A stretch of 64,000 bases of DNA from Bacilli bacterium (GTDB taxonomy: Bacteria > Bacillota_I > Bacilli_A > RF39 > UBA660). The stretch is from contig JAFRQS010000031.1 of assembly GCA_017428495.1 (NCBI GenBank), positions 62,001-126,000 on the forward strand, written 5' to 3'. Positions within the stretch are counted from its first letter, which is position 1; every line of letters starts with the position of its first letter. Both the position numbers and the translations under genes were made by a program. The notes under the pieces are model-generated. The model did no database searches, had not been told where the DNA came from, and saw only the letters and a list, made by a program, of their open reading frames with translations. Shown here one piece after another: positions 1 to 64,000 of the stretch.

Positions 1-372
1 AGAAGGTCCATTTAAAAAAATTACAGGTTTTGATGTTTTTATATATTTTGACTTTATTGTGCCATTTACTTCAGCTACTAATACTACATTTGTTAATGAA
101 TCTTTAATTATTTTTTGATCAATTAATCCTTTATTTATAAGTTGATTAATTCTTATGAGATCTACTTTTTTTGTACTAAAATTTGTTAATTCATTTTTAT
201 AATTTTCAACAAATAGTATTGCTGCATCTTCTAAAGTTTCTGCTAATCTTTCATTACTAAATTTAGTAGTATCTTTTATATTTTTATCAATTCTAACAAT
301 TACAATTGTAACTGTTATTGATAAAATAACAATTACTGCTAATAATTCTATTAATGTAAATCCCTTCTTCAT
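1..372 (-). CDS. prepilin-like protein, 3' end outside window
   Basis: The gene starts at 372 (ATG) and is still open at base 1, so only about 124 residues are visible. The N-terminus reads MKKGFTLIELLAVIVIL, a class III prepilin leader (KGFTLIE with cleavage after Gly) followed by a hydrophobic helix. The visible C-terminal part (around residues 105-124, ending IKTSKPVIFLNGPS) resembles the start of the Ig-like domain of its upstream neighbour. A ribosome site AAGGAGAA lies just upstream and the gap to the neighbouring prepilin gene is 9 bp, so the two are co-transcribed paralogues. Expected to be processed by a prepilin peptidase and assembled in a pseudopilus, or anchored by the helix; no assembly genes are in the window. 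Confidence 0.8.
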   Translation of the reverse strand, partial: MKKGFTLIELLAVIVILSITVTIVIVRIDKNIKDTTKFSNERLAETLEDAAILFVENYKNELTNFSTKKVDLIRINQLINKGLIDQKIIKDSLTNVVLVAEVNGTIKSKYIKTSKPVIFLNGPS

Positions 373-381
373 AAGTTCTCC

Positions 382-966
382 TTATCTATATATTATTACA
401 TTTCTTGTAATTGAATTTCCACCATGTGTATATGTAATTATATAATTTGTTTCTATATTAGTATTCACTGTTCCCGTTACTGTAGGAGTTACACTAGCAC
501 CAGTTTTTGAAGTTGCTACTACTCCTGGATCAGTAAATTGTGATCCAATTTTAACATACATATTATATGAACCATTTAATACTATTTTTGTCTTACTTTT
601 TTGATTAATATCATAATATGCTGTTACTTTTCCATTATATGATCTTGTTACATAAACTGTATCTGATAGAGGTAATGGTTGTTTTGTTGTTGGATTTATT
701 AATGAATTATTAAATTTTTCTGCTTGTACTAATGTTTCTAATGTTACATATACAAAATCATTTTGTTTAAAAGATTCAATGCTTTCATTATTTTCAACTA
801 CATAACTTTTTGCTGATAATTCAATTGATTTAATTAATGTTTCTAATCCTTTTTCTTTTGTTTCATTTATTTTTCTTACTGATATATTTATAGTTATTGT
901 TGCTAATATTGCCAATAATGTTATTGCTGCTAATATTTCTATTAATGTAAATCCTTTTTTATTCAT
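382..966 (-). CDS. prepilin-like protein with C-terminal Ig-like domain
   Basis: 194 residues. Residues 1-30 form a prepilin leader and helix (MNKKGFTLIEILAAITLLAI). The middle is a pilin-like stalk. The last ~70 residues (KIVLNGSYNMYVKIGSQF-TDPGV... to NSITRNVIIYR) look like a bacterial Ig-like fold of the DUF5011 type, with the typical TDPGV and C-terminal strand. A GAGGTG ribosome site precedes the ATG. It is followed after 9 bp by a second prepilin gene. In B. subtilis the position downstream of noc holds soj-spo0J (parA-parB); here it holds these two pilins. Surface or pseudopilus role inferred from domains only. Confidence 0.85.
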   Translation of the reverse strand: MNKKGFTLIEILAAITLLAILATITINISVRKINETKEKGLETLIKSIELSAKSYVVENNESIESFKQNDFVYVTLETLVQAEKFNNSLINPTTKQPLPLSDTVYVTRSYNGKVTAYYDINQKSKTKIVLNGSYNMYVKIGSQFTDPGVVATSKTGASVTPTVTGTVNTNIETNYIITYTHGGNSITRNVIIYR

Positions 967-1002
967 TATTTACACCTCTTATCATATAAAATATTATATA
1001 AC

Positions 1003-1036
1003 AAAAAAAAAGAATAGACAACTATTTATCTATTCT
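1003..1036 (-). terminator. intrinsic terminator of noc
   Basis: On the minus strand, AGAATAGA (1029-1036) pairs with TCTATTCT (1011-1018), followed by a run of T (1003-1011). The 5' arm overlaps the last codons of noc, a compact arrangement repeated at many genes here. Confidence 0.85.
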
Positions 1037-2335
1037 AATAACTATCTCATAAGTATTACCTAAATCTTTTTCTTCTTTTATTATATGTGTTCCTTGTAAT
1101 TTAATATCCTCTACTCGTCTATTTATTGAATCAATTGCACTTTGTACTTTAAAAGGCAATTGTTCTTTTTTTATCATCATATCATCAGGAATATCTAAAT
1201 CTACAAAAAATTTATTTTCAGGTTTAGAACTATCTGTAGACATTAAATTTGGAACATTTATAGGTTTTTCTTCCTTTGGCATTATATCTTGTGCCATATT
1301 CTTTACTCTATTAACATCAACATTCATACCATTATTATATGATACTTCTTGAGTAGGAGTACTTAATACTGATGGATTTATTACACTTTGAATATCTGGT
1401 TTATTTATTTCATTATTATCAATACTATGACTTACAATAGTATTTGTTTTAAAAATATCATTTGTTTGTTGGATAATAGGTTGGTTACTATTATCATTTG
1501 AGTTTTCAAGATTATTTAATATTTTCATTTGAGGATTCATATCTACGTTACTATTAGTTGGTAATATTACTTGAGGAGTACTTGCATATGGATCATTATT
1601 TATTATATTATTATCGACTTGTTTTTCTTCTACTACAGGTGATTTAAATATACTATTTTCTGAATTTACAGAATTATTCATATTAACATTCATATTTTCT
1701 CTTTCTACTCCTATACCAAATTTTTCTTTTATTAACTCATCTGTTTGTCTAACTGTAAGTCTTTTCTCAATAATTTCACTTAGTATATTTCTTTGTTCTT
1801 GTTTTGATTCAACTTTTAATAAACTTCTAGCATGTCTTTCTGATATTTTTCCATTTAATATTGCTTCTTGAACTACATCATCTAAATTTAATAATCTTAA
1901 CTTATTAGCAATATTTGATTGACTCTTACCCATTTTTCTTGCAAGTTCTTCTTGAGTTAAATATCCTTTATCTAATATTTTTTTATAAGATTTTGCTTCT
2001 TCAAGAGGAGTCATTTCTTTTCTTTGAATATTTTCAATAACTGCTACTTCTGCACTTTCATTATCATTTAAATTCATAACAATACATGGAACTTTTATCA
2101 TTCCATTAAGTACTGCTGCTTTATATCTTCTTTCACCAGCTATTATTTCATATTTATCTTGTAATTTTCTTACTACAAGTGGTTGAATTATTCCATGTTC
2201 CTTTATTGAATTAGCAAGTTCATTTAATGCTTCTACATCAAATGTTAATCTTGGTTGAAATCTATTAGGAATAATATCTTCAACTGAAATTTGTACAATT
2301 TCTTTATTTAAAGTTTCATTTACGTTCTCATTCAT
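1022..2335 (-). CDS. noc: Noc-family nucleoid occlusion / ParB-like DNA-binding CTPase
   Basis: 437 residues from the ATG at 2335 (AAGGTGGG site upstream; an upstream in-frame GTG overlaps that site and is less likely). N-terminal ParB/CTPase domain with GERRYK (68-72) and ENIQR (101-105), then a helix-turn-helix (about 126-149, LTQEELARKMGKSQSNIANK). At the four positions that distinguish ParB (R,T,A,G) from Noc (Q,K,K,R) it has Q139, K145, N150 and R167, so three are Noc-type. The C-terminus (about 393-437) resembles the Noc dimerisation domain. Unusual points: no N-terminal amphipathic membrane helix, and an Asn-rich low-complexity linker of about 180 residues (210-390), making it much longer than B. 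subtilis Noc. Position after mnmG-rsmG matches noc. Four matching binding palindromes lie at 17.8-26.2 kb. Confidence 0.88.
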   Translation of the reverse strand: MNENVNETLNKEIVQISVEDIIPNRFQPRLTFDVEALNELANSIKEHGIIQPLVVRKLQDKYEIIAGERRYKAAVLNGMIKVPCIVMNLNDNESAEVAVIENIQRKEMTPLEEAKSYKKILDKGYLTQEELARKMGKSQSNIANKLRLLNLDDVVQEAILNGKISERHARSLLKVESKQEQRNILSEIIEKRLTVRQTDELIKEKFGIGVERENMNVNMNNSVNSENSIFKSPVVEEKQVDNNIINNDPYASTPQVILPTNSNVDMNPQMKILNNLENSNDNSNQPIIQQTNDIFKTNTIVSHSIDNNEINKPDIQSVINPSVLSTPTQEVSYNNGMNVDVNRVKNMAQDIMPKEEKPINVPNLMSTDSSKPENKFFVDLDIPDDMMIKKEQLPFKVQSAIDSINRRVEDIKLQGTHIIKEEKDLGNTYEIVIRIDK

Positions 2336-2372
2336 AAACTTTCCCACCTTTATTCTTCATATATATAATACT

Positions 2373-2398
2373 AAAAAAAAAGACAAATTGCAATGTCT
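2373..2398 (-). terminator. terminator of the mnmG-rsmG unit
   Basis: Minus-strand hairpin AGACA/TGTCT (2381-2385 and 2394-2398) followed by nine T (2373-2381), just past the rsmG stop codon and before noc. Confidence 0.75.
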
Positions 2399-2402
2399 TT
2401 TT

Positions 2403-3104
2403 CTATAATGGTCTTTTTATTATTTTATCATAATTTCTTGGATATATAGAATTTGTATCTTTTATTTTCTTAATTACTAATAAATTTCTAATACTATTTT
2501 CTACTGGTAAGTTAAATGATACTATTTTTTCTAATTTAGAATCTAATTTATTAAGAAATTCTAAATTTTGAATTTCTTCATCTATATTAGCTTTCATTGG
2601 TATAAAATAACCATTTACTTTGACTCCTGGTATACATAATTCACTAATTATATTTAATTTGGATACTGCTCTACATGTTATTAAATCATATTTATTTCTA
2701 TTATTTCTTATAAAATTTTCTGCTCTATCATGTATTGCTTCTATATTTTTTAACTTTAATTCATTAATTACTAACTTTAAAAATTCTATTCTCTTATTTA
2801 GTGCATCTACTAAAGTAATATTTAAATTTGGAAATACTATTTTAAGTACTATACCTGGAAATCCTGCACCAGTTCCTACATCACATATAGTTAAACTATT
2901 ATTTAAATCTATTGCTTTAATTAATGTAATACTATCATAAAAATGTTTTAAATATACTTCTTTTTCTTCAATAATTCTTGTTAAATTAATTTTACTATTC
3001 CACTCAAGTAAAAGATTATAATACTTATCTAATTGTTCTAATTGTATTTTAGTTAATTCTATGTTAATTTTTTTTAATTCTTCTAAAAATTCATCTTTAT
3101 TCAT
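2403..3104 (-). CDS. rsmG: 16S rRNA (guanine-N7) methyltransferase
   Basis: 233 residues, close to the family length. Methylates N7 of the conserved G527 of 16S rRNA with S-adenosylmethionine. The SAM-binding glycine motif TICDVGTGAGFPGIVL is at about residues 69-84, and GDR/GAxxGfPG surroundings plus the downstream ENFIRN and LITCRAVSKL segments are typical of RsmG/GidB. The start overlaps the mnmG stop by 8 bp, with the ribosome site AGAGGT inside mnmG, so the two are translationally coupled. Gene order mnmG-rsmG-noc is the classic one for Bacilli. Confidence 0.96.
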   Translation of the reverse strand: MNKDEFLEELKKINIELTKIQLEQLDKYYNLLLEWNSKINLTRIIEEKEVYLKHFYDSITLIKAIDLNNSLTICDVGTGAGFPGIVLKIVFPNLNITLVDALNKRIEFLKLVINELKLKNIEAIHDRAENFIRNNRNKYDLITCRAVSKLNIISELCIPGVKVNGYFIPMKANIDEEIQNLEFLNKLDSKLEKIVSFNLPVENSIRNLLVIKKIKDTNSIYPRNYDKIIKRPL

Positions 3105-4905
3105 TTTTAAAATACCTCTTCATATACACAGTTAATATTGATATATCACTAGGATTTACACCACTTATTCTCATTGCTTGACCAAGTGATGTAGGTCTTA
3201 CTTCTTTTAATTTTTGTCTTGCTTCACTTGCTAAATTAATAATTTTATCATAATCAATATCATCTGGTATCTTTTTATATTCTAATTTTAACATTCTTTC
3301 TGCTTCTTTAGTTATTTTTTTAATATATCCTTCATACTTTAATATAATTTCTACTTGTTCTAATTCTTCTTCACTATATTCTTTATCTAAATAATTAATT
3401 ATATTTTTTATTTTATTTTCAGGTCTTTTCAAATAAGTAGTAGCATCTATTTTATCTATTTTTATAGTATTTAAGTATTCTAATAAATGATTTATATTTT
3501 CTTTTTTATTTTTAAATTTAGAATATCTTTCTTCATCAATCATACCTACTTTATATCCATAATCAGTAAGTCTTAGATCAGCATTATCATGTCTAAGTAA
3601 TAATCTATATTCTGCTCTCGATGTAAGAAGTCTATATGGTTCTTTTGTTCCTTTTGTTACTAAATCATCAATAAGTACACCAATATATGCTTCATTCCTT
3701 TTTAAAATTAAAGGTTCCTTATTTTCTAATTTTAAACTAGCATTTATACCAGCCATTAATCCTTGGCATGCAGCCTCTTCATATCCACTAGTTCCATTTA
3801 TTTGACCAGCTGTAAACAAATTTTCTATTATTTTTGTTTCAAGTGATGCATTTATTTGAGTTGGATATATTGCATCATATTCTATTGCATAAGCATATTT
3901 TTTTATAATTGCATTCTCTAATCCTGGCAAACTATGTACCATAGCTTCTTGTATATCTTTTGGCATACTTGTTGAAAAACCTTGAAGATATATATCATCA
4001 TAATATTTACTTTCTGGTTCAAGAAATAATTGATGTTTATCTTTATCTTTAAATCTAACCATTTTATCTTCTATTGAAGGACAATATCTTGGACCTACTC
4101 CAGTTATATCATCAAGTCCACCATACATACTTGATTTATTTAAATTATCTAATATTATTTTTTTAGTTTCATCTGTTGTATAAATTAAATGACATGGTTC
4201 CTGATTATTAACGTCATAAAATACTTCATTATCAAAACTAAAAGTATAAGGTTCAGAATCCCCTTCTTCTCTTTTAGTTTTACTAAAATCTATACTACTT
4301 CTTTCTATTCTTTGTGGGGTTCCTGTTTTAAGTCTTAATATATTAAATCCATATTTTTTTAAGTTATCACTTAAATGTTTAGAATTTTTTTCATTATTTG
4401 GACCACTACTAGTTCTAGTATTGCCTACTAATATATCACTTTTTAAATATGTACCTGTAGTTAATATAACAATATTAGATGTTATTTTTGTATTATCTTC
4501 TAATATTATTCCTTTTACTATATTATTTTCTACTATTAAATCTTCTACCATACCTTCTAATATTTTTAAATTAGGTTGTTCTTCTAAATGTCTTTTCATT
4601 TCTTTAGGATATGTTATTTTATCAGCTTGTGCTCTTAGTGATTTTACAGCAGGACCTTTTGATTTATTTAACATCTTTTGTTGTAATAATGTTTTATCAG
4701 CACATTTACCCATATATCCACCAAGAGCATCTATTTCTCTTACTACTATTCCTTTAGCAGATCCTCCTATAGATGGATTACATGGCATTGTAGCTATATT
4801 ATTTATATTACCTGTTACTAATAATGTCTTATGTCTTTTAGATGCTGCTAAAGCTGCTTCACAGCCAGCATGTCCACCACCTACTACAATTATTTCATAG
4901 TCCAT
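3097..4905 (-). CDS. mnmG: tRNA uridine-5-carboxymethylaminomethyl modification FAD enzyme
   Basis: 602 residues, near the usual 620-630. With MnmE it builds the cmnm5 group on wobble uridine 34 of tRNAs. The FAD dinucleotide-binding motif GGGHAGCEAA starts at residue 8; PCNPSIGG (about 41-48), the KGPAVKSLRAQADK segment and the C-terminal helical domain ending PTSLGQAMRISGVNPSDI are all family signatures. The start codon is preceded by GAGGTGATTC. Its partner mnmE is at 10820, on the other side of oriC, rather than next to it as in B. subtilis; see the inversion finding. Confidence 0.98.
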   Translation of the reverse strand: MDYEIIVVGGGHAGCEAALAASKRHKTLLVTGNINNIATMPCNPSIGGSAKGIVVREIDALGGYMGKCADKTLLQQKMLNKSKGPAVKSLRAQADKITYPKEMKRHLEEQPNLKILEGMVEDLIVENNIVKGIILEDNTKITSNIVILTTGTYLKSDILVGNTRTSSGPNNEKNSKHLSDNLKKYGFNILRLKTGTPQRIERSSIDFSKTKREEGDSEPYTFSFDNEVFYDVNNQEPCHLIYTTDETKKIILDNLNKSSMYGGLDDITGVGPRYCPSIEDKMVRFKDKDKHQLFLEPESKYYDDIYLQGFSTSMPKDIQEAMVHSLPGLENAIIKKYAYAIEYDAIYPTQINASLETKIIENLFTAGQINGTSGYEEAACQGLMAGINASLKLENKEPLILKRNEAYIGVLIDDLVTKGTKEPYRLLTSRAEYRLLLRHDNADLRLTDYGYKVGMIDEERYSKFKNKKENINHLLEYLNTIKIDKIDATTYLKRPENKIKNIINYLDKEYSEEELEQVEIILKYEGYIKKITKEAERMLKLEYKKIPDDIDYDKIINLASEARQKLKEVRPTSLGQAMRISGVNPSDISILTVYMKRYFKNE

Positions 4906-4926
4906 AGAATCACCTCATTCGGTGGT

Positions 4927-4932
4927 ATTATA
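4927..4932 (-). promoter_or_regulatory. putative extended -10 promoter of mnmG
   Basis: Minus-strand TGATATAAT (TG-n-TATAAT, hexamer 4927-4932) lies about 20 bp upstream of the mnmG start and just after the dnaN terminator. No good -35 hexamer is visible. Extended -10 boxes of this form recur at mnmE, gyrB, dnaX, tatD, divIC and the GGDEF gene. Confidence 0.45.
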
Positions 4933-4941
4933 TCACAAAAT

Positions 4942-4964
4942 AAAAAGAATAGTTAAACTATTCT
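4942..4964 (-). terminator. terminator of dnaA-dnaN
   Basis: Minus-strand hairpin AGAATAG/CTATTCT (4946-4952, 4958-4964) with a six-base loop followed by a T-rich tract; the 5' arm overlaps the dnaN stop codon. Confidence 0.8.
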
Positions 4965-6081
4965 AAAATGTTTTTATAGGTAATACTAGTTGAATTAAAT
5001 TATCATCTTCTTTATTTTTAACAATAATAGGCTTTATTTCACTATTAAGTTTTATTTCTACATTTTCACATTTAAGTGTTCGAAGTGCATCTAACATATA
5101 TTTTGATGAATATGCAATATTCATATCTATATTATTATCTTTCTTTATTTTTATTATTTCTTCCATTTTACCTATTTCTTGTGATGTTGAACTTAAAGTA
5201 ATTTGATTATCTTTTAATTCCATTTTTATTAGATTTTTATCTTTTTCTGATGTTAATAATGAAACTCTATCAATAGTATTAAATAATTCTAATAGATTAA
5301 CAGTTATAGTTACCTCAAAGTTATCTGGTATTAACTTAGATGTATCCGGATAACTATTATTTAATAATTTAGATAAATATAACATATCATCTGTCTTAAT
5401 TAACATATTATTTGAAAATATATGTAATTCTATATTTTTTTCTTCTTCATCTAGTATTTTAGTTAATTCAATTAAATTTCTACCAGGTACTACTATATTA
5501 ATTTTAGTTGATATTTTATCATCTAAATATACTATTTTCTTAGCCAATCTATATGAATCTGTTGCAACACATTCTAATTTATCCTCTTCTATTTTAAAAT
5601 TTATACCTGTAAGTACTGGTCTTGATTCTTGAGTAGATACTGCAAATGATGTTTGATTTATAATATTTTTTAATACTTGTTGATTTAATATAATAGGTTT
5701 TTCACTTAAATCAAAGTTAATATTAGGAAATTCATTAACATTCATACCATTAAGAGTATATTCTCCTCTTTCAGTAGAGATAATAATTTTTAAACCATCT
5801 GTTTCTATAGATATAATATCATCATCTAATTTTCTAATAATTTCTAAAAAATATTTACCAGGGATAATTATAGATCCTGTTTCTACTATTTCTTTAATAT
5901 CTTTCTTTTTAATAAATGTTTCAATAGCTATATCATCATTTGATGTTGTTAAAAATAATCCTTCTTTTGTTAAATCAAATTTTATACCACTTAATACAGG
6001 TACTATATTTTTAGTAGATATAGCCTTTGATACAATATTTAATTTTTCATTTAATTTTTGTTTTTTTATTATTAATTTCAT
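4963..6081 (-). CDS. dnaN: DNA polymerase III beta sliding clamp
   Basis: 372 residues from the ATG at 6081 (MKLIIKKQ), which sits 5 bp after GGAGG; the in-frame ATG four codons upstream is part of the ribosome site. Ring-shaped clamp that tethers the replicative polymerase. The three repeated clamp domains are visible by composition: FDLTKEGLFLTTSNDDIAIE (about 33-52), the central NIVVPGRNLIELTKIL segment, and the C-terminal LVLPIKTF, which resembles the usual LILPVRT terminus. Directly downstream of dnaA with a 110-bp gap holding a DnaA box. Confidence 0.97.
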   Translation of the reverse strand: MKLIIKKQKLNEKLNIVSKAISTKNIVPVLSGIKFDLTKEGLFLTTSNDDIAIETFIKKKDIKEIVETGSIIIPGKYFLEIIRKLDDDIISIETDGLKIIISTERGEYTLNGMNVNEFPNINFDLSEKPIILNQQVLKNIINQTSFAVSTQESRPVLTGINFKIEEDKLECVATDSYRLAKKIVYLDDKISTKINIVVPGRNLIELTKILDEEEKNIELHIFSNNMLIKTDDMLYLSKLLNNSYPDTSKLIPDNFEVTITVNLLELFNTIDRVSLLTSEKDKNLIKMELKDNQITLSSTSQEIGKMEEIIKIKKDNNIDMNIAYSSKYMLDALRTLKCENVEIKLNSEIKPIIVKNKEDDNLIQLVLPIKTF

Positions 6082-6129
6082 AAAAACCTCCATTTTTTTT
6101 ATTTATTTATTTTTTTTTAATATTATTGG

Positions 6130-6161
6130 TGTGATTATTGTGAATAAGTATTATAATCACA
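6130..6161. promoter_or_regulatory. inverted repeat enclosing a DnaA box between dnaA and dnaN
   Basis: TGTGATTAT (6130-6138) and ATAATCACA (6153-6161) form a perfect 9-bp inverted repeat. A perfect DnaA box TGTGAATAA (6139-6147) occupies the loop. A DnaA box in this spacer is common in Bacilli; enclosing it in an inverted repeat is less usual. Confidence 0.7.
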
Positions 6162-6191
6162 ATTATTTCTAATAAAATTATATGTTAATAA

Positions 6192-7538
6192 TTATTTTAG
6201 TTTTGTTTTAATATTGTTAATAACTTGCTCTAAATTAGAATCTTTTTTTATTTCTTTATCTATTTTATCAAATGCATGAATAATTGTTGCATGATCTTTA
6301 CCACCAAATTCTAATCCAATTCTTGTTAAAGATTCATCAGTAAGTATTCTTGCTAAATACATTGCAATTTGCCTTGGAAATGCTATATTATTAGTTCTTT
6401 TCTTAGATTTCATATCTTCAACATTTATTTTATAGTAATCCGCAACTACACTTTGAATTTTTTGAATATCATTTTTAATATATCCATATGAATTTAAGTG
6501 GCCTTTTAAAGCTTCAGTAGCAACTTCTAAATTAATCTTTTCTTTATTAAACATAGTTGTATATGCAAACAATCGATTTAATGCTCCTTCTAATTTTCTA
6601 ACATCCGATGTACAATTATTTGCAATATATTCTAAAACATCTTCATCAATTGGTTTAGCAAGTTCATGAACACTTAATTTTTTCTTAAGTATCTGCATTC
6701 TTAAATCATAATCTGGTGGATAAATATTAACAGTTAATCCCCAACTAAATCTTGTTCTAAGTCTTTCTTCTAATAATTTTAAATCTTCAGGAGATCTATC
6801 AGAAGAAATAATAATTTGCTTTCCTTCTTGATGCAATTCATTAAATGTATGAAAAAATTCTTGTTGACTTTGAGTTGCATTAGCTAAAAATTGTATATCA
6901 TCTATTATTAATACATCAATATTTCTATATTTGTTTTTAAAATAATCAATATTATCATAGTTATTATTGTTTTTTCTATTAATTCCAATAAAATCTGAAA
7001 TAAATTTATCACTAGTAACATATAAAACTTTTTTACTACTTTCTTTTACAATATAATTACCAATTGCTTGCATTAAATGTGTTTTACCAAGACCACTACT
7101 ACCATATATAAATAATGGATTATATGCTTTACCTGGATTTTCTGCAACAGCAAGTGCTGCTGTAAAAGCAAATCTGTTTGAAGTTCCTACAACAAAATTA
7201 TCAAATGTATAATTAGAATTTAAATTAGCTTGTTCTGGATTATTAAAAGGTACACCTTTCTCTTCTATAATAATTTTACTATTTTTGTTGATTTCATCTT
7301 CTAATAAAAATTCAAATTCAAAATTTGTACCTGTTATTTCATTAATTGTTTCCGCAATTATATCTTTATAATTTTCAGAAAGATTTTTTTTGTGTAATAA
7401 CATTGGTACAACAACAATAATTTTATTTTCTTCAATTTTGTTTAAATAAGTATCTTTAAACCAAGTTTCATATGAAATAGGTGTAATTTTTTCTTTAATA
7501 GTTTCTAAAAATTTATCCCACAATTGTTTTTCATTCAT
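6192..7538 (-). CDS. dnaA: chromosomal replication initiator DnaA
   Basis: 448 residues from the ATG at 7538 (MNEKQLWDKFLETIKEKI), matching the family length; an upstream TTG would add ten atypical residues. Domain I is residues 1-80, followed by a short linker. The AAA+ domain has Walker A GSSGLGKTHL (about 146-155) and Walker B VLIIDDIQFL. The C-terminal DNA-binding domain carries the DnaA-box signature GGKDHATIIHA (about 413-423). It binds the TTATNCACA boxes immediately upstream and melts oriC. Transcribed leftward with dnaN. Confidence 0.98.
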   Translation of the reverse strand: MNEKQLWDKFLETIKEKITPISYETWFKDTYLNKIEENKIIVVVPMLLHKKNLSENYKDIIAETINEITGTNFEFEFLLEDEINKNSKIIIEEKGVPFNNPEQANLNSNYTFDNFVVGTSNRFAFTAALAVAENPGKAYNPLFIYGSSGLGKTHLMQAIGNYIVKESSKKVLYVTSDKFISDFIGINRKNNNNYDNIDYFKNKYRNIDVLIIDDIQFLANATQSQQEFFHTFNELHQEGKQIIISSDRSPEDLKLLEERLRTRFSWGLTVNIYPPDYDLRMQILKKKLSVHELAKPIDEDVLEYIANNCTSDVRKLEGALNRLFAYTTMFNKEKINLEVATEALKGHLNSYGYIKNDIQKIQSVVADYYKINVEDMKSKKRTNNIAFPRQIAMYLARILTDESLTRIGLEFGGKDHATIIHAFDKIDKEIKKDSNLEQVINNIKTKLK

Positions 7539-7599
7539 ACCATCACTTCCCACACTATTTCCTATCAATTTTATTTTAACTATTTTTTATAAAAAACAC

Positions 7600-7850
7600 A
7601 ATGATTAATTATTGATAAATATAGTTATTCACAAGTTATTCACATTAAAAAAGTGAAAATATTGTATGAATTTAATGAAAAATGGGTAGTTATCCACATT
7701 ATTCACATTTTTCATATATGTATATAAGTTATTCATAATTGTATTTTTGTGAATAAGTGTGAATAATATCAAAAAAAGTATAAAAATTGGTATTTTTGTA
7801 TGTGAATAACTTTGTTTATAAATTTAAATTGACTTTTTAAGACATAATCT
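7600..7850. other. chromosomal replication origin oriC with DnaA boxes
   Basis: Very A+T-rich gap between dnaA and rpmH. Exact DnaA boxes: TTATTCACA at 7625-7633, 7636-7644 and 7699-7707, TTATCCACA at 7690-7698, and the reverse form TGTGAATAA at 7748-7756, 7758-7766 and 7801-7809. A one-mismatch box is at 7729-7737. Left boxes point right and right boxes point left. The A/T-only tract at about 7767-7800 is the best unwinding-element candidate. Gene strand flips from minus to plus exactly here, as expected at a bidirectional origin. Confidence 0.93.
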
Positions 7851-7857
7851 ATATAAT
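7829..7857 (+). promoter_or_regulatory. sigma-A promoter of rpmH
   Basis: TTGACT (7829-7834), 17-bp spacer, TATAAT (7852-7857); 28 bp before the rpmH start codon. Confidence 0.88.
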
Positions 7858-7885
7858 GTATTTGTGAAAGACCGAGGTGAAAAAT

Positions 7886-8014
7886 ATGTTAAGAACTTAT
7901 CAACCAAATACTAAAAAAGCTAAAAAAGATCATGGTTTCTTTGCAAGAAAAGAAGCAGGCACAGGTATTTTAAATAAAAGAAGACAAAAGGGTAGAAAAA
8001 AATTATCTAAATAA
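7886..8014 (+). CDS. rpmH: 50S ribosomal protein L34
   Basis: Short gene of 42 codons plus stop. The protein starts [20 protein letters not shown] and ends [12 protein letters not shown]. It is strongly basic, with the L34 hallmarks RTYQPN, HGF-AR, and RRxKGRKxLS. Typical L34 is 44 residues. The ribosome site GAGGTGA (7874-7880) is well placed. It lies next to oriC, followed by rnpA, the universal order in bacteria. Confidence 0.97.
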
Positions 8015-8018
8015 TAAT

Positions 8019-8038
8019 CCACTAAATAGTGGTTTTTT
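8019..8038 (+). terminator. hairpin with T-run between rpmH and rnpA
   Basis: CCACT (8019-8023), loop AAAT, AGTGG (8028-8032), then six T. It probably lowers transcription into rnpA relative to the highly expressed rpmH. Confidence 0.8.
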
Positions 8039-8059
8039 GTTATTATAGAAGGTGAAACA

Positions 8060-8401
8060 ATGAAAAAAGTAAACATTGTTAAAAAAAATACTGAATTTAG
8101 TTATATAATGAAGAATGGTAAAAAATATTACAGTGATATGTTAAATATATATATATTAAAGAATTCTTTTAGTTATAACAGATTTGGTATAAGCATATCT
8201 AAAAAAATAGGTAGTGCAGTAGTAAGAAATAAATTTAAAAGACAAATAAAAGATATTATTGATAAAATGAATATTAAATTTAAAGGTTATGATATATTAC
8301 TTATTTCTAGAAATAAACTAAAAGATAGTAAATATTTAGACATAAAATTGAATATATTGAATCTATTTAATATGATTGGAGAAAAAAATGAAAAAGAATA
8401 A
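8060..8401 (+). CDS. rnpA: ribonuclease P protein component
   Basis: 113 residues, typical. Basic protein that assists the RNase P RNA in 5' maturation of tRNAs. The family signature (RNR motif) is seen as GSAVVRNKFKRQIKDI at about residues 53-68, and RFGISISKK earlier matches the conserved R-x-G-x-x-x-x-K-K segment. The 3' end overlaps the yidC start by 14 bp. The RNase P RNA gene itself is not in this window. Confidence 0.95.
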   Translation: MKKVNIVKKNTEFSYIMKNGKKYYSDMLNIYILKNSFSYNRFGISISKKIGSAVVRNKFKRQIKDIIDKMNIKFKGYDILLISRNKLKDSKYLDIKLNILNLFNMIGEKNEKE

Positions 8402-9404
8402 ATCAAAATTTATAATACTTGCTTTATGTTTATTTTTATTAACTGGATGTGCAAAGACATTAACAGATGAAAATAAAAAAGTAGTAAAATATAGTGCATC
8501 AATTATATGTGATTCTTGTACATCTAGTTGTGATAAAGAAGATAATGATTGTTTAAAAAAATGTGAAACTAACTGTAATGAAGCTAAGAAGAATCAAACA
8601 GGACAAAATTTAACAAAGAATATATTATGCCAACCTACTAACAAGGATGTTATAGAAATATATGAAAAGTATGGTGTAAGTATGAAAAATATACCAACTT
8701 GTCCAAAATTGAGTATAGTATCAGGTTATGAAGGATTATGGGTTAGTTTATTTGTTAAACCTTTAGCTTGGATTATTATTAAAACTGGATTACTTCTTAA
8801 GAATTATGGTTTATCACTTGTTATAATTAGTATTTTAATAAGAGCAGTTTTAATGCCATTAACAAAGAAAACAGCAATGCAATCAGAAAATTTGAAAAAG
8901 GCACAACCTGAACTTGATAGATTAAATAAGAAATATGAAAATAAAAATGATAAGGATTCTCAATTACAAAAGAGTCAAGAAACTTTATTAATTTATCAAA
9001 AATATGGTATAAATCCTATGTCAAGTTGCTTATTTGCATTAATTCAAATACCACTTTTATTTGCATTTATTGAAGCAATAAATAGGACTCCAGCAATTTT
9101 TGAAGGTAAATTCTTGGGATTACACTTAGGAATTACACCATTAACAGCATTAAAAAATGGACAATGGTATTATTTACTTGTAATTATAATACTTGCTGTG
9201 ATAACATATTTATCATTGAATTTAAACAAAGGAGTAGGGGCACCTGGAGCAGATACACAAAAGCAAATGAATATGATGAATAAATTTATGCTTGTATTTA
9301 TAACATATGCATCATTAAATTTATCAACAGCTATATGCATGTATTGGATTTCATCAAGTGCATTTACTATATTTCAAAATTTATTAGTAAAGAGAGTGAA
9401 GTAG
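8388..9404 (+). CDS. yidC: membrane protein insertase YidC/SpoIIIJ, lipoprotein with Cys-rich segment
   Basis: 338 residues from the ATG at 8388; an upstream TTG lies in the ribosome site. Lipoprotein signal with lipobox LLTGC (Cys21), as in Gram-positive YidC. The insertase core follows with five membrane segments, the conserved groove Arg in ILIRAVLMPLT, and the QIPLLFAFIEAI segment. Odd: residues 41-63 hold six cysteines (C41, 44, 48, 55, 59, 63), with two more before the first core helix (C-QPTN and TCPKLS). Ordinary Bacilli YidC proteins lack such a region. The extracytoplasmic cysteines could form disulfides or bind metal; that is inference. Confidence 0.95.
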   Translation: MKKNKSKFIILALCLFLLTGCAKTLTDENKKVVKYSASIICDSCTSSCDKEDNDCLKKCETNCNEAKKNQTGQNLTKNILCQPTNKDVIEIYEKYGVSMKNIPTCPKLSIVSGYEGLWVSLFVKPLAWIIIKTGLLLKNYGLSLVIISILIRAVLMPLTKKTAMQSENLKKAQPELDRLNKKYENKNDKDSQLQKSQETLLIYQKYGINPMSSCLFALIQIPLLFAFIEAINRTPAIFEGKFLGLHLGITPLTALKNGQWYYLLVIIILAVITYLSLNLNKGVGAPGADTQKQMNMMNKFMLVFITYASLNLSTAICMYWISSSAFTIFQNLLVKRVK

Positions 9405-9405
9405 T

Positions 9406-10017
9406 ATGAAGTTATATGAATATGAAGGTAAAAATTTAGAAGAATTAAAAGAGAAAGCATTAACTGAGTTAAATGCTAATGAAGATGAACTATATATTAG
9501 AGAAAGTGAAGAAGCAGGTGGATTATTTAAAGCAAAAAAATATAAATTAACTATTGCTACAAAAGATGATGTAGTTAAATATGTTAAAGATTATATTGTT
9601 GATATTGCTAAATATATGGGAATAAGTGTTAAAATTGAAGCTAAAAAAAGAGAAAAATATATTCAAATCAATTTATTTTCTGAAAGTAGTTCAATATTAA
9701 TAGGTAAAAATGGTAGAACATTAGAAGCTATGCAATTATTAATAAAAAATTCATTATTAAATCAAACTGGATTTAAGATAAATGTTATATTAGATGTAGA
9801 AGATTATAAAGAAAAAAATAATAGACATTTAGAATTTAATGTAAAAAAGATTGCAAGAGAAGTAAGAAAAACAGGAGTGGATGCTAAATTAGATCCTATG
9901 AATTCTTATGAAAGAAGAATAGTTCATAATGCAGTAAGTCAAGTAAAAGGTGTAACAACTCATAGTGAAGGTGAAGAACCAAATAGATATGTAGTTATTA
10001 AGAAAGAAGAGGAATAA
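9406..10017 (+). CDS. jag: RNA-binding protein Jag/KhpB
   Basis: 203 residues. N-terminal Jag domain (1-55), KH domain with the GxxG loop in ILIGKNGRTLEAMQLL (about 104-119), and a C-terminal R3H domain with YERRIVHNAVSQ and a terminal EPNRYVVI (about 168-199). Family members bind RNA with KhpA and affect cell division and elongation in Gram-positive bacteria. Follows yidC by one base, the standard order rnpA-yidC-jag. Confidence 0.95.
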   Translation: MKLYEYEGKNLEELKEKALTELNANEDELYIRESEEAGGLFKAKKYKLTIATKDDVVKYVKDYIVDIAKYMGISVKIEAKKREKYIQINLFSESSSILIGKNGRTLEAMQLLIKNSLLNQTGFKINVILDVEDYKEKNNRHLEFNVKKIAREVRKTGVDAKLDPMNSYERRIVHNAVSQVKGVTTHSEGEEPNRYVVIKKEEE

Positions 10018-10029
10018 TCTTCTTTTTTT
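10003..10029 (+). terminator. terminator of the rpmH-jag unit
   Basis: AAAGAAGA (10003-10010) pairs with TCTTCTTT (10018-10025) followed by a T-run; the stem includes the jag stop codon. Confidence 0.8.
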
Positions 10030-10052
10030 GTTATAATAATAATGGTGATATT

Positions 10053-10466
10053 ATGAAAAGTATTTTATTTGTATGTCATGGTAATATATGTAGATCACCA
10101 ATGGCAGAATATATATTTAAATATTTAACAAAAGAAAAATATAAAGTTGAATCAAGAGCAACAAGTACTGAAGAAATTGGTAATGATATGCATTATAAAA
10201 CAAAAGAACAATTAATAAAGCATAATATACCTTTTAATAGGCATAATGCAAAACAAATAACTTTAGATGATTATAATAATTATGATATTATTATTTGTTT
10301 TGATAATTATAATTTGAATAATTTAAAAAGAATGTTTAATGGTAATAAAGAAATTAAATTGTTAGATAAAGATATTGATGATCCATGGTATACAGGTGAT
10401 TTTGATAAGACATATAATGAAATTTATTATGGATGTGTTGATTTGATTAGTAGAATAGAGGAATAA
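10053..10466 (+). CDS. low-molecular-weight protein-tyrosine phosphatase
   Basis: 137 residues. The catalytic P-loop C-x5-R is VCHGNICRS at residues 8-15 (Cys8, Arg14), and the general-acid Asp is in DIDDPWYTG (about 109-117). Both signatures are complete, so the enzyme should be active on phosphotyrosine or phosphoarginine. Which of these it uses cannot be told from sequence. Directly followed (1 bp) by a DUF4298 gene; the two likely form an operon. Confidence 0.93.
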   Translation: MKSILFVCHGNICRSPMAEYIFKYLTKEKYKVESRATSTEEIGNDMHYKTKEQLIKHNIPFNRHNAKQITLDDYNNYDIIICFDNYNLNNLKRMFNGNKEIKLLDKDIDDPWYTGDFDKTYNEIYYGCVDLISRIEE

Positions 10467-10467
10467 T

Positions 10468-10773
10468 ATGAAAAAAATAGAAAGAATTAAAATAAATGAA
10501 GAAAGATTAGATAATATATTAAAATCTGTAAAAGAATTAGAACTATCATTAAATAAATTTAAAAATCAAATAAAAGATATTAATAAACTTAATAAATATT
10601 ATGGTAGTAAAATTTGGTTTAAAGATTATGATGATTATAATAATGGTAGATTAGGTAAAATAAAAGCAGGAGTATTAAGTGAAGATAGTATATGGAATAT
10701 GAATGAAAATGTAAAAGAATTAATGATTGAAATGAAAAATATTTCAAGTAAGATATTAAAAACAGATATTTAA
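10468..10773 (+). CDS. DUF4298 family protein
   Basis: 101 residues, cytoplasmic, predicted helical. The first 45 residues form a Lys/Glu/Leu-rich probable coiled coil. The conserved part YYGSKIWFKDYDDYNNGRLG...AGVLSEDSIWNM (about 44-80) matches my memory of DUF4298. No function is established. It lies 1 bp behind the tyrosine phosphatase gene, suggesting a shared transcript and perhaps a shared process. Confidence 0.8.
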   Translation: MKKIERIKINEERLDNILKSVKELELSLNKFKNQIKDINKLNKYYGSKIWFKDYDDYNNGRLGKIKAGVLSEDSIWNMNENVKELMIEMKNISSKILKTDI

Positions 10774-10785
10774 AAATCTGTTTTT
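10760..10785 (+). terminator. terminator after the DUF4298 gene
   Basis: ACAGAT (10762-10767) pairs with ATCTGT (10776-10781) followed by TTTTT; the hairpin contains the stop codon. Confidence 0.8.
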
Positions 10786-10788
10786 GTT

Positions 10789-10797
10789 TGATATAAT
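10789..10797 (+). promoter_or_regulatory. extended -10 promoter of mnmE
   Basis: TG-A-TATAAT with the hexamer at 10792-10797, 22 bp before the mnmE start and directly after a terminator. No clear -35 box. Confidence 0.65.
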
Positions 10798-10819
10798 ACG
10801 TTTGAAATGAGGGATTTCT

Positions 10820-12160
10820 ATGAATGATACTATTGTTGCAATTTCTACATCATTAAGTGTTGGAGCAATATCTATTATTAGATTAAGTGGTGATAAATCT
10901 ATAGAAATAGTAAATAAGTTTTTTACTAAAGATTTAAATAATGTAGATAGTCATACAATACATTATGGATATATTAAAGAAAATAATGAAGTATTAGATG
11001 AAGTACTAGTAAGTGTAATGAAATCACCCAAAACATTTACTACTGAGGATGTAGTAGAAGTTAATTGTCATGGTGGTATTGCTACTACTAAAAGAATACT
11101 TGAATTATTTATGAGAAATGGCGCTAGACTTGCGGAACCTGGTGAATTTACTAAAAGAGCATTTTTAAATGGAAGAATAGATTTAATAGAAGCAGAAAGT
11201 GTAATGGATTTAATAAATTCTAAAACTGAAGTAAGTAGAAAGATGGCTTTAAATGGTGTTAAAGGTAGCATTTCAAATAGAATTAATGAATTAAGAAATA
11301 AATTAATGGATATAATTGCAAATATAGAAGTAAATATAGATTATCCTGAATATGAAGATATATTGGTAGTAACTAATAATATGATTTCTACTAATATAAA
11401 AGAATTAAAAAAAGAATTTAAAAAAGTATTAAAAGATGCAGAAAATGGTAAGTTAATAAAAGATGGTATAAATACATTAATTGTAGGTAGACCTAATGTA
11501 GGTAAGAGTAGTATTTTAAATAGATTATTAGATGAAGAAAAAGCAATAGTTACTGATATTGCAGGTACTACTAGAGATATAGTAGAAGGAACTATAACAA
11601 TAGATGGAATATTATTAAATATTATTGATACTGCTGGTATTAGAGATACAGATAATGTAGTAGAAAAGATAGGAGTAGAAAAATCATTGAGTTTAATAGA
11701 TACATCAGATTTAGTTATAGTTGTATTGAATAATAATGAAGAATTAAGTGATGATGATAGAAAAATATTAGATGCTACTAAAGATAAAAAGAGAATAATA
11801 TTTGTTAATAAGGTAGATTTGGAATCTAAATTAAAATTAGATTTAGATGTAGTAAAAGGAAATACTATTGAAGTAAATGGACTTGATGCATTAAAAGATA
11901 AAATTAGAGAATTATTTAATTTAGATCAAATAGAAAAATCTGATTTAAATTATTTATCTAATGCTAGAGAAATATCTACTATAAAAGAAGTATTAAGTGT
12001 AATAAATGATATAGAAGAATCTTTAAATAATAATATAGAAGTAGATATGATTGAAATAGATATAAAAAGAATATGGGAACTACTTGGTAATTTAATAGGT
12101 AAAAGTTATGATGATGAATTGATAGATAATATATTTAGTAGATTTTGTTTAGGTAAATAA
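10820..12160 (+). CDS. mnmE: tRNA modification GTPase MnmE
   Basis: 446 residues. Partner of MnmG in wobble-uridine modification. N-terminal formyl-THF-binding domain with the start MNDTIVAISTSLSVGAISIIRLSG. The G domain has G1 GRPNVGKSS (about 223-231), G2/G3 DIAGTTRD and DTAG, and G4 NKVD. The protein ends FCLGK, the C-terminal C-x-G-K motif needed for modification. Followed 1 bp later by recF, a junction not found in B. subtilis. Confidence 0.97.
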   Translation: MNDTIVAISTSLSVGAISIIRLSGDKSIEIVNKFFTKDLNNVDSHTIHYGYIKENNEVLDEVLVSVMKSPKTFTTEDVVEVNCHGGIATTKRILELFMRNGARLAEPGEFTKRAFLNGRIDLIEAESVMDLINSKTEVSRKMALNGVKGSISNRINELRNKLMDIIANIEVNIDYPEYEDILVVTNNMISTNIKELKKEFKKVLKDAENGKLIKDGINTLIVGRPNVGKSSILNRLLDEEKAIVTDIAGTTRDIVEGTITIDGILLNIIDTAGIRDTDNVVEKIGVEKSLSLIDTSDLVIVVLNNNEELSDDDRKILDATKDKKRIIFVNKVDLESKLKLDLDVVKGNTIEVNGLDALKDKIRELFNLDQIEKSDLNYLSNAREISTIKEVLSVINDIEESLNNNIEVDMIEIDIKRIWELLGNLIGKSYDDELIDNIFSRFCLGK

Positions 12161-12161
12161 T

Positions 12162-13259
12162 ATGAAAATAAACACATTAGAAATACATAATTTTAGAAAT
12201 TATGAAAAATTAAAATTAGAGTTTAATAATAATATAAATATATTTATTGGAAATAATGGTGAAGGAAAAACTAATATATTAGAAAGTATATATGTACTTG
12301 CAATTACTAAATCTCATAGATCATATATTGATAAAAATCTTATAACTAATAATAAAAATGTTATGAAGATAAATGGTAAAATTGAAACAAGTAATGGTGT
12401 TAAAAATTTAGAATTAGTTATGAATCAAAAAGGTAAGAGAGTTTCTATTAATAAGATAGTATCTAAAAGAATAAGTGATTATATTTCAAATATGTCTGTT
12501 GTATTATTTTCTCCAGATGATTTAGAATTAGTAAAAGGTAGTCCTGGAATAAGAAGAAAGTTTTTAAATATAGAAATAGGTCAATTAGATAATAAGTATT
12601 TGTACTATCTTAATGATTATAATGAATTATTAAAAACAAGAAATGAATACTTAAAAACAATTAATATTGACAATGTAAATAAAGATTATTTAGATATATT
12701 AAATAATCAATTGTGTGACAAAGCGTCATATATATATAAATATAGGGTTGAATATATAAATAATTTAAATAAGTATATGTCAAAAATAAGTAAAGAAATA
12801 TCAAATAAAAATGTAACTATTAAATATTTAAATAATATAGATACAGATAATTATGAAAATATAAAAGATATATTATTAAATAAATTAAATTCTAATTTAA
12901 AGAGAGAAATATTAGTTGGTACAACACTATATGGACCACATAAGGATGATTTTGTAATTTATATAGATAGGTTAGAAGCTAAGGAATATGGTTCACAAGG
13001 TCAACAAAGGATGTGTGTACTTTGTATAAAATTTTCTGAATTAGAATTATATAATGAAAAGAAAGATGAGTATCCAATATTATTATTAGATGATATATTT
13101 AGTGAATTAGATAATAGTAAAAAAAATGCAATAGTTAAATATTTAAAAAATAATATTCAAGTATTTATAACATCGACTGATATTAATGATATAGATAGTA
13201 AAATATTAAAGGATTCAAAAATTTATACAATAAGTAATGGAAATATAATAATGAATTAG
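12162..13259 (+). CDS. recF: DNA replication and repair protein RecF
   Basis: 365 residues, typical. SMC-like ATPase that acts with RecO and RecR to load RecA at gaps. Walker A GNNGEGKTN is at about residues 30-38. The signature region includes EYGSQGQQRMCVLCIKFSE (about 275-293). Walker B is LLLDDIFSELD (about 307-317). RecR is at 22039. Upstream neighbour is mnmE rather than yaaA or dnaN. Confidence 0.96.
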   Translation: MKINTLEIHNFRNYEKLKLEFNNNINIFIGNNGEGKTNILESIYVLAITKSHRSYIDKNLITNNKNVMKINGKIETSNGVKNLELVMNQKGKRVSINKIVSKRISDYISNMSVVLFSPDDLELVKGSPGIRRKFLNIEIGQLDNKYLYYLNDYNELLKTRNEYLKTINIDNVNKDYLDILNNQLCDKASYIYKYRVEYINNLNKYMSKISKEISNKNVTIKYLNNIDTDNYENIKDILLNKLNSNLKREILVGTTLYGPHKDDFVIYIDRLEAKEYGSQGQQRMCVLCIKFSELELYNEKKDEYPILLLDDIFSELDNSKKNAIVKYLKNNIQVFITSTDINDIDSKILKDSKIYTISNGNIIMN

Positions 13260-13281
13260 GTCTAAATGACTTAATTTTTTT
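13254..13281 (+). terminator. terminator of mnmE-recF
   Basis: AATTAGGTC pairs with GACTTAATT (one G-U pair) followed by seven T; the stem includes the recF stop. Confidence 0.75.
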
Positions 13282-13321
13282 ATTAAAAAAAGATAAAAAA
13301 GGCACAAAAATCAAAAATTTA

Positions 13322-15354
<2,033 letters not shown>

Positions 15355-15365
15355 GAGGTGTGGTT

Positions 15366-17843
15366 ATGGAAGAAGAAAAAATTAATGAAGAACAAGATTT
15401 TGGTGGAACATTTCATGAAAGAGATAGCCACGCTGTAAATGATATTGTAAGAGAAATATCAGATTCATTTCTAGATTACTCAATGAGTGTTATTACATCA
15501 CGTGCAATACCGGATTTAAGAGATGGATTAAAACCAGTACATAGAAGAATATTATGGTCTATGTTTGAAGAAGGAAATACACCTGATAAACCACATAAAA
15601 AATCAGCAACAACTGTTGGTTATGTTATGGGACATTATCATCCACATGGTGATTCCTCAATATATGATGCCATGGTTAGACTGGCACAAGATTTTAACCA
15701 GAGATATATGCTTGTTGATGGACATGGTAACTTTGGTAATATAGAAGGTGATGGAGCAGCCGCATATCGTTATACTGAAGCTAGATTATCTAGAATTTCA
15801 TTAGAAATGCTTAGAGATATTAGAAAAGAAACTGTAAATATGATGCCTAACTTTGATGAAACAAGTCCAGAACCAACAGTATTACCATCAAGATTTCCAA
15901 ATGTATTAGTAAATGGATCAATGGGTATAGCAGTAGGTATGGCTACTAATATTCCACCACATAATTTGGGTGAAGTAATAGATGGATGTGTTGCATATAT
16001 AGATAATCCAGATATAGATACAGACGGATTAATGCAATATATAAAAGGTCCAGATTTTCCTACAGGTGCAGTAATATTAGGAAATTCTGGAATAAAGAAA
16101 GCTTATGAAACAGGAAGAGGTACTATAACTATTAGAAGTAGGGCATATATTGAAGAAAAATCTACACATAGTCAAATAGTTATAACTGAAGTTCCATATG
16201 GTGTAAATACTATGGAATTAAAAAATAGAGTTGCTGAATTAGTAAGGGATAAAATAATAGATGGAATATCTGATTATCATACTGACCTAAAAGATGGTGT
16301 AAAGATAACAATTACATTGAAAAGAGATTCAAATCCACAGGTAGTATTAAATAATTTATATAAACATACAAATTTCCAAGTAAATTATGGAATAATATTT
16401 CTAGTAATTGATAATGGAACACCTAAAACATTAAGCTTAAAAGAAATTATTTCTAAATATATAGATCATCAAAAAGAAGTAATAATTAGAAGAACTAAAT
16501 TTGATTTAGGTAAAGCAGAAGATAGAGTACATATATTAGAAGGATTAAAAATTGCACTTGATCATATAGATGAAGTAGTATCTATAATCAGAGGTTCTAA
16601 AACTGATGAAGAAGCAACTGACAAGTTAATGACAAAATTTGGATTATCTGAAATACAAGCTAAAAGTATATTAGATATGAGACTTAGAAGATTAACTGGT
16701 TTAGAAAGAGAAAAAGTAGAAGAAGAATTAGATGAGCTTTTAAAATTAATAGAAGAATTAAAATCAGTTCTTGAATCTGAAGAAAAAGTTAAAAATATAA
16801 TTAAAGAAGAAATGTTAGAAATAAAGAAAAAATATGGTGATGAAAGAAGAACAGAAATAGATATGACAGCCATAGACTTTATCGAAGATGAGTCTTTAAT
16901 ACCAGTAGATGAGGTAATGGTCTCATTAACAAATAAAGGTTATATTAAAAGACTTGCCGTTGATACTTATAGGATTCAAAATAAAGGTGGTGTAGGCGTA
17001 AAAGGAATGTCTACTAATGAAGAAGATTTTGTAGAACATATACGTGTACTTACTACACATGATTATTTAATGTTCTTCTCAAACAAAGGTAAAGTATATA
17101 GAATGAAAGGTTATGAAATACCTGAATTTAGCAGACAATCAAAAGGTTTACCAATTGTAAATTTGTTATCAATAGAAAAAGATGAAAAAATATCAGCTAT
17201 GTTTACAGTATTAAGAGAAGAAGAAAGTAAATATTTAGTATTAGTTACTAAAAAAGGACTAATAAAAAGATGTAATTTATCAGAATTTGAGAATATTAGA
17301 AAGTCAGGTAAGATAGCTATAGGATTAAAAGATGATGATGAATTGATATCTGTATTTAAAACTACAGGAGATCAATTTATAACTCTTGCATCATCAAATG
17401 ATAAATTAGTAAAATTTAATGAATCTGAAATAAGAGTAATGGGTAGAACTGCATCAGGAGTAAGAGGAATTGATTTAGATGGTGCTTATTGCATAGATGC
17501 AAATGTGGCAGATCCTGGTAAAGAAGTATTAGTAGTAACTGAAAATGGATATGGAAAAAGAACTACAATTGATGAATATAGAACAACTCATAGAGGTAGT
17601 AAAGGAGTTAAAACATTAAATTCTACTGAAAAAACAGGTAACATTGTAGCGTTTAAAGTAGTTAATAATGAAGAAGATTTAATGATTATAACTAATAGTG
17701 GTATGGTAATAAGAATACCAATATCACAAATATCAGTTATGAGTAGAGTTACACAAGGAGTTAGACTAATTAATTTAAAAGATGAACAAAAAGTAACATC
17801 TGTATTTAATATTCCAAAAGAAGAAGCAGAAGAGGAAGAATAA
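15366..17843 (+). CDS. gyrA: DNA gyrase subunit A
   Basis: 825 residues from the ATG at 15366; the in-frame GTG at 15360 is part of the ribosome site GGAGGTG. DNA-breaking subunit: the catalytic Tyr is Y136 in AAYRYTEARL. The quinolone-resistance region reads HPHGDSSIYDAM (about 92-103), without the usual resistance substitutions. The C-terminal six-bladed pinwheel carries a GyrA-box-like QNKGGVGVKG (about 547-556), diverged from QRRGGKG, which defines wrapping-competent gyrase. The N-terminus is about 13 residues longer than in B. subtilis. Confidence 0.98.
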   Translation: MEEEKINEEQDFGGTFHERDSHAVNDIVREISDSFLDYSMSVITSRAIPDLRDGLKPVHRRILWSMFEEGNTPDKPHKKSATTVGYVMGHYHPHGDSSIYDAMVRLAQDFNQRYMLVDGHGNFGNIEGDGAAAYRYTEARLSRISLEMLRDIRKETVNMMPNFDETSPEPTVLPSRFPNVLVNGSMGIAVGMATNIPPHNLGEVIDGCVAYIDNPDIDTDGLMQYIKGPDFPTGAVILGNSGIKKAYETGRGTITIRSRAYIEEKSTHSQIVITEVPYGVNTMELKNRVAELVRDKIIDGISDYHTDLKDGVKITITLKRDSNPQVVLNNLYKHTNFQVNYGIIFLVIDNGTPKTLSLKEIISKYIDHQKEVIIRRTKFDLGKAEDRVHILEGLKIALDHIDEVVSIIRGSKTDEEATDKLMTKFGLSEIQAKSILDMRLRRLTGLEREKVEEELDELLKLIEELKSVLESEEKVKNIIKEEMLEIKKKYGDERRTEIDMTAIDFIEDESLIPVDEVMVSLTNKGYIKRLAVDTYRIQNKGGVGVKGMSTNEEDFVEHIRVLTTHDYLMFFSNKGKVYRMKGYEIPEFSRQSKGLPIVNLLSIEKDEKISAMFTVLREEESKYLVLVTKKGLIKRCNLSEFENIRKSGKIAIGLKDDDELISVFKTTGDQFITLASSNDKLVKFNESEIRVMGRTASGVRGIDLDGAYCIDANVADPGKEVLVVTENGYGKRTTIDEYRTTHRGSKGVKTLNSTEKTGNIVAFKVVNNEEDLMIITNSGMVIRIPISQISVMSRVTQGVRLINLKDEQKVTSVFNIPKEEAEEEE

Positions 17844-17855
17844 CTTCCTCTTTTA
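17831..17855 (+). terminator. terminator of gyrBA
   Basis: AGAGGAAG (17831-17838) and CTTCCTCT (17844-17851) around the gyrA stop codon, followed by TTTT. It runs straight into the Noc-site palindrome. Confidence 0.88.
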
Positions 17856-17874
17856 TTATTTCCTGGGAAATAAT
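17855..17874. promoter_or_regulatory. Noc-binding site (NBS) 1
   Basis: Core ATTTCCTGGGAAAT at 17858-17871 matches the B. subtilis Noc site ATTTCCCGGGAAAT with one central change. Symmetry extends to 17855-17874. Confidence 0.85.
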
Positions 17875-17897
17875 TATTACCAATATATGGTAATAAT
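17873..17897. repeat. inverted repeat between Noc site and parS
   Basis: ATTATTACCA (17873-17882) and TGGTAATAAT (17888-17897) form perfect 10-bp arms around a five-base loop. The left arm touches the Noc site and the right arm overlaps the parS palindrome. Confidence 0.8.
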
Positions 17898-17924
17898 CTA
17901 TGTTCCACGTGGAACATAGATTAT
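17893..17924. promoter_or_regulatory. parS site 1 within a 32-bp perfect palindrome
   Basis: TGTTCCACGTGGAACA at 17901-17916 fits the parS consensus TGTTNCACGTGNAACA. Perfect symmetry continues for 16 bases on each side of the centre (17908/17909). Located between gyrA and the pilin gene. Confidence 0.9.
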
Positions 17925-17925
17925 G

Positions 17926-17954
17926 TTTACAATCAAATTATAAAATGCTAAAAT
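17926..17954 (+). promoter_or_regulatory. promoter of the pilin gene
   Basis: TTTACA (17926-17931), 17 bp, TAAAAT (17949-17954) with an extended TGC before it. The -35 box begins two bases after the parS palindrome, so a spreading ParB/Noc clamp could affect it. Confidence 0.7.
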
Positions 17955-17978
17955 AAAAACATATGATATGAGTGTATT

Positions 17979-19304
17979 ATGAAAAAGAATAGGAAGAAAG
18001 CATTTACATTAGTAGAGTTATTAGCAGTAATAGTAATATTAGCAGTAATATTAATAATAGCAATACCACAAATAATGAATACAATTAAATCTACAAGATT
18101 AAAAAGTATGGAAAGTAGTGCAAGATTAATAGTAACAAATGCAGAAAAAGATTATTTAAGTCAACAAGCAGTAAATCAAAATTATAACGCAACAAGTATA
18201 CCATGTACAGATGTAGCAAAATTAAATGATGATTATTCAAGCTGTAGCATTACATATAATAGTAATGGAGTAGCAACAGTAAGATTAAAAGGAGCATAAG
18301 GTGGTAAATTTGATAAAATCAAGTGTACTGGTACAAAGGATAATATAAATTGTACTGAGATAACACCACTTTCTGGATATACAGATGCAGTTGAGTATCT
18401 TACGGGATTATGTACAGGAACATGTCCTAAATCTGGAGATAATGATGGAATAGTAAATGAAAATGGAATGATACAAGATAAATATGGTAATTATAGATAT
18501 CAAGGGAGTACTGCAGACAATTATGTAACATTTAATGATGAAAGAGCAAATTGGAGAATAGTGGGATTATTTGATGTAGATGGTGAACAAAGAGTAAAAA
18601 TAGTAATAAAAGTTCAAATAGGAAGATTTTCATGGGATTCAAGCGATTCATCCGTTAATAGCGGAACAGGAATAAATCAGTGGGGACCATCAGGTACATA
18701 TGAAGGAGCAGATTTGATGAGAGAATTAAATGGAGATTATTTAAATTCATCATTAAGTGAAAATACTTTATGGTATAATGGCGAAAATAATAAAAAAGAA
18801 GGTACATTCAATAAAGATTATGCTTTAAAAACAAGTGCACAAGAATTAATAGGTGATGCAACATGGTATACTGGCAGTATGCCCTTTGTTAATACAATTA
18901 CATTAGAAGAAGCATATGCATATGAAAGAGGCACACAGGGAAAAATGTGTAGTAGTGGGAGCAAATGCAATGATAATGTAGAAAGAACATATACATGGAC
19001 AGGTAAAGTAGGATTGATATATTCAAGTGATTATGGATACGCATCAGGAAATAGCAATTGTGCAACAAATATATCATATGGAAATTATTATTGTGATAGC
19101 AATTGGATAGCTGGTTCTGGATGGACAATTACGCCGGCATCTAGTCCTTCTTATTCTGACTATGAATGGGATACTCGAAGTAACTATATGGGTAACTATA
19201 CTGGAAACAATGCACCTTGTGTTTGCCCTGCTGTTTATCTTCTTCCCGATATTCAAATAAAGGGATCTGGAACAATGTCTGATCCATATGTATTTGCAAA
19301 ATAA
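17979..19304 (+). pseudogene. large prepilin-like surface protein, broken by an in-frame TAA at 18297
   Basis: Residues 1-106 are an intact prepilin start (KKAFTLVELLAVIVILAVIL leader and helix, then a pilin stalk ending VATVRLKGA). A TAA at 18297-18299 stops this frame, but the same frame then stays open to 19304 and continues a sensible protein (GGKFDKIKCTGTKDNINC..., then DNYVTFNDERANWRIVGLFD, WTGKVGLIYSSDYGYASG and WTITPASSPSYS, ending PAVYLLPDIQIKGSG). This is the usual C-terminal module of large pseudopilins I recall from gut Bacilli, so one nonsense change splits a ~441-residue gene. The conserved VRPAVYL near the end reads VCPAVYL. The promoter is good; the RBS is weak. parS copies lie on both sides. 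Alternatives: phase-variable gene, readthrough, or assembly error. Confidence 0.82.
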
Positions 19305-19330
19305 TGTTCCACGTGGAACATTGTTTTTTT
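19305..19330. promoter_or_regulatory. parS site 2, doubling as a terminator-like hairpin
   Basis: TGTTCCACGTGGAACA at 19305-19320 begins on the base after the pilin stop codon. Flanking AA/TT extends the palindrome to 20 bp (19303-19322) and TTGTTTTTTT follows. The transcript would form a stem plus U-run, so the same DNA can be a parS site and an intrinsic terminator. Confidence 0.88.
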
Positions 19331-19343
19331 ATGTTAATAAATG

Positions 19344-19372
19344 TTTACAAAATAACAATAATAATATATAAT
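19344..19372 (+). promoter_or_regulatory. sigma-A promoter of the SRP RNA gene
   Basis: TTTACA (19344-19349), 17-bp spacer, TATAAT (19367-19372); start of the RNA about 7 bp later. Confidence 0.88.
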
Positions 19373-19378
19373 GAATAT

Positions 19379-19450
19379 GCGTAACATTTATATTACTTAC
19401 ATGGCCAGGATCGGAAGATAGCAACCAAAGTAATCTCTAAATGTGTACGC
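19379..19450 (+). ncRNA. ffs: signal recognition particle RNA (bacterial 4.5S type)
   Basis: The conserved SRP domain IV core GGCCAGGATCGGAAGATAGCA (matching GGUCAGG-CGGAAG-AGCA) is at 19403-19423 region. Outer arms GCGTA (19379-19383) and TACGC (19446-19450), plus ACATTTA/AAATGT, close a single long hairpin of about 72 nt, followed by six T. This is the short form without an Alu domain, although sporulating Bacilli such as B. subtilis use a longer scRNA. Location next to tadA-dnaX is as in B. subtilis. Confidence 0.93.
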
Positions 19451-19464
19451 TTTTTTATTTGATT

Positions 19465-19484
19465 AATGTTTCACGTGAAACATT
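19465..19484. promoter_or_regulatory. parS site 3 in the tadA leader
   Basis: TGTTTCACGTGAAACA at 19467-19482, the canonical palindromic parS, extended to 20 bp by AA/TT. The right edge is two bases from the tadA ribosome site GGAGGT. Confidence 0.92.
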
Positions 19485-19493
19485 GGAGGTACT

Positions 19494-19925
19494 ATGAAAG
19501 AATATTTTATGAAAGAAGCAATAAGAGAAGCTATAAAGGCAAAAAATATTGAAGAAATACCAGTAGGTGCAGTTATAGTATATAATAATAAAATAATTGC
19601 TAGAGCTTATAATAAAAAAGAAAAGTTACAAAATAGTTTGATGCATGCGGAATTAATTGCTATCAATAAAGCGTGTAAAAAACTTAATAGTTGGAGGCTT
19701 AATGATTGTGAAATATATGTAACACTTGAACCTTGTAATATGTGTATGGCTGCTATAATTGAATCTAGGATAGGTAAAATTTATTATGGAATTGATAATT
19801 TTAAAACGCATTCTATAAATAATGAAATGTTGAAAGAAACAAAAATTAATATAGAAAGTGGTATTTTAGAATCAAAATGTAAAAATGTTTTGAATGATTT
19901 TTTTAAAAATATGCGCGGGAAATAA
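19494..19925 (+). CDS. tadA: tRNA-specific adenosine deaminase
   Basis: 143 residues, slightly short of 150-160. Converts A34 to inosine in tRNA-Arg(ACG). Zinc deaminase motifs HAE (in LMHAELIAINKA, about 51-62) with the catalytic Glu, and PCNMC (in VTLEPCNMCMAAIIESR, about 80-96). Downstream of the SRP RNA and just before dnaX, as expected. The RNA leader would contain the parS hairpin. Confidence 0.95.
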   Translation: MKEYFMKEAIREAIKAKNIEEIPVGAVIVYNNKIIARAYNKKEKLQNSLMHAELIAINKACKKLNSWRLNDCEIYVTLEPCNMCMAAIIESRIGKIYYGIDNFKTHSINNEMLKETKINIESGILESKCKNVLNDFFKNMRGK

Positions 19926-19945
19926 ATACAAATGTTCGATAAATA

Positions 19946-19959
19946 TTTCCCAGGAAATA
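19946..19959. promoter_or_regulatory. Noc-binding site 2
   Basis: ATTTCCCAGGAAAT, one base from the Noc consensus, flanked by AAT/AATTT, in the tadA-dnaX gap. Confidence 0.85.
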
Positions 19960-20015
19960 ATTTAATTAAATATTTAGCTTTAATTATTTAAATACTTTTG
20001 TTATTTAACTAAAAA

Positions 20016-20024
20016 TGGTATAAT
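20016..20024 (+). promoter_or_regulatory. extended -10 promoter of dnaX
   Basis: TG-G-TATAAT with the hexamer at 20019-20024, 24 bp before dnaX. Confidence 0.65.
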
Positions 20025-20048
20025 TATTAAGCAGAAAGAAGGTGTAAC

Positions 20049-21743
20049 ATGGCATATAAATCACTTTATAGAAAATATAGACCACAGACATTTGATGAAG
20101 TATATGGTCAAGAATATATAGTAAAAACTTTATGTAATGCTATTGAATTAGATAAGATTAGTCATGCATACCTTTTTAATGGTACAAGAGGTACAGGAAA
20201 AACAACTATTGCAAAGATATTTGCAAAAATGGTAAATTGTCTTAATTTAAAAAATAGTAAACCTTGTGGTGAGTGTTCAATATGTAAATGTGAAAATACT
20301 GAAGAAATACCAGATATAATAGAAATAGATGCAGCATCAAATAATGGTGTAGATGAAATTCGAGAATTAAAAAATAAAATAAAATTGATGCCTGTAATGT
20401 GTAAATATAAAGTTTATATAATTGATGAAGTTCATATGTTATCCACAGGAGCCTTTAATGCATTATTAAAAACATTAGAAGAACCACCGGAACATGTAAT
20501 ATTTATACTTGCAACTACAGAACCACAAAAATTACCTATTACAATAATATCTAGATGTCAAAGATTTGATTTTAAAAAGATAAGTATTAATAAAATAATT
20601 GAAAGACTTGAATATATATCTAAAAAGGAAAAAATTGAGATTAGTAAAGATGCATTGGAAGAAATTGCCAAAATTAGTGATGGTGCATTGAGAGATGCTA
20701 TAGGTATGTTAGATCAATTAAGTTCTTATACTAATACAAAAATTAATGTGAATGATATATATGAATTAAAAGGTAGTATTTCTACAGAAGAGTTATTTAA
20801 ATTAACTAATTTATATATTTCTGGCAATATAGAAAATTTACTGGATCAAGTTGAAACAATATATAATAATGGTAAAAGTTTTCAACTTTTAACTGAGGAT
20901 ATGCTTATGCTATTTAGAAATGTATTGGTATGTAAAAAAGCAGAAAAATATTTTGATAATAAAGAAATTTCCAATAAAGAGGAAATAAAAAAAATAGCTA
21001 AAAAATTAGATTGTAATAGTATAGAAAATATAATTAATAAATTAGAAGATTTATCAAAAAATATAAAAAATAGTAATTATCCTAGAATATTGTTTGAAGT
21101 AAATATGTTATCTGATTTTAGCAATAAAGAAAAAAAAGATGTTAATTCGATAGAAGTTGCTAAAAAAGAAAAAATTATTGTTACTAAACAAATAGAAAAG
21201 GAAGAAGATAAGCCTGCCCTGGAAATAAAAATTGATAGTGATAATAATGTAACTTTAGAATTAGAAGAAGATAGAAAATTCGATATTTCTAAGAAAATAT
21301 TAATTAATAATACAATAGCTAAGGCAAGTACTACTTCTAAGAAAAAAGCAAATACTATATATAATGAGTTGGATAAATTTATAATAGATAAGAAGTATAA
21401 GAATGCTGCCACAATATTAAAAGATTCTGTAGTGGCAGCGGCGTCTGAAGACCATATTTTGTTAAATTATAAATATGCGAGTATGGTGGAAGAAAATGAT
21501 AGAGAATTAACTAATATAATTAGTTTGATTGAAAAGATGTTAGGTACAAAATACAAATTAGTTGCTATTACCGAAGAAGAATGGAAAAAAGAAAGACCAC
21601 ATTATTTAGAATTGAAAAGACAAAATAAAGTGATAGAATTAATGGAAGAAAAAGAAGAAATTAAAAAAGAAAAGTCTAATTCAAATGATTCAAATAATTA
21701 TGTTGATTTGTTTGGAATTGATTTAATAGAAATGGAGGAATAA
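20049..21743 (+). CDS. dnaX: DNA polymerase III gamma/tau subunit
   Basis: 564 residues. Clamp-loader motor and tau organiser. AAA+ domain: Walker A NGTRGTGKTT (about 44-53), zinc cysteines CLNLKNSKPCGECSIC (about 64-79), Walker B YIIDEVHMLS, SRC motif ISRCQRF. The domain III region ends near residue 365. The C-terminal tau part is Lys/Glu-rich and diverged, with a folded segment at about 440-530. Ends EYNYVDLFGIDLIEMEE. No obvious slippery heptamer for a gamma frameshift was noticed, but I did not search exhaustively. Confidence 0.96.
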   Translation: MAYKSLYRKYRPQTFDEVYGQEYIVKTLCNAIELDKISHAYLFNGTRGTGKTTIAKIFAKMVNCLNLKNSKPCGECSICKCENTEEIPDIIEIDAASNNGVDEIRELKNKIKLMPVMCKYKVYIIDEVHMLSTGAFNALLKTLEEPPEHVIFILATTEPQKLPITIISRCQRFDFKKISINKIIERLEYISKKEKIEISKDALEEIAKISDGALRDAIGMLDQLSSYTNTKINVNDIYELKGSISTEELFKLTNLYISGNIENLLDQVETIYNNGKSFQLLTEDMLMLFRNVLVCKKAEKYFDNKEISNKEEIKKIAKKLDCNSIENIINKLEDLSKNIKNSNYPRILFEVNMLSDFSNKEKKDVNSIEVAKKEKIIVTKQIEKEEDKPALEIKIDSDNNVTLELEEDRKFDISKKILINNTIAKASTTSKKKANTIYNELDKFIIDKKYKNAATILKDSVVAAASEDHILLNYKYASMVEENDRELTNIISLIEKMLGTKYKLVAITEEEWKKERPHYLELKRQNKVIELMEEKEEIKKEKSNSNDSNNYVDLFGIDLIEMEE

Positions 21744-21745
21744 TT

Positions 21746-22039
21746 ATGAATATGCAAGCAATGATGCAGCAAGCACAAAAATTACAAAGGGATATGCTAA
21801 AAGCAAAGAATGAGGTAGAATCTAAAACTTTTACTTCGACACAATCTTTCGTTACAGTAGAAATGAAAGGTAACAAGGAGGTAATGTCCGTAGTTATAGA
21901 TTCTGATAAATTGGATAAAGAAGATATTGAAATATTACAAGATTTAATATGTCTTGCAGTAAATGAAAATATAAAGAATATTGATAAAGAAATGGAAGCT
22001 AAATTAGGTAAATTTGGTGGGGCAGCAGGTCTTTTCTAA
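21746..22039 (+). CDS. ybaB: YbaB/EbfC nucleoid-associated protein
   Basis: 97 residues. Small dimeric DNA-binding protein. The start MNMQAMMQQAQKLQRDMLKAK and the end GKFGGAAGLF are characteristic, with the central VTVEMKGNKEVMSVVID strand. Starts 3 bp after dnaX and its stop overlaps the recR ATG by one base, matching the dnaX-yaaK-recR operon of Bacilli. Confidence 0.95.
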   Translation: MNMQAMMQQAQKLQRDMLKAKNEVESKTFTSTQSFVTVEMKGNKEVMSVVIDSDKLDKEDIEILQDLICLAVNENIKNIDKEMEAKLGKFGGAAGLF

Positions 22040-22638
22040 TGAATTATCCTAATAGTTTAAATGATTTAATTAATTCACTTAAGAAACTACCTACTATTGG
22101 TGAAAAATCTGCAGAAAGATTAGCATTTGCAATAATGAATATGGATGATGAAGAGGCAAATGAATTTGCTGATTCTATAAAAAATGTTAAATCTAAAATA
22201 AAAAAATGTAGACTATGTGGATACATTACGGAAGATGATGTGTGTACAATATGTAATAATGAATCTAGAGATAATTCATTATTGTGTGTAGTGGAAGATT
22301 CAAAAAATATAATTACATTAGAAAAAATAGGCACATATACAGGTAAATACCATGTATTAGATGGACTTATTTCACCAATTGATGGAAGAGGACCTGATGA
22401 TATTAATATTAAATCTTTAATTGAAAAAGTTAAAGATAATAATATAAAAGAAGTAATAATAGCAATAAGTCCTACTTTAGAAGGTGAAACAACAGCATTA
22501 TATATTTCTAAATTATTAGAAAATTCTGATGTGATTGTTTCAAAAATAGCATATGGAATTCCAATCGGTGCAGATATGGAATATTTAGATCCAATGACAT
22601 TATCAATGGCTTTATCAAATAGAAATAAGATTTCATAG
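22039..22638 (+). CDS. recR: recombination mediator RecR
   Basis: 199 residues, the typical length. Helix-hairpin-helix at residues 1-55 (LKKLPTIGEKSAERLAF), zinc finger CRLCGYITEDDVCTIC (about 57-72), Toprim domain with VVEDSKNIITLEKIG, and the C-terminal Walker-B-like IAYGIPIGADMEYLDPMTL. Forms a ring clamp and acts with RecF and RecO at DNA gaps. Confidence 0.97.
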   Translation: MNYPNSLNDLINSLKKLPTIGEKSAERLAFAIMNMDDEEANEFADSIKNVKSKIKKCRLCGYITEDDVCTICNNESRDNSLLCVVEDSKNIITLEKIGTYTGKYHVLDGLISPIDGRGPDDINIKSLIEKVKDNNIKEVIIAISPTLEGETTALYISKLLENSDVIVSKIAYGIPIGADMEYLDPMTLSMALSNRNKIS

Positions 22639-22660
22639 AATAATATACATTTCATATAAT
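22633..22660 (+). promoter_or_regulatory. possible sigma-E promoter of bofA
   Basis: TCATAGA (22633-22639), 13 bp, CATATAAT (22653-22660). Sigma-E boxes are KMATATT and CATACAHT, so the match is partial; the -10 also contains a sigma-A TATAAT. Confidence 0.35.
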
Positions 22661-22675
22661 TTTATGGAGGATTAT

Positions 22676-22861
22676 ATGAAGTGTATATTTAATATAATTA
22701 AAAAAATTTTTATATCATGTTTTACAATAATTACATTTAATTTTATGATAGTACCATTAAATATAACTATACCAATTAATCTATATACAATTGGTTTTAC
22801 ATATATTTTTGGTTTATTGTCATTACCATTTTTTTCAATACTAATTATGTTTTTTATATAG
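22676..22861 (+). CDS. bofA: BofA-like small membrane protein
   Basis: 61 residues from the ATG at 22676 (GGAGG seven bases upstream). Two hydrophobic helices (about 10-28 and 36-60), with NITIPINLYTIGFTYIFGLLSLPFFSILIM resembling the C-terminal half of BofA, the inhibitor of pro-sigma-K processing. In B. subtilis bofA is also just downstream of recR. The sequence is divergent, so the call rests mainly on size, topology and position. If right, sigma-K checkpoint control is retained. Confidence 0.65.
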   Translation: MKCIFNIIKKIFISCFTIITFNFMIVPLNITIPINLYTIGFTYIFGLLSLPFFSILIMFFI

Positions 22862-22869
22862 GAGGAGAT

Positions 22870-23823
22870 ATGCTTGAAGAATATAAAGATTATGATAAAG
22901 TAATTTATAAGCAATTAGAAAATGCAATAAATAATAATCTTTCTCATGCATATTTATTTGATTTAAATAATAATGTATATGCTGAAAATATGATTATGGC
23001 ATTTGTAAAAGAGATATTATGTAAAAGACATAGTAGCAAAGAAGAGTATGAAAAATGTTCAAAATGTAAAAGAATAGATGATGGTAATTATTCTGAATTG
23101 AAACAAATATATCCAGATGGATTGATGATAAAAAAAGAACAATTAGATGAATTACAAAAAAAATTCAGTACTAAGGCTCTTGAAAGTGAAAAAAAAGTAT
23201 ATATAATACATGATGTTGATAGACTCAATTTGTCTGCAGCAAATAGTTTGTTAAAATTTTTAGAAGAACCAGGAGAAGGAATAATTGCAGTATTACTTAC
23301 TAGTAATTTAAATCAAGTATTAAATACCATTTCATCAAGATGTCAAATATTAAAATTTAATAATAGTAGAGTAGAAGATTTTATAAAATATAATAATATT
23401 AATACTAAAGTAAGTATTTATAAGATATCTTTTTCAATATTCTTAAAGACAAATATTGATGAATATATAGAAAGTTTTGTAAATAATGTAGTTGATTTTT
23501 GGAAGAATTATGAATCTAATGGTAAAAAGATGATAATATATGAAAAACAGTATTTTTTAGATATATTTAAAGAGAAAGAAGAAATATTAAATTTTATAAA
23601 GTGTTCTATATTATTATACAGAGATGTAATTAATTATAAGTTAAATAATAAAATTTTGTATTATAATGATTATGAAAGTGTACTAGAAGAAATTTCTAAT
23701 AAAAATACATTAGATAAATTATTATATAAGTTAAATGTAATACTTGATAAAGAAAAATTAGTAAGTAAGAATGTAAATATAAATATGTTTATAGATGGAC
23801 TTATAATAGACATGGAGGAGTAA
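22870..23823 (+). CDS. holB: DNA polymerase III delta-prime subunit
   Basis: 317 residues. Clamp-loader subunit without a functional P-loop, as usual for delta-prime. Conserved segments: HAYLFDLNNN (the degenerate Walker A region), zinc cysteines CKRHSSKEEYEKCSKC (about 50-65), IIHDVDRLNLSAANSLLKFLEEPGEG, and the SRCQ motif in ISSRCQILKF. The GGAGGAG ribosome site is strong. Next gene starts 1 bp after the stop. Confidence 0.93.
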   Translation: MLEEYKDYDKVIYKQLENAINNNLSHAYLFDLNNNVYAENMIMAFVKEILCKRHSSKEEYEKCSKCKRIDDGNYSELKQIYPDGLMIKKEQLDELQKKFSTKALESEKKVYIIHDVDRLNLSAANSLLKFLEEPGEGIIAVLLTSNLNQVLNTISSRCQILKFNNSRVEDFIKYNNINTKVSIYKISFSIFLKTNIDEYIESFVNNVVDFWKNYESNGKKMIIYEKQYFLDIFKEKEEILNFIKCSILLYRDVINYKLNNKILYYNDYESVLEEISNKNTLDKLLYKLNVILDKEKLVSKNVNINMFIDGLIIDMEE

Positions 23824-23824
23824 A

Positions 23825-24619
23825 ATGGAAAAAGTAGTTGGAATAAGTTTTGATAATAATAAGCGAATATACTTTTTTAATCCTAACAATTTAGATGTTG
23901 TTGAAGGAAAAGATGTAATTGTAGAAACTGAACGAGGTTTACAATATGGTCATGTAGTAACGTCTATAATGGAAAAGAAAAAGGAATCTTTAAATTTACC
24001 ATTAAAAAGAGTTATAAGAATAGCTACAAAAGAAGATTTAAAAAAATATAAATCTAATATAGAACTTGCAAAAAAAGCAATGGTGGAGTGTCAAAAATTA
24101 ATTGATAAATATGGTTTTAATATTAAACTAATGGATGCTAGTTTTACATTTGATAGAGAACAATTGATGTATCATTTTTTATCTGAGGCTAGAATAGATT
24201 TTAGATCTTTAGTAAAAGATTTAGCAGCAATATTTAAAACTAGGATAGAATTGAGACAAATAGGAGTTAGGGATAAAGCAAAAGAAATCGGTGGAATTGG
24301 ACCATGTGGTAGAATTCTTTGTTGTTCTGAATATCTTTCTGACTTTGATTCTGTATCAATAAATATGGCAAAGAATCAAAATTTATCTTTAAATCCAACT
24401 AAGATAAATGGTGCATGTGGTAGATTACTATGTTGTTTATCATATGAAAATGAAGTATATGATGAATATAGAAAAGGTTTACCTAATTTAGGAGATAAAG
24501 TAAAATACAAAGGCAAAGAAGGAAAAGTAGTAGCGTTAGATATATTAAAAAGGCAGTATACATTTTTAACTGATGATGAAGAATATATATTGGTAGAGTT
24601 AGATGAAAGTATTAAATGA
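23825..24619 (+). CDS. ricT: PSP1-domain protein RicT/YaaT
   Basis: 264 residues. The PSP1 C-terminal domain runs from about residue 25 to 120, and two cysteine pairs follow (CGRILCC and CGRLLCC, about 160-205). In B. subtilis RicT joins RicA and RicF in an Fe-S complex that promotes RNase Y processing of mRNA and phosphorelay-driven sporulation. Ends with TGA, confirming TGA as stop. Overlaps the next gene by 17 bp, so the pair is coupled. Confidence 0.93.
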   Translation: MEKVVGISFDNNKRIYFFNPNNLDVVEGKDVIVETERGLQYGHVVTSIMEKKKESLNLPLKRVIRIATKEDLKKYKSNIELAKKAMVECQKLIDKYGFNIKLMDASFTFDREQLMYHFLSEARIDFRSLVKDLAAIFKTRIELRQIGVRDKAKEIGGIGPCGRILCCSEYLSDFDSVSINMAKNQNLSLNPTKINGACGRLLCCLSYENEVYDEYRKGLPNLGDKVKYKGKEGKVVALDILKRQYTFLTDDEEYILVELDESIK

Positions 24620-25331
24620 TTTATTATGGGATGGAGAGTTAAAAATATATCAAGATACAGAATCTTTTATGTTTTCTTTGGATTCAGTTTTACTTGCAAA
24701 TTTTGTAACAATTAATAAAAGTACAAGAAAAATATTAGATATAGGTACTGGAAATGCTCCAATTCCATTAATGTTAACTAAAAGAACAAATGCTATTATA
24801 GATGCTGTGGAAATACAAGAAAAATCATATGATTTAGCAATAGAAAGTGTTAAATATAATAAATTAGATAAACAAATAAATGTAATATGTGCAGATATTA
24901 ATGAATTATATAAAAATATGGGAAATAATTGTTATGATGTAATAATTAGTAATCCACCATATTATGGTACTGACATGTTGTCATCTTTAAATAGTAATAA
25001 AAAAATTGCTAGAAATGATAGTAATTTATCATTAGATAATATATTTATGGTTGCAAAAAGATTATTAAAAAATAATGGTAATATAGCAATAGTATTTGAT
25101 TCAAAGAGATTGGTAGATGTAATTTCATCAATGAAATCATGTTCAATAGAACCTAAGAAAATACAATTTGTTTATCCAAAGACTGATAGACCATCAAATG
25201 TGTTTTTAATTGAAGGTACTAAAAATGGTAAGCCTGGTTTAAAGGTTTTAAATTCTATAATACTTCAAAATAGTGAAAATGAATATACAAATGCTATTAA
25301 AAAAATATTAAAAGAGTTTGGGAAATATTAA
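24603..25331 (+). CDS. TrmN6/YabB-type SAM methyltransferase
   Basis: 242 residues. Class I SAM-binding motif ILDIGTGNAPIPLML (about 43-57), then VEIQEKSYDLA, and the N6-adenine signature NPPYYGT (about 118-124). Resembles YabB, annotated as tRNA1(Val) A37 N6-methyltransferase by homology to E. coli YfiC. Position between ricT and rsmI is as in B. subtilis. The B. subtilis yabA and yazA genes that flank yabB are missing. Confidence 0.88.
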   Translation: MKVLNDLLWDGELKIYQDTESFMFSLDSVLLANFVTINKSTRKILDIGTGNAPIPLMLTKRTNAIIDAVEIQEKSYDLAIESVKYNKLDKQINVICADINELYKNMGNNCYDVIISNPPYYGTDMLSSLNSNKKIARNDSNLSLDNIFMVAKRLLKNNGNIAIVFDSKRLVDVISSMKSCSIEPKKIQFVYPKTDRPSNVFLIEGTKNGKPGLKVLNSIILQNSENEYTNAIKKILKEFGKY

Positions 25332-25354
25332 AATTATTTCCCGGGAAATAATTT
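25331..25354. promoter_or_regulatory. Noc-binding site 3, 24-bp perfect palindrome
   Basis: The core ATTTCCCGGGAAAT (25336-25349) is identical to the B. subtilis consensus. Perfect symmetry extends five more bases each side (AAATT/AATTT). It begins at the stop codon of the methyltransferase gene. Confidence 0.92.
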
Positions 25355-25365
25355 GAGGTGGTAAA

Positions 25366-26211
25366 ATGAGCCAAAAAAGTTATAATAATACGCCAACTTT
25401 ATATGTTGTACCTACTCCAATAGGAAATTTAGAAGATATGACTATTAGAGCAATAAATATTTTGAAAGAAGTAGACGTTATATTTTCAGAAGATACAAGA
25501 GTAACAAGAAATTTATTAAATTATTTTGAAATAAAAAAGCATTTAATATCTTTGTACAAATTTAATGAACAAGAATCTTCATTAAAAATGATAGAGTATC
25601 TAAAAAATAATAAAAATGTTGCGCTTGTATCAGATAGAGGTACACCTGTATTAAGTGATCCAGGTAATTTATGTACAAAAAATGTAATAGATGCAGGTTA
25701 TAATGTTGTGTCACTACCTGGTGCAACTGCTGCAATTCCTGCATTGACTTCTTCTGGGTTAGATGCTAGTAGATTTTTGTTTTATGGCTTTTTAAATAGT
25801 AAATCATCTCAGAGAAAAAAAGAATTAGAAAAATTAAAAAAGATTGAATATACTATTATATTTTATGAAGCACCACACAGAATTTTATCAATGTTGAATG
25901 ATTTATATAGTGTATTTAAGGAAAGAAATGTAAGTATATCTAGAGAAATAAGCAAGAAATATGAAGAAATATATAGAGGTAGTTTAAGCAATATTATTAA
26001 GGAAATAGGTGAACCAAAAGGTGAATATGTAATAGTTGTTTCTGGAAATAGTGAAATAGGAGATTATAATAGTATTTCTATAAAAGAACATGTTGCACTA
26101 TATATAGAGGATGGTTATAGTGAGAAAGAAGCTATAAAGTTAGTGGCTAAGGATAGAAATATGGCAAAAAATGAAGTATATAAAGAAGTGAAATTATTTC
26201 CTGGGAAATAA
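25366..26211 (+). CDS. rsmI: 16S rRNA (cytidine-2'-O) methyltransferase
   Basis: 281 residues, typical. Tetrapyrrole-methylase fold; start TPTLYVVPTPIGNLEDMTIRA (about 9-29), SDRGTPVLSDPG, VVSLPGATAAIPALTSSGL and EAPHRIL are the RsmI signatures. It methylates C1402 of 16S rRNA. The last codons (LFPGK and the stop) are encoded inside a Noc-binding palindrome, so the C-terminus is fixed by the DNA site. The ribosome site is GAGGTGG. Confidence 0.96.
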   Translation: MSQKSYNNTPTLYVVPTPIGNLEDMTIRAINILKEVDVIFSEDTRVTRNLLNYFEIKKHLISLYKFNEQESSLKMIEYLKNNKNVALVSDRGTPVLSDPGNLCTKNVIDAGYNVVSLPGATAAIPALTSSGLDASRFLFYGFLNSKSSQRKKELEKLKKIEYTIIFYEAPHRILSMLNDLYSVFKERNVSISREISKKYEEIYRGSLSNIIKEIGEPKGEYVIVVSGNSEIGDYNSISIKEHVALYIEDGYSEKEAIKLVAKDRNMAKNEVYKEVKLFPGK

Positions 26212-26214
26212 TTT
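26191..26214. promoter_or_regulatory. Noc-binding site 4, overlapping the rsmI stop codon
   Basis: Core ATTTCCTGGGAAAT at 26196-26209 with AAATT/AATTT flanks as in site 3; only the central base pair breaks symmetry. Confidence 0.87.
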
Positions 26215-26227
26215 AAGAGGTGATAGT

Positions 26228-26791
26228 ATGAAATTGATTGTAGGATTAGGGAATCCTGGAACTGAGTATAATAATACTAGGCATAATATTGGATTTATGG
26301 TAATAGATCGGTTATTAGAAAATTATAATCATGATAAGTTAAAAGAAAAATTTGGAGGATTATATACAGAAATAATAATTAATAATGAAAAAGTACTGGT
26401 ATTAAAGCCACAAAAATATATTAATTTATCAGGCGAAGTAGTAAAAAAATATATGGATTACTATAAAATATCGATAGAAGATATTCTTATAATAAATGAT
26501 GATTTAGATCTTGATGTTGGTAATTTCAAGTTAAGACCGACTGGAGGTTCTGCTGGACATAATGGTTTAAAAAATATTGAGTTAATGCTTGGAACTCAAG
26601 ATTATAAAAGGTTAAAGATAGGGATATCTAATAATAAAAATATTGATACAAAAGATTATGTATTAGGTAAAATTAGTAAAGAAGATAAGGATAAAATTAT
26701 AAATGTAATAGATATAGCTATGAATATAATAAGTGACTATATGATATTATCTTTTAGTGATTTGATGACAAAATATAATAGAAAACAATAG
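26228..26791 (+). CDS. pth: peptidyl-tRNA hydrolase
   Basis: 187 residues. Releases tRNA from prematurely dropped peptidyl-tRNA. Motifs: LIVGLGNPGTEYNNTRHNIGFM (about 3-24) with the catalytic His at 20, KPQKYINLSGEVV, and DDLDLDVGNFKLRPTGGSAGHNGL (about 92-115). Placed before mfd as in Bacilli. Ribosome site GAGGTGAT. Confidence 0.97.
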   Translation: MKLIVGLGNPGTEYNNTRHNIGFMVIDRLLENYNHDKLKEKFGGLYTEIIINNEKVLVLKPQKYINLSGEVVKKYMDYYKISIEDILIINDDLDLDVGNFKLRPTGGSAGHNGLKNIELMLGTQDYKRLKIGISNNKNIDTKDYVLGKISKEDKDKIINVIDIAMNIISDYMILSFSDLMTKYNRKQ

Positions 26792-26792
26792 T

Positions 26793-26816
26793 GGGGCATT
26801 TAGCAATGCTCTTTTT
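26793..26816 (+). terminator. terminator of pth
   Basis: GGGGCATT (26793-26800), loop TAGC, AATGCTCT (26805-26812), then TTTTT. Confidence 0.75.
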
Positions 26817-26833
26817 GACTGTGAGGTGATAGT

Positions 26834-29800
26834 ATGAATTTTAAAATAGTTAAGGAAGGTAAAACAAATGTAGTTGGATTATCTGAAGAATTAGAAAGTG
26901 TATATATTAATAGTATTTATAAAGAGAAAAAATCAAATGTGTTAATTGTTACTAATACTATATATGAAGCTAATAAATTATATAATTCTATATTAAAATA
27001 TAATTCAAATGTGTATTTATTTCCTATGGATAGTTTTATTACAAGTGAATCATCTATCACTAGTCCAGAATTTGAAGTAACTAGATTAGAAACTTTAAAT
27101 ACTATTATCAATTCTAATGATAAAAAAATTATTATTACTAATTTAATGGGATTTTTAAGGTATTTACCTACTAAAGAAAAGTATTTAAGTAGTATTATAA
27201 AGTTGAATGTTAATCAAGATGTAGATAAGGATGAATTATATAGAAATCTATGTAGAAATGGTTATAAAACGGAAACATTAGTAAGTAAAACAGGTGAAAT
27301 ATCTAGTAGAGGATTTGTAATAGATATATTTCCAATAAATGAGGATAATGCGATAAGAATAGAATTTTTTGGGGACACAATAGAATCAATTAGATATTTT
27401 GATGTGAATACGCAATTATCAATAAAAAAAATAGATAACATAGTAATAACTCCTTTTAGTGAATTTTTAGTAGATGAAGATTTAGAATTTAATGAGAGAA
27501 AGCAAAGAAATTTAATTAAATATGGTAAAGTTGCAAGTTTAATAAAATATATGAATGATCCAATACTTATATATAAGGACTATACTCAAATATACAATTC
27601 ATATTTATTATTGCAAGAAGAAATAGCAAATTATAATTTGTCTTTGAATTCTAATCAAAAATATATGCATGATTTAGAGGAATTTAATGAAAAATGTGAA
27701 ATATATATATCGAGTGTAGATGATATTTTACCAAATATACGTATTACAGATACGCATAGTTACGTTAGTCATGAAATTGTAAATTATGATGATAATATCG
27801 AATTAATCAATAGTGATTTAAACATGTATATTCATAATCACAAAACAGTAATTATATGTTTAGATAATGAAACACAATTTAAAAATTTTGTAAAAGCATT
27901 AAACCTTACTTATTTTAAAACAACAATGGATAATATAAAGGATAATACTATAAATATTGTTATTAAACCTATTACAAAAGGTTATATATTTGATAATTTA
28001 GTAGTTATCGGATCTTTTAATTTATTTAAAAGTGTGATAAGTAAATCTTTATATAAAAGTAAATTCAAATATGGTACCAGAATATCTAAATTAGATTCTC
28101 TTAATGCAGGTGATTATGTTGTACATAATATTCATGGTATAGGAGTATATCAGGGGATAGTAGCATTAAAAAAAGGAAATATTGTAAAAGATTATTTACA
28201 GATTAAGTATAAAGATGATGGTAAATTGTATATTCCTGTTGAGAAGATTGAATTAATTACTAAATATTCATCTAATGATGGGATTATCCCAAATATAAAC
28301 AAATTAGGTGGAACTGAATGGCAAAAAACAAAATTAAGAATAAGAGATAGGATGAAAAATGTTGCAGGAGAACTTCTTCGAATTGCAGCAGAACGAAAAG
28401 CAAAAAGTGGTTATGCATTTCCAACTGATACAGAAGAGCAAGCTGTTTTTGAAAGTGAATTTCAATATGAAGAAACTAGAGATCAAATAAAAGCAACGGA
28501 TTCAATAAAAAAAGAGATGGAGTCAACTTCTCCTATGGATATGTTATTATGTGGGGATGTTGGCTATGGTAAAACAGAGGTGGCATTTAGAATTATTTTT
28601 AAAGCAATATGTGCAAATAAGCAAGTAGCATATTTGTGTCCAACTACAATACTATCTAATCAACAATATAAATCAGCGTTACAAAGATTTAGTAATTTTC
28701 CAGTAAATATTGCATTATTGAATAGATTTACAACAAAAAAGGAGCAAGAAGATATTATTAAAAGATTAAAAGAAGGAAAGATAGATATTTTATTTGGTAC
28801 ACATAGAATATTAAGTGATGATGTGTCATTTAAAGATTTGGGCCTTTTAATTGTAGATGAAGAACAAAGATTTGGAGTAACACATAAAGAAAAACTAAAA
28901 AAGTATAAAGCAAATATAGATGTTCTTACGCTATCTGCTACTCCGATACCTAGAACCTTGCAAATGTCTATGTTGGGAGTAAGAAGTCTTGCACTTATTG
29001 AAACACCACCAAATAATAGGTATCCAGTTCAAACTTATGTATTAGAAGAAAATAAATATATTATTAAAGATGCAATATATAAAGAAATGTCTAGAAATGG
29101 ACAGGTGTATATATTGTGTAATAGAATTGAATCTTTTGAAGAAAAAATTAATGAGATATCCAATCTAATACCAGGTATAAAAATTGGTTGTGCACATGGC
29201 AAGATGAATAAAAATGAAATAGAAGATGTAATGATTAGATTTGTTAATAAAGAGTTTGATGTTTTATTATGTACAACAATAATTGAAACAGGTATTGATA
29301 TTTCTAATGTAAATACGCTTATAATATTAGATGCTGATAGGTTTGGACTTAGTCAGTTATATCAAATAAGGGGTAGAGTTGGTAGAACAAATAAAGTAGC
29401 ATATGCATATTTGATGTATGGTAAGCAAAAAGTATTGAGTGAAATTGCTACAAAGAGATTATCTGCAATTAAAGAATTTGCAGAATTAGGTAGTGGTTTT
29501 TCTATAGCTATGAGAGATTTATCTATTAGAGGTGCTGGAAATGTTTTAGGTGAAGAACAATCTGGATTTATAGATACTATAGGTATAGAATTATATTTGA
29601 AAATGCTTGATGAAGAAGTAAAAAAGCTTACTAATGGTGAAGTTTTTGAAAAAGAAGAAGTTGAGGAATCGGTATCTCTTGATGTAGAAACTCATATTGA
29701 AGATACATATGTAAGTGATGATAAGTTAAAGATTGAAATACATAAAATTATTAATACTATAAATAGTATTCAAACATTAGAAAACGCTAAGAATGAAATA

Positions 29801-30106
29801 GAAGATAGATTTGGCAAGATAAGTGAAAAAATGCTTATATATATGTATGAAGAGTTATTTGAAAGTATGAAGAAAGATAAAGGTATAGAAATAGTTAAGC
29901 AAACAGATAAATTTATTGAATTATCATTTAATAGTGAATATACAAATAAATTAAAAATAGAAGAATTATTTGTTAAAACATATAAAATATCTAAAAATTT
30001 TAAATTTTCTTATATTAATAAGCGATTAGTAATAACTTTACAACTACATAATTTAGATAAGCATTGGATATACTATATAATTGATTTATTATCTGTTTTG
30101 GAATAA
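26834..30106 (+). CDS. mfd: transcription-repair coupling factor Mfd
   Basis: 1090 residues, slightly shorter than the 1177 of B. subtilis. UvrB-like N-terminal part, RNA-polymerase-interacting domain (about 425-500, DYVVHNIHGIGVYQG...), and a RecG-like helicase with Walker A GDVGYGKTEVA (about 578-588), DEEQ box VDEEQRFGV and SATPIPRTL. The C-terminal TRCF domain follows. It displaces RNA polymerase stalled at lesions and recruits UvrA. Confidence 0.97.
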   Translation: MNFKIVKEGKTNVVGLSEELESVYINSIYKEKKSNVLIVTNTIYEANKLYNSILKYNSNVYLFPMDSFITSESSITSPEFEVTRLETLNTIINSNDKKIIITNLMGFLRYLPTKEKYLSSIIKLNVNQDVDKDELYRNLCRNGYKTETLVSKTGEISSRGFVIDIFPINEDNAIRIEFFGDTIESIRYFDVNTQLSIKKIDNIVITPFSEFLVDEDLEFNERKQRNLIKYGKVASLIKYMNDPILIYKDYTQIYNSYLLLQEEIANYNLSLNSNQKYMHDLEEFNEKCEIYISSVDDILPNIRITDTHSYVSHEIVNYDDNIELINSDLNMYIHNHKTVIICLDNETQFKNFVKALNLTYFKTTMDNIKDNTINIVIKPITKGYIFDNLVVIGSFNLFKSVISKSLYKSKFKYGTRISKLDSLNAGDYVVHNIHGIGVYQGIVALKKGNIVKDYLQIKYKDDGKLYIPVEKIELITKYSSNDGIIPNINKLGGTEWQKTKLRIRDRMKNVAGELLRIAAERKAKSGYAFPTDTEEQAVFESEFQYEETRDQIKATDSIKKEMESTSPMDMLLCGDVGYGKTEVAFRIIFKAICANKQVAYLCPTTILSNQQYKSALQRFSNFPVNIALLNRFTTKKEQEDIIKRLKEGKIDILFGTHRILSDDVSFKDLGLLIVDEEQRFGVTHKEKLKKYKANIDVLTLSATPIPRTLQMSMLGVRSLALIETPPNNRYPVQTYVLEENKYIIKDAIYKEMSRNGQVYILCNRIESFEEKINEISNLIPGIKIGCAHGKMNKNEIEDVMIRFVNKEFDVLLCTTIIETGIDISNVNTLIILDADRFGLSQLYQIRGRVGRTNKVAYAYLMYGKQKVLSEIATKRLSAIKEFAELGSGFSIAMRDLSIRGAGNVLGEEQSGFIDTIGIELYLKMLDEEVKKLTNGEVFEKEEVEESVSLDVETHIEDTYVSDDKLKIEIHKIINTINSIQTLENAKNEIEDRFGKISEKMLIYMYEELFESMKKDKGIEIVKQTDKFIELSFNSEYTNKLKIEELFVKTYKISKNFKFSYINKRLVITLQLHNLDKHWIYYIIDLLSVLE

Positions 30107-30204
30107 ATTGGTAATTTTTTCCAATTATCTTAAACCTATTGATTTAAAAAAACTCATATTATATACTTACTCACGTAATTTAATAGTTAATTAATAGTAA
30201 ATTG

Positions 30205-30233
30205 GTATATTTTATAATTACACTCACATAATA
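30205..30233 (+). promoter_or_regulatory. candidate sigma-G promoter of spoVT
   Basis: GTATA (30205-30209), 17 bp, CATAATA (30227-30233), 28 bp before the spoVT start. The B. subtilis sigma-G consensus is GYATR, 16-18 bp, CATNHTA, which this fits exactly; spoVT is a sigma-G gene there. Confidence 0.6.
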
Positions 30234-30261
30234 AAAAAGAAAAAGAAAGTGAGGTAATGTT

Positions 30262-30780
30262 GTGAAATCGACGGGTGTATTAAGAAGAATAGATGAATTA
30301 GGAAGAATTGTAATTCCAAAAGAAATAAGACGTAATTTAAAAATAAAAGATGGAGAGTCTTTAGAAATATTTATTGATGATGATGCGGTTGTATTAAAAA
30401 AATATTCTGATATGAAAGATTTGCATGATATTGCCCAAAATTGTAGTGATTCTTTTTATGATGTAATAAATAATGATATTTTGATAACAGATTTAAACAA
30501 AGTAATTGCAGCTTCTGGTCAAATGAAGAAAAAATATTTAAATAAAGAAATAAGTAAATTTATATCTGATAGTATAAAAAATAGGAGTATAGAAGCTGAA
30601 ATTCATAATGCAGAAATAGTAGATGGAATACATGAAGAAAGTGAAATTATTATTTCTTATGTTGTTGTATCTGGAGATGCAGTGGGTTCAGTTATAATAC
30701 TTTCTGATAATAAAATTAATGATTTAGTAAAGAAAACTTCTAATTTTATAGCAAAGTTTTTAGGAAAGCATCTTGAATAA
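30262..30780 (+). CDS. spoVT: stage V sporulation protein T
   Basis: 172 residues from a GTG at 30262 (GAGGT six bases upstream). N-terminal AbrB swapped-hairpin DNA-binding domain STGVLRRIDELGRIVIPKEIRRNLKI (3-28), then a C-terminal GAF-like domain with DYLNK-like KKYLNKEISKFI. Forespore regulator of late sigma-G genes; length and position after mfd match SpoVT rather than the ~95-residue AbrB. Good evidence that sporulation is, or recently was, functional. Confidence 0.93.
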   Translation: MKSTGVLRRIDELGRIVIPKEIRRNLKIKDGESLEIFIDDDAVVLKKYSDMKDLHDIAQNCSDSFYDVINNDILITDLNKVIAASGQMKKKYLNKEISKFISDSIKNRSIEAEIHNAEIVDGIHEESEIIISYVVVSGDAVGSVIILSDNKINDLVKKTSNFIAKFLGKHLE

Positions 30781-30802
30781 AATATAGATATTATGTTATA
30801 AT
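30773..30802 (+). promoter_or_regulatory. promoter of the T-box/dut-metG unit
   Basis: TTGAAT (30773-30778), 18 bp, TATAAT (30797-30802); the -35 overlaps the end of spoVT. Confidence 0.7.
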
Positions 30803-30807
30803 TTGCT

Positions 30808-31004
30808 TGTTTTATGAATTGCAGTGAAGAAATGAGTAAGCAAACAGAGTATTAAAGAGAGTCTATTGTGGTGAAATTAGATATACAAAATTTGCTGAAT
30901 ATGGTTTTGGAGCATAATCGTTACTCGCGTTAAGAGAAGAGTGCATAGAATCTATGAACTAAGGTGGAACCGTCCTATTGGACCCTTAGATTATAGATTT
31001 TTTT
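30808..31004 (+). ncRNA. T-box leader, probably tRNA-Met responsive
   Basis: The T-box core AAGGTGGAACCG is at 30961-30972. Stem I features are AGTAA (30835-30839), an AGAGAG bulge region (30855-30860), GGTGAAA in the distal loop (30870-30876) and GCAAA/TTTGC pairing. After TTTGCTGAAT the triplet ATG (30901-30903) is the best specifier candidate, which fits the metG gene downstream. A long terminator (AATCTAT...ATAGATT, 30949-30999, then TTTTTT) is mutually exclusive with the antiterminator that contains the T-box sequence. Uncharged tRNA should allow readthrough into dut-metG. Confidence 0.93.
30949..31004 (+). terminator. regulated terminator of the T-box
   Basis: Stem AATCTAT/ATAGATT, CTAAGG/CCTTAG and GTCC/GGAC with a TATT loop, then a T-run. 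Confidence 0.9.
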
Positions 31005-31018
31005 ATTTAGGAGGATAT

Positions 31019-31483
31019 ATGAAAAAAAGAGGATTTGAAGTTGCAAAAGGATGGGAAGATAAAAATATTAATCTTCCAGTTAGAAAAACTGCTAGATCGG
31101 CTGGATATGATGTGGAAGCTGCAGAAGATATTATTATTCCAGTATTTGAAAATGGTTGTAAGCCAACATTAGTTCATACAGGACTTAAGGCATATTGTCA
31201 AGATGATGAATGGTATATGTTAGCTAATAGATCATCTAATCCTGGTAAAAAGAAATTAGTACTAGCAAATGGTATTGGAATAATTGATGCGGATTATTAT
31301 GGTAATCCAGATAATGATGGTGAATTTATGTATGCATATTATAATATAGGAAATGAACCAATAGAAATAAAAAAGGGTGATGTAATTGGTCAAGTTGTGT
31401 TTCAAAAGTTTTTAGTTACCGATGATGATAATGCTACTGGAAACAGAACTGGTGGATTTGGTTCAACAGATAAAAGGAGGTAA
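31019..31483 (+). CDS. dut: dUTP diphosphatase
   Basis: 154 residues from the ATG at 31019 (TAGGAGG upstream); an in-frame ATG at 30941 lies inside the T-box and is rejected. All five trimeric dUTPase motifs are present: SAGYDVEA, ANRSSNPGK, GIGIIDADYYG (with the base-selective Tyr), GDVIGQVVFQKF and the C-terminal GGFGSTD. Hydrolyses dUTP to dUMP and PPi, which feeds ThyA (at 43673) and keeps uracil out of DNA. It sits between a T-box and metG, so a nucleotide enzyme appears to be under aminoacyl-tRNA control. Confidence 0.94.
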   Translation: MKKRGFEVAKGWEDKNINLPVRKTARSAGYDVEAAEDIIIPVFENGCKPTLVHTGLKAYCQDDEWYMLANRSSNPGKKKLVLANGIGIIDADYYGNPDNDGEFMYAYYNIGNEPIEIKKGDVIGQVVFQKFLVTDDDNATGNRTGGFGSTDKRR

Positions 31484-31487
31484 ATAT

Positions 31488-33002
31488 ATGGATAAATATT
31501 ATATTTCAACAGCAATAGCATATACATCTTCTAAACCTCATATAGGCAATACATATGAGATTATTTTAGCAGATGCAATTGCTAGATTTAAAAGATCAAA
31601 AGGCTATGATGTTTATTTTCAGACAGGTACAGATGAACATGGAATTAAGATAGAAGAAAAAGCAAGAGAAGCTGGAATAGAACCACAGGAATATGTGGAT
31701 AGGGTTGCAGCTCAAATTAAAAATATATGGGATTTAATGAATACAAGTTATGATAAATTTGTTAGAACAACAGATAAACATCATGAAGAAGTTGTACAAC
31801 ATATATTTAAAAAAATGTATGAAAAAGGTGATATTTACAAAGGAGAATATAAGGGATTATATTGTACACCATGCGAATCATTTTGGACTGAATCTCAGTT
31901 AGTAGATGGTAAATGTCCAGATTGTGGAAGAGAAGTAAAAGAACAAGTAGAAGAAGCATATTTCTTTAAATTAAGTAAATATCAAGATAAATTAGAAGAA
32001 TTATTTAATACACCAGGATTTATAGAACCCGAATCAAGGAGAAATGAAATGATTAATAATTTTATAAAACCAGGTGTACAAGATTTATGCGTTTCAAGAA
32101 CTTCATTTAAGTGGGGGATACCCGTTGATTTTGATCCAAAGCATGTGGTATATGTTTGGCTGGATGCATTAACAAACTATATTACTAATATTGGATATGA
32201 TGTTGATAATGTTACTGATGAATTTAAAAAATATTGGCCGGCAGATTTGCATTTGATTGGTAAAGATATTATAAGGTTTCATACAATTTATTGGCCATGC
32301 TTTTTATGGTCATTAGATTTACCATTACCAAAAAAAGTATTTGGGCACCCATGGTTACTAATGAATAATGATAAAATGAGTAAATCAAAAGGTAATGTAA
32401 TATATGCTGATGAATTAGTAAAGGAATTTGGAGTAGATGCAGTTAGATTTTATGTATTACATGAAATACCTTTTGCAGCGGATGGAAATATTACCCATGA
32501 TTTAGTTGTAGAAAAAGTAAACTCTGAACTTGCAAATGTATTAGGAAACTTAGTACAGAGAACTATATCGATGGGTAATAAATATTTTGAAGGTAATGTC
32601 TCAAACAAAAGTGTTTATGAAAATATAGATACAGACTATATTAATTTAATAAATAATTTAGATAAACTAGTTACAGAAGATATGGATTCTTATCATGTTG
32701 CAGATGCTATTACAAAGATATTTGATTTATTAAGAGCAAGTAATAAATATATTGATGAAACTACTCCATGGGTATTAGCAAAAGATGAAACTAAAAAAGA
32801 TAGATTGGAAACTGTAATATTTAATTTGCTTGAAGCAATAAGGGTAAGTGCAATTTTACTTGAATCATTTATGCCTGATACAAGTGTAAAAATTTTAAGT
32901 CAATTGAATATTGAAGTAAGAGATTTACAATATAATGTGTCAAATAATTATAAATTGAGCCAACCTACACCATTATTTGCAAGAATTGATGTTAAAAAAT
33001 AG
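31488..33002 (+). CDS. metG: methionyl-tRNA synthetase
   Basis: 504 residues from the ATG at 31488, 8 bp after GGAGG. Class I synthetase with HIGN (in SSKPHIGNTYE, about 14-24) and KMSKSKGN (about 297-304). The zinc knuckle is CTPCESFWTESQLVDGKCPDCG. The C-terminal tRNA-binding (EMAP-like) domain of the ~660-residue B. subtilis enzyme is absent; shorter MetRS of this size are common. Charges initiator and elongator tRNA-Met; regulated by the T-box. Confidence 0.97.
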   Translation: MDKYYISTAIAYTSSKPHIGNTYEIILADAIARFKRSKGYDVYFQTGTDEHGIKIEEKAREAGIEPQEYVDRVAAQIKNIWDLMNTSYDKFVRTTDKHHEEVVQHIFKKMYEKGDIYKGEYKGLYCTPCESFWTESQLVDGKCPDCGREVKEQVEEAYFFKLSKYQDKLEELFNTPGFIEPESRRNEMINNFIKPGVQDLCVSRTSFKWGIPVDFDPKHVVYVWLDALTNYITNIGYDVDNVTDEFKKYWPADLHLIGKDIIRFHTIYWPCFLWSLDLPLPKKVFGHPWLLMNNDKMSKSKGNVIYADELVKEFGVDAVRFYVLHEIPFAADGNITHDLVVEKVNSELANVLGNLVQRTISMGNKYFEGNVSNKSVYENIDTDYINLINNLDKLVTEDMDSYHVADAITKIFDLLRASNKYIDETTPWVLAKDETKKDRLETVIFNLLEAIRVSAILLESFMPDTSVKILSQLNIEVRDLQYNVSNNYKLSQPTPLFARIDVKK

Positions 33003-33041
33003 TATTTTATGTTATACTTTATTTAATATAAGGAGGAAGTT

Positions 33042-33308
33042 ATGGCTTTGAAAAGTGTTTTATTACCTATTTTATTAGCGGTAGTAGCTTTAATATTAAT
33101 AATTGTAATAGTAAATGTGCTATTTAGATTAGCACAACTAGATATTTGGATTTTAAAATTTGGAGCAGTTTTAATGGCATGGTATTTTTTAGGACCAATA
33201 TTACTGGATTGGCTTGAGGAAATTCTTGAAATAGATGTTAATGAGGGAGTAAAGATTTTATATATGCCAATTCAAACAATTTTAGAAAAAATTCATGGAT
33301 TAGTGTAA
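33042..33308 (+). CDS. small membrane protein of unknown function
   Basis: 88 residues with a strong AAGGAGG ribosome site. Helix at about 6-30 (LLPILLAVVALILIIVIVNVL), a second hydrophobic segment at about 38-55 with GAVLMAWYFLGP, then a soluble acidic tail (DWLEEILEIDVNEG) and an amphipathic end. I do not recognise the family. It lies between metG and tatD, where B. subtilis has nothing comparable. Confidence 0.7.
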   Translation: MALKSVLLPILLAVVALILIIVIVNVLFRLAQLDIWILKFGAVLMAWYFLGPILLDWLEEILEIDVNEGVKILYMPIQTILEKIHGLV

Positions 33309-33398
33309 ACTGACAATAAAATACATAATTTTTATAAGCATATGTTATTATTTATGTGTTATTATAAAATAGCAGTAAATATTAGCAAAGGAGAAATT

Positions 33399-33569
33399 AT
33401 GAAAAAATATGTAAATAAGTCCGTTAAAAGGACTTATATGGGATTCTTTATAATCATGTATTGTTGTATTGGATGCTTGATTTTTAATTTTTCCTATATA
33501 GATTTAATTTATTTGTTAGTAGTAATTGCACATCTTATAATATTTAGTATAAAAGTTAGAAAAATATAA
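33399..33569 (+). CDS. very small membrane protein, unknown
   Basis: 56 residues from the ATG at 33399, placed after AAAGGAG; the longer ORF from 33342 has no ribosome site. Basic N-terminus (MKKYVNKSVKRTYMG) and two hydrophobic helices (about 15-32 and 35-50). A perfect 8-bp inverted repeat ATAAGTCC/GGACTTAT (33415-33422, 33430-33437) falls inside the coding sequence. No family recognised; may be lineage-specific. Confidence 0.5.
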   Translation: MKKYVNKSVKRTYMGFFIIMYCCIGCLIFNFSYIDLIYLLVVIAHLIIFSIKVRKI

Positions 33570-33597
33570 AATTATACCTTTGTGGTATAATTTTATT
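33569..33597 (+). terminator. perfect 11-bp inverted repeat with T-run before tatD
   Basis: AAAATTATACC (33569-33579) and GGTATAATTTT (33585-33595). It can end the upstream transcript. Its right arm also contains an extended -10 (TG-G-TATAAT, 33584-33592) for tatD. Confidence 0.7.
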
Positions 33598-33610
33598 ATG
33601 AGGTGATTTT

Positions 33611-34363
33611 ATGATTGATACACATTGTCATCTATCTTCTCTTGATTATGATAATTTAGAAGATATAATTGATAATATGAATAAAGAAAATATATGTGCT
33701 ATAACAAATGGTATTGATGAAGTAACTAGTGATGAAGCTATAGAATTGTCGAAAAAATATAATAATATATATTCAGCAATTGGGTTTCATCCTTCAGAAA
33801 TAGAAAAAATTTCAAATAAATACATAGAATATATTGAGAGAAACATAAAAAATATAGTAGCTATTGGAGAGATAGGATTAGATTACCATTATGGTAAAGA
33901 AAACATGGCTGAACAAAAAAAATTATTTGAGAACCAACTTAAATTAGCAGAAAAATATAAGTTGCCTGTTATTGTACATAGTAGAGATGCAATTATGGAT
34001 ACATATGATATATTGAAAAAGTATAATGTTAGAGGAGTATTACATGCTTTTTCTGGTAGTTTAGAGATGGCTAATAAATTTATTAAATTGGGATTTAAAT
34101 TAGGTATAGGAGGAGTAATTACATTTAAAAATTGTAATCTTAAAAATATAGTATCAGATATAGATATAAAAAATATAGTATTAGAAACGGATTCCCCATA
34201 TTTATCTCCGGAACCGGTTAGAGGTAGAAAGAATACACCTTTAAATTTGAAATATATTGTTGATTATTTGGCAAATTTAAAAAAAATATCATGTGAAGAA
34301 GTTATAAATATAACAAACAATACAGCTTCTACAATATTTGACTTGAATTCTAAATTATGTTAA
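33611..34363 (+). CDS. tatD: TatD-family metal-dependent DNase
   Basis: 250 residues. TIM-barrel amidohydrolase fold with metal ligands in IDTHCHL (2-8), GEIGLDYHYG (about 92-101), IVHSRDA, LHAFSGS and ETDSPYLSPEP (about 200-210). Family members are 3'-5' exonucleases with a role in DNA repair. Same place as yabD of B. subtilis, downstream of metG. Confidence 0.94.
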   Translation: MIDTHCHLSSLDYDNLEDIIDNMNKENICAITNGIDEVTSDEAIELSKKYNNIYSAIGFHPSEIEKISNKYIEYIERNIKNIVAIGEIGLDYHYGKENMAEQKKLFENQLKLAEKYKLPVIVHSRDAIMDTYDILKKYNVRGVLHAFSGSLEMANKFIKLGFKLGIGGVITFKNCNLKNIVSDIDIKNIVLETDSPYLSPEPVRGRKNTPLNLKYIVDYLANLKKISCEEVINITNNTASTIFDLNSKLC

Positions 34364-34388
34364 CATTTATTTATATGGAGATGATAGA

Positions 34389-34976
34389 ATGCAAAATTTT
34401 ATAGCTAAATCGTTAAAATTTTTGTTATCTACAATTGTTATTGTATGTGCATTAACAAGTGCTTTTATCACCCCAAATTTTGAAAGTTCAAGTTCAATAT
34501 TAAATATTAATGCAATATATAGCTTAGTACCATATAAAGATTCTTTGGTTAATGAAGTGACATTAGCAGGAGAATATCCAGTACTAGATACTTTTGTTGG
34601 AACGGTAACAGCTTATGGACCTGATTGTGTTGGTTGTATAGGAATAACATCATCTGGTTATAAAGTTGCAGAAAGAGAAAATGGGGTATTTAAAACTATT
34701 ACTACAACATATAATGATAGTGAATATGGTGAATTGAGAATTCTTGCTGCTGCAAATACAAAATTTCCTATAGGAACAGTAATGCGTATGAGTGGTGCTA
34801 ATATTGATGGATACATAATAGGAATAGTTCTTGATACAGGTTCTGCAATGAGACAAGCGTGGAGTAGAGGAGAAATATTAATTGATCTAATGTTTGAAAC
34901 TGAAAATTCAGATGAAGTTTATATTTTTGGGCGAAGAAGAAATGTAACAATGGAAATATTACGTTATGGAAGATAA
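34389..34976 (+). CDS. secreted 3D-domain protein (YabE/YuiC-like)
   Basis: 195 residues. N-terminal signal or anchor helix (about 9-28, FLLSTIVIVCALTSAFI). The C-terminal 3D domain (about 70-195) has TVTAYGPDCVGCIGITSSG, ILAAANTKFPIGTVM, IGIVLDTGSAMR and ILIDLMF. The three conserved Asp of the double-psi barrel are partly seen (DTG and IDL). YabE in B. subtilis has the same position but also DUF348 and G5 repeats, which are absent here. The usual DxGGAIKGxRIDL reads DTGSAMRQAWSRGEILIDL. Likely a lytic transglycosylase-like or cell-wall enzyme. Confidence 0.85.
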   Translation: MQNFIAKSLKFLLSTIVIVCALTSAFITPNFESSSSILNINAIYSLVPYKDSLVNEVTLAGEYPVLDTFVGTVTAYGPDCVGCIGITSSGYKVAERENGVFKTITTTYNDSEYGELRILAAANTKFPIGTVMRMSGANIDGYIIGIVLDTGSAMRQAWSRGEILIDLMFETENSDEVYIFGRRRNVTMEILRYGR

Positions 34977-34997
34977 ACTCCTTTTAGGAGTTTTTTT
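34975..34997 (+). terminator. terminator after the 3D-domain gene
   Basis: AAACTCCT / AGGAGTTT tight hairpin followed by seven T, starting in the stop codon. Confidence 0.85.
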
Positions 34998-35009
34998 AAA
35001 GGTGAAGTT

Positions 35010-35822
35010 ATGAATCAAAAAGACTTTATAAATAATTATAATTTTAAGTTTAAAAAGAAGTTTGGTCAAAATTTTTTATTAGATGATAATGTTTTAAATA
35101 ATATAGTAAATAGCGCTAATATTGATAAAAAAACATTAGTAATAGAAATTGGGTGTGGTGCAGGAGCATTAACAAGAAAAATATTGGAACATACAGATAT
35201 GGTTGTTGGTTATGAAATTGATGAAACATTAACTCCAATATTGTCAACAATAGAAAAAGCAAAAATACTATTTAAAGATTTTTTAAAAGCAAATGTAAAA
35301 GAAGATATAAATGAATATAATTATGATAAATTATATGTTGTTGCTAATTTACCTTACTATATAACAACACCGATAATTAATAAAATTATTACTGATAATT
35401 TAGAAGTAGATAAGATAGTTGTAATGGTTCAAAAAGAAGTTGGAGATAGATTTTTAGCAAAACCAAATACAAAGGAATATAATTCTTTATCTATATTTAT
35501 AAATTATTATTATGATGTAAAAAAAATGTTTTTAGTTAGTAAAAATGTATTTATGCCTAAACCAAATGTAGATAGTATTGTAATAAGTCTAAGTAAAAAA
35601 GATAAAAAAATAAATATATTAGATGAAAATTTGTTTTTTAAGTTAATAAAAGATTCATTTGTTCAAAAGAGAAAAACATTAAAAAATAATTTGAAAAATT
35701 ATAATTTTGATTTAATAAATCAAGTATTAAAAGAACATAATTATAGTGATGACGTTAGAGCAGAAGCTTTACCAATAGAAATATTTGCAGAAATATCTAA
35801 TAAATTATCACAAAATACTTAG
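35010..35822 (+). CDS. rsmA: 16S rRNA (adenine-N6,N6) dimethyltransferase
   Basis: 270 residues. Dimethylates A1518 and A1519. N-terminal KFGQNFLLDD, SAM motif VIEIGCGAGALTRKIL (about 45-60), the substrate motif NLPYYITTP (about 114-122) and the C-terminal helical domain with KRKTLKNNLKNY. The rnmV (RNase M5) gene usually upstream is absent. Also called ksgA. Confidence 0.97.
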   Translation: MNQKDFINNYNFKFKKKFGQNFLLDDNVLNNIVNSANIDKKTLVIEIGCGAGALTRKILEHTDMVVGYEIDETLTPILSTIEKAKILFKDFLKANVKEDINEYNYDKLYVVANLPYYITTPIINKIITDNLEVDKIVVMVQKEVGDRFLAKPNTKEYNSLSIFINYYYDVKKMFLVSKNVFMPKPNVDSIVISLSKKDKKINILDENLFFKLIKDSFVQKRKTLKNNLKNYNFDLINQVLKEHNYSDDVRAEALPIEIFAEISNKLSQNT

Positions 35823-35864
35823 TTCTTTTTTTTTGCTTTTTGAATATATTTAATTGGTGATAAA

Positions 35865-36638
35865 GTGTTTAAAATTGGTGATATGGTTACTAGAAAATCA
35901 TATAATAATGATGTTATATTTAAAATAATTGATATTAATAATAATATAGCAATTTTAAAAGGAATAGATATAAGATTGATGGCTGATAGTAAATTAGAAG
36001 ATTTGAAAATTTATACTGGTTCTTTAAGTGAAAATAATGAAAATTGGTTAGATAATATTGAAGAAGATTTAGATAGAAGTGATTTTTTTTATATGCCTGG
36101 GAAAATTCTTCATATAGATGGTGATTGTGAGTATTTAAATAAATGTATTAAGTTATATAATAGATATAATGTTATGGCATATGGAATATGCATTAAAGAA
36201 TCAGAAATGAAAGATAAAATAGTTGAGCATTTGCAAGCCATAAAACCTGATATTCTAGTTATAACAGGCCATGATTCATTTAAAAAAAGGGGTAAAATTG
36301 ATGATATTAGTTCATATATGAATTCTTCTAATTTTATTAGTGCAGTTAGAGAAGCAAGAAATTATGAGAGAGCACATGATAAATTAATAATAATTGCAGG
36401 GGCATGTGGTTCATATTATGAGGCATTAATTAAAAGTGGTGCTAACTTTGCATCAAGTCCCAAAAGGATAAATATTCATGCTTTAGATCCTGCTATAGTG
36501 GCTTTAAAAGTTAGTTTAACTGACGTTAATAAAGATATAAATATAAAAGATATAATAGATAAAACTAAATATGGGAAAGATGGTATAGGTGGTATTATTA
36601 CTCATGGAACAATGTTTATTGGATATCCAAGAACATAG
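35865..36638 (+). CDS. yabG: sporulation-specific protease YabG
   Basis: 257 residues from a GTG at 35865 (GGTGAT upstream). N-terminal IGDMVTRKSYNNDVIFKIIDI and DIRLMADSKLEDL, then PGKILHIDGDCEYLNKC, VITGHDS and GACGSYYEALIKSGANFASSPKRINIHALDPA, the YabG hallmarks. In B. subtilis it is a sigma-K-made mother-cell protease that processes spore coat proteins. Slightly shorter than the 290-residue B. subtilis protein. Position between rsmA and veg is conserved. Confidence 0.93.
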   Translation: MFKIGDMVTRKSYNNDVIFKIIDINNNIAILKGIDIRLMADSKLEDLKIYTGSLSENNENWLDNIEEDLDRSDFFYMPGKILHIDGDCEYLNKCIKLYNRYNVMAYGICIKESEMKDKIVEHLQAIKPDILVITGHDSFKKRGKIDDISSYMNSSNFISAVREARNYERAHDKLIIIAGACGSYYEALIKSGANFASSPKRINIHALDPAIVALKVSLTDVNKDINIKDIIDKTKYGKDGIGGIITHGTMFIGYPRT

Positions 36639-36645
36639 GTGATAT

Positions 36646-36858
36646 ATGATAGATAAAATAAAAAATGAATTAAATATAAATAGGTTTAAAAATTTGAAAA
36701 TTAAGGTTAATAATGTTAGAAATAAATCTGAATTTTTTGAAGGAAATATATCTGAAATATATGAAAGAATATTTATAGTTAATTGCAATGATAGTATAAA
36801 GAGAAGTTTTAGTTATTCTGATGTTTTAATTGGTAATATTGAGATAGAATATATTTAA
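36646..36858 (+). CDS. veg: Veg protein
   Basis: 70 residues. Small beta-barrel-like protein; MIDKIKNELNINRFKNLKIKVNNVRNKSEFFEGNISEIYERIFIV fits Veg, including the KSEFFEG-I---Y--IFIV pattern. In B. subtilis Veg affects biofilm gene expression and spore outgrowth. It lies 7 bp after yabG. In B. subtilis it has its own very strong promoter; none as strong is visible here, so it is probably read from yabG. Confidence 0.88.
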   Translation: MIDKIKNELNINRFKNLKIKVNNVRNKSEFFEGNISEIYERIFIVNCNDSIKRSFSYSDVLIGNIEIEYI

Positions 36859-36864
36859 ATATTA

Positions 36865-36893
36865 TTGACTTTTTAGTAATAAAAAGTTAAAAT
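36865..36893 (+). promoter_or_regulatory. promoter of spoVG with a palindromic spacer
   Basis: TTGACT (36865-36870), 17 bp, TAAAAT (36888-36893). The spacer region is a perfect inverted repeat, ACTTTTTA gtaa TAAAAAGT (36868-36887), between the two boxes. In B. subtilis spoVG uses sigma-H and is repressed by AbrB; this promoter looks like sigma-A with a possible operator. Confidence 0.6.
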
Positions 36894-36916
36894 CAATATA
36901 GAAGGAGTTGATTTAC

Positions 36917-37189
36917 TTGAAAATAACATCTGTATCAGTACACAAAGTGTCTGGCAAAAATGATCGAATGAAAGGAATAGCTACTGTTGTTTTAGATGAT
37001 TGCTTTAAAATCAAGGGAATCAGAATATATGAATCCGAAGATAGATTAAAACTTGCTATGCCAAGTCGTAAAAATAAAAACAACGAAAATGAAGATGTTG
37101 CACATCCATTAAATGCTGAAACTCGTAAAATGTTCGAAGATGCAATATTCACAGAATATGAGAATACAGAAGAAGATACTGAAGAATAA
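36917..37189 (+). CDS. spoVG: RNA-binding septation regulator SpoVG
   Basis: 90 residues from a TTG at 36917, ten bases after GAAGGAG; an earlier in-frame TTG overlaps the ribosome site. SpoVG signatures: KITSVSVHKVSGKNDRMKGIATVVLDDCFKIKGIRI and LAMPSRKNK...VAHPLNAETRKMFEDAI. Acts in Bacilli as a site-specific nucleic-acid-binding regulator linked to septation and sporulation. The C-terminal tail is acidic (EYENTEEDTEE). Confidence 0.94.
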   Translation: MKITSVSVHKVSGKNDRMKGIATVVLDDCFKIKGIRIYESEDRLKLAMPSRKNKNNENEDVAHPLNAETRKMFEDAIFTEYENTEEDTEE

Positions 37190-37205
37190 TCAGTATTTTT
37201 TTTAA
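37176..37205 (+). terminator. terminator of spoVG
   Basis: ATACTG (37176-37181) and CAGTAT (37191-37196) around the stop codon, then a T-run. Confidence 0.8.
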
Positions 37206-37220
37206 TTTTAATCATATAAT
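37193..37220 (+). promoter_or_regulatory. possible sigma-E promoter of yabP-yabQ
   Basis: GTATTTT (37193-37199), 13 bp, CATATAAT (37213-37220). The same -10 octamer and spacing occur upstream of bofA. Partial match to sigma-E (KMATATT / CATACAHT); TATAAT inside makes sigma-A possible. Confidence 0.35.
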
Positions 37221-37235
37221 TTATTGGGTGATTAT

Positions 37236-37511
37236 ATGAATAGTAATAGTAGTCATAGTTTAACTATAATTGATAGAAGTACTATAAATATTTCAGGTGT
37301 AAACAAGATAGAAAGTTTTGATAAAGAAGAGTTTTTATTGGAAACAGTTATGGGGTATATGAATATTAAAGGTGAAGCACTTGAAATGATAAAGCTTGAT
37401 ACAATCGAAGGAAAAGTAGTAATAAAAGGGAAAATAAATAGTTTGGTTTATTTGGAAAATATAAAAAAGAAAAATAATGATGAAAATTTCTTTGCGAAAT
37501 TATTTAAATGA
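37236..37511 (+). CDS. yabP: sporulation protein YabP
   Basis: 91 residues from the ATG at 37236. HSLTIIDRSTINISGVNKIESFDKEEFLLET (about 7-37) and the GYMNIKGEALEMIKLD segment are the YabP/YqfC family signature. Required with YabQ for spore cortex formation in B. subtilis. Stops with TGA and overlaps yabQ by 4 bp (ATGA), so both are translated together. Confidence 0.93.
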   Translation: MNSNSSHSLTIIDRSTINISGVNKIESFDKEEFLLETVMGYMNIKGEALEMIKLDTIEGKVVIKGKINSLVYLENIKKKNNDENFFAKLFK

Positions 37512-37795
37512 TATCATTAGAAATACAATTAAAATCAATTGTTTTTTCTTTTTTATATGGTGTCTTTTTTTCAATCTTATTAAATATAAATTATAAATTT
37601 ATTTATTTTTCAAAAGGAATTAAAAAAATTATTTTAAATTTATTTTTTGTTATAGATAATACCTTCTTATATTTTATAATACTTAGATACTTAAATAATG
37701 GTGTATTACATACATATTTTCTATTATCTATTATATTAGGCTTTTTTAGTGTTAATAAACTGACAAGTAAGCTATTGAAATCTCGAAATTATTGA
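37508..37795 (+). CDS. yabQ: spore cortex protein YabQ
   Basis: 95 residues, four predicted membrane helices. Starts MISLEIQLKSIVFSFLYGVFFSIL, typical of YabQ (ML---Q------f--G---G---D-y); shorter than the 211 residues of B. subtilis YabQ, which has a long C-terminal extension. Overlaps yabP and precedes divIC, an order conserved among spore-formers. Confidence 0.85.
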   Translation: MISLEIQLKSIVFSFLYGVFFSILLNINYKFIYFSKGIKKIILNLFFVIDNTFLYFIILRYLNNGVLHTYFLLSIILGFFSVNKLTSKLLKSRNY

Positions 37796-37820
37796 TTTTT
37801 TTGATTTCAAGTGATATAAT
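37792..37820 (+). promoter_or_regulatory. sigma-A promoter of divIC
   Basis: TTGATT (37792-37797), 17 bp, TATAAT (37815-37820) with extended TGA. The -35 overlaps the yabQ stop. Confidence 0.8.
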
Positions 37821-37841
37821 TCGCATACAGGAGAAGAATGT

Positions 37842-38132
37842 ATGTCACGAAAAATAACTAAAAAATCCAAGAGAAGAGTTTTATTAATTTCTGTGATAAC
37901 TATCACTTTAATTTCACTTATATTGGTGAATTTGTTTTCGGTTTGGAAACAACTATTAGTAAAGAGAAATGAAAAAGTATTTTATTCAGCTGAATTAAAA
38001 AAATTGGAAGAAGAAGAAGCGTATTTAAAAGTAGAAGCAGAGAAACTACAAGATCCTGATTATGTTGCTAGATTTGCGAGAGAACAATATTTGTATTCTA
38101 AAGATGGTGAATTAAATATTAGAATAAAATAA
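37842..38132 (+). CDS. divIC: septum formation initiator DivIC
   Basis: 96 residues. Short basic cytoplasmic end (RKITKKSKRR), one membrane helix (about 14-32), then an extracellular coiled coil (KRNEKVFYSAELKKLEEEEAYLKVEAEKL) and the conserved C-terminal DPDYVARFAREQYLYSKDGE motif. Partner of FtsL and DivIB in the divisome. Confidence 0.93.
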   Translation: MSRKITKKSKRRVLLISVITITLISLILVNLFSVWKQLLVKRNEKVFYSAELKKLEEEEAYLKVEAEKLQDPDYVARFAREQYLYSKDGELNIRIK

Positions 38133-38144
38133 TATTCTTTTTTA
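38121..38144 (+). terminator. terminator of divIC
   Basis: AGAATA / TATTCT (38121-38126, 38133-38138) around the stop codon, then TTTTTT. Confidence 0.8.
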
Positions 38145-38157
38145 TTATGGAGGTTAT

Positions 38158-38532
38158 ATGAATATAAACTTAATTAATCCACTTGTTTTAGCATATATAG
38201 GCGATGCTGTATATGAACTTGAAATAAGAAAAAGACTAGTAGAAAATAAAATAAACAAAGTTAATGAATTACAAAAAGAGTGTACAAAGTATGTAAGTGC
38301 TAGAGGACAAGCTAGTTATATGGAAAAACTTATTAATTCAAGTTTACTAAATGAGGATGAATTAGATATATATAAAAGAGCAAGAAATAGTAAAGTAAAT
38401 TCGCATCCATCAAATACAGATATTATTACTTATAAAGTTGCTACTGGATTTGAAGCGCTAATTGGGTATTTATATTTGTTAAATGATATGGTTAAAATTA
38501 ATAAAATAATAGATTATATTATGGGGGATTAA
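38158..38532 (+). CDS. mrnC: Mini-ribonuclease 3
   Basis: 124 residues. RNase III catalytic fold without the dsRNA-binding domain. NPLVLAYIGDAVYELEIRKRL (about 6-26) holds the catalytic Asp, and ARNSKVNSHP and EALIGYLYL (about 100-108, catalytic Glu) complete the set. Matures 23S rRNA in B. subtilis. Directly followed by rlmB, as in B. subtilis. Confidence 0.95.
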   Translation: MNINLINPLVLAYIGDAVYELEIRKRLVENKINKVNELQKECTKYVSARGQASYMEKLINSSLLNEDELDIYKRARNSKVNSHPSNTDIITYKVATGFEALIGYLYLLNDMVKINKIIDYIMGD

Positions 38533-38533
38533 T

Positions 38534-39232
38534 ATGTTAGTATATGGTAAAAATGTTGCTAAAGAAACGTTATTAAATAATAAAAAAATTACAAAAGCTT
38601 ATATTTTGGAAGGATTTAATGATCAAAATATTCTTTCTATGCTACAAAAAAATAATATTTGTATAAATTATCTTTCAAAAAAGGATTTTTTGAAATTTGA
38701 AAAAGAAAATAGTCAAGGTATAATACTAGATATACCTGATTATGAATATTGTGAAATTGATGAATTGCTAGATAATAGTAATCCATTTATTGTAATATTA
38801 GATCATTTGGAAGATCCACATAATTTTGGAGCAATTATTAGAACATGTGAGGCAGCAGGTGTAGATGGAATTATAATACCAAAAGATAGAAGTGTATCTG
38901 TTAATTCTACTGTTATGAAAACTAGTGCAGGTGCATTAAATAATGTAAAAATATCAATGGTTACTAATTTAAATAGAACTATTGATTATTTAAAAGAGAA
39001 AGGTTTATGGATTGTAGGAACAGATATGACTGATAGTGTTCCATATGATAGTGTTGATTATAATGTCCCAGTAGGTTTAATAATTGGTAGTGAGGGTTTT
39101 GGAATAAGCAGATTGGTAAGAGAAAAATGTGATTATGTTGTAAATATTCCTATGAATGGTAGAATTAATAGTCTTAATGCTTCTGTAGCAGCAGGTATAT
39201 TAATATATAAAATTATTGAAAAAAGGAATTGA
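38534..39232 (+). CDS. rlmB: SpoU-family 23S rRNA 2'-O-methyltransferase
   Basis: 232 residues. SPOUT (trefoil-knot) enzyme. N-terminal YGKNVAKETLLNN substrate-binding region, then the three SpoU motifs: LDHLEDPHNFGAIIRTCEAAG (about 97-117), GLIIGSEGFGISRLVREKCD (about 177-196) and IPMNGRINSLNASVAAGILIY. Probably methylates G2251-type sites; the exact nucleotide cannot be told from sequence. Confidence 0.92.
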   Translation: MLVYGKNVAKETLLNNKKITKAYILEGFNDQNILSMLQKNNICINYLSKKDFLKFEKENSQGIILDIPDYEYCEIDELLDNSNPFIVILDHLEDPHNFGAIIRTCEAAGVDGIIIPKDRSVSVNSTVMKTSAGALNNVKISMVTNLNRTIDYLKEKGLWIVGTDMTDSVPYDSVDYNVPVGLIIGSEGFGISRLVREKCDYVVNIPMNGRINSLNASVAAGILIYKIIEKRN

Positions 39233-39236
39233 TAAT

Positions 39237-39848
39237 ATGTACAAGAATTACAATGATTATGAGTTGTTGTATTTAATTGGTGAATCTAATGAAGATGCTG
39301 CAAATCTTATATATGATAAATATAAACCGATGATAGAAATGAAAGTAAAAAAATATATCGCATTAGGTAAAAGATTTGGTCTTGAATATAATGATTTGTT
39401 TCAAGAAGGAATGGTGGGACTTACAGAGGCTATTAATTCTTATAAAGATAATAAGGATACAAAGTTTGCATCTTTTGCTAATATATGTGTTGAAAGGCAG
39501 ATACTTTCGGTGCTTGCATATGCTAGGAGAAAAAAGCATTCTCTACTCAACAATTCATTTTCATTAGATGCGTCAATTGATGAAGATGGCAGCACACTAC
39601 TTGATTTTATATTAGGTGATAGTGTAGATCCAAGTATAAAAGTTGAAGATGATGAAGAAATAGAATATATATACAATGAGATATATAAGGAATTAAGTGA
39701 TTTTGAAAAAGATGTATTTAATTTAAAAGTTACTGGATTAGAGTATAAAGAAATTGCATCTTTATTAAACAAAAGTTATAAATCTGTAGATTCTGCATTG
39801 CAAAGAATAAGACTTAAAGTAAGAAAAATATTGGATGCAAATAAATAA
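39237..39848 (+). CDS. sigH: sigma-70 family factor, SigH-like
   Basis: 203 residues from the ATG at 39237 (AAGGAATTG upstream). Region 2 contains YNDLFQEGMVGLTEAINSYKDNKDTKFASFANICVERQI (about 50-88) and region 4 ends LEYKEIASLLNKSYKSVDSALQRIRLKVRKIL. Similarity and position (mrnC-rlmB-sigH-secE-nusG) match sigma-H, which in B. subtilis starts sporulation and competence. The gene between rlmB and sigH (yacP) and rpmG after it are missing. Confidence 0.9.
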   Translation: MYKNYNDYELLYLIGESNEDAANLIYDKYKPMIEMKVKKYIALGKRFGLEYNDLFQEGMVGLTEAINSYKDNKDTKFASFANICVERQILSVLAYARRKKHSLLNNSFSLDASIDEDGSTLLDFILGDSVDPSIKVEDDEEIEYIYNEIYKELSDFEKDVFNLKVTGLEYKEIASLLNKSYKSVDSALQRIRLKVRKILDANK

Positions 39849-39852
39849 AATG

Positions 39853-39881
39853 TTGACTAAAAAAAACAAGTGTGTTAATAT
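39853..39881 (+). promoter_or_regulatory. promoter of secE-nusG
   Basis: TTGACT (39853-39858), 17 bp, TAATAT (39876-39881). Confidence 0.7.
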
Positions 39882-39890
39882 TAAATTGAC

Positions 39891-39910
39891 AAGCACTTAA
39901 AAGTGTTTTT
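39891..39910 (+). terminator. small hairpin with T-run before secE
   Basis: CACTT (39894-39898), loop AA, AAGTG (39901-39905), TTTTT. Lying after the secE promoter it could be an attenuator or a weak sigH terminator. Confidence 0.5.
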
Positions 39911-39933
39911 ATTTTGGGAAAAGGGCGTGTTTT

Positions 39934-40113
39934 ATGAAAAAAATTAAAGAATTCTTTCATGAAGTAAAAAAAGAAGTTTCAAAAGTTAAGTGGCCAACAA
40001 AAAAAGATATGGTTAAACATACTATTACAGTAGTTGTATTTATTGTATTCTTTGCATTATTTTTTGTAGCAACAGATCTAGTAATAGCGTTTATTAAGAC
40101 TTTGGGGGCGTAG
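39934..40113 (+). CDS. secE: protein translocase subunit SecE
   Basis: 59 residues. Reads MKKIKEFFHEVKKEVSKVKW, then PTKKDMVKHT and one membrane helix (about 30-53). The E-x-x-K-V-x-W-P motif is diagnostic of SecE. The ribosome site is weak (AAGGGCG). nusG begins one base after the stop. Confidence 0.95.
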   Translation: MKKIKEFFHEVKKEVSKVKWPTKKDMVKHTITVVVFIVFFALFFVATDLVIAFIKTLGA

Positions 40114-40114
40114 T

Positions 40115-40654
40115 ATGGATAATCAAAAGTTATGGTATGTTGTAAATACTTATTCTGGTCATGAAAGTAAAGTAAAAGAAAAATTAGAAATGCGTATTAA
40201 TTCTATGAATATGCAAGATAATATTTTTAGGGTTATAATACCTGAAGAAAAAGTAGTAGAAGTTAAAGATGGTGTAACTAAGGAAAAAGTAAAAAAGATG
40301 TTTCCAGGTTATATCTTAATAGAGATGATAATGTCTGATGAGGCATGGTACGTAGTGCGTAATACTCCAGGCGTTACTGGATTTATTGGATCAAGTGGTA
40401 AAGGTGCTAAACCAGTACCATTATTACCTAATGAAATTGATACAATATTACGTAATATGGGTATGAGTAGACTAGATATCGATGAGGAGTTAAAAGTTGG
40501 TGAAAAGGTTAGAGTTGTAGATGGACCATTTAAGAATATGGATGGTAAGATTGAATCAGTAGACCTTGAAAATAATTCACTTACTGTACTTATTGACTTA
40601 TTTGGTCAAGAAACACCAGTGGAAGTTACAATTTCACAAGTTGAAAAAGCATAA
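40115..40654 (+). CDS. nusG: transcription elongation/termination factor NusG
   Basis: 179 residues. NGN domain: WYVVNTYSGHESKVKEKLEMRI (about 5-26) and FPGYILIEMIMSDEAWYVVRNTPGVTGFIGS (about 66-96). KOW domain VGEKVRVVDGPFKNMDGKIESVD (about 128-150). Position before the L11 operon is universal. Confidence 0.97.
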   Translation: MDNQKLWYVVNTYSGHESKVKEKLEMRINSMNMQDNIFRVIIPEEKVVEVKDGVTKEKVKKMFPGYILIEMIMSDEAWYVVRNTPGVTGFIGSSGKGAKPVPLLPNEIDTILRNMGMSRLDIDEELKVGEKVRVVDGPFKNMDGKIESVDLENNSLTVLIDLFGQETPVEVTISQVEKA

Positions 40655-40662
40655 AATAATTA

Positions 40663-40691
40663 TTGCATTTATATTATTATAGTGATAAAAT
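40663..40691 (+). promoter_or_regulatory. promoter of rplK-rplA
   Basis: TTGCAT (40663-40668), 17 bp, TAAAAT (40686-40691) with extended TGA. Confidence 0.65.
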
Positions 40692-40725
40692 AATGTCGCT
40701 ATATGATTTATATAGATGAAAAAAA

Positions 40726-40757
40726 GTGGGAGATTAAGCGGAAATCATTATTACCAC
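40726..40757 (+). ncRNA. structured leader of rplK (likely L1-binding)
   Basis: GTGGGAG at the left and TTACCAC at the right close a small stem. The same GTGGGAG...ACCAC frame occurs before rplA. Ribosomal protein L1 represses the L11 operon through such leaders in other bacteria; its use here is inferred. Confidence 0.6.
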
Positions 40758-40789
40758 TCGCGAAAAAATATTTATAGGAGGTGTTTTTC

Positions 40790-41218
40790 GTGGCAAAGAA
40801 ACAAGTAGTTAAGAAAATTAAATTACAGATACCTGCTGGAAAAGCTACACCTGCTCCACCAGTTGGAACAGTTTTAGGACCTGCAGGAATTAATTTACAA
40901 GAATTTTGTACGAAATTTAATGATGCAACTAGAGATAAGATGGGAGATATTTTACCAGTAGAAATATCACTTTATGAAGATCGTTCTTACGATTTTAAAT
41001 TAAAGACTCCACCAGCAGCATTCCTTTTAAAGAAATATGCTAAAGTACAAAAAGGTGCTACTAAAGGAAAAAATGAAACAGTAGCAACTATATCAAGAGC
41101 TTCTTTAAAAGAAATAGCAGAAACTAAAATGGCTGATTTAAATGCATATGATGTTGAATCAGCAATGAAAATCATTGAAGGTACTGCTACTAACATGGGA
41201 ATAAAAGTAGAAGACTAA
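40790..41218 (+). CDS. rplK: 50S ribosomal protein L11
   Basis: 142 residues from the GTG at 40790 (AAKKQ after it), ten bases after AGGAGG; an in-frame GTG at 40781 is inside that site. [34 protein letters not shown] and [19 protein letters not shown] are L11 signatures. Forms the GTPase-associated centre of the ribosome. Confidence 0.98.
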
Positions 41219-41253
41219 TAATTAAAATTAATTCATACATAGGGAATACCTAT

Positions 41254-41281
41254 GTGGGAGCGAGAATCCGCATTTGACCAC
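41254..41281 (+). ncRNA. structured leader of rplA (likely L1-binding)
   Basis: GTGGGAGCGAGAATCCGCAT...GACCAC in the rplK-rplA gap; the outer GTGG/CCAC pair resembles the leader before rplK. It ends four bases before the ribosome site AGGAGG of rplA, so a bound protein would block initiation. Confidence 0.65.
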
Positions 41282-41297
41282 ATTAGGAGGTATAAGA

Positions 41298-41993
41298 ATG
41301 AAGAAAGGTAAAAAATATTTAGAAGTATTATCTAAAGTAGATAGAACAAAACAATATACTTTAGATGAAGCTGTTAAGTTAGTAAAAGAAACTAGTATAT
41401 CTAAATTTGATGGTAGTGTAGAAATAGCTATGAGATTGAATCTAGATACAAGAAAATCTGATCAACAATTAAGAGGAGCAATAGTATTACCTAGTGGAAC
41501 TGGTAAAGAAAAAAGAGTATTGGTAATTGCTAAGGGTGATTATGCTAAAGCTGCTAAAGATGCAGGAGCTGATTTTGTTGGTGATACTGATATGTTAGAA
41601 AAGATAGAAAAAGAAAATTGGTTAGATTTTGATGTTATGATTGCTACTCCTGATATGATGCCATTACTTGGTAAGTTAGGTAAAGTTTTGGGACCTAAAG
41701 GATTAATGCCAAATCCTAAAACTGGTACTGTTACTACTGATGTAGCTAAGGCAATATCTGATGTTAAAAAAGGTAGAGTAGAATATAGAACAGATTCTTA
41801 TGGAAATGTTCATGGTTTAGTTGGTAAAGTTTCATTTACTGAAGAACAATTAAAAGAAAATATTAAAGCATTTGTTGCTGTAATATTAAAAAGTAAACCA
41901 TCAGTTGTTAAAGGTATATTTGTAAAAAATGTATCACTTTCTACAACTATGGGACCTGGTATTAAATTAGATATAAATTCTTTTGACAAATAA
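41298..41993 (+). CDS. rplA: 50S ribosomal protein L1
   Basis: 231 residues from the ATG at 41298; a longer reading frame from a TTG at 41274 overlaps the leader and is rejected. [61 protein letters not shown] and [11 protein letters not shown] are L1 signatures. Also probably the autoregulator of the rplK-rplA leaders. Confidence 0.98.
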
Positions 41994-42011
41994 GATTTTA
42001 TAGTATATAAT
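41983..42011 (+). promoter_or_regulatory. sigma-A promoter of rplJ-rplL
   Basis: TTGACA (41983-41988), 17 bp, TATAAT (42006-42011), a near-perfect promoter. The -35 box is inside the last codons of rplA. Confidence 0.9.
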
Positions 42012-42023
42012 ACAAATTGATTT

Positions 42024-42111
42024 GAACCGAAGACAGTAGGTATAAAAGTAAATCCTACCGAGGGAAATGTATGCAAATATAACCTTCGCTGTCTTTGGTG
42101 AAGGTTTTTTA
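42024..42111 (+). ncRNA. L10 leader (ribosomal protein autoregulatory RNA)
   Basis: Contains the conserved GAACCGAAGACAGTAGGT, the pairing AATCCTACCGAGGG, the ATGTATGCAAAT segment and CCTTCGCTGTCTTTGGTGAAGG, matching the ribosomal protein L10 leader family. Terminator-like hairpin AACCTTC/GAAGGTT with TTTTTT closes it (about 42081-42107). L10-(L12)4 binding is expected to control rplJ-rplL. Confidence 0.9.
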
Positions 42112-42138
42112 TTACAATAATTCAAGAAGGAGGCACAT

Positions 42139-42630
42139 ATGGCAAATAAGTTAATCTTAGAGAAAAAAGCACAAGTTGTTGAAGAAATAACTTCAAAGTT
42201 AAAAAATAGTGCTGGTGTAGTTTTTGTAGATTATAGAGGACTAACTGACGAAGAAATAACTGCTCTTAGAAGAAGCTTAAGAGAAAATAATGCTGATGTT
42301 AAAGTGTATAAAAACACATTGACTAAAAGAGCATTAGATTCACTTAATATAAGTCTTGATGAGTGTGTTGAAGGTCCAAGTGCTCTAGTATATTCAGAAG
42401 ATGCAGTTGCACCTATTAAAGTTGTAACAAATTTTGCTAAAGACCATGAAGCATTAAGTGTTAAAGGTGGAATAGTTGATGGAAAAGTATCTTCATTAGA
42501 AGAACTTGCTAAACTTGCTACTATACCATCAAGAGATGGATTACTTACTATGCTTGCTGGTGGCATGATTGGTATTGCAAGAGATTTAAGTATTGCTCTT
42601 AATCTTTATGCAGAACAAAAAGAAAATTAA
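42139..42630 (+). CDS. rplJ: 50S ribosomal protein L10
   Basis: 163 residues. [40 protein letters not shown] (about 28-67) is the rRNA-binding part; the C-terminal helix that carries L7/L12 dimers follows. The ribosome site AGAAGGAGG is strong. Confidence 0.98.
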
Positions 42631-42656
42631 TAATTAAAAATAAGGAGGAATTAGAA

Positions 42657-43025
42657 ATGGCTAAATTAACAAAAGAAAGTTTTATTGAAAGTTTAAAAGA
42701 AATGACATTATTAGAAATTAAGGAATTAGTTGATGCAATGAAGGAGGAATTTGGAGTAGATCCATCTGCTGTTGCTGTTGCTGCTGCACCAGCTGCTGCT
42801 GCTGAAGTTGAAGAAAAATCTTCATTCGATGTTGTATTAACAAGTTGTGGAGCTAATAAAATAGCTGTTATTAAAGTAGTTAGAGAAGCTACTGGATTAG
42901 GACTTGTTGAAGCTAAGAACTTAACTGAAGCTGGTGGAGCTATAAAAGAGGGCTTAAAGAAAGAAGAAGCTGAAGAATTAAAAGCTAAATTTGAAGAAGC
43001 TGGCGCTACTGTTGAATTAAAGTAA
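42657..43025 (+). CDS. rplL: 50S ribosomal protein L7/L12
   Basis: 122 residues. N-terminal dimerisation helices, an Ala-rich hinge ([16 protein letters not shown], about 39-54) and the C-terminal domain with [33 protein letters not shown]. Last gene of the operon. Confidence 0.98.
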
Positions 43026-43031
43026 TAATGT

Positions 43032-43063
43032 AAAGAACACATAAAGTTGTGTTCTTTTTTTTT
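43032..43063 (+). terminator. terminator of rplJL
   Basis: AAAGAACACA / TGTGTTCTTT (43032-43041, 43048-43057) followed by a long T-run. Confidence 0.92.
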
Positions 43064-43115
43064 ATTAAAATGTACTAATTAATTATTATATGTTAAAATT
43101 ATTTTAGGAGGGTAA

Positions 43116-43676
43116 ATGGAAAAAATATTATTAGTAGATATGGATGATGTCATTACTGTTGATGGATTTTTAAATATGTTAAATGAGTATATGGGTACAG
43201 ATTATACATATGATGATTTTCCTACATTTTATATGCAAGATATATTACCTGATAAAGACAAGTTTTTTACTTGGTTTAAAGAAAAGAATATGTATGATTA
43301 TTGTAGGCTTAATGATGATTGTTATGAGGTTTTAGAAAAACTGAATAAACACTATAAATTGTTTATAGCAACATCATATATATTTAGAGAAATACCAAGA
43401 GATAGTGGACATATTCTATATCAAAAATTTGAATATTTAAAAGACAAATTACCTTTTATAAATCCAGAACAATATATTTTTATATCTGATAAATCAGTTT
43501 TAAAAGCATATGCAAGAATTGATGATAGGACTATTAATTTAATAGATGGTGAAAAAAAGGTTTTGTTTAGCGCATATCATAATGGTGATATTAGCGATGA
43601 AGAGTTAAGAAAAAAAGGAATAAAAAGGGCAAGAAATTGGAAAGATGTAGAAAAAATATTATTGGAGGAAATATGA
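43116..43676 (+). CDS. 5'(3')-deoxyribonucleotidase, NT5C type
   Basis: 186 residues. HAD-fold nucleotidase: motif I is LLVDMDDVIT (about 5-14, D-x-D), motif II lies near FIATSY (about 80-85) and the terminal acidic pair is in RIDDRTINL. It dephosphorylates deoxyribonucleotides, most often dUMP/dTMP, in characterised relatives. It overlaps thyA by 4 bp (ATGA) and stands first in a thymidylate cluster, which suggests it adjusts dUMP or dTMP pools. Confidence 0.85.
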   Translation: MEKILLVDMDDVITVDGFLNMLNEYMGTDYTYDDFPTFYMQDILPDKDKFFTWFKEKNMYDYCRLNDDCYEVLEKLNKHYKLFIATSYIFREIPRDSGHILYQKFEYLKDKLPFINPEQYIFISDKSVLKAYARIDDRTINLIDGEKKVLFSAYHNGDISDEELRKKGIKRARNWKDVEKILLEEI

Positions 43677-44572
43677 GTAAGTGGGATGATGATTATATTA
43701 AATTATGTAAGACAATACTAAAAAAGGGAAAAGAAGTAGAAAATAGAACTGGAGTTAATACTATAAAAATACCTAGTTATCATTTGCATTTTGATTTATC
43801 TAAAGAGTTTCCAGTTCTTACCACAAAACAGTTATTTTTTAGACAAGCAATATTAGAAATGTTGTGGATATATCAAGCTTCTAGTAATGATGTTAGATGG
43901 TTGCAAGAAAGAAATGTACATATATGGGATGAATGGGAAATTGATGATAATGGTGATTGGAAAGCTACTCAAAATGTTATGAAAGATGGTAAATACGTTA
44001 AAGAAGAAGTAGTAAAACATTTTGATAAGAAATACGCACATACTATAGGTACCGCATATGGTTATATAGTTGATAAGTTTAATTTAACTAAAAATTTAAT
44101 TGATACAATTAAAAACAATCCAAATGATAGAAGAATGGTAATAACATTATGGCAAAATGATTATTTAGATACAGCAGTATTGCCATCATGTGTATGGAGT
44201 AGTGAATGGGATGTGACAGATGGTCGTTTAAATATGTGGGTTCATCAAAGAAGTTGTGATGTACCTTTGGGATTACCATTTAATATTACTCAATATGCTA
44301 CGTTTTTATCTTTAGTAGCGCAAGTTACTGGTTTAAAACCTGGAACTATTGATTGGAGTATAAAAGATGCACATATATATGTTAATCAAGTAGATGGTAT
44401 AAAAGAACAAATAAAAAGATATGATGAAAAGGGATCTTTACCTGCTCCTAAATTGTGGATTAATCCGGAAGTAACAGATTTCTTTAAATTTGACAATTCT
44501 GCAGAATGTAAAGATATAAAAGTAGTTGATTATGAACATATGGGACCAATTAAATTCCCAATTGCACAGTAG
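43673..44572 (+). CDS. thyA: thymidylate synthase
   Basis: 299 residues from the ATG at 43673 that overlaps the previous stop. Converts dUMP to dTMP with methylene-THF. Motifs: ENRTGVNT, LTTKQLFFRQAILEMLW, catalytic Cys173 in LPSCVWSSEWDV, QRSCDVPLGLPFNITQYA and KDAHIYVNQ. The usual P-C-H around the nucleophile is S-C-V here; I recall this variant in other Firmicutes enzymes. Gene 3' neighbour encodes the folate and kinase steps that go with it. Confidence 0.95.
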   Translation: MSKWDDDYIKLCKTILKKGKEVENRTGVNTIKIPSYHLHFDLSKEFPVLTTKQLFFRQAILEMLWIYQASSNDVRWLQERNVHIWDEWEIDDNGDWKATQNVMKDGKYVKEEVVKHFDKKYAHTIGTAYGYIVDKFNLTKNLIDTIKNNPNDRRMVITLWQNDYLDTAVLPSCVWSSEWDVTDGRLNMWVHQRSCDVPLGLPFNITQYATFLSLVAQVTGLKPGTIDWSIKDAHIYVNQVDGIKEQIKRYDEKGSLPAPKLWINPEVTDFFKFDNSAECKDIKVVDYEHMGPIKFPIAQ

Positions 44573-44579
44573 GTGATTT

Positions 44580-45731
44580 ATGAATAATTTAAGTTTAATA
44601 GTTGCAATAGGAAAAAATAATGAATTGGGTAAGGATAATGATTTGATATGGCATCTAAAAGAAGATATGAAGTTTTTTAAAAAGATGACTAATAATAAAA
44701 CTATAATAATGGGTAGAAAATGTTTTGAATCTTTACCTGGGCTATTACCTAATAGGAAACATATAATCTTATCTACAAATAAGAATTATAAAGTAGATGG
44801 TGCATTAGTAATGAATAATATGGAAGATGTACTTAATTATATAAAGAGTACTAATGAAGAATGCTTTATAATTGGCGGTGGTAAAATATATGAAATGTTT
44901 TTACCATATTGTGATAAATTATATATTACTGAGATAGATGATGAAAAAGAAGCTGATGTATATTTTCCAAAATTTGATAAGTCATTATATGATATGGAAA
45001 TACTTGATGAAATAGAAGAAAAAGTTAAATATAAATTTATATTATATAAGAAGAAAAGAACTGGTAAGTTAATTGTAATTGAAGGAACAGATTGTTCTGG
45101 AAAACAAACACAAGCAGAGAAATTAGTAGAACATTTAAATAAAGATGGAATAGATGCAATTAAATTTGGATTTCCAAATTATGATTCACCTACTGGTAAA
45201 ATAGTAGGTGGGCCTTATTTAGGAAAATCTTACATATGTGATGGTTGGTTTCCAGAAGGTGCACCTAATGTATCTGGTAAAGTGGCTAGTTTATATTATG
45301 CTGCTGATAGACTATATAATGTTGATATTATAAATAAATCATTAGAAGAAGGTAAGATAGTTATATTAGATAGGTATGTTGAATCTAATATGGCATTTCA
45401 AGGTTCTAAATTTGAAACAAAAGAAAAAAGAAAAGAAATGTTTGAATGGTTAGAAACTCTCGAATATAAATTACTAGAATTACCTAGACCGGATAAAGTA
45501 ATATTTTTATATATGCCATATGAATATGCTTGTGAATTGAAAAAATGTAGAGAAGAAAAACCTGATCAAAATGAATCTAGTGAGGAATTATTAAGAAGAG
45601 CAGAATCTACATATCTAGAACTTGCTGATATGTATAATTATAGTAAGATAGATTGTGTAGATAATGATAGAATAAAGACAATAGATGAAATTCATAAAGA
45701 TGTTTATGATGAAGTATTAAAGAGTAATTGA
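44580..45731 (+). CDS. bifunctional dihydrofolate reductase-thymidylate kinase fusion
   Basis: 383 residues in one uninterrupted frame. Residues 1-160 are DHFR (LSLIVAIGKNNELGKDNDLIWHLKEDMKFFKKMT, IIMGRKCFESLP, FIIGGGKIYEMFLPYCDKLYITEI). After KKKRTG, residues 163-383 are dTMP kinase (P-loop EGTDCSGKQTQ at 168-178, DRYVESNMAFQGS at 264-276). DHFR regenerates THF from the DHF made by ThyA; the kinase makes dTDP from its dTMP. Both active sites look intact. In B. subtilis folA (dfrA) and tmk are separate, and tmk lies near dnaX-holB, where it is missing here. Confidence 0.93.
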   Translation: MNNLSLIVAIGKNNELGKDNDLIWHLKEDMKFFKKMTNNKTIIMGRKCFESLPGLLPNRKHIILSTNKNYKVDGALVMNNMEDVLNYIKSTNEECFIIGGGKIYEMFLPYCDKLYITEIDDEKEADVYFPKFDKSLYDMEILDEIEEKVKYKFILYKKKRTGKLIVIEGTDCSGKQTQAEKLVEHLNKDGIDAIKFGFPNYDSPTGKIVGGPYLGKSYICDGWFPEGAPNVSGKVASLYYAADRLYNVDIINKSLEEGKIVILDRYVESNMAFQGSKFETKEKRKEMFEWLETLEYKLLELPRPDKVIFLYMPYEYACELKKCREEKPDQNESSEELLRRAESTYLELADMYNYSKIDCVDNDRIKTIDEIHKDVYDEVLKSN

Positions 45732-45743
45732 TTACTCTTTTTT
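45721..45743 (+). terminator. terminator of the thymidylate cluster
   Basis: AGAGTAAT / ATTACTCT (45721-45728, 45731-45738) with a T-run; the stop codon is in the loop. Confidence 0.9.
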
Positions 45744-45783
45744 GTTTTGTCAAGTAAAATATTTGAATTTTACAATATTTTTA

Positions 45784-45812
45784 TTGACTTTACTAGCATT
45801 TTAGCGTAAAAT
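45784..45812 (+). promoter_or_regulatory. sigma-A promoter of rpoBC
   Basis: TTGACT (45784-45789), 17 bp, TAAAAT (45807-45812); the start codon is 65 bp further. Confidence 0.8.
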
Positions 45813-45877
45813 TATAAATTGGTACTATGTCGCTTTGTAGGCTTAGTTCTTTGAAAAATTATATTTGGGGTGAAAAG

Positions 45878-48800
45878 ATGGCATATAAGTTTAAAAAGTT
45901 TGGATCATATCGTGAAAGAGCAGATTTCTCTAAGGTAGGGAATTCTTTAGAATTACAAGATTTACTTGAAATTCAAAAGAAAAGTTATGAATGGTTTAGG
46001 ACAGAAGGTATAAAAGAGGTTTTAAATGACTTATTTCCAATAGAAAGTTTTTCTGGTAATCTTTCTTTAGATTTTGGAGATTATGTATTTGAGACTCCTA
46101 GACATTCATTAAAAGAGTGTAAGGATAGAAATCTTACTTATGCTTCACCATTAATAGTTCAAGCAAGACTATTTAATAATGAAACTGGTGAGGTTAAGGA
46201 GCAAGAAATATTCTTGGGTGATATGCCTTTAATGACTGAAGGTGGCACATTTATAGTCAATGGTGCTGAAAGGGTTATAGTTTCACAATTAGTAAGGTCA
46301 CCAAGTGTTTACTATACAAAGGAAACAGATAAAAATGGTAGATCTATTTTTGCGTGTCAAATTATACCTACAAGAGGTACATGGCTAGAATATGAGTTAG
46401 ACTCAAGAGATGTAATGTATGTTAGAATTGACAGAACTAGAAAAGTTCCAGTAACTACATTATTAAGAGCATTTGGTTTGTCAAATGATAATGATATTAT
46501 TGATGTATATGGCGATAATCCATATATAGTAAATACTATAAGTAAAGATTCTACTAAGAATACTGATGAGGCCTTAATTGAGATATATGAAAAATTAAGA
46601 CCAGGTGAACCAGCAACATTAGATAGTGCTAAAAACCAATTGATTACTAGATTCTTTGATGAGTTTAGATATGATTTGGCTAAAGTTGGTAGATATAAAT
46701 TTAATAAAAAATTAGATGTATGTGAAAGATTAATTAATTGTAAATTAGCAGAAACTATTAAGGTAAAAGGTAAAGTTATAGCAGAAGAGGGAACTTTAGT
46801 TACTAAAGAAGTATTAGAAACATTAAAACCAGTATTTGCAGATGGTTATAATAAGAAAAAAGTATTAATTAATGAGGAATTAGATACTTATGATAATATT
46901 CAAACTGTTAAAGTATACTCAAATCTTGAACCTGAAAAAGTTGTTACTATAATTGGTAATGACCAATCTATAGATGCAAAAAGATTAACTATTTCAGATG
47001 TATATGCTTCTGTATCTTATTATTTGAATTTATTAGATGGAGTAGGATACTTAGATGAAATAGACCATTTAGCAAATAGACGTGTTCGTCAAGTTGGCGA
47101 ACTTCTTCAAAATCAATTTAGAATTGGTATTGCAAGAATGGAAAGAATTATAAGAGATAAGATGAGTACAGTGGATTTAGCAACAGTTACTCCAAAGATA
47201 TTAGTTAATATTAGACCATTAACTGCTGTTATTAAAGAGTTATTTGGATCTTCTCAATTATCTCAATTCATGGATCAAATAAATCCAATATCTGAGTTAA
47301 CAAATAAAAGACGTTTAAGTGCTTTAGGACCAGGTGGACTATCTCGTGATAGAGCTGGTATGGAAGTACGTGACGTTAATGTAAGTCACTATGGTAGAAT
47401 ATGTCCAATTGAATCACCAGAAGGTCAGAATATCGGACTTATAACATCTTTGGCAAGTTATGCAAAGATTAATGATTATGGCTTTATAATGACTCCATAT
47501 AGAAGGGTTAAAAATTGTAAATTAACTGATCAAATAGATTATTTAACTGCTGATGAAGAAGCTGATTATATAATAAGTCAAGCTACAGTAGGATTAAATA
47601 AAAATAAGGATGAAATAACAGATGAAACTGTTATAGCTCGTTATAGAGGTGAAAATATAATTGTTAAGAAGGAACAAGTTGATTATATAGATGTTTCTCC
47701 ACAACAAATTATAGCTGTTACAACTGCATGTATTCCATTCTTGGATCATGATGATGCTACACGTGCTTTAATGGGTGCAAACATGCAACGTCAAGCGTTA
47801 CCTTTATTAAAAACTGAAGCTCCACTTGTAGCTACAGGAATAGAACACATTGCTGCAAAAGATAGTGGTGCAGTAGTAGTTGCTAAAGCAAATGGTGTAG
47901 TTGATTATGTTGATGGTAAGAAGATAGTTGTTAAAACTGCAAATGGAAAAGATACTTATACTCTTCTTAACTTTGATAGATCAAATAATGCTACATGTTA
48001 TCATCAAAGACCAATTGTAAGAAAAGGCGATGAAGTCAAGATGGGCCAAGTAATTGCTGATGGACCAAGTACTAATATGGGTGAACTTGCATTAGGTAAG
48101 AATATGGTAGTAGCATTTATGACATTCCAAGGATATAACTATGAAGATGCTGTTATATTAAATGAGAGAATAGTAAAAGATGATGCTTATACATCATTAA
48201 AGATAGAGAATTATGAAATTCAATGTAGAGATACTAAATTAGGACCTGAAGAAATAACTAGAGATATACCTAATGTTAGTGAAGAATCTAGAAAGAATCT
48301 TGATTCAAGAGGTATTATTAAAGTTGGTACTTTAGTTAAAGAAGGAGATATTTTAGTTGGTAAGGTTACACCAAAGGGTATGGTTGAACTTACTAGTGAA
48401 GAAAAATTATTACATGCTATATTTGGTGAGAAAACTCGTGAAGTTAGAGATACGTCACTTCGTGTTGAACATGGTGAAGGTGGTATAGTTCATGAAGTTA
48501 AGATAACTACTAAGAAAGATAGTGATGAACTTCCTAGTGGGGTTAATATGGTAGTTAGAATTTCAATAATTCAAAAACGTAAGATATCAGTTGGTGACAA
48601 GATGTCAGGTAGACATGGTAATAAAGGTGTTGTATCATTAATTCTTCCTCAAGAAGATATGCCTTACTTACCAGATGGTACACCAGTTGATATAATGTTA
48701 AATCCACAGGGTGTTCCATCTCGTATGAATATTGGCCAGATACTTGAATTACATTTAGGTATGGCTGCTAAGAAATTAGGTATTTATACAGCTACTCCAG

Positions 48801-49474
48801 TATTTGATGGTGCAACTATAGATGATATTAAAGATATAATGAAAGAAGCTAAAATAGATGATGACTTCAAGACTGTATTGTATGATGGACGTACTGGTGA
48901 ACCATTTGATAATAGAATAAGTGTTGGTGTCATGTATATGATTAAGTTGTATCATATGGTTGATGATAAGATACACGCAAGAAGTACTGGACCTTACTCA
49001 ATGGTTACTCAACAACCACTTGGTGGTAAAGCTCAATTTGGTGGTCAGAGATTTGGAGAAATGGAAGTCTGGGCATTATATGCATACGGTGCTGCTAATA
49101 TTCTTCAAGAAATCTTAACTATTAAATCAGATGACGTTGTAGGAAGAGTAAAAGTATATGAAGCATTAGTTAAAGGAAATATGATTCATCAAGCAGGAGT
49201 TCCAGAAAGTTTTAGAGTACTTGTTAAAGAGTTCCAAGCTCTTGGACTTGATGTATCAATGATAGATGAAAACAATACAGAAATTGATTTAAAACAACTT
49301 GAAGAAGAGGAATCTAAAGAAACTCCAATGCTTTCGATAGATGAAATAAAGGATGAGGTTAAAGATGAACCAATAGAGGATTCGGAAGATGATGATGAAC
49401 ATGATATGGAAGATTTTGAACCTGATTTTGATGATAATTTGGATGATGAAGAATTTGATGGGGGTGAAGAATAA
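45878..49474 (+). CDS. rpoB: RNA polymerase beta subunit
   Basis: 1198 residues from the ATG at 45878 (GGGGTGAAAAG upstream); the frame is open from 45827 but the extra residues are not conserved. Rifampicin pocket: [36 protein letters not shown] (about 469-504), with no typical resistance change. The C-terminal [31 protein letters not shown] clamp segment is present, then a Glu/Asp-rich tail of about 60 residues. The beta stop overlaps the rpoC start (TAATG). Confidence 0.99.
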
Positions 49475-52400
49475 TGGATGCTAATATATTTCAAGGAATA
49501 AAACTAGCAATAGCTTCTCCTGAAAAGATTCGTTCTTGGTCATATGGTGAAGTAAAGAAAGCAGAAACAATAAATTATAGAACATTAAAACCTGAAAGAG
49601 ATGGATTATTTTGTGAAAAAATATTTGGACCTACTAAGGATTATGAATGTTCTTGCGGTAAATATAAAAGATTAAGATATAAAGGTATTATTTGTGATAG
49701 ATGTGGAGTAGAAGTTACTAAATCTTCAGTAAGAAGAGAAAGAATGGGACACATTGAACTTGCTGCTCCTGTATCTCACATATGGTTCTTTAAAGGTACT
49801 CCTTCAAGAATGGGACTTGTTCTTGATATGTCACCAAGAGATTTGGAAGAAGTATTATATTTTGTAAGTTATGTAGTACTTGATCCAGGTATTACACCAC
49901 TTCAAAAGAAACAAACTTTATCTGATAAAGAATATCATAGTTTCTATGAAAAATATGGTGATGGCTTTGAAGTAGGAATGGGTGCTGAAGCAATCAAAAA
50001 ATTACTTGAAGAAGTAGATGTTGAAAAAGAATTAGCTGATTTAAATAAAGAATTAGAAAATTCTGTTGGTCAAAAAAGAGTAAGATTAGTAAAGAGATTA
50101 GAAGTTTTAGATGCATTTGCTAAATCTGGTAATAAGCCAGAATGGATGATTTTAACTGCTTTACCAGTTATACCTCCAGAAATAAGACCTATGATTCAAA
50201 TAGATGGTGGTAGATTTGCTACATCAGATTTAAATGATTTATATAGAAGAGTAATTAATAGAAATAATCGTTTAAAGAAATTATTAGAATTAAATGCTCC
50301 AAGTATAATAGTTAGAAATGAAAAAAGAATGCTTCAAGAAGCAGTGGATGCTTTATTTGATAATGGTAGAAGAGGAAGAAGTGTTACAGGTGCTTCAAAT
50401 AGACCTTTAAAATCTTTAAGTAGTATCTTAAAAGGTAAACAAGGTAGATTTAGACAAAATTTATTGGGTAAACGTGTTGACTATTCTGGACGTTCAGTTA
50501 TAGTTGTTGGACCAGATTTAAAAATGTATCAATGTGGTCTACCTAAAGAAATGGCACTTGAATTATTTAAACCTCATGTAATTAGAGTTTTAGTACAAAG
50601 AGATATAGCTCATAATATTAAAGCTGCTAAGAAAATGATTGAAAATAAAGATGAAAGAGTATGGGACGTTGTTGAAGAAGTAATTGAAGAACATCCAGTA
50701 ATGTTAAATCGTGCTCCTACATTACATAGATTAGGTATTCAAGCATTTGAACCTAAATTAGTAGATGGAAGAGCAATAAGATTACACCCATTAGTATGTG
50801 CTGCATTTAACGCAGACTTCGATGGTGATCAGATGGCTGTACACGTTCCACTATCTGAAGAAGCACAAGCAGAGGCTAGAATATTAATGCTTGGTGCAAA
50901 TAATATATTATCTCCAAAGGATGGAAAACCAATAGTAACACCTACACAGGATATGATTCTTGGTAATTTCTACTTAACAGTGGAAAAAAGAGGTGAAACA
51001 GGAGAAGGCAGAGTATTTAAAAATCCTGATGAAGCATTGATGGCTTATGAAAGAAATGAAATAACTCTTCATACTAGAATAGTAGTTCCAGTTAAATCAT
51101 TTAAACATAAGATATTCCCTGACTATTTAACTGATAAATATTTGGTAACAACTGTAGGTAAAATTAAATTTAATGAAATATTACCTGATACATTCCAATA
51201 TATAAATGAAGCAAGTAGTGAGAATATTGAAAAATTAACTCCAAATAAATATTTTATAAATAAAGGAGAAAATATAAAGGAAAAAATTAATGATATTCCT
51301 ACTGGTAAACCATTTACAAAAGGTGATCTAGAAAGTATAATTGCACAAGTATTTAAGAGATATAAAACAACAGATACTTCTATATTCCTAGATAAATTAA
51401 AGGATTTGGGATTTAAATATTCAACAAAAGCAGGTATCACTATTGCTATTAGTGATATAGTAACTAGTAAGAATAAACCAGAAGTATTAAAGAAGGGTAA
51501 TGAATTAGTAGAAAAGATTAATAAGCAATTCCAAAGAGGATTAATTACTGAAGAAGAAAGATTCAAGAAAGTAATTGAAGTATGGAATGATGCTAAATCT
51601 GAGATTTCTAAAGAATTAGAAGTTTATTCTAATGAAAATGAAGATAACCCAATATTTGTGATGATGAAATCTAAGGCTCGTGGTAACTTAAATAACTTTA
51701 CACAGTTAGCAGGTATGCGTGGACTTATGGCAAAGCCTAATGGAGAATCAGTTGAAATTCCTATAACTTCTAACTTCTATGAGGGATTATCTGTATCTGA
51801 ATTCTTCTTATCTACACATGGTGCTAGAAAAGGTAGTGCTGATACAGCATTAAAAACTGCTGAATCTGGTTACTTAACAAGAAGACTTGTTGATGTTGCA
51901 CAAGATGTAATTGTAAGAGAAGAAGATTGCGGAACATTACAAGGAGTAGTTGTAGAAGAAATTAAAGATGAAAAAGCTGGTACAGTTATTGAATCTTTAT
52001 ATGATAGAATTTTAGGTAGATTTACAAATAAGAAAGTAGTAAATCCTGAAAATGGAGAATTAATATGTGATAGAAATACATATATTACTGAACAAATTGC
52101 TGATAAGATAATTAAGGCAGGAATAGATTCAGTAGAAATACGTAGTTTATTATCATGTAAATGTTCAAATGGTGTATGTAGAAAATGCTATGGTAGAAAC
52201 TTAGCAACTGGTAATATGGTTGAATTAGGAGAAGCTGTAGGTATTATGGCTGCTCAATCAATTGGTGAACCAGGTACACAATTAACAATGCGTACATTCC
52301 ATACAGGTGGTGTTGCAGGAGGAGATGATATAACTCAAGGTCTTCCTCGTGTACAAGAATTATTTGAAGCAAGAAATCCTAAAGGTAAAGCTACAATTGC

Positions 52401-53103
52401 TGAGATATCTGGTAAAATAACAAATATAGAAAACGCTAATGGAAAATGGAAAATAACTATTGTTAATGATGCTGATACTAAAGAGCATGTAACTAACTAT
52501 GGTGCAAAACTTCAAGTTGAAGTTGGAGATGTGGTTAAACCAGGCGATGTATTAACAAGTGGTAATATAAATCCAAAAGAATTACTTGCTGTTACAGATC
52601 CTATAACAGTACAAAATTATATATTAAAAGAAGTACAGAGAGTATATTGTTCTCAAGGTGTTGGTATATCTGATAAACACGTTGAAATAATTGCTAGAAG
52701 AATGATTTCTAGAATAAGAATTGTTGAAGAAGGAGATTCTAATTTACTTCTTGGTACATTAGTATCAGTAGCTAAATTTACTGAGACTAATAAAGAATTA
52801 ATTTTACAAGGTAAGACTCCTGCTACAGGTAGACCAGTATTACTTGGTATTACCAAAGCATCTCTTGAAACAGATTCATTCTTAAGTGCTGCATCATTCC
52901 AAGAAACTACAAGAATATTGACTGATGCTGCTATTAAAGGTAAAGTTGACCATTTACAAGGATTAAAAGAAAATGTAATTATTGGTAAACAAATTCCTGC
53001 TGGTACAGGTGCTAGAAAGTATTCAGAGGTATCATTTGATTTAGAAAGTGATTTTGCTGATGAAGAACCTCTAGATGTACTAGAAGAAAAGTTTAGTGAA
53101 TAA
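49474..53103 (+). CDS. rpoC: RNA polymerase beta-prime subunit
   Basis: 1209 residues. Zinc-binding [23 protein letters not shown] (about 60-82), the catalytic Mg motif [12 protein letters not shown] (about 447-458), a second zinc site [19 protein letters not shown], and the trigger-loop region [28 protein letters not shown]. The start codon overlaps the rpoB stop. Confidence 0.99.
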
Positions 53104-53125
53104 GACTCATAATGAGTCTTTTTCT
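53102..53125 (+). terminator. terminator of rpoBC
   Basis: AAGACTCAT / ATGAGTCTT with a one-base loop as drawn, then a T-run. Confidence 0.88.
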
Positions 53126-53136
53126 TTTGTATTAAT

Positions 53137-53165
53137 TTGACAATTAAGTATATTTAGTATATATT
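53137..53165 (+). promoter_or_regulatory. sigma-A promoter of the 69-residue protein gene
   Basis: TTGACA (53137-53142), 17 bp, TATATT (53160-53165). Confidence 0.75.
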
Positions 53166-53183
53166 AATTGTACGAGTGATTTT

Positions 53184-53393
53184 ATGGAAATAACAGACAA
53201 AACATATATTATGAAAAGAGGTAAAGATATACGAGATTGTAAAATGCAAGGCCCTATAAAATTAGAAATTTCAGAAATGAATGAAAGAATTGCAGGTAGA
53301 AGAATAAGACTTGCTGAAAGTATTAATGCAGGTGTAAATCAGTATGGATGTATGATATATGCAAAAGTAAAAAAGATAGGAAGTAAAAAATAA
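53184..53393 (+). CDS. small basic protein of unknown function
   Basis: 69 residues, soluble and basic, with a good promoter, a GAGTGAT ribosome site and its own terminator, so it is very likely expressed as a single gene. Sequence features: MEITDKTYIMKRGKDIRDCK, then LEISEMNERIAGRRIRLAESIN and GCMIYAKVKKIGSKK. I do not recognise the family. Located between rpoC and clpB. Confidence 0.65.
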   Translation: MEITDKTYIMKRGKDIRDCKMQGPIKLEISEMNERIAGRRIRLAESINAGVNQYGCMIYAKVKKIGSKK

Positions 53394-53419
53394 TATTCTA
53401 TGAATATTATTTTATTTTT
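53389..53419 (+). terminator. terminator of the 69-residue protein gene
   Basis: AATAATATTC / GAATATTATT (53389-53398, 53402-53411) followed by T-rich sequence; overlaps the stop codon. Confidence 0.8.
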
Positions 53420-53433
53420 AATATATAATATTA

Positions 53434-53474
53434 TTAGCACTCTATATTGACAAGTGCTAAAATGTGAGTATAAT
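53434..53474 (+). promoter_or_regulatory. CIRCE operator and sigma-A promoter of clpB
   Basis: TTAGCACTC (53434-53442), nine bases, AAGTGCTAA (53452-53460): the HrcA operator CIRCE with 17 of 18 conserved bases. TTGACA (53447-53452) lies inside it and TATAAT (53469-53474) follows after 16 bp, so HrcA would block the promoter. Confidence 0.93.
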
Positions 53475-53493
53475 TATCTTTGAGGTGATATGT

Positions 53494-55593
53494 ATGAATA
53501 TGAATTTTGAAGAAGAAGGAAATGTTCTTGAAAAATATGGTAGAAATATCAATGAAGATGTAAAAAATAGAAAGATAGACCCAGTAATAGGTAGAGATGA
53601 AGAAGTAAGAAGTATTACTAGAATCTTATCTAGAAAAACAAAAAATAATCCTGTACTTATTGGTGAACCTGGTGTTGGTAAGACTGCTATAGTAGAAGGA
53701 CTTGCACAACGTATAGTTAAAGGGGATGTACCAGCATCTTTAAAAGATAAAACTATATGGGAATTAGATATGGCGGCTTTAATAGCAGGTGCTAAATATA
53801 GAGGTGAATTTGAAGAAAGATTAAAAAAAGTATTGAATGAGGTAAAAAAGGCTGAAGGCAATATAATAATGTTTATTGATGAAATTCATACTATAGTAGG
53901 AACTGGTGCTATAGAAGGTGCAATGGATACAGGTAATATATTAAAACCGATGTTAGCAAGAGGAGAAATTCATGTAATTGGTGCTACTACATTAAATGAA
54001 TATAGAAAATATATTGAAAAAGATGGTGCACTTGAAAGAAGATTTCAAAGAATAATAGTTAGTGAACCTTCTGTAGAAGATACTATAACTATATTAAGGG
54101 GATTAAAAGAAAGATTTGAAATACATCATGGTGTGTCTATTCAAGATAGGGCATTAGTAAGTGCAGCAACTTTATCTAATAGATACATAACAGATAGATA
54201 TTTACCAGATAAAGCAATAGATTTAGTGGATGAAGCATGTGCTACTATAAGAGTTCAAATGGATAGTGTTCCAACAAGTTTAGATGAACTTACTAGAAAT
54301 ATAATGAAACTTGAAATAGAAAGAGAAGCGATAAAGAAAGAAAAAGATGATTTATCTAAGAAAAGAAAAGAAGAAATAGATAATGAATTAAAAAAATTAA
54401 AATCTAAAGAAAAAGAATTAACTGATGCTTGGAATAGTGAAAAAGATATAAATGAGGAAATAAAGAAAATAAAAAATGAAATAGATAAAAAGAAATTTGA
54501 ACTTGAACAAGCTGAAAATAGATATGATTTAGAAACTGCTGCTAAATTAAGACATGGAGTAATACCTGAACTTGAAAAGAAGTTGGAAAATTATAAAAAT
54601 AGTGATAAGAAATTACTTAGTGATATAGTTACAAGTGAAGATATAGCAAATGTAATAAGTAAATGGACTAATATACCTATTACTAAATTAGTAAGTAGTG
54701 AAAAAGATAAGATACTTAATCTAGAGTTTAATTTAAATAAAAGAGTTAAAGGGCAAACTGAAGCACTAAAATTAGTAAGTGATGCAATAATAAGAAGTAG
54801 AAGTGGTATTAAAGATCCAAATAAGCCTATTGGTTCATTTATATTTTTGGGACCTACTGGCGTAGGTAAAACAGAGGTTGCAAGAAGCTTAGCATATGAA
54901 TTATTTGATGATGAACATCATATGGTAAGGATAGATATGTCTGAATATATGGAAAAGTATTCTGTATCAAGGTTAATTGGTGCTGCTCCAGGTTATATTG
55001 GTTATGAAGAAGGTGGACAATTAACGGAAGCTGTAAGAAGAAATCCATATAGTATAGTTTTATTTGATGAAATAGAAAAAGCTCATCCGGATGTATTAAA
55101 TTTATTATTACAAATACTAGATGAAGGAAGACTTACTGATTCAAATGGTAGAACAGTAGATTTTAAAAATACCATAATAATAATGACTTCTAATATAGGT
55201 AGTGAACATATTTTAAATAATGAAGAATCTAAAGTTATGGATGAATTACATAATTACTTTAAGCCTGAATTTATAAATAGAATAGATGAAGTAATCGTGT
55301 TTAAAAAGTTAACTAAAGAAGTCTTATATGAGATATTAGATAATATAATAAAAGAAATAGAAAGTAGATTAAATACATTAAACGTAAAAATAGAATTAAC
55401 AGATACTGCTAAAACATATTTTATTGATAATGGATATGATGAATTTTATGGCGCAAGACCTTTAAAAAGACTAGTAAATAAAGAGCTAGAAACAAGTATT
55501 GCAAAAATGATAATTAATAATGAAATACATGAAAATAGTATTATAAAAGTTGACTATAATAACATGCTAAAAATAAGTATAGAAAATGTATAA
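53494..55593 (+). CDS. clpB: ClpB-type disaggregase lacking the N-terminal domain
   Basis: 699 residues from the ATG at 53494 (GAGGTGAT upstream). First AAA+ domain: [39 protein letters not shown] long coiled-coil M domain follows (about 270-385, [20 protein letters not shown]... to [11 protein letters not shown]), the length of ClpB and not of ClpC. Second AAA+ domain: [36 protein letters not shown]. No IGF/IGL loop for ClpP was seen. The usual ~150-residue Clp_N domain is missing: the protein begins only about ten residues before [25 protein letters not shown]. Heat-shock control by CIRCE fits a disaggregase that works with DnaK. Confidence 0.93.
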
Positions 55594-55652
55594 AATTTCT
55601 TGTTTAGATAGTTTAATTGTGCTACAATCTTAATAGAGGGTAGGATATAGCA

Positions 55653-55706
55653 ATGAAAGAATTTATCAAATGTACAATTTTATTTAACTATTCTTACAAA
55701 TCTTAA
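55653..55706 (+). CDS. possible 17-residue leader peptide
   Basis: ATG at 55653 to TAA at 55704-55706: MKEFIKCTILFNYSYKS. GAGGG (55636-55640) and TAGGAT lie upstream at imperfect distance. The stop codon abuts the 5' arm of a terminator. It may be a leader peptide or chance. Confidence 0.3.
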   Translation: MKEFIKCTILFNYSYKS

Positions 55707-55733
55707 GATGAACTTTTTAGTTTGTCTTTTTTT
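55706..55733 (+). terminator. terminator in the leader of the metallophosphoesterase pair
   Basis: AGATGAACT (55706-55714) pairs with AGTTTGTCT (55719-55727) through two G-U pairs, followed by seven T. It lies before the ribosome site of the next gene and after a possible promoter (TACAAT with TGC, near 55623-55628), so it may attenuate. Confidence 0.65.
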
Positions 55734-55750
55734 AGTTATTGGAGGTAATT

Positions 55751-56749
55751 ATGGCAATTGAAGATTTAGATTTGAAGAAATTTAAAGAGTATACAAGAAG
55801 AGAAAGAACTTGTAATGATGTTTGTGAACATTTTGGGTTAAATATTTTAGAATTTAGTTGTATAGTTAATAGACTAAAAACATCAGGTATCAATATTATA
55901 GTATCTGGTTTTGGTGAAGATGCAACAGTACTTAATTTAGATGAAAGAAATCTAAATGGTGACAATATTTATACAATTGATATTGGTGATGAAACAGAAT
56001 TTGACTCATTAGTTATTTCAGATCCAAGGTTAGGAAGTAAATATCAACAATTATCAAGACTTAATTTTTCATATCAAGAAGCATATAGAAATGGTTTTAA
56101 TAAAGCTATATTATTAGGAGATATAACAGAAGGTTTATATTCTCTAAAAAGTCCATATCATGATACTTTATTTGCTGATACAACTGATAAACAAGTTGAA
56201 TATGTGGTAAATAATTACCCATATATTGAAGGCTTTACAACATATTTTATAACAGGTGATCAAGATGCTACCCATACAAAAAAGAATGGCGTAGATATTG
56301 GAAGGATGATATCAGAACAAAGGGATGATATGGTTTATCTTGGTAATATGAGATGTCAATTGAATATTAGAAAAATGAAAATACTTGCTCAACATTTAAA
56401 GATAGGTAAATTTGATAGAGCTAAAACAATTTCATTAAAACCACAAGATGCAATATATGCAATGAGAAGTGAAGAAAAAGTAGATATTATTTTAGATGGT
56501 CATTTATTATCAAGTATGCAGATGTCAGAAAGAGGTATGAAAGAGTTACTAGTACCAAGCTTAGTTGCTACTACTCCTAGAATTAGGAAAAGTGCAATAC
56601 CTCATAATGTAGGATTTATATTATTAAGAACAAAACTTACTAGGGATGGTAAATATAATGGTATGGAAGCAACATTCGCACCTTTCTATCAAACAGATCA
56701 TGATGATTATAGTACCACAAAGGTATTAAAGATAGGGGGTAAGAAATAA
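55751..56749 (+). CDS. metallophosphoesterase paralogue, probably catalytically degenerate
   Basis: 332 residues from the ATG at 55751 (GGAGGTAATT). An N-terminal helical domain (1-55, possible winged helix: TCNDVCEHFGLNILEFSCIVNRLK) precedes a calcineurin-like fold. Motif I is D91-P92-R93 (normally D-x-H), motif II is GDITEG (124-128), motif III is GDQD (169-172; normally GNHD), and the last motif is GHLL (250-253; normally GHxH). Most metal ligands are therefore lost. It aligns clearly with the next gene (LGSK-QQL, YPYIEGFTT, NGVDIGRMIS), so it arose by duplication. Possible regulator or partner of that protein. Confidence 0.8.
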   Translation: MAIEDLDLKKFKEYTRRERTCNDVCEHFGLNILEFSCIVNRLKTSGINIIVSGFGEDATVLNLDERNLNGDNIYTIDIGDETEFDSLVISDPRLGSKYQQLSRLNFSYQEAYRNGFNKAILLGDITEGLYSLKSPYHDTLFADTTDKQVEYVVNNYPYIEGFTTYFITGDQDATHTKKNGVDIGRMISEQRDDMVYLGNMRCQLNIRKMKILAQHLKIGKFDRAKTISLKPQDAIYAMRSEEKVDIILDGHLLSSMQMSERGMKELLVPSLVATTPRIRKSAIPHNVGFILLRTKLTRDGKYNGMEATFAPFYQTDHDDYSTTKVLKIGGKK

Positions 56750-57759
56750 TGAAACTAAATTTGACAAGAATGATAACATATGAAGAAGCAAAAAAAATAT
56801 ATTCATATTTGAAAAAAGAAGAAAAATTATTAGATGTTTCAAAAAGATTAGAAATAAGTAATGATGAAGTGTTTGGACTTATAGAATTATTGCAACATTT
56901 TGATTTTCCTATAACTATTGAAGAGGAATTTGGTCATTTTATAGTAAAAAAGCATAGAAAACAAATGGCTTCTAAACATAAAAAAGTAAAGATACCTATG
57001 GAAGAATGTACAAAAAGTACAGTAGGTATAGTTGGTGATACACATCTAGGTTCAAAAGATCAACAATTACACATGTTAAATAATGCATATAGATATTTCT
57101 ATGCACATGAGATAGATAAAGTGTACCATGTTGGTGATGTAATTGATGGTGATTATGGTGAAAAGAGAAAATTACAAATATATAATAGATTTTGTAATGG
57201 TGCAGATGAATTTGCAGATTATGTAGTAGATATGTATCCATATGTAGAAGGTATTACTACTGAATTTATACAAGGTAGTCATGATGAATCTCTTAAACAA
57301 AATGGTGGTGTAACATTAGGAAGAATGATTACACAAAGAAGAAAAGATATGATATATCTTGGACAAGATCATGCAGATGTAATGCTAAATGGTGTTAAAA
57401 TGCGCATAAGACATCCTGGTGGTGGTGTATCTAAATATAGATCTAGAAGTCCACAAAATACAGTTGATGCTATGGCTCCTGGAAATAAACCAAAAGCATT
57501 AGTTGAAGGACATTACCACAAATCATTATATCTTGAATATAGAAATGTGCATGTAATATTAAACCCTGCATTATGTTATCAATCTCAATATATGGAAAAG
57601 AAAGATATATCTAATATAATGGGGTTCTATGATGTAGACATATATTCAGATGAAAAAGGTGATATTCAATATTTTGTACCAAGAGAACACTTATTTGATG
57701 AATCACAGATAAAAACAGATGATTGGAGAAAAACAAAAAGATTAGTTATTAGACACTAA
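56749..57759 (+). CDS. metallophosphoesterase with N-terminal helical domain
   Basis: 336 residues; the ATG overlaps the previous stop by one base. N-terminal ~70 residues are helical and winged-helix-like (YEEAKKIYSYLKKEEKLLDVSKRLEISNDEVFGLIELL). Metal motifs: GDTH (96-99), GDVIDGDY (129-136), GSHDE (176-180, Ser in place of the usual Asn), H222 in RIRHPGG, and GHYH (254-257). Ligands are largely present, so activity is plausible. Substrate unknown. The HTH-like domain suggests a nucleic-acid or regulatory target. It sits between clpB and tilS. Confidence 0.85.
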   Translation: MKLNLTRMITYEEAKKIYSYLKKEEKLLDVSKRLEISNDEVFGLIELLQHFDFPITIEEEFGHFIVKKHRKQMASKHKKVKIPMEECTKSTVGIVGDTHLGSKDQQLHMLNNAYRYFYAHEIDKVYHVGDVIDGDYGEKRKLQIYNRFCNGADEFADYVVDMYPYVEGITTEFIQGSHDESLKQNGGVTLGRMITQRRKDMIYLGQDHADVMLNGVKMRIRHPGGGVSKYRSRSPQNTVDAMAPGNKPKALVEGHYHKSLYLEYRNVHVILNPALCYQSQYMEKKDISNIMGFYDVDIYSDEKGDIQYFVPREHLFDESQIKTDDWRKTKRLVIRH

Positions 57760-57768
57760 TCTTTTTTT
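57739..57768 (+). terminator. terminator of the metallophosphoesterase pair
   Basis: AGATTAGT / ACTAATCT (57739-57746, 57755-57762) with T-run, overlapping the stop codon. Confidence 0.88.
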
Positions 57769-57800
57769 ATGATATTATATAATGGATTTGAGGTGATAAT

Positions 57801-59117
57801 GTGAATAAATCATATGACTATTTAAAAAGTATATTAAATGAGAATGATTATGTAATTATTGCATTATCTGGTGGACCAGATTCTATGGCTCTTTGTGATT
57901 TATTAATTAAGTTAAGAAAAGAAATTAATATTAATATAGTATGTGCACATGTTAATCATGGTTTAAGAATTGAAAGTGATGATGAAAAAGTATTTGTAGA
58001 AGAATATTGTAAGAAAAATAATATTATATTTGAATATATGAAAATAGAATCTTATAGTAATGGGTTTAATGAAAAAGATGCTAGAAATAAAAGATATAAA
58101 TTTTTTGATAAATTGATAGATAAATATAATTGTAAATATTTACTTACTGCACATCATGGAGATGATTTGATAGAAACAATACTTATGAGAATTGGTAGGG
58201 GTTCTAATTTAAAAGGATATAGTGGATTTTCTATTATGAGTGATAGACATAATTATAAATTAGTAAAACCACTAATATATTATACAAAAGATGAGATTAT
58301 GGGATATATAGAAAAAAATAATATACCATATGTAATAGATAATAGTAATTTAAAAGATGAGTATACTAGAAATAGATATAGACATAATATATTACCTTTT
58401 TTAAAGAAAGAGGATAAAAATGTACACATCAAGTATATTAAATATAGTGAGATGTTATTAGAATATAATAGATATGTAGAAGATGTTGTTAAAAATACTA
58501 TAAAAAGAATATATGTAAATAATAATTTGAATATAATTGAATATTTAAAATTAGATAAGTTAATTCAAAAGAGGATATTAGATAATATTTTATACTCTAT
58601 ATATGGTGATGATATTACGTTTATTAGTGATAAACATACAGATGAAATAAATAAATTATTAACTAGTAAAAAACCAAATATTAAGATTAAATTACCCAAT
58701 AATATAGTATTAATTAAGCAATATGACACTTTGTCATTCAATGTTAATAATACTAATTGTATCAATTATTGTAAAGAACTTGTAAACAATTTGAAAATAA
58801 ATAATAAAGAATTTATATTTGTTAACAATGAAGAATCTGATAGTAACTATGTTTGTAGATTAAATAGTAGTGATATTAAAATGCCATTATATGTTAGAAA
58901 TAGAAAAAATGGTGATAGGATTGAAATTAAAAATTTAAATGGTAGTAAAAAAGTTAAAGATGTATTTATAGATGAGAAAATTCCAAAGGATAAGAGAGAT
59001 GGTATACCAATAGTTGTAGATTCAGCGGAAAAAATAGTATGGATACCTGGTGTAAAAAAATCTAAATATAATAAAGAAAAAAATGAAAAATATGATATAA
59101 TTATTAAGTACGTTTAA
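57801..59117 (+). CDS. tilS: tRNA(Ile)-lysidine synthase
   Basis: 438 residues from a GTG at 57801 (GAGGTGAT upstream). Converts C34 to lysidine in tRNA-Ile(CAU). PP-loop SGGPDSMAL (about 21-29), HVNHGLR, and LLTAHHGDDLIETILMRIGRG (about 112-132) are signatures. The C-terminal domain (MPLYVRNRKNGDRIEIKNLNGSKKVKDVFIDEKIPKDKR) is complete. In B. subtilis hprT lies between tilS and ftsH; it is missing here. Confidence 0.96.
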   Translation: MNKSYDYLKSILNENDYVIIALSGGPDSMALCDLLIKLRKEININIVCAHVNHGLRIESDDEKVFVEEYCKKNNIIFEYMKIESYSNGFNEKDARNKRYKFFDKLIDKYNCKYLLTAHHGDDLIETILMRIGRGSNLKGYSGFSIMSDRHNYKLVKPLIYYTKDEIMGYIEKNNIPYVIDNSNLKDEYTRNRYRHNILPFLKKEDKNVHIKYIKYSEMLLEYNRYVEDVVKNTIKRIYVNNNLNIIEYLKLDKLIQKRILDNILYSIYGDDITFISDKHTDEINKLLTSKKPNIKIKLPNNIVLIKQYDTLSFNVNNTNCINYCKELVNNLKINNKEFIFVNNEESDSNYVCRLNSSDIKMPLYVRNRKNGDRIEIKNLNGSKKVKDVFIDEKIPKDKRDGIPIVVDSAEKIVWIPGVKKSKYNKEKNEKYDIIIKYV

Positions 59118-59131
59118 ATTAAGGAGGAAAA

Positions 59132-61054
59132 ATGAAAAAGAATGTAGTAAAGAAAGAATTTGTGCCTTATGTATTATTATTATGTGCGGCATTATTTATA
59201 TTACTTTCTACTAATTTATTTGGTGGAAAGACACATGAATTTTCTTATAGCGAATTTGAAAAAAACTTGCAAGAAAATAAAATAACAGAGTTATCTATAG
59301 TTCCAAGGGCAACTGGATTAGTATATGAAGTTACTGGTAAGTTAGAAGGATATGATAAAAATGAATCATTTTATGCAACAATACCATTATCTGAAATAGC
59401 TATGGATAGGATTTTAGCTGCTAAAGATGTTAAAGATTTTAAGTTAAATGCAGAAATGGATCCAAGTTCTAGTTATTTGATGAGATTTATATTTAATGTA
59501 TTGCCTATGTTTATATTAGTCGGCGGAGCTATATATATTTTCTCAAGGCAAATGGGAAGTAGTAATAAATCACTTGATTTTGGTAAGAGTAGAGCTAAAC
59601 TAAGTGAAGAGGGTGGAAAGACAACATTTAAGGATGTTGCTGGATTAATAGAGGAAAAAGAAGAAGTTGCAGAGCTTATTGATTTCTTAAAAAATCCAAA
59701 GAGATTTCAAAAGATGGGTGCTAGAATTCCAAAAGGAGTTTTATTAGTTGGTCCTCCAGGAACTGGTAAGACATTACTTGCAAAGGCTGTTGCTGGTGAG
59801 GCAAGCGTTCCATTCTATTTTATAAGTGGATCTGATTTTGTGGAATTGTTTGTTGGTATTGGTGCATCTCGTGTAAGAGATATGTTTAGACAAGCTAAAC
59901 AAAATGCTCCATGTTTAGTATTTATAGATGAAATAGATGCTGTAGGTAGACAAAGAGGAACAGGTTTAGGTGGTGGACATGATGAAAGAGAACAAACTTT
60001 AAACCAATTACTTACTGAAATGGATGGATTTGGAGCTAATGAAGGTATAATTATAATTGCAGCTACAAATAGGCCAGATGTTCTTGATCCAGCATTATTA
60101 CGTCCAGGTAGATTTGATAGGCAAGTAACTGTTAATTTACCAGACATAAAGGGTAGAGAAGAGATATTGGCTGTACACGCTAGAAATAAGATTTTTGCAC
60201 CATCTGTAAAATTATCTAATATTGCAAAAAGGACAGTAGGTTTTAGTGGTGCAGATTTAGAGAATTTACTTAATGAAGCAGCACTTCTTGCAGTAAGAAG
60301 AAATAAAGAAGAAATAACAATGGCTGAAATTGATGAAGCTACTGATAGAGTACTTATGGGCCCAGCTAAAAAGAGTAAGAAATATACTGATAAGGAAAAG
60401 GCTATGGTTGCACATCATGAAGCCGGTCACTGTGTACTAGGATTAAAGTTAGATGATGCTAATGATGTACAAAAAGTAACAATAATTCCAAGAGGATATG
60501 CTGGTGGATATAATATGATGCTTCCAAAAGAAGAAACATATACTTCTACTAAGAAAGAATTATTAGAAAGAATAACTGGTTTACTTGGCGGACGTGTTGC
60601 TGAAGAAATAGTATATAATGAAGTGTCAACAGGAGCTCATAATGATTTTGAAAAAGCAACAAAGATAGCAAGAGCAATGGTTACAGAATATGGTATGAGT
60701 GATCTTGGCCCTATTCAATTTGAGACTCAAGAAGGTGGGGTATTCTTAGGAAGAGATTATAATAAATCTAAGAATTTCTCAAATGAAGTAGCACATGAAA
60801 TTGATATTGAAATGAGAAAAATAATAAATGAGTGTTATGAAAATGCCAAGAAAATAATAACTGAAAATAGAGATTTACTTGAACTTATAGCTAGTTCATT
60901 ATTAGAACATGAAACATTAACAAAAGAACAAATTGACTATATAGCAACACATGGTAAAATGCCAAGTGAAGAAGATATGGTTGAAGAAGTTAATGATGAT
61001 GTACAAGAAGAATTAAGTAAAAATGAACATGAAAATAAAAAGGATAGTGAATAA
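59132..61054 (+). CDS. ftsH: ATP-dependent membrane protease FtsH
   Basis: 640 residues. Two membrane helices (about 13-29 and 110-130) around a small external domain. AAA+ domain: [32 protein letters not shown], second-region-of-homology [20 protein letters not shown]. Zinc protease HEAGH (about 430-434). Acidic C-terminal tail. Degrades membrane and regulatory proteins; in B. subtilis needed for sporulation. Confidence 0.98.
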
Positions 61055-61058
61055 TAAG

Positions 61059-61081
61059 ACTGTACAAAAGTACAGTTTTTA
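61059..61081 (+). terminator. terminator of tilS-ftsH
   Basis: ACTGTAC / GTACAGT with an AAAA loop, then TTTTT. Confidence 0.9.
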
Positions 61082-61164
61082 TTTTACACGCTATTTTTTT
61101 TACAAAAGTATTGATTGCAAATAACCTTGTAGGAGTAATTATTTTGACTAAAATTACAATTAAA

Positions 61165-61192
61165 AAATAATACTTTGAGTATTATTTTTTTG
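61165..61192. terminator. bidirectional terminator at the convergent junction
   Basis: AATAATAC / GTATTATT with a TTTGA loop, A-run on one side and T-run on the other; works for ftsH readthrough and for the minus-strand gene that ends at 61182. Confidence 0.85.
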
Positions 61193-61940
61193 TCCATTTT
61201 ATTTTTTTTGTATGTGCATCTTCTACTTTTTCATATTCATCATATATTCTGTGTGTAATTATAAATTCTTTGGGATTATTTTCATCTCTTAGAAACAAGT
61301 AATATATTTCTCCTAAATCTTCAATACTTGGATATATAGATAATCTACTTGAGCCAAAATGTAAAGGTCTTCCTTGCCAATGAGTTAAATTAAAGTCATC
61401 ATCATCAATTAAAATACTTTTATCATCATCACATTGTTTTGGATTTTTTGATTGTATTAGTTTACAATCTATTCCGGGCGTTTGTTCTTCAAAGAAGATT
61501 CTCTTTTGTATTGCTTCTTCATCACTGGTTACAGCAGAATAAATTATAGGATAATATAAACTAGAATTCTGCATTAATTTAATAAAGTCAATACTTCCAT
61601 TTATCTTTGTAGCATTATGTAATATTACATTCCAATCTAAATTTGAAAAAAATTGTTCTACAATTTTATCTTGTTCTTCTATACTTCTATCATGTGTAGA
61701 ATAATCTATGTTATGTTGTTCTAATAACATAGGTATACAGTATTGTAGTGTATCTAATATAACACCATCACAATCTATATATATTCGTAATTTATCTAAA
61801 TCACCATATTTTAATTTATAGTATTTATTTAATAATCGTATTTTTTTTAATTTTAATTCTAGTGAAGAGTTTTTATAGTCTTCATAAGAAAATATATCTA
61901 AATCTTCAATATCACTCAAAAAACTGTTCAGTGTATTCAT
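61182..61940 (-). CDS. HAD-superfamily phosphatase-like protein
   Basis: 252 residues, ribosome site GGGAGGG. Residues 1-50 are helical and charged. HAD motif I is YIDCDGVILDT (about 54-64, D-x-D), motif II is near YSAVTSDEE, motif III/IV is KSILIDDDDFNL (about 171-182). The catalytic set is complete. Resembles the NT5C-type nucleotidase group loosely; substrate unknown. It is one of only two minus-strand genes right of oriC, pointing against the replication fork. Confidence 0.7.
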   Translation of the reverse strand: MNTLNSFLSDIEDLDIFSYEDYKNSSLELKLKKIRLLNKYYKLKYGDLDKLRIYIDCDGVILDTLQYCIPMLLEQHNIDYSTHDRSIEEQDKIVEQFFSNLDWNVILHNATKINGSIDFIKLMQNSSLYYPIIYSAVTSDEEAIQKRIFFEEQTPGIDCKLIQSKNPKQCDDDKSILIDDDDFNLTHWQGRPLHFGSSRLSIYPSIEDLGEIYYLFLRDENNPKEFIITHRIYDEYEKVEDAHTKKIKWTKK

Positions 61941-61992
61941 AAAAACCCTCCCTTATAAAAATTTTAACATAAAAAAGATATAATAATCAATA

Positions 61993-62904
61993 TTATACCT
62001 TATATTTTATACCTTGATATGAATTTCTTCTCTCCATTTTTTTATCAATTTCATTTAGTACACCAAATTTCTTTATTAACCAGGTAGGTTCTAATACTTT
62101 ATCTTTATCTGGATCACCTGTAATTCTATTTACTACTATATCCTCTCTTAAATACTCTAATTCATCACATACTATATCTACATATTCTTCTCTAGTTAGG
62201 ATATGAAAATGTTCCTTATTATATAATTTTTCTAATGGTGTTCCTTTTATTATAAATAACATATGTATTTTTATACCCTGTATATCTAATTTAGATATAT
62301 ATTTTACTGTTTCTAACATCATACTTTTTGTTTCATAAGGTAATCCATTAATAATATGTACTACTACGTCTATGTTTCTTTTTCTAAGTTCTTTTACAGC
62401 ATTCTCAAATTGTTTTAAAGTGTGACCTCTATTTATTAATTTTGAAGTAGATTCATGTATTGTTTGAAGCCCTAATTCTATTACTAAATTAGTTTTTTTG
62501 TTTAATTCTTCCAAATAATCAAGTACATCATTTGGTAAAGCATCACATCTAGTAGCAATATTTAAACCAATTACATTTGGAAGTTTTAATATTTTTTCAA
62601 AGTTTTCTTTTAATTTATCTACTGGTGCATATGTATTAGTATCCGCTTGAAAATATCCAATATATTTGCTATTTGGCCATTTAATACTTACTATATCTTT
62701 GACTTTATTAAATTGCTCTATTAGGTCCATACCTCTATTTTCACCAGAACCATCATAACAATATATGCATCCAATTCCATTTTTCTTGTTTGGACATCCG
62801 AATCCAGCATTTAAACTAACTTTAAATACTTTTGAATTATATTTAATTTTATTGTAATAGTTTAAAGTATAATATCTTTTATTATCTAAAGTATATTTAA
62901 ACAT
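61993..62904 (-). CDS. YtqA-type radical SAM protein (TIGR01212 family)
   Basis: 303 residues from the ATG at 62904 (GGTGGT upstream); the frame is open further upstream to 62991 but without conservation. KVFKVSLNAGFGCPNKKNGIGCIYC (about 26-50) carries the C-x8-C-x2-C cluster motif of this family, followed by GSGENRG. LGLQTIHESTSKLINRGHT and VHIINGLPYETKSMM are radical-SAM barrel signatures. Family members are related to tRNA-modifying enzymes, but the substrate is unknown here. Confidence 0.88.
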   Translation of the reverse strand: MFKYTLDNKRYYTLNYYNKIKYNSKVFKVSLNAGFGCPNKKNGIGCIYCYDGSGENRGMDLIEQFNKVKDIVSIKWPNSKYIGYFQADTNTYAPVDKLKENFEKILKLPNVIGLNIATRCDALPNDVLDYLEELNKKTNLVIELGLQTIHESTSKLINRGHTLKQFENAVKELRKRNIDVVVHIINGLPYETKSMMLETVKYISKLDIQGIKIHMLFIIKGTPLEKLYNKEHFHILTREEYVDIVCDELEYLREDIVVNRITGDPDKDKVLEPTWLIKKFGVLNEIDKKMERRNSYQGIKYKV

Positions 62905-62974
62905 ATGACCACCAATAAAATTATAATAAAAATATATAATAAATGCAATTATACTGCATTTTTTAGATAATTTA

Positions 62975-62983
62975 TGATATAAT
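62975..62983 (+). promoter_or_regulatory. extended -10 promoter of the GGDEF gene
   Basis: TG-A-TATAAT with the hexamer at 62978-62983; start codon 23 bp later. A minus-strand TATAAT (62948-62953) inside ATGCAATTATACTGCAT may serve the divergent radical SAM gene. Confidence 0.6.
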
Positions 62984-63005
62984 ATAGCCACTTAAGAGGG
63001 ATTAT

Positions 63006-63578
63006 ATGGATAATGATTATATTAGTAAAATAATAAAAAAATTAGATACAATTGAAGACAAAGAATTAAGAAAGATGATAGAACAATTAATTGGAGAAAG
63101 GCAAGAATTAAATAATACTGCAAAACTAGATCCTTTAACTGGTTTGTATAATAGAAATATATTAAATGAAGTTATTAGTTATAGTGCAATTGTTATGTGT
63201 GATGTAGATGATTTTAAGAAAATTAATGACACGTTTGGCCATGATTTTGGTGATGAGGTTTTGAAATTAGTTGCTAAAACATTAAAATCTAATACTAGAA
63301 GTAATGATATTGTTTGTAGATATGGTGGAGATGAATTTTTAGTTATATTTAAAGATTGCTTATTAGATGTAGTTGTTAATAGAATGAAAAAAATACAGAA
63401 GGATATTGATGGTGAGAATTTGAAATCTAAAGTTACACTTTCTATTGGCATTTCTGAATACAAAGACGGATTAGAATTGTTAGATGCAATAAAAAGAGCA
63501 GATGAGGCATTATATTATTCTAAAAAATCTGGTAAAAAAATAGTATCAGTGTATGATGATATTAAAAATAATATATAA
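63006..63578 (+). CDS. stand-alone GGDEF diguanylate cyclase
   Basis: 190 residues. N-terminal ~37 residues form a short charged helix; no sensor or membrane segment. GGDEF domain: LDPLTGLYNRN (about 38-48), CDVDDFKKINDTFGHDFGDEVL, and an intact YGGDEFLVIF (about 101-110). The inhibitory I-site RxxD is present exactly five residues before it (RSND). Active c-di-GMP synthesis with feedback inhibition is therefore likely. No EAL or PilZ gene is in the window. Confidence 0.92.
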   Translation: MDNDYISKIIKKLDTIEDKELRKMIEQLIGERQELNNTAKLDPLTGLYNRNILNEVISYSAIVMCDVDDFKKINDTFGHDFGDEVLKLVAKTLKSNTRSNDIVCRYGGDEFLVIFKDCLLDVVVNRMKKIQKDIDGENLKSKVTLSIGISEYKDGLELLDAIKRADEALYYSKKSGKKIVSVYDDIKNNI

Positions 63579-63597
63579 CGCAATATGCGTTTTTTTG
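63577..63597 (+). terminator. terminator of the GGDEF gene
   Basis: AACGCA / TGCGTT around the loop ATA, overlapping the stop codon, then a T-run. Confidence 0.9.
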
Positions 63598-63609
63598 TAT
63601 TAAAAAATA

Positions 63610-63638
63610 TTGACATCATATAATATTAGTGTTATATT
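63610..63638 (+). promoter_or_regulatory. sigma-A promoter of the rpsL operon
   Basis: TTGACA (63610-63615), 17 bp, TATATT (63633-63638). The leader that follows has a small hairpin CACAC/GTGTG (63690-63705) before AAAGGAG. Confidence 0.85.
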
Positions 63639-63726
63639 ATTAACGTTTGTTAAAACTTAGGTTTTAACTTATATTAAAGATTGAAATGACACACTAGGAT
63701 GTGTGCTGAAAGAAAGGAGTTAATAT

Positions 63727-64000
63727 ATGGCTACAATTAATCAATTAGTAAGAAGTGGTAGAGGTAAGAAATTTAGAAAAAGAACTGCTCCAGCTTTAGG
63801 AGTTGGTTTAAATACAATTCAAAGAAAACAAACTAAACAAGATGCACCTCAAAAACGTGGAGTATGTACTCGTGTTGGTACAACTACACCAAAAAAACCA
63901 AACTCAGCATTAAGAAAATATGCGAGAGTTAGACTTTCAAATGGAATGGAAGTTACATGTTATATTCCAGGTGAAGGACATAACTTACAAGAGCACAGTG
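63727..64000 (+). CDS. rpsL: 30S ribosomal protein S12, 3' end outside window
   Basis: The first 91 codons are visible. [19 protein letters not shown], then [50 protein letters not shown]. The streptomycin-contact Lys in TPKKPNS is wild type. Normally the first gene of the str operon (rpsL-rpsG-fusA-tuf). Strong ribosome site AAAGGAG. Confidence 0.98.

Follow-up and report, generated by a model that had tools for sequence, protein, structure and literature searches.

Within the analysed window (a stretch of 64,000 nucleotides), a single ATG-started frame of 383 codons plus a TGA stop, at 44580..45731 on the forward strand, appears to join folA and tmk, the genes for dihydrofolate reductase (DHFR) and thymidylate kinase (TMK). 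The locus raises the question of whether this folA::tmk gene is real or an artefact of sequencing, and, if it is real, how often such a fusion arose and what the joined enzymes would do.

One reading frame with two complete domains

The N-terminal DHFR_1 domain (residues 4–157, forward strand 44589..45050) was defined by Pfam, by its active-site residues and by matches to solved structures; it scored 178.4 bits against PF00186 over profile positions 2-158/159 (Pfam cut-off 25). It is followed by a linker of about four residues (159–162, KRTG; 45054..45065, forward), placed from an AlphaFold2 model and free of start codons in a scan, and by a dTMP kinase domain (residues 163–383; 45066..45728, forward) that resembles the M. 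tuberculosis and human enzymes, not that of E. coli. The kinase half matched Thymidylate_kin (PF02223) over residues 167–356 with 82.7 bits (Pfam cut-off 27), and the NCBIfam dTMP kinase equivalog TIGR00041 gave 86.0 bits (cut-off 83.25). With both families above their cut-offs, the first-pass annotation, which had read complete DHFR motifs followed by a complete dTMP kinase in one 383-codon frame, was borne out. The sequence of the second half includes the P-loop GTDCSGKQT (residues 169–177; 45084..45110, forward) and the DRY motif (residues 264–266, corresponding to M. tuberculosis D94-R95-Y96; 45369..45377, forward).

The gene thyA, on the same strand at 43673..44572, encodes 299 aa from the ATG at 43673, which was taken in place of a mechanically listed TTG start at 43637. 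Its end at 44572 agrees with the 7 bp spacing to the fusion that had been noted before. No Thymidylat_synt domain was detected by Pfam in the fused protein, ThyA being encoded separately at 43673–44572. A terminator-like stem-loop followed by a T-rich tract overlaps the stop codon of the fusion (45719..45740, forward; RNA fold −7.6 kcal/mol, z = −2.34), and is absent from a separate terminator scan that requires more GC pairs.

A gene resembling 5'(3')-deoxyribonucleotidase (NT5C; PF06941, 53.4 bits) was observed at 43116–43676 on the forward strand. Because this gene overlaps thyA at the latter's start, the thymidylate operon may also include a possible dNMP phosphatase. The NT5C-thyA-folA::tmk unit (43026–45826) lies between rplL and rpoB, within the usual rplKAJL-rpoBC block, and is flanked by terminator-like hairpins at 43032–43057 and 45719–45740. 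The neighbours of the thyA-fusion pair in genome G223 are unlike those in the window.

Residues were mapped against the sequences of E. coli DHFR and M. tuberculosis TMK. Counterparts of E. coli DHFR W22, D27, F31, T35, R57, GG95-96, Y100 and T113 are all kept, the active site of the fusion including W24, D29, F33, T37, R59, G99-G100 and T117. Residues D9, K13, Y39, R74, R95 and N100 of M. tuberculosis TMK correspond to D171, K175, Y201, R244, R265 and N270, and F70 corresponds to Y240. The position of Y103 is occupied by F in the fusion and by H in most relatives, and the basic residues of the LID differ from those of M. tuberculosis TMK. The functions of the M. tuberculosis residues used in this mapping are described in PMC3619541. 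Judged from these residues, both active sites are predicted to be intact.

The AlphaFold2 model (64 rows; mean pLDDT 96.0, pTM 0.82) contains two confident domains, with block means of 94–95 across the linker. The final DHFR strand spans residues 150–158 and the initial TMK strand residues 163–169, with confident residues between them. The DHFR half aligned with solved DHFRs at a TMt of about 0.9, and the nearest solved structures to the TMK half were the human and M. tuberculosis enzymes. Both activities in one chain were not found among the PDB matches listed, the best of which were single-enzyme DHFR or TMK.

An error joining two genes would be in keeping with the relatives, in which this place is occupied by two separate genes. 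At the junction, however, no ATG, GTG or TTG occurs in any frame from 56 nt upstream to 10 nt downstream, and in frame no further start codon follows until residue 235, past the P-loop; a single base error therefore cannot split the frame into two genes. The ribosome-binding and start signals of the relatives' tmk are lost at the junction. The same fused frame was found in an independently assembled genome (L122, isolate RUG12915), with 91% amino-acid identity over all 383 residues, and fused frames occur separately in two other lineages. A sequencing or assembly artefact, to which we would assign a negligible probability, is ruled out by these observations.

Between the window and L122, dN was 0.051 and dS 0.617 (NG86), a ratio of about 0.08. 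The values were 0.051/0.556 for the DHFR half and 0.048/0.628 for the TMK half, and since dN is low relative to dS in each, purifying selection acts on both halves of the single frame. A second fused lineage (L125, L183 and L127) is also constrained, with an overall dN/dS of about 0.10–0.16. The frame at 44580–45731 is thus a real DHFR-TMK fusion, conserved and under purifying selection.

Separate genes in relatives and three origins of the fusion

The window belongs to a metagenome-assembled genome (MAG) of 1.235 Mb in 33 contigs, 93% complete. A profile search of the whole assembly returned a single match to each of PF02223 and PF00186, both within the fused frame, which is accordingly the only DHFR and the only dTMP kinase found in this 93% complete MAG. 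The first-pass annotation had suggested that the fusion may be the only dTMP kinase, and had named a frameshift or complete separate tmk and folA genes elsewhere as what would speak against its reading; the frameshift is ruled out, and the search of the 93% complete genome for further tmk or folA genes gave none. That no other PF02223 protein was found supports the predicted dTMP specificity of the TMK half. A thymidine kinase is encoded apart from the fusion, on contig C1 of the genome. In each of five other genomes with a fusion, the fused gene was likewise the only strong PF02223 match, and an extra match of 27.5 bits, at the cut-off, was present in G631.

In Firmicutes, tmk often lies between recR and holB. 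In the window, tmk is absent between recR (22039–22638) and holB (22870–23823), where just a short reading frame is present, so the missing separate tmk near dnaX-holB had been correctly noted earlier. Its absence is not due to the fusion, because in relatives where a tmk of this type stands as its own gene, it is usually part of a thyA-folA-tmk operon.

The relatives were sampled as 288 genomes of the same order as the window genome. The fusion query matched 242 of the 288 (E ≤ 0.001). A DHFR_1 match was observed in just 104 of the 288, most of which are more than 90% complete, so many genomes of the order seem to be without this family. Separate but neighbouring folA and tmk genes were found at 82 distinct loci, with most gaps between −23 and +9 bp, and thyA lies directly ahead of folA in 123 of 149 DHFR loci and immediately upstream of the fusion at every fused locus. 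In the relatives, the sequence encoding the Tyr-Lys-Arg-Arg C terminus of DHFR often contains AGGAGG, a potential ribosome-binding signal for tmk.

Since the two genes abut or overlap, one small deletion can join them. At the junction of the second fused lineage, the unfused sequence TTATATGAAAGGAAATAGATATGCGCGGGAAAATT stands against the fused TTATATGAAAAGAAGAAGGGTAAAATA; relative to the nearest unfused relatives, a small deletion took the folA stop and the tmk start. Two separate genes are kept in G084, a genome of the same genus as that of the window.

Variants of the operon were also seen. At four loci (L028, L031, L053 and L058) an apparent UMP kinase gene lies between folA and tmk, giving the order thyA-folA-pyrH-tmk; the inserted gene, read by eye from its sequence, is presumably pyrH. 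In G006 (L022:1092–1535) and G012 (L026, complementary strand 2162–2605), divergent DHFR-like proteins of 146–147 aa (about 30% identity, 41–44 bits) adjoin tmk, and a normal DHFR is encoded on another contig.

Among the order sample and relatives, six distinct fused sequences were found in six uncultured species, corresponding to 6 of the 88 loci at which folA and tmk are joined or neighbouring. They fall into lineage a (the window genome and L122), lineage b (G223, also L127; L125; and L183) and lineage c (G099, also L130). Strongly supported branches of the TMK tree force three changes, and the DHFR tree likewise forces three; holding the fused rows as one clade cost 121 log-likelihood units (AU p = 0.0004). 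A single ancient fusion is ruled out by these results, and folA and tmk became fused three times, each in a different lineage.

The window's DHFR and ThyA lie closest to those of L175, L189, L192 and L193, of which L189, L192 and L193 are without tmk beside folA, while its closest TMK sequences belong to a different group. From these placements, the tmk half may have entered the operon of this lineage separately. Directly 3' of the fusion in G099 (L065:4312–4764), a 150-aa frame has a partial, weak DHFR_1 match (34.7 bits, positions 54–142) and is possibly a degenerate second DHFR.

Outside the order, no fused frame was present among the best-scoring matches listed from samples of 395 genomes of the class and 392 of the phylum, the latter searched at E ≤ 1e-30. 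Among phage and plasmid records, none covered 80% of the query (among the 5000 plasmid records listed), and scans of IMG/VR gave DHFR alone or TMK alone and no fused frame.

Several candidates for further fusions were rejected. A seemingly full-length match in G168 consists of two genes, and for long open frames (458–675 aa) the two checked, in G145 and G035, have separate TMKs. In a 635-kb phage (LR745206; L202:1998–3033) and in an IncFIB plasmid (L203:486–3121; thyA nearby), DHFR overlaps a separate downstream P-loop protein. The viral protein V5L671 (446 aa) and the TK-TMK of white spot syndrome virus (WSSV) gave structure matches over both domains at an rmsd of 17–18 Å, so their arrangements are not equivalent to that of the fusion.

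Predicted function and competing explanations

ThyA converts dUMP and CH2-THF to dTMP and DHF, of which DHFR takes DHF and TMK takes dTMP. The fusion is very probably a bifunctional dihydrofolate reductase-thymidylate kinase, as predicted from its domains. ThyA, encoded just upstream, would make dTMP and DHF from dUMP and CH2-THF; using NADPH, the N-terminal half of the fusion would reduce DHF to THF, while the C-terminal half would use ATP to phosphorylate dTMP to dTDP. One polypeptide would in this way use up both products of ThyA, with both halves presumably active within one chain. The benefit of the fusion, if any, would be a fixed 1:1 dosage and the co-localised removal of the ThyA products. 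The earlier proposal that ThyA and the fusion together carry dUMP to dTDP and recycle DHF is retained as a prediction, but its suggestion of channelling does not hold between the fused halves: the DHFR product, THF, is not a TMK substrate, and no intermediate is shared. A hand-over of DHF and dTMP from ThyA to the fusion is possible.

The rarity of the fusion, at 6 of 88 loci, indicates that it confers no general advantage. It may equally be that the fused enzyme is active yet selectively near-neutral, chance deletions having joined abutting folA and tmk genes and been tolerated with no functional coupling; we give this about even odds. Abutting or overlapping genes make a one-step fusion easy, the low frequency among joined or neighbouring loci would be explained, and DHFR and TMK have no common intermediate. 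Neutrality sits less well with three independent fixations, with retention across at least two species in lineage a and three in lineage b, and with the fact that no re-splitting was found. The repeated fixation and the retention over several species speak in favour of a selective reading.

A stronger proposal is that ThyA and DHFR-TMK form a complex with local hand-over of DHF and dTMP, for which the fusion is the scaffold. The two enzymes united are precisely those that use ThyA's products, thyA stands immediately upstream in all fused loci, and DHFR-TS fusions offer a precedent (PMC4866688), but gene order and fusion frequency are explicable without a complex, and we regard such a scaffold as unlikely. 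The fuller version, in which selection has repeatedly favoured DHFR-TMK as a bifunctional enzyme docked on ThyA, where it clears both products at the site of synthesis, is similarly doubtful. Translation of the whole chain followed by cleavage into DHFR and TMK appears very improbable: the linker is short and basic (KKKRTGK), as a cleaved segment might be, but it is predicted by the model to be ordered, with about four residues between strands, and no protease site is known here.

Relation to known systems and significance

Related uncultured Bacilli have a thyA-folA-tmk operon with the gene order and sequence families of the window, except that folA and tmk are separate and abutting there and fused in the window. 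Compared with stand-alone DHFR (FolA), the complete domain is present in both (42% identical to B. subtilis DHFR 8uvz, with a TMt of 0.92), but only the fusion carries a C-terminal kinase. The P-loop, the DRY motif and the dTMP-contacting residues of the stand-alone human and M. tuberculosis dTMP kinases are kept in the TMK half, which differs from them in that its own start is missing, DHFR precedes it and the LID region is not the same.

In the DHFR-TS of protists and plants, as in the window, an N-terminal DHFR is linked to a second enzyme of the thymidylate pathway; in T. brucei, DHFR is fused to thymidylate synthase (PMC4866688). The second domain of DHFR-TS is TS, whereas that of the window fusion is the kinase acting after TS, with ThyA encoded by a separate neighbouring gene. 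The domains fused here share no intermediate, and the protein is bacterial and was born by the fusion of operon genes. In the literature searched, TMK was otherwise found fused just in the TK-TMK chimera of WSSV, for which TMK activity could not be demonstrated, according to a citing passage in PMC3496565. As described there, a thymidylate kinase domain is joined to another thymidine-pathway enzyme, as in the window, but the chimera is viral and its partner is thymidine kinase, whereas the partner in the window is DHFR_1 (Pfam) and no TK domain is present.

A DHFR-TMK fusion was not found in open-licence full texts, which agrees with the earlier remark that no well-described enzyme of this type was known; an unpublished database entry with the same architecture is quite possible. 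In DHFR-TMK two known enzymes are combined in a new way, for which no earlier description was found.

For annotation, if the protein were named 'dihydrofolate reductase' alone, the one dTMP kinase found for the cell would go unnoticed. If the docking on ThyA considered above were true, DHFR-TMK would be a bacterial counterpart of the protist DHFR-TS, made from the two enzymes acting after TS. With three origins in six uncultured species, evolution has repeated the fusion of a domain combination for which no earlier description was found. The fusion offers a natural test of how joining the consumers of the thymidylate synthase products affects flux, product inhibition and the response to antifolates, with the unfused sister genes as matched controls.
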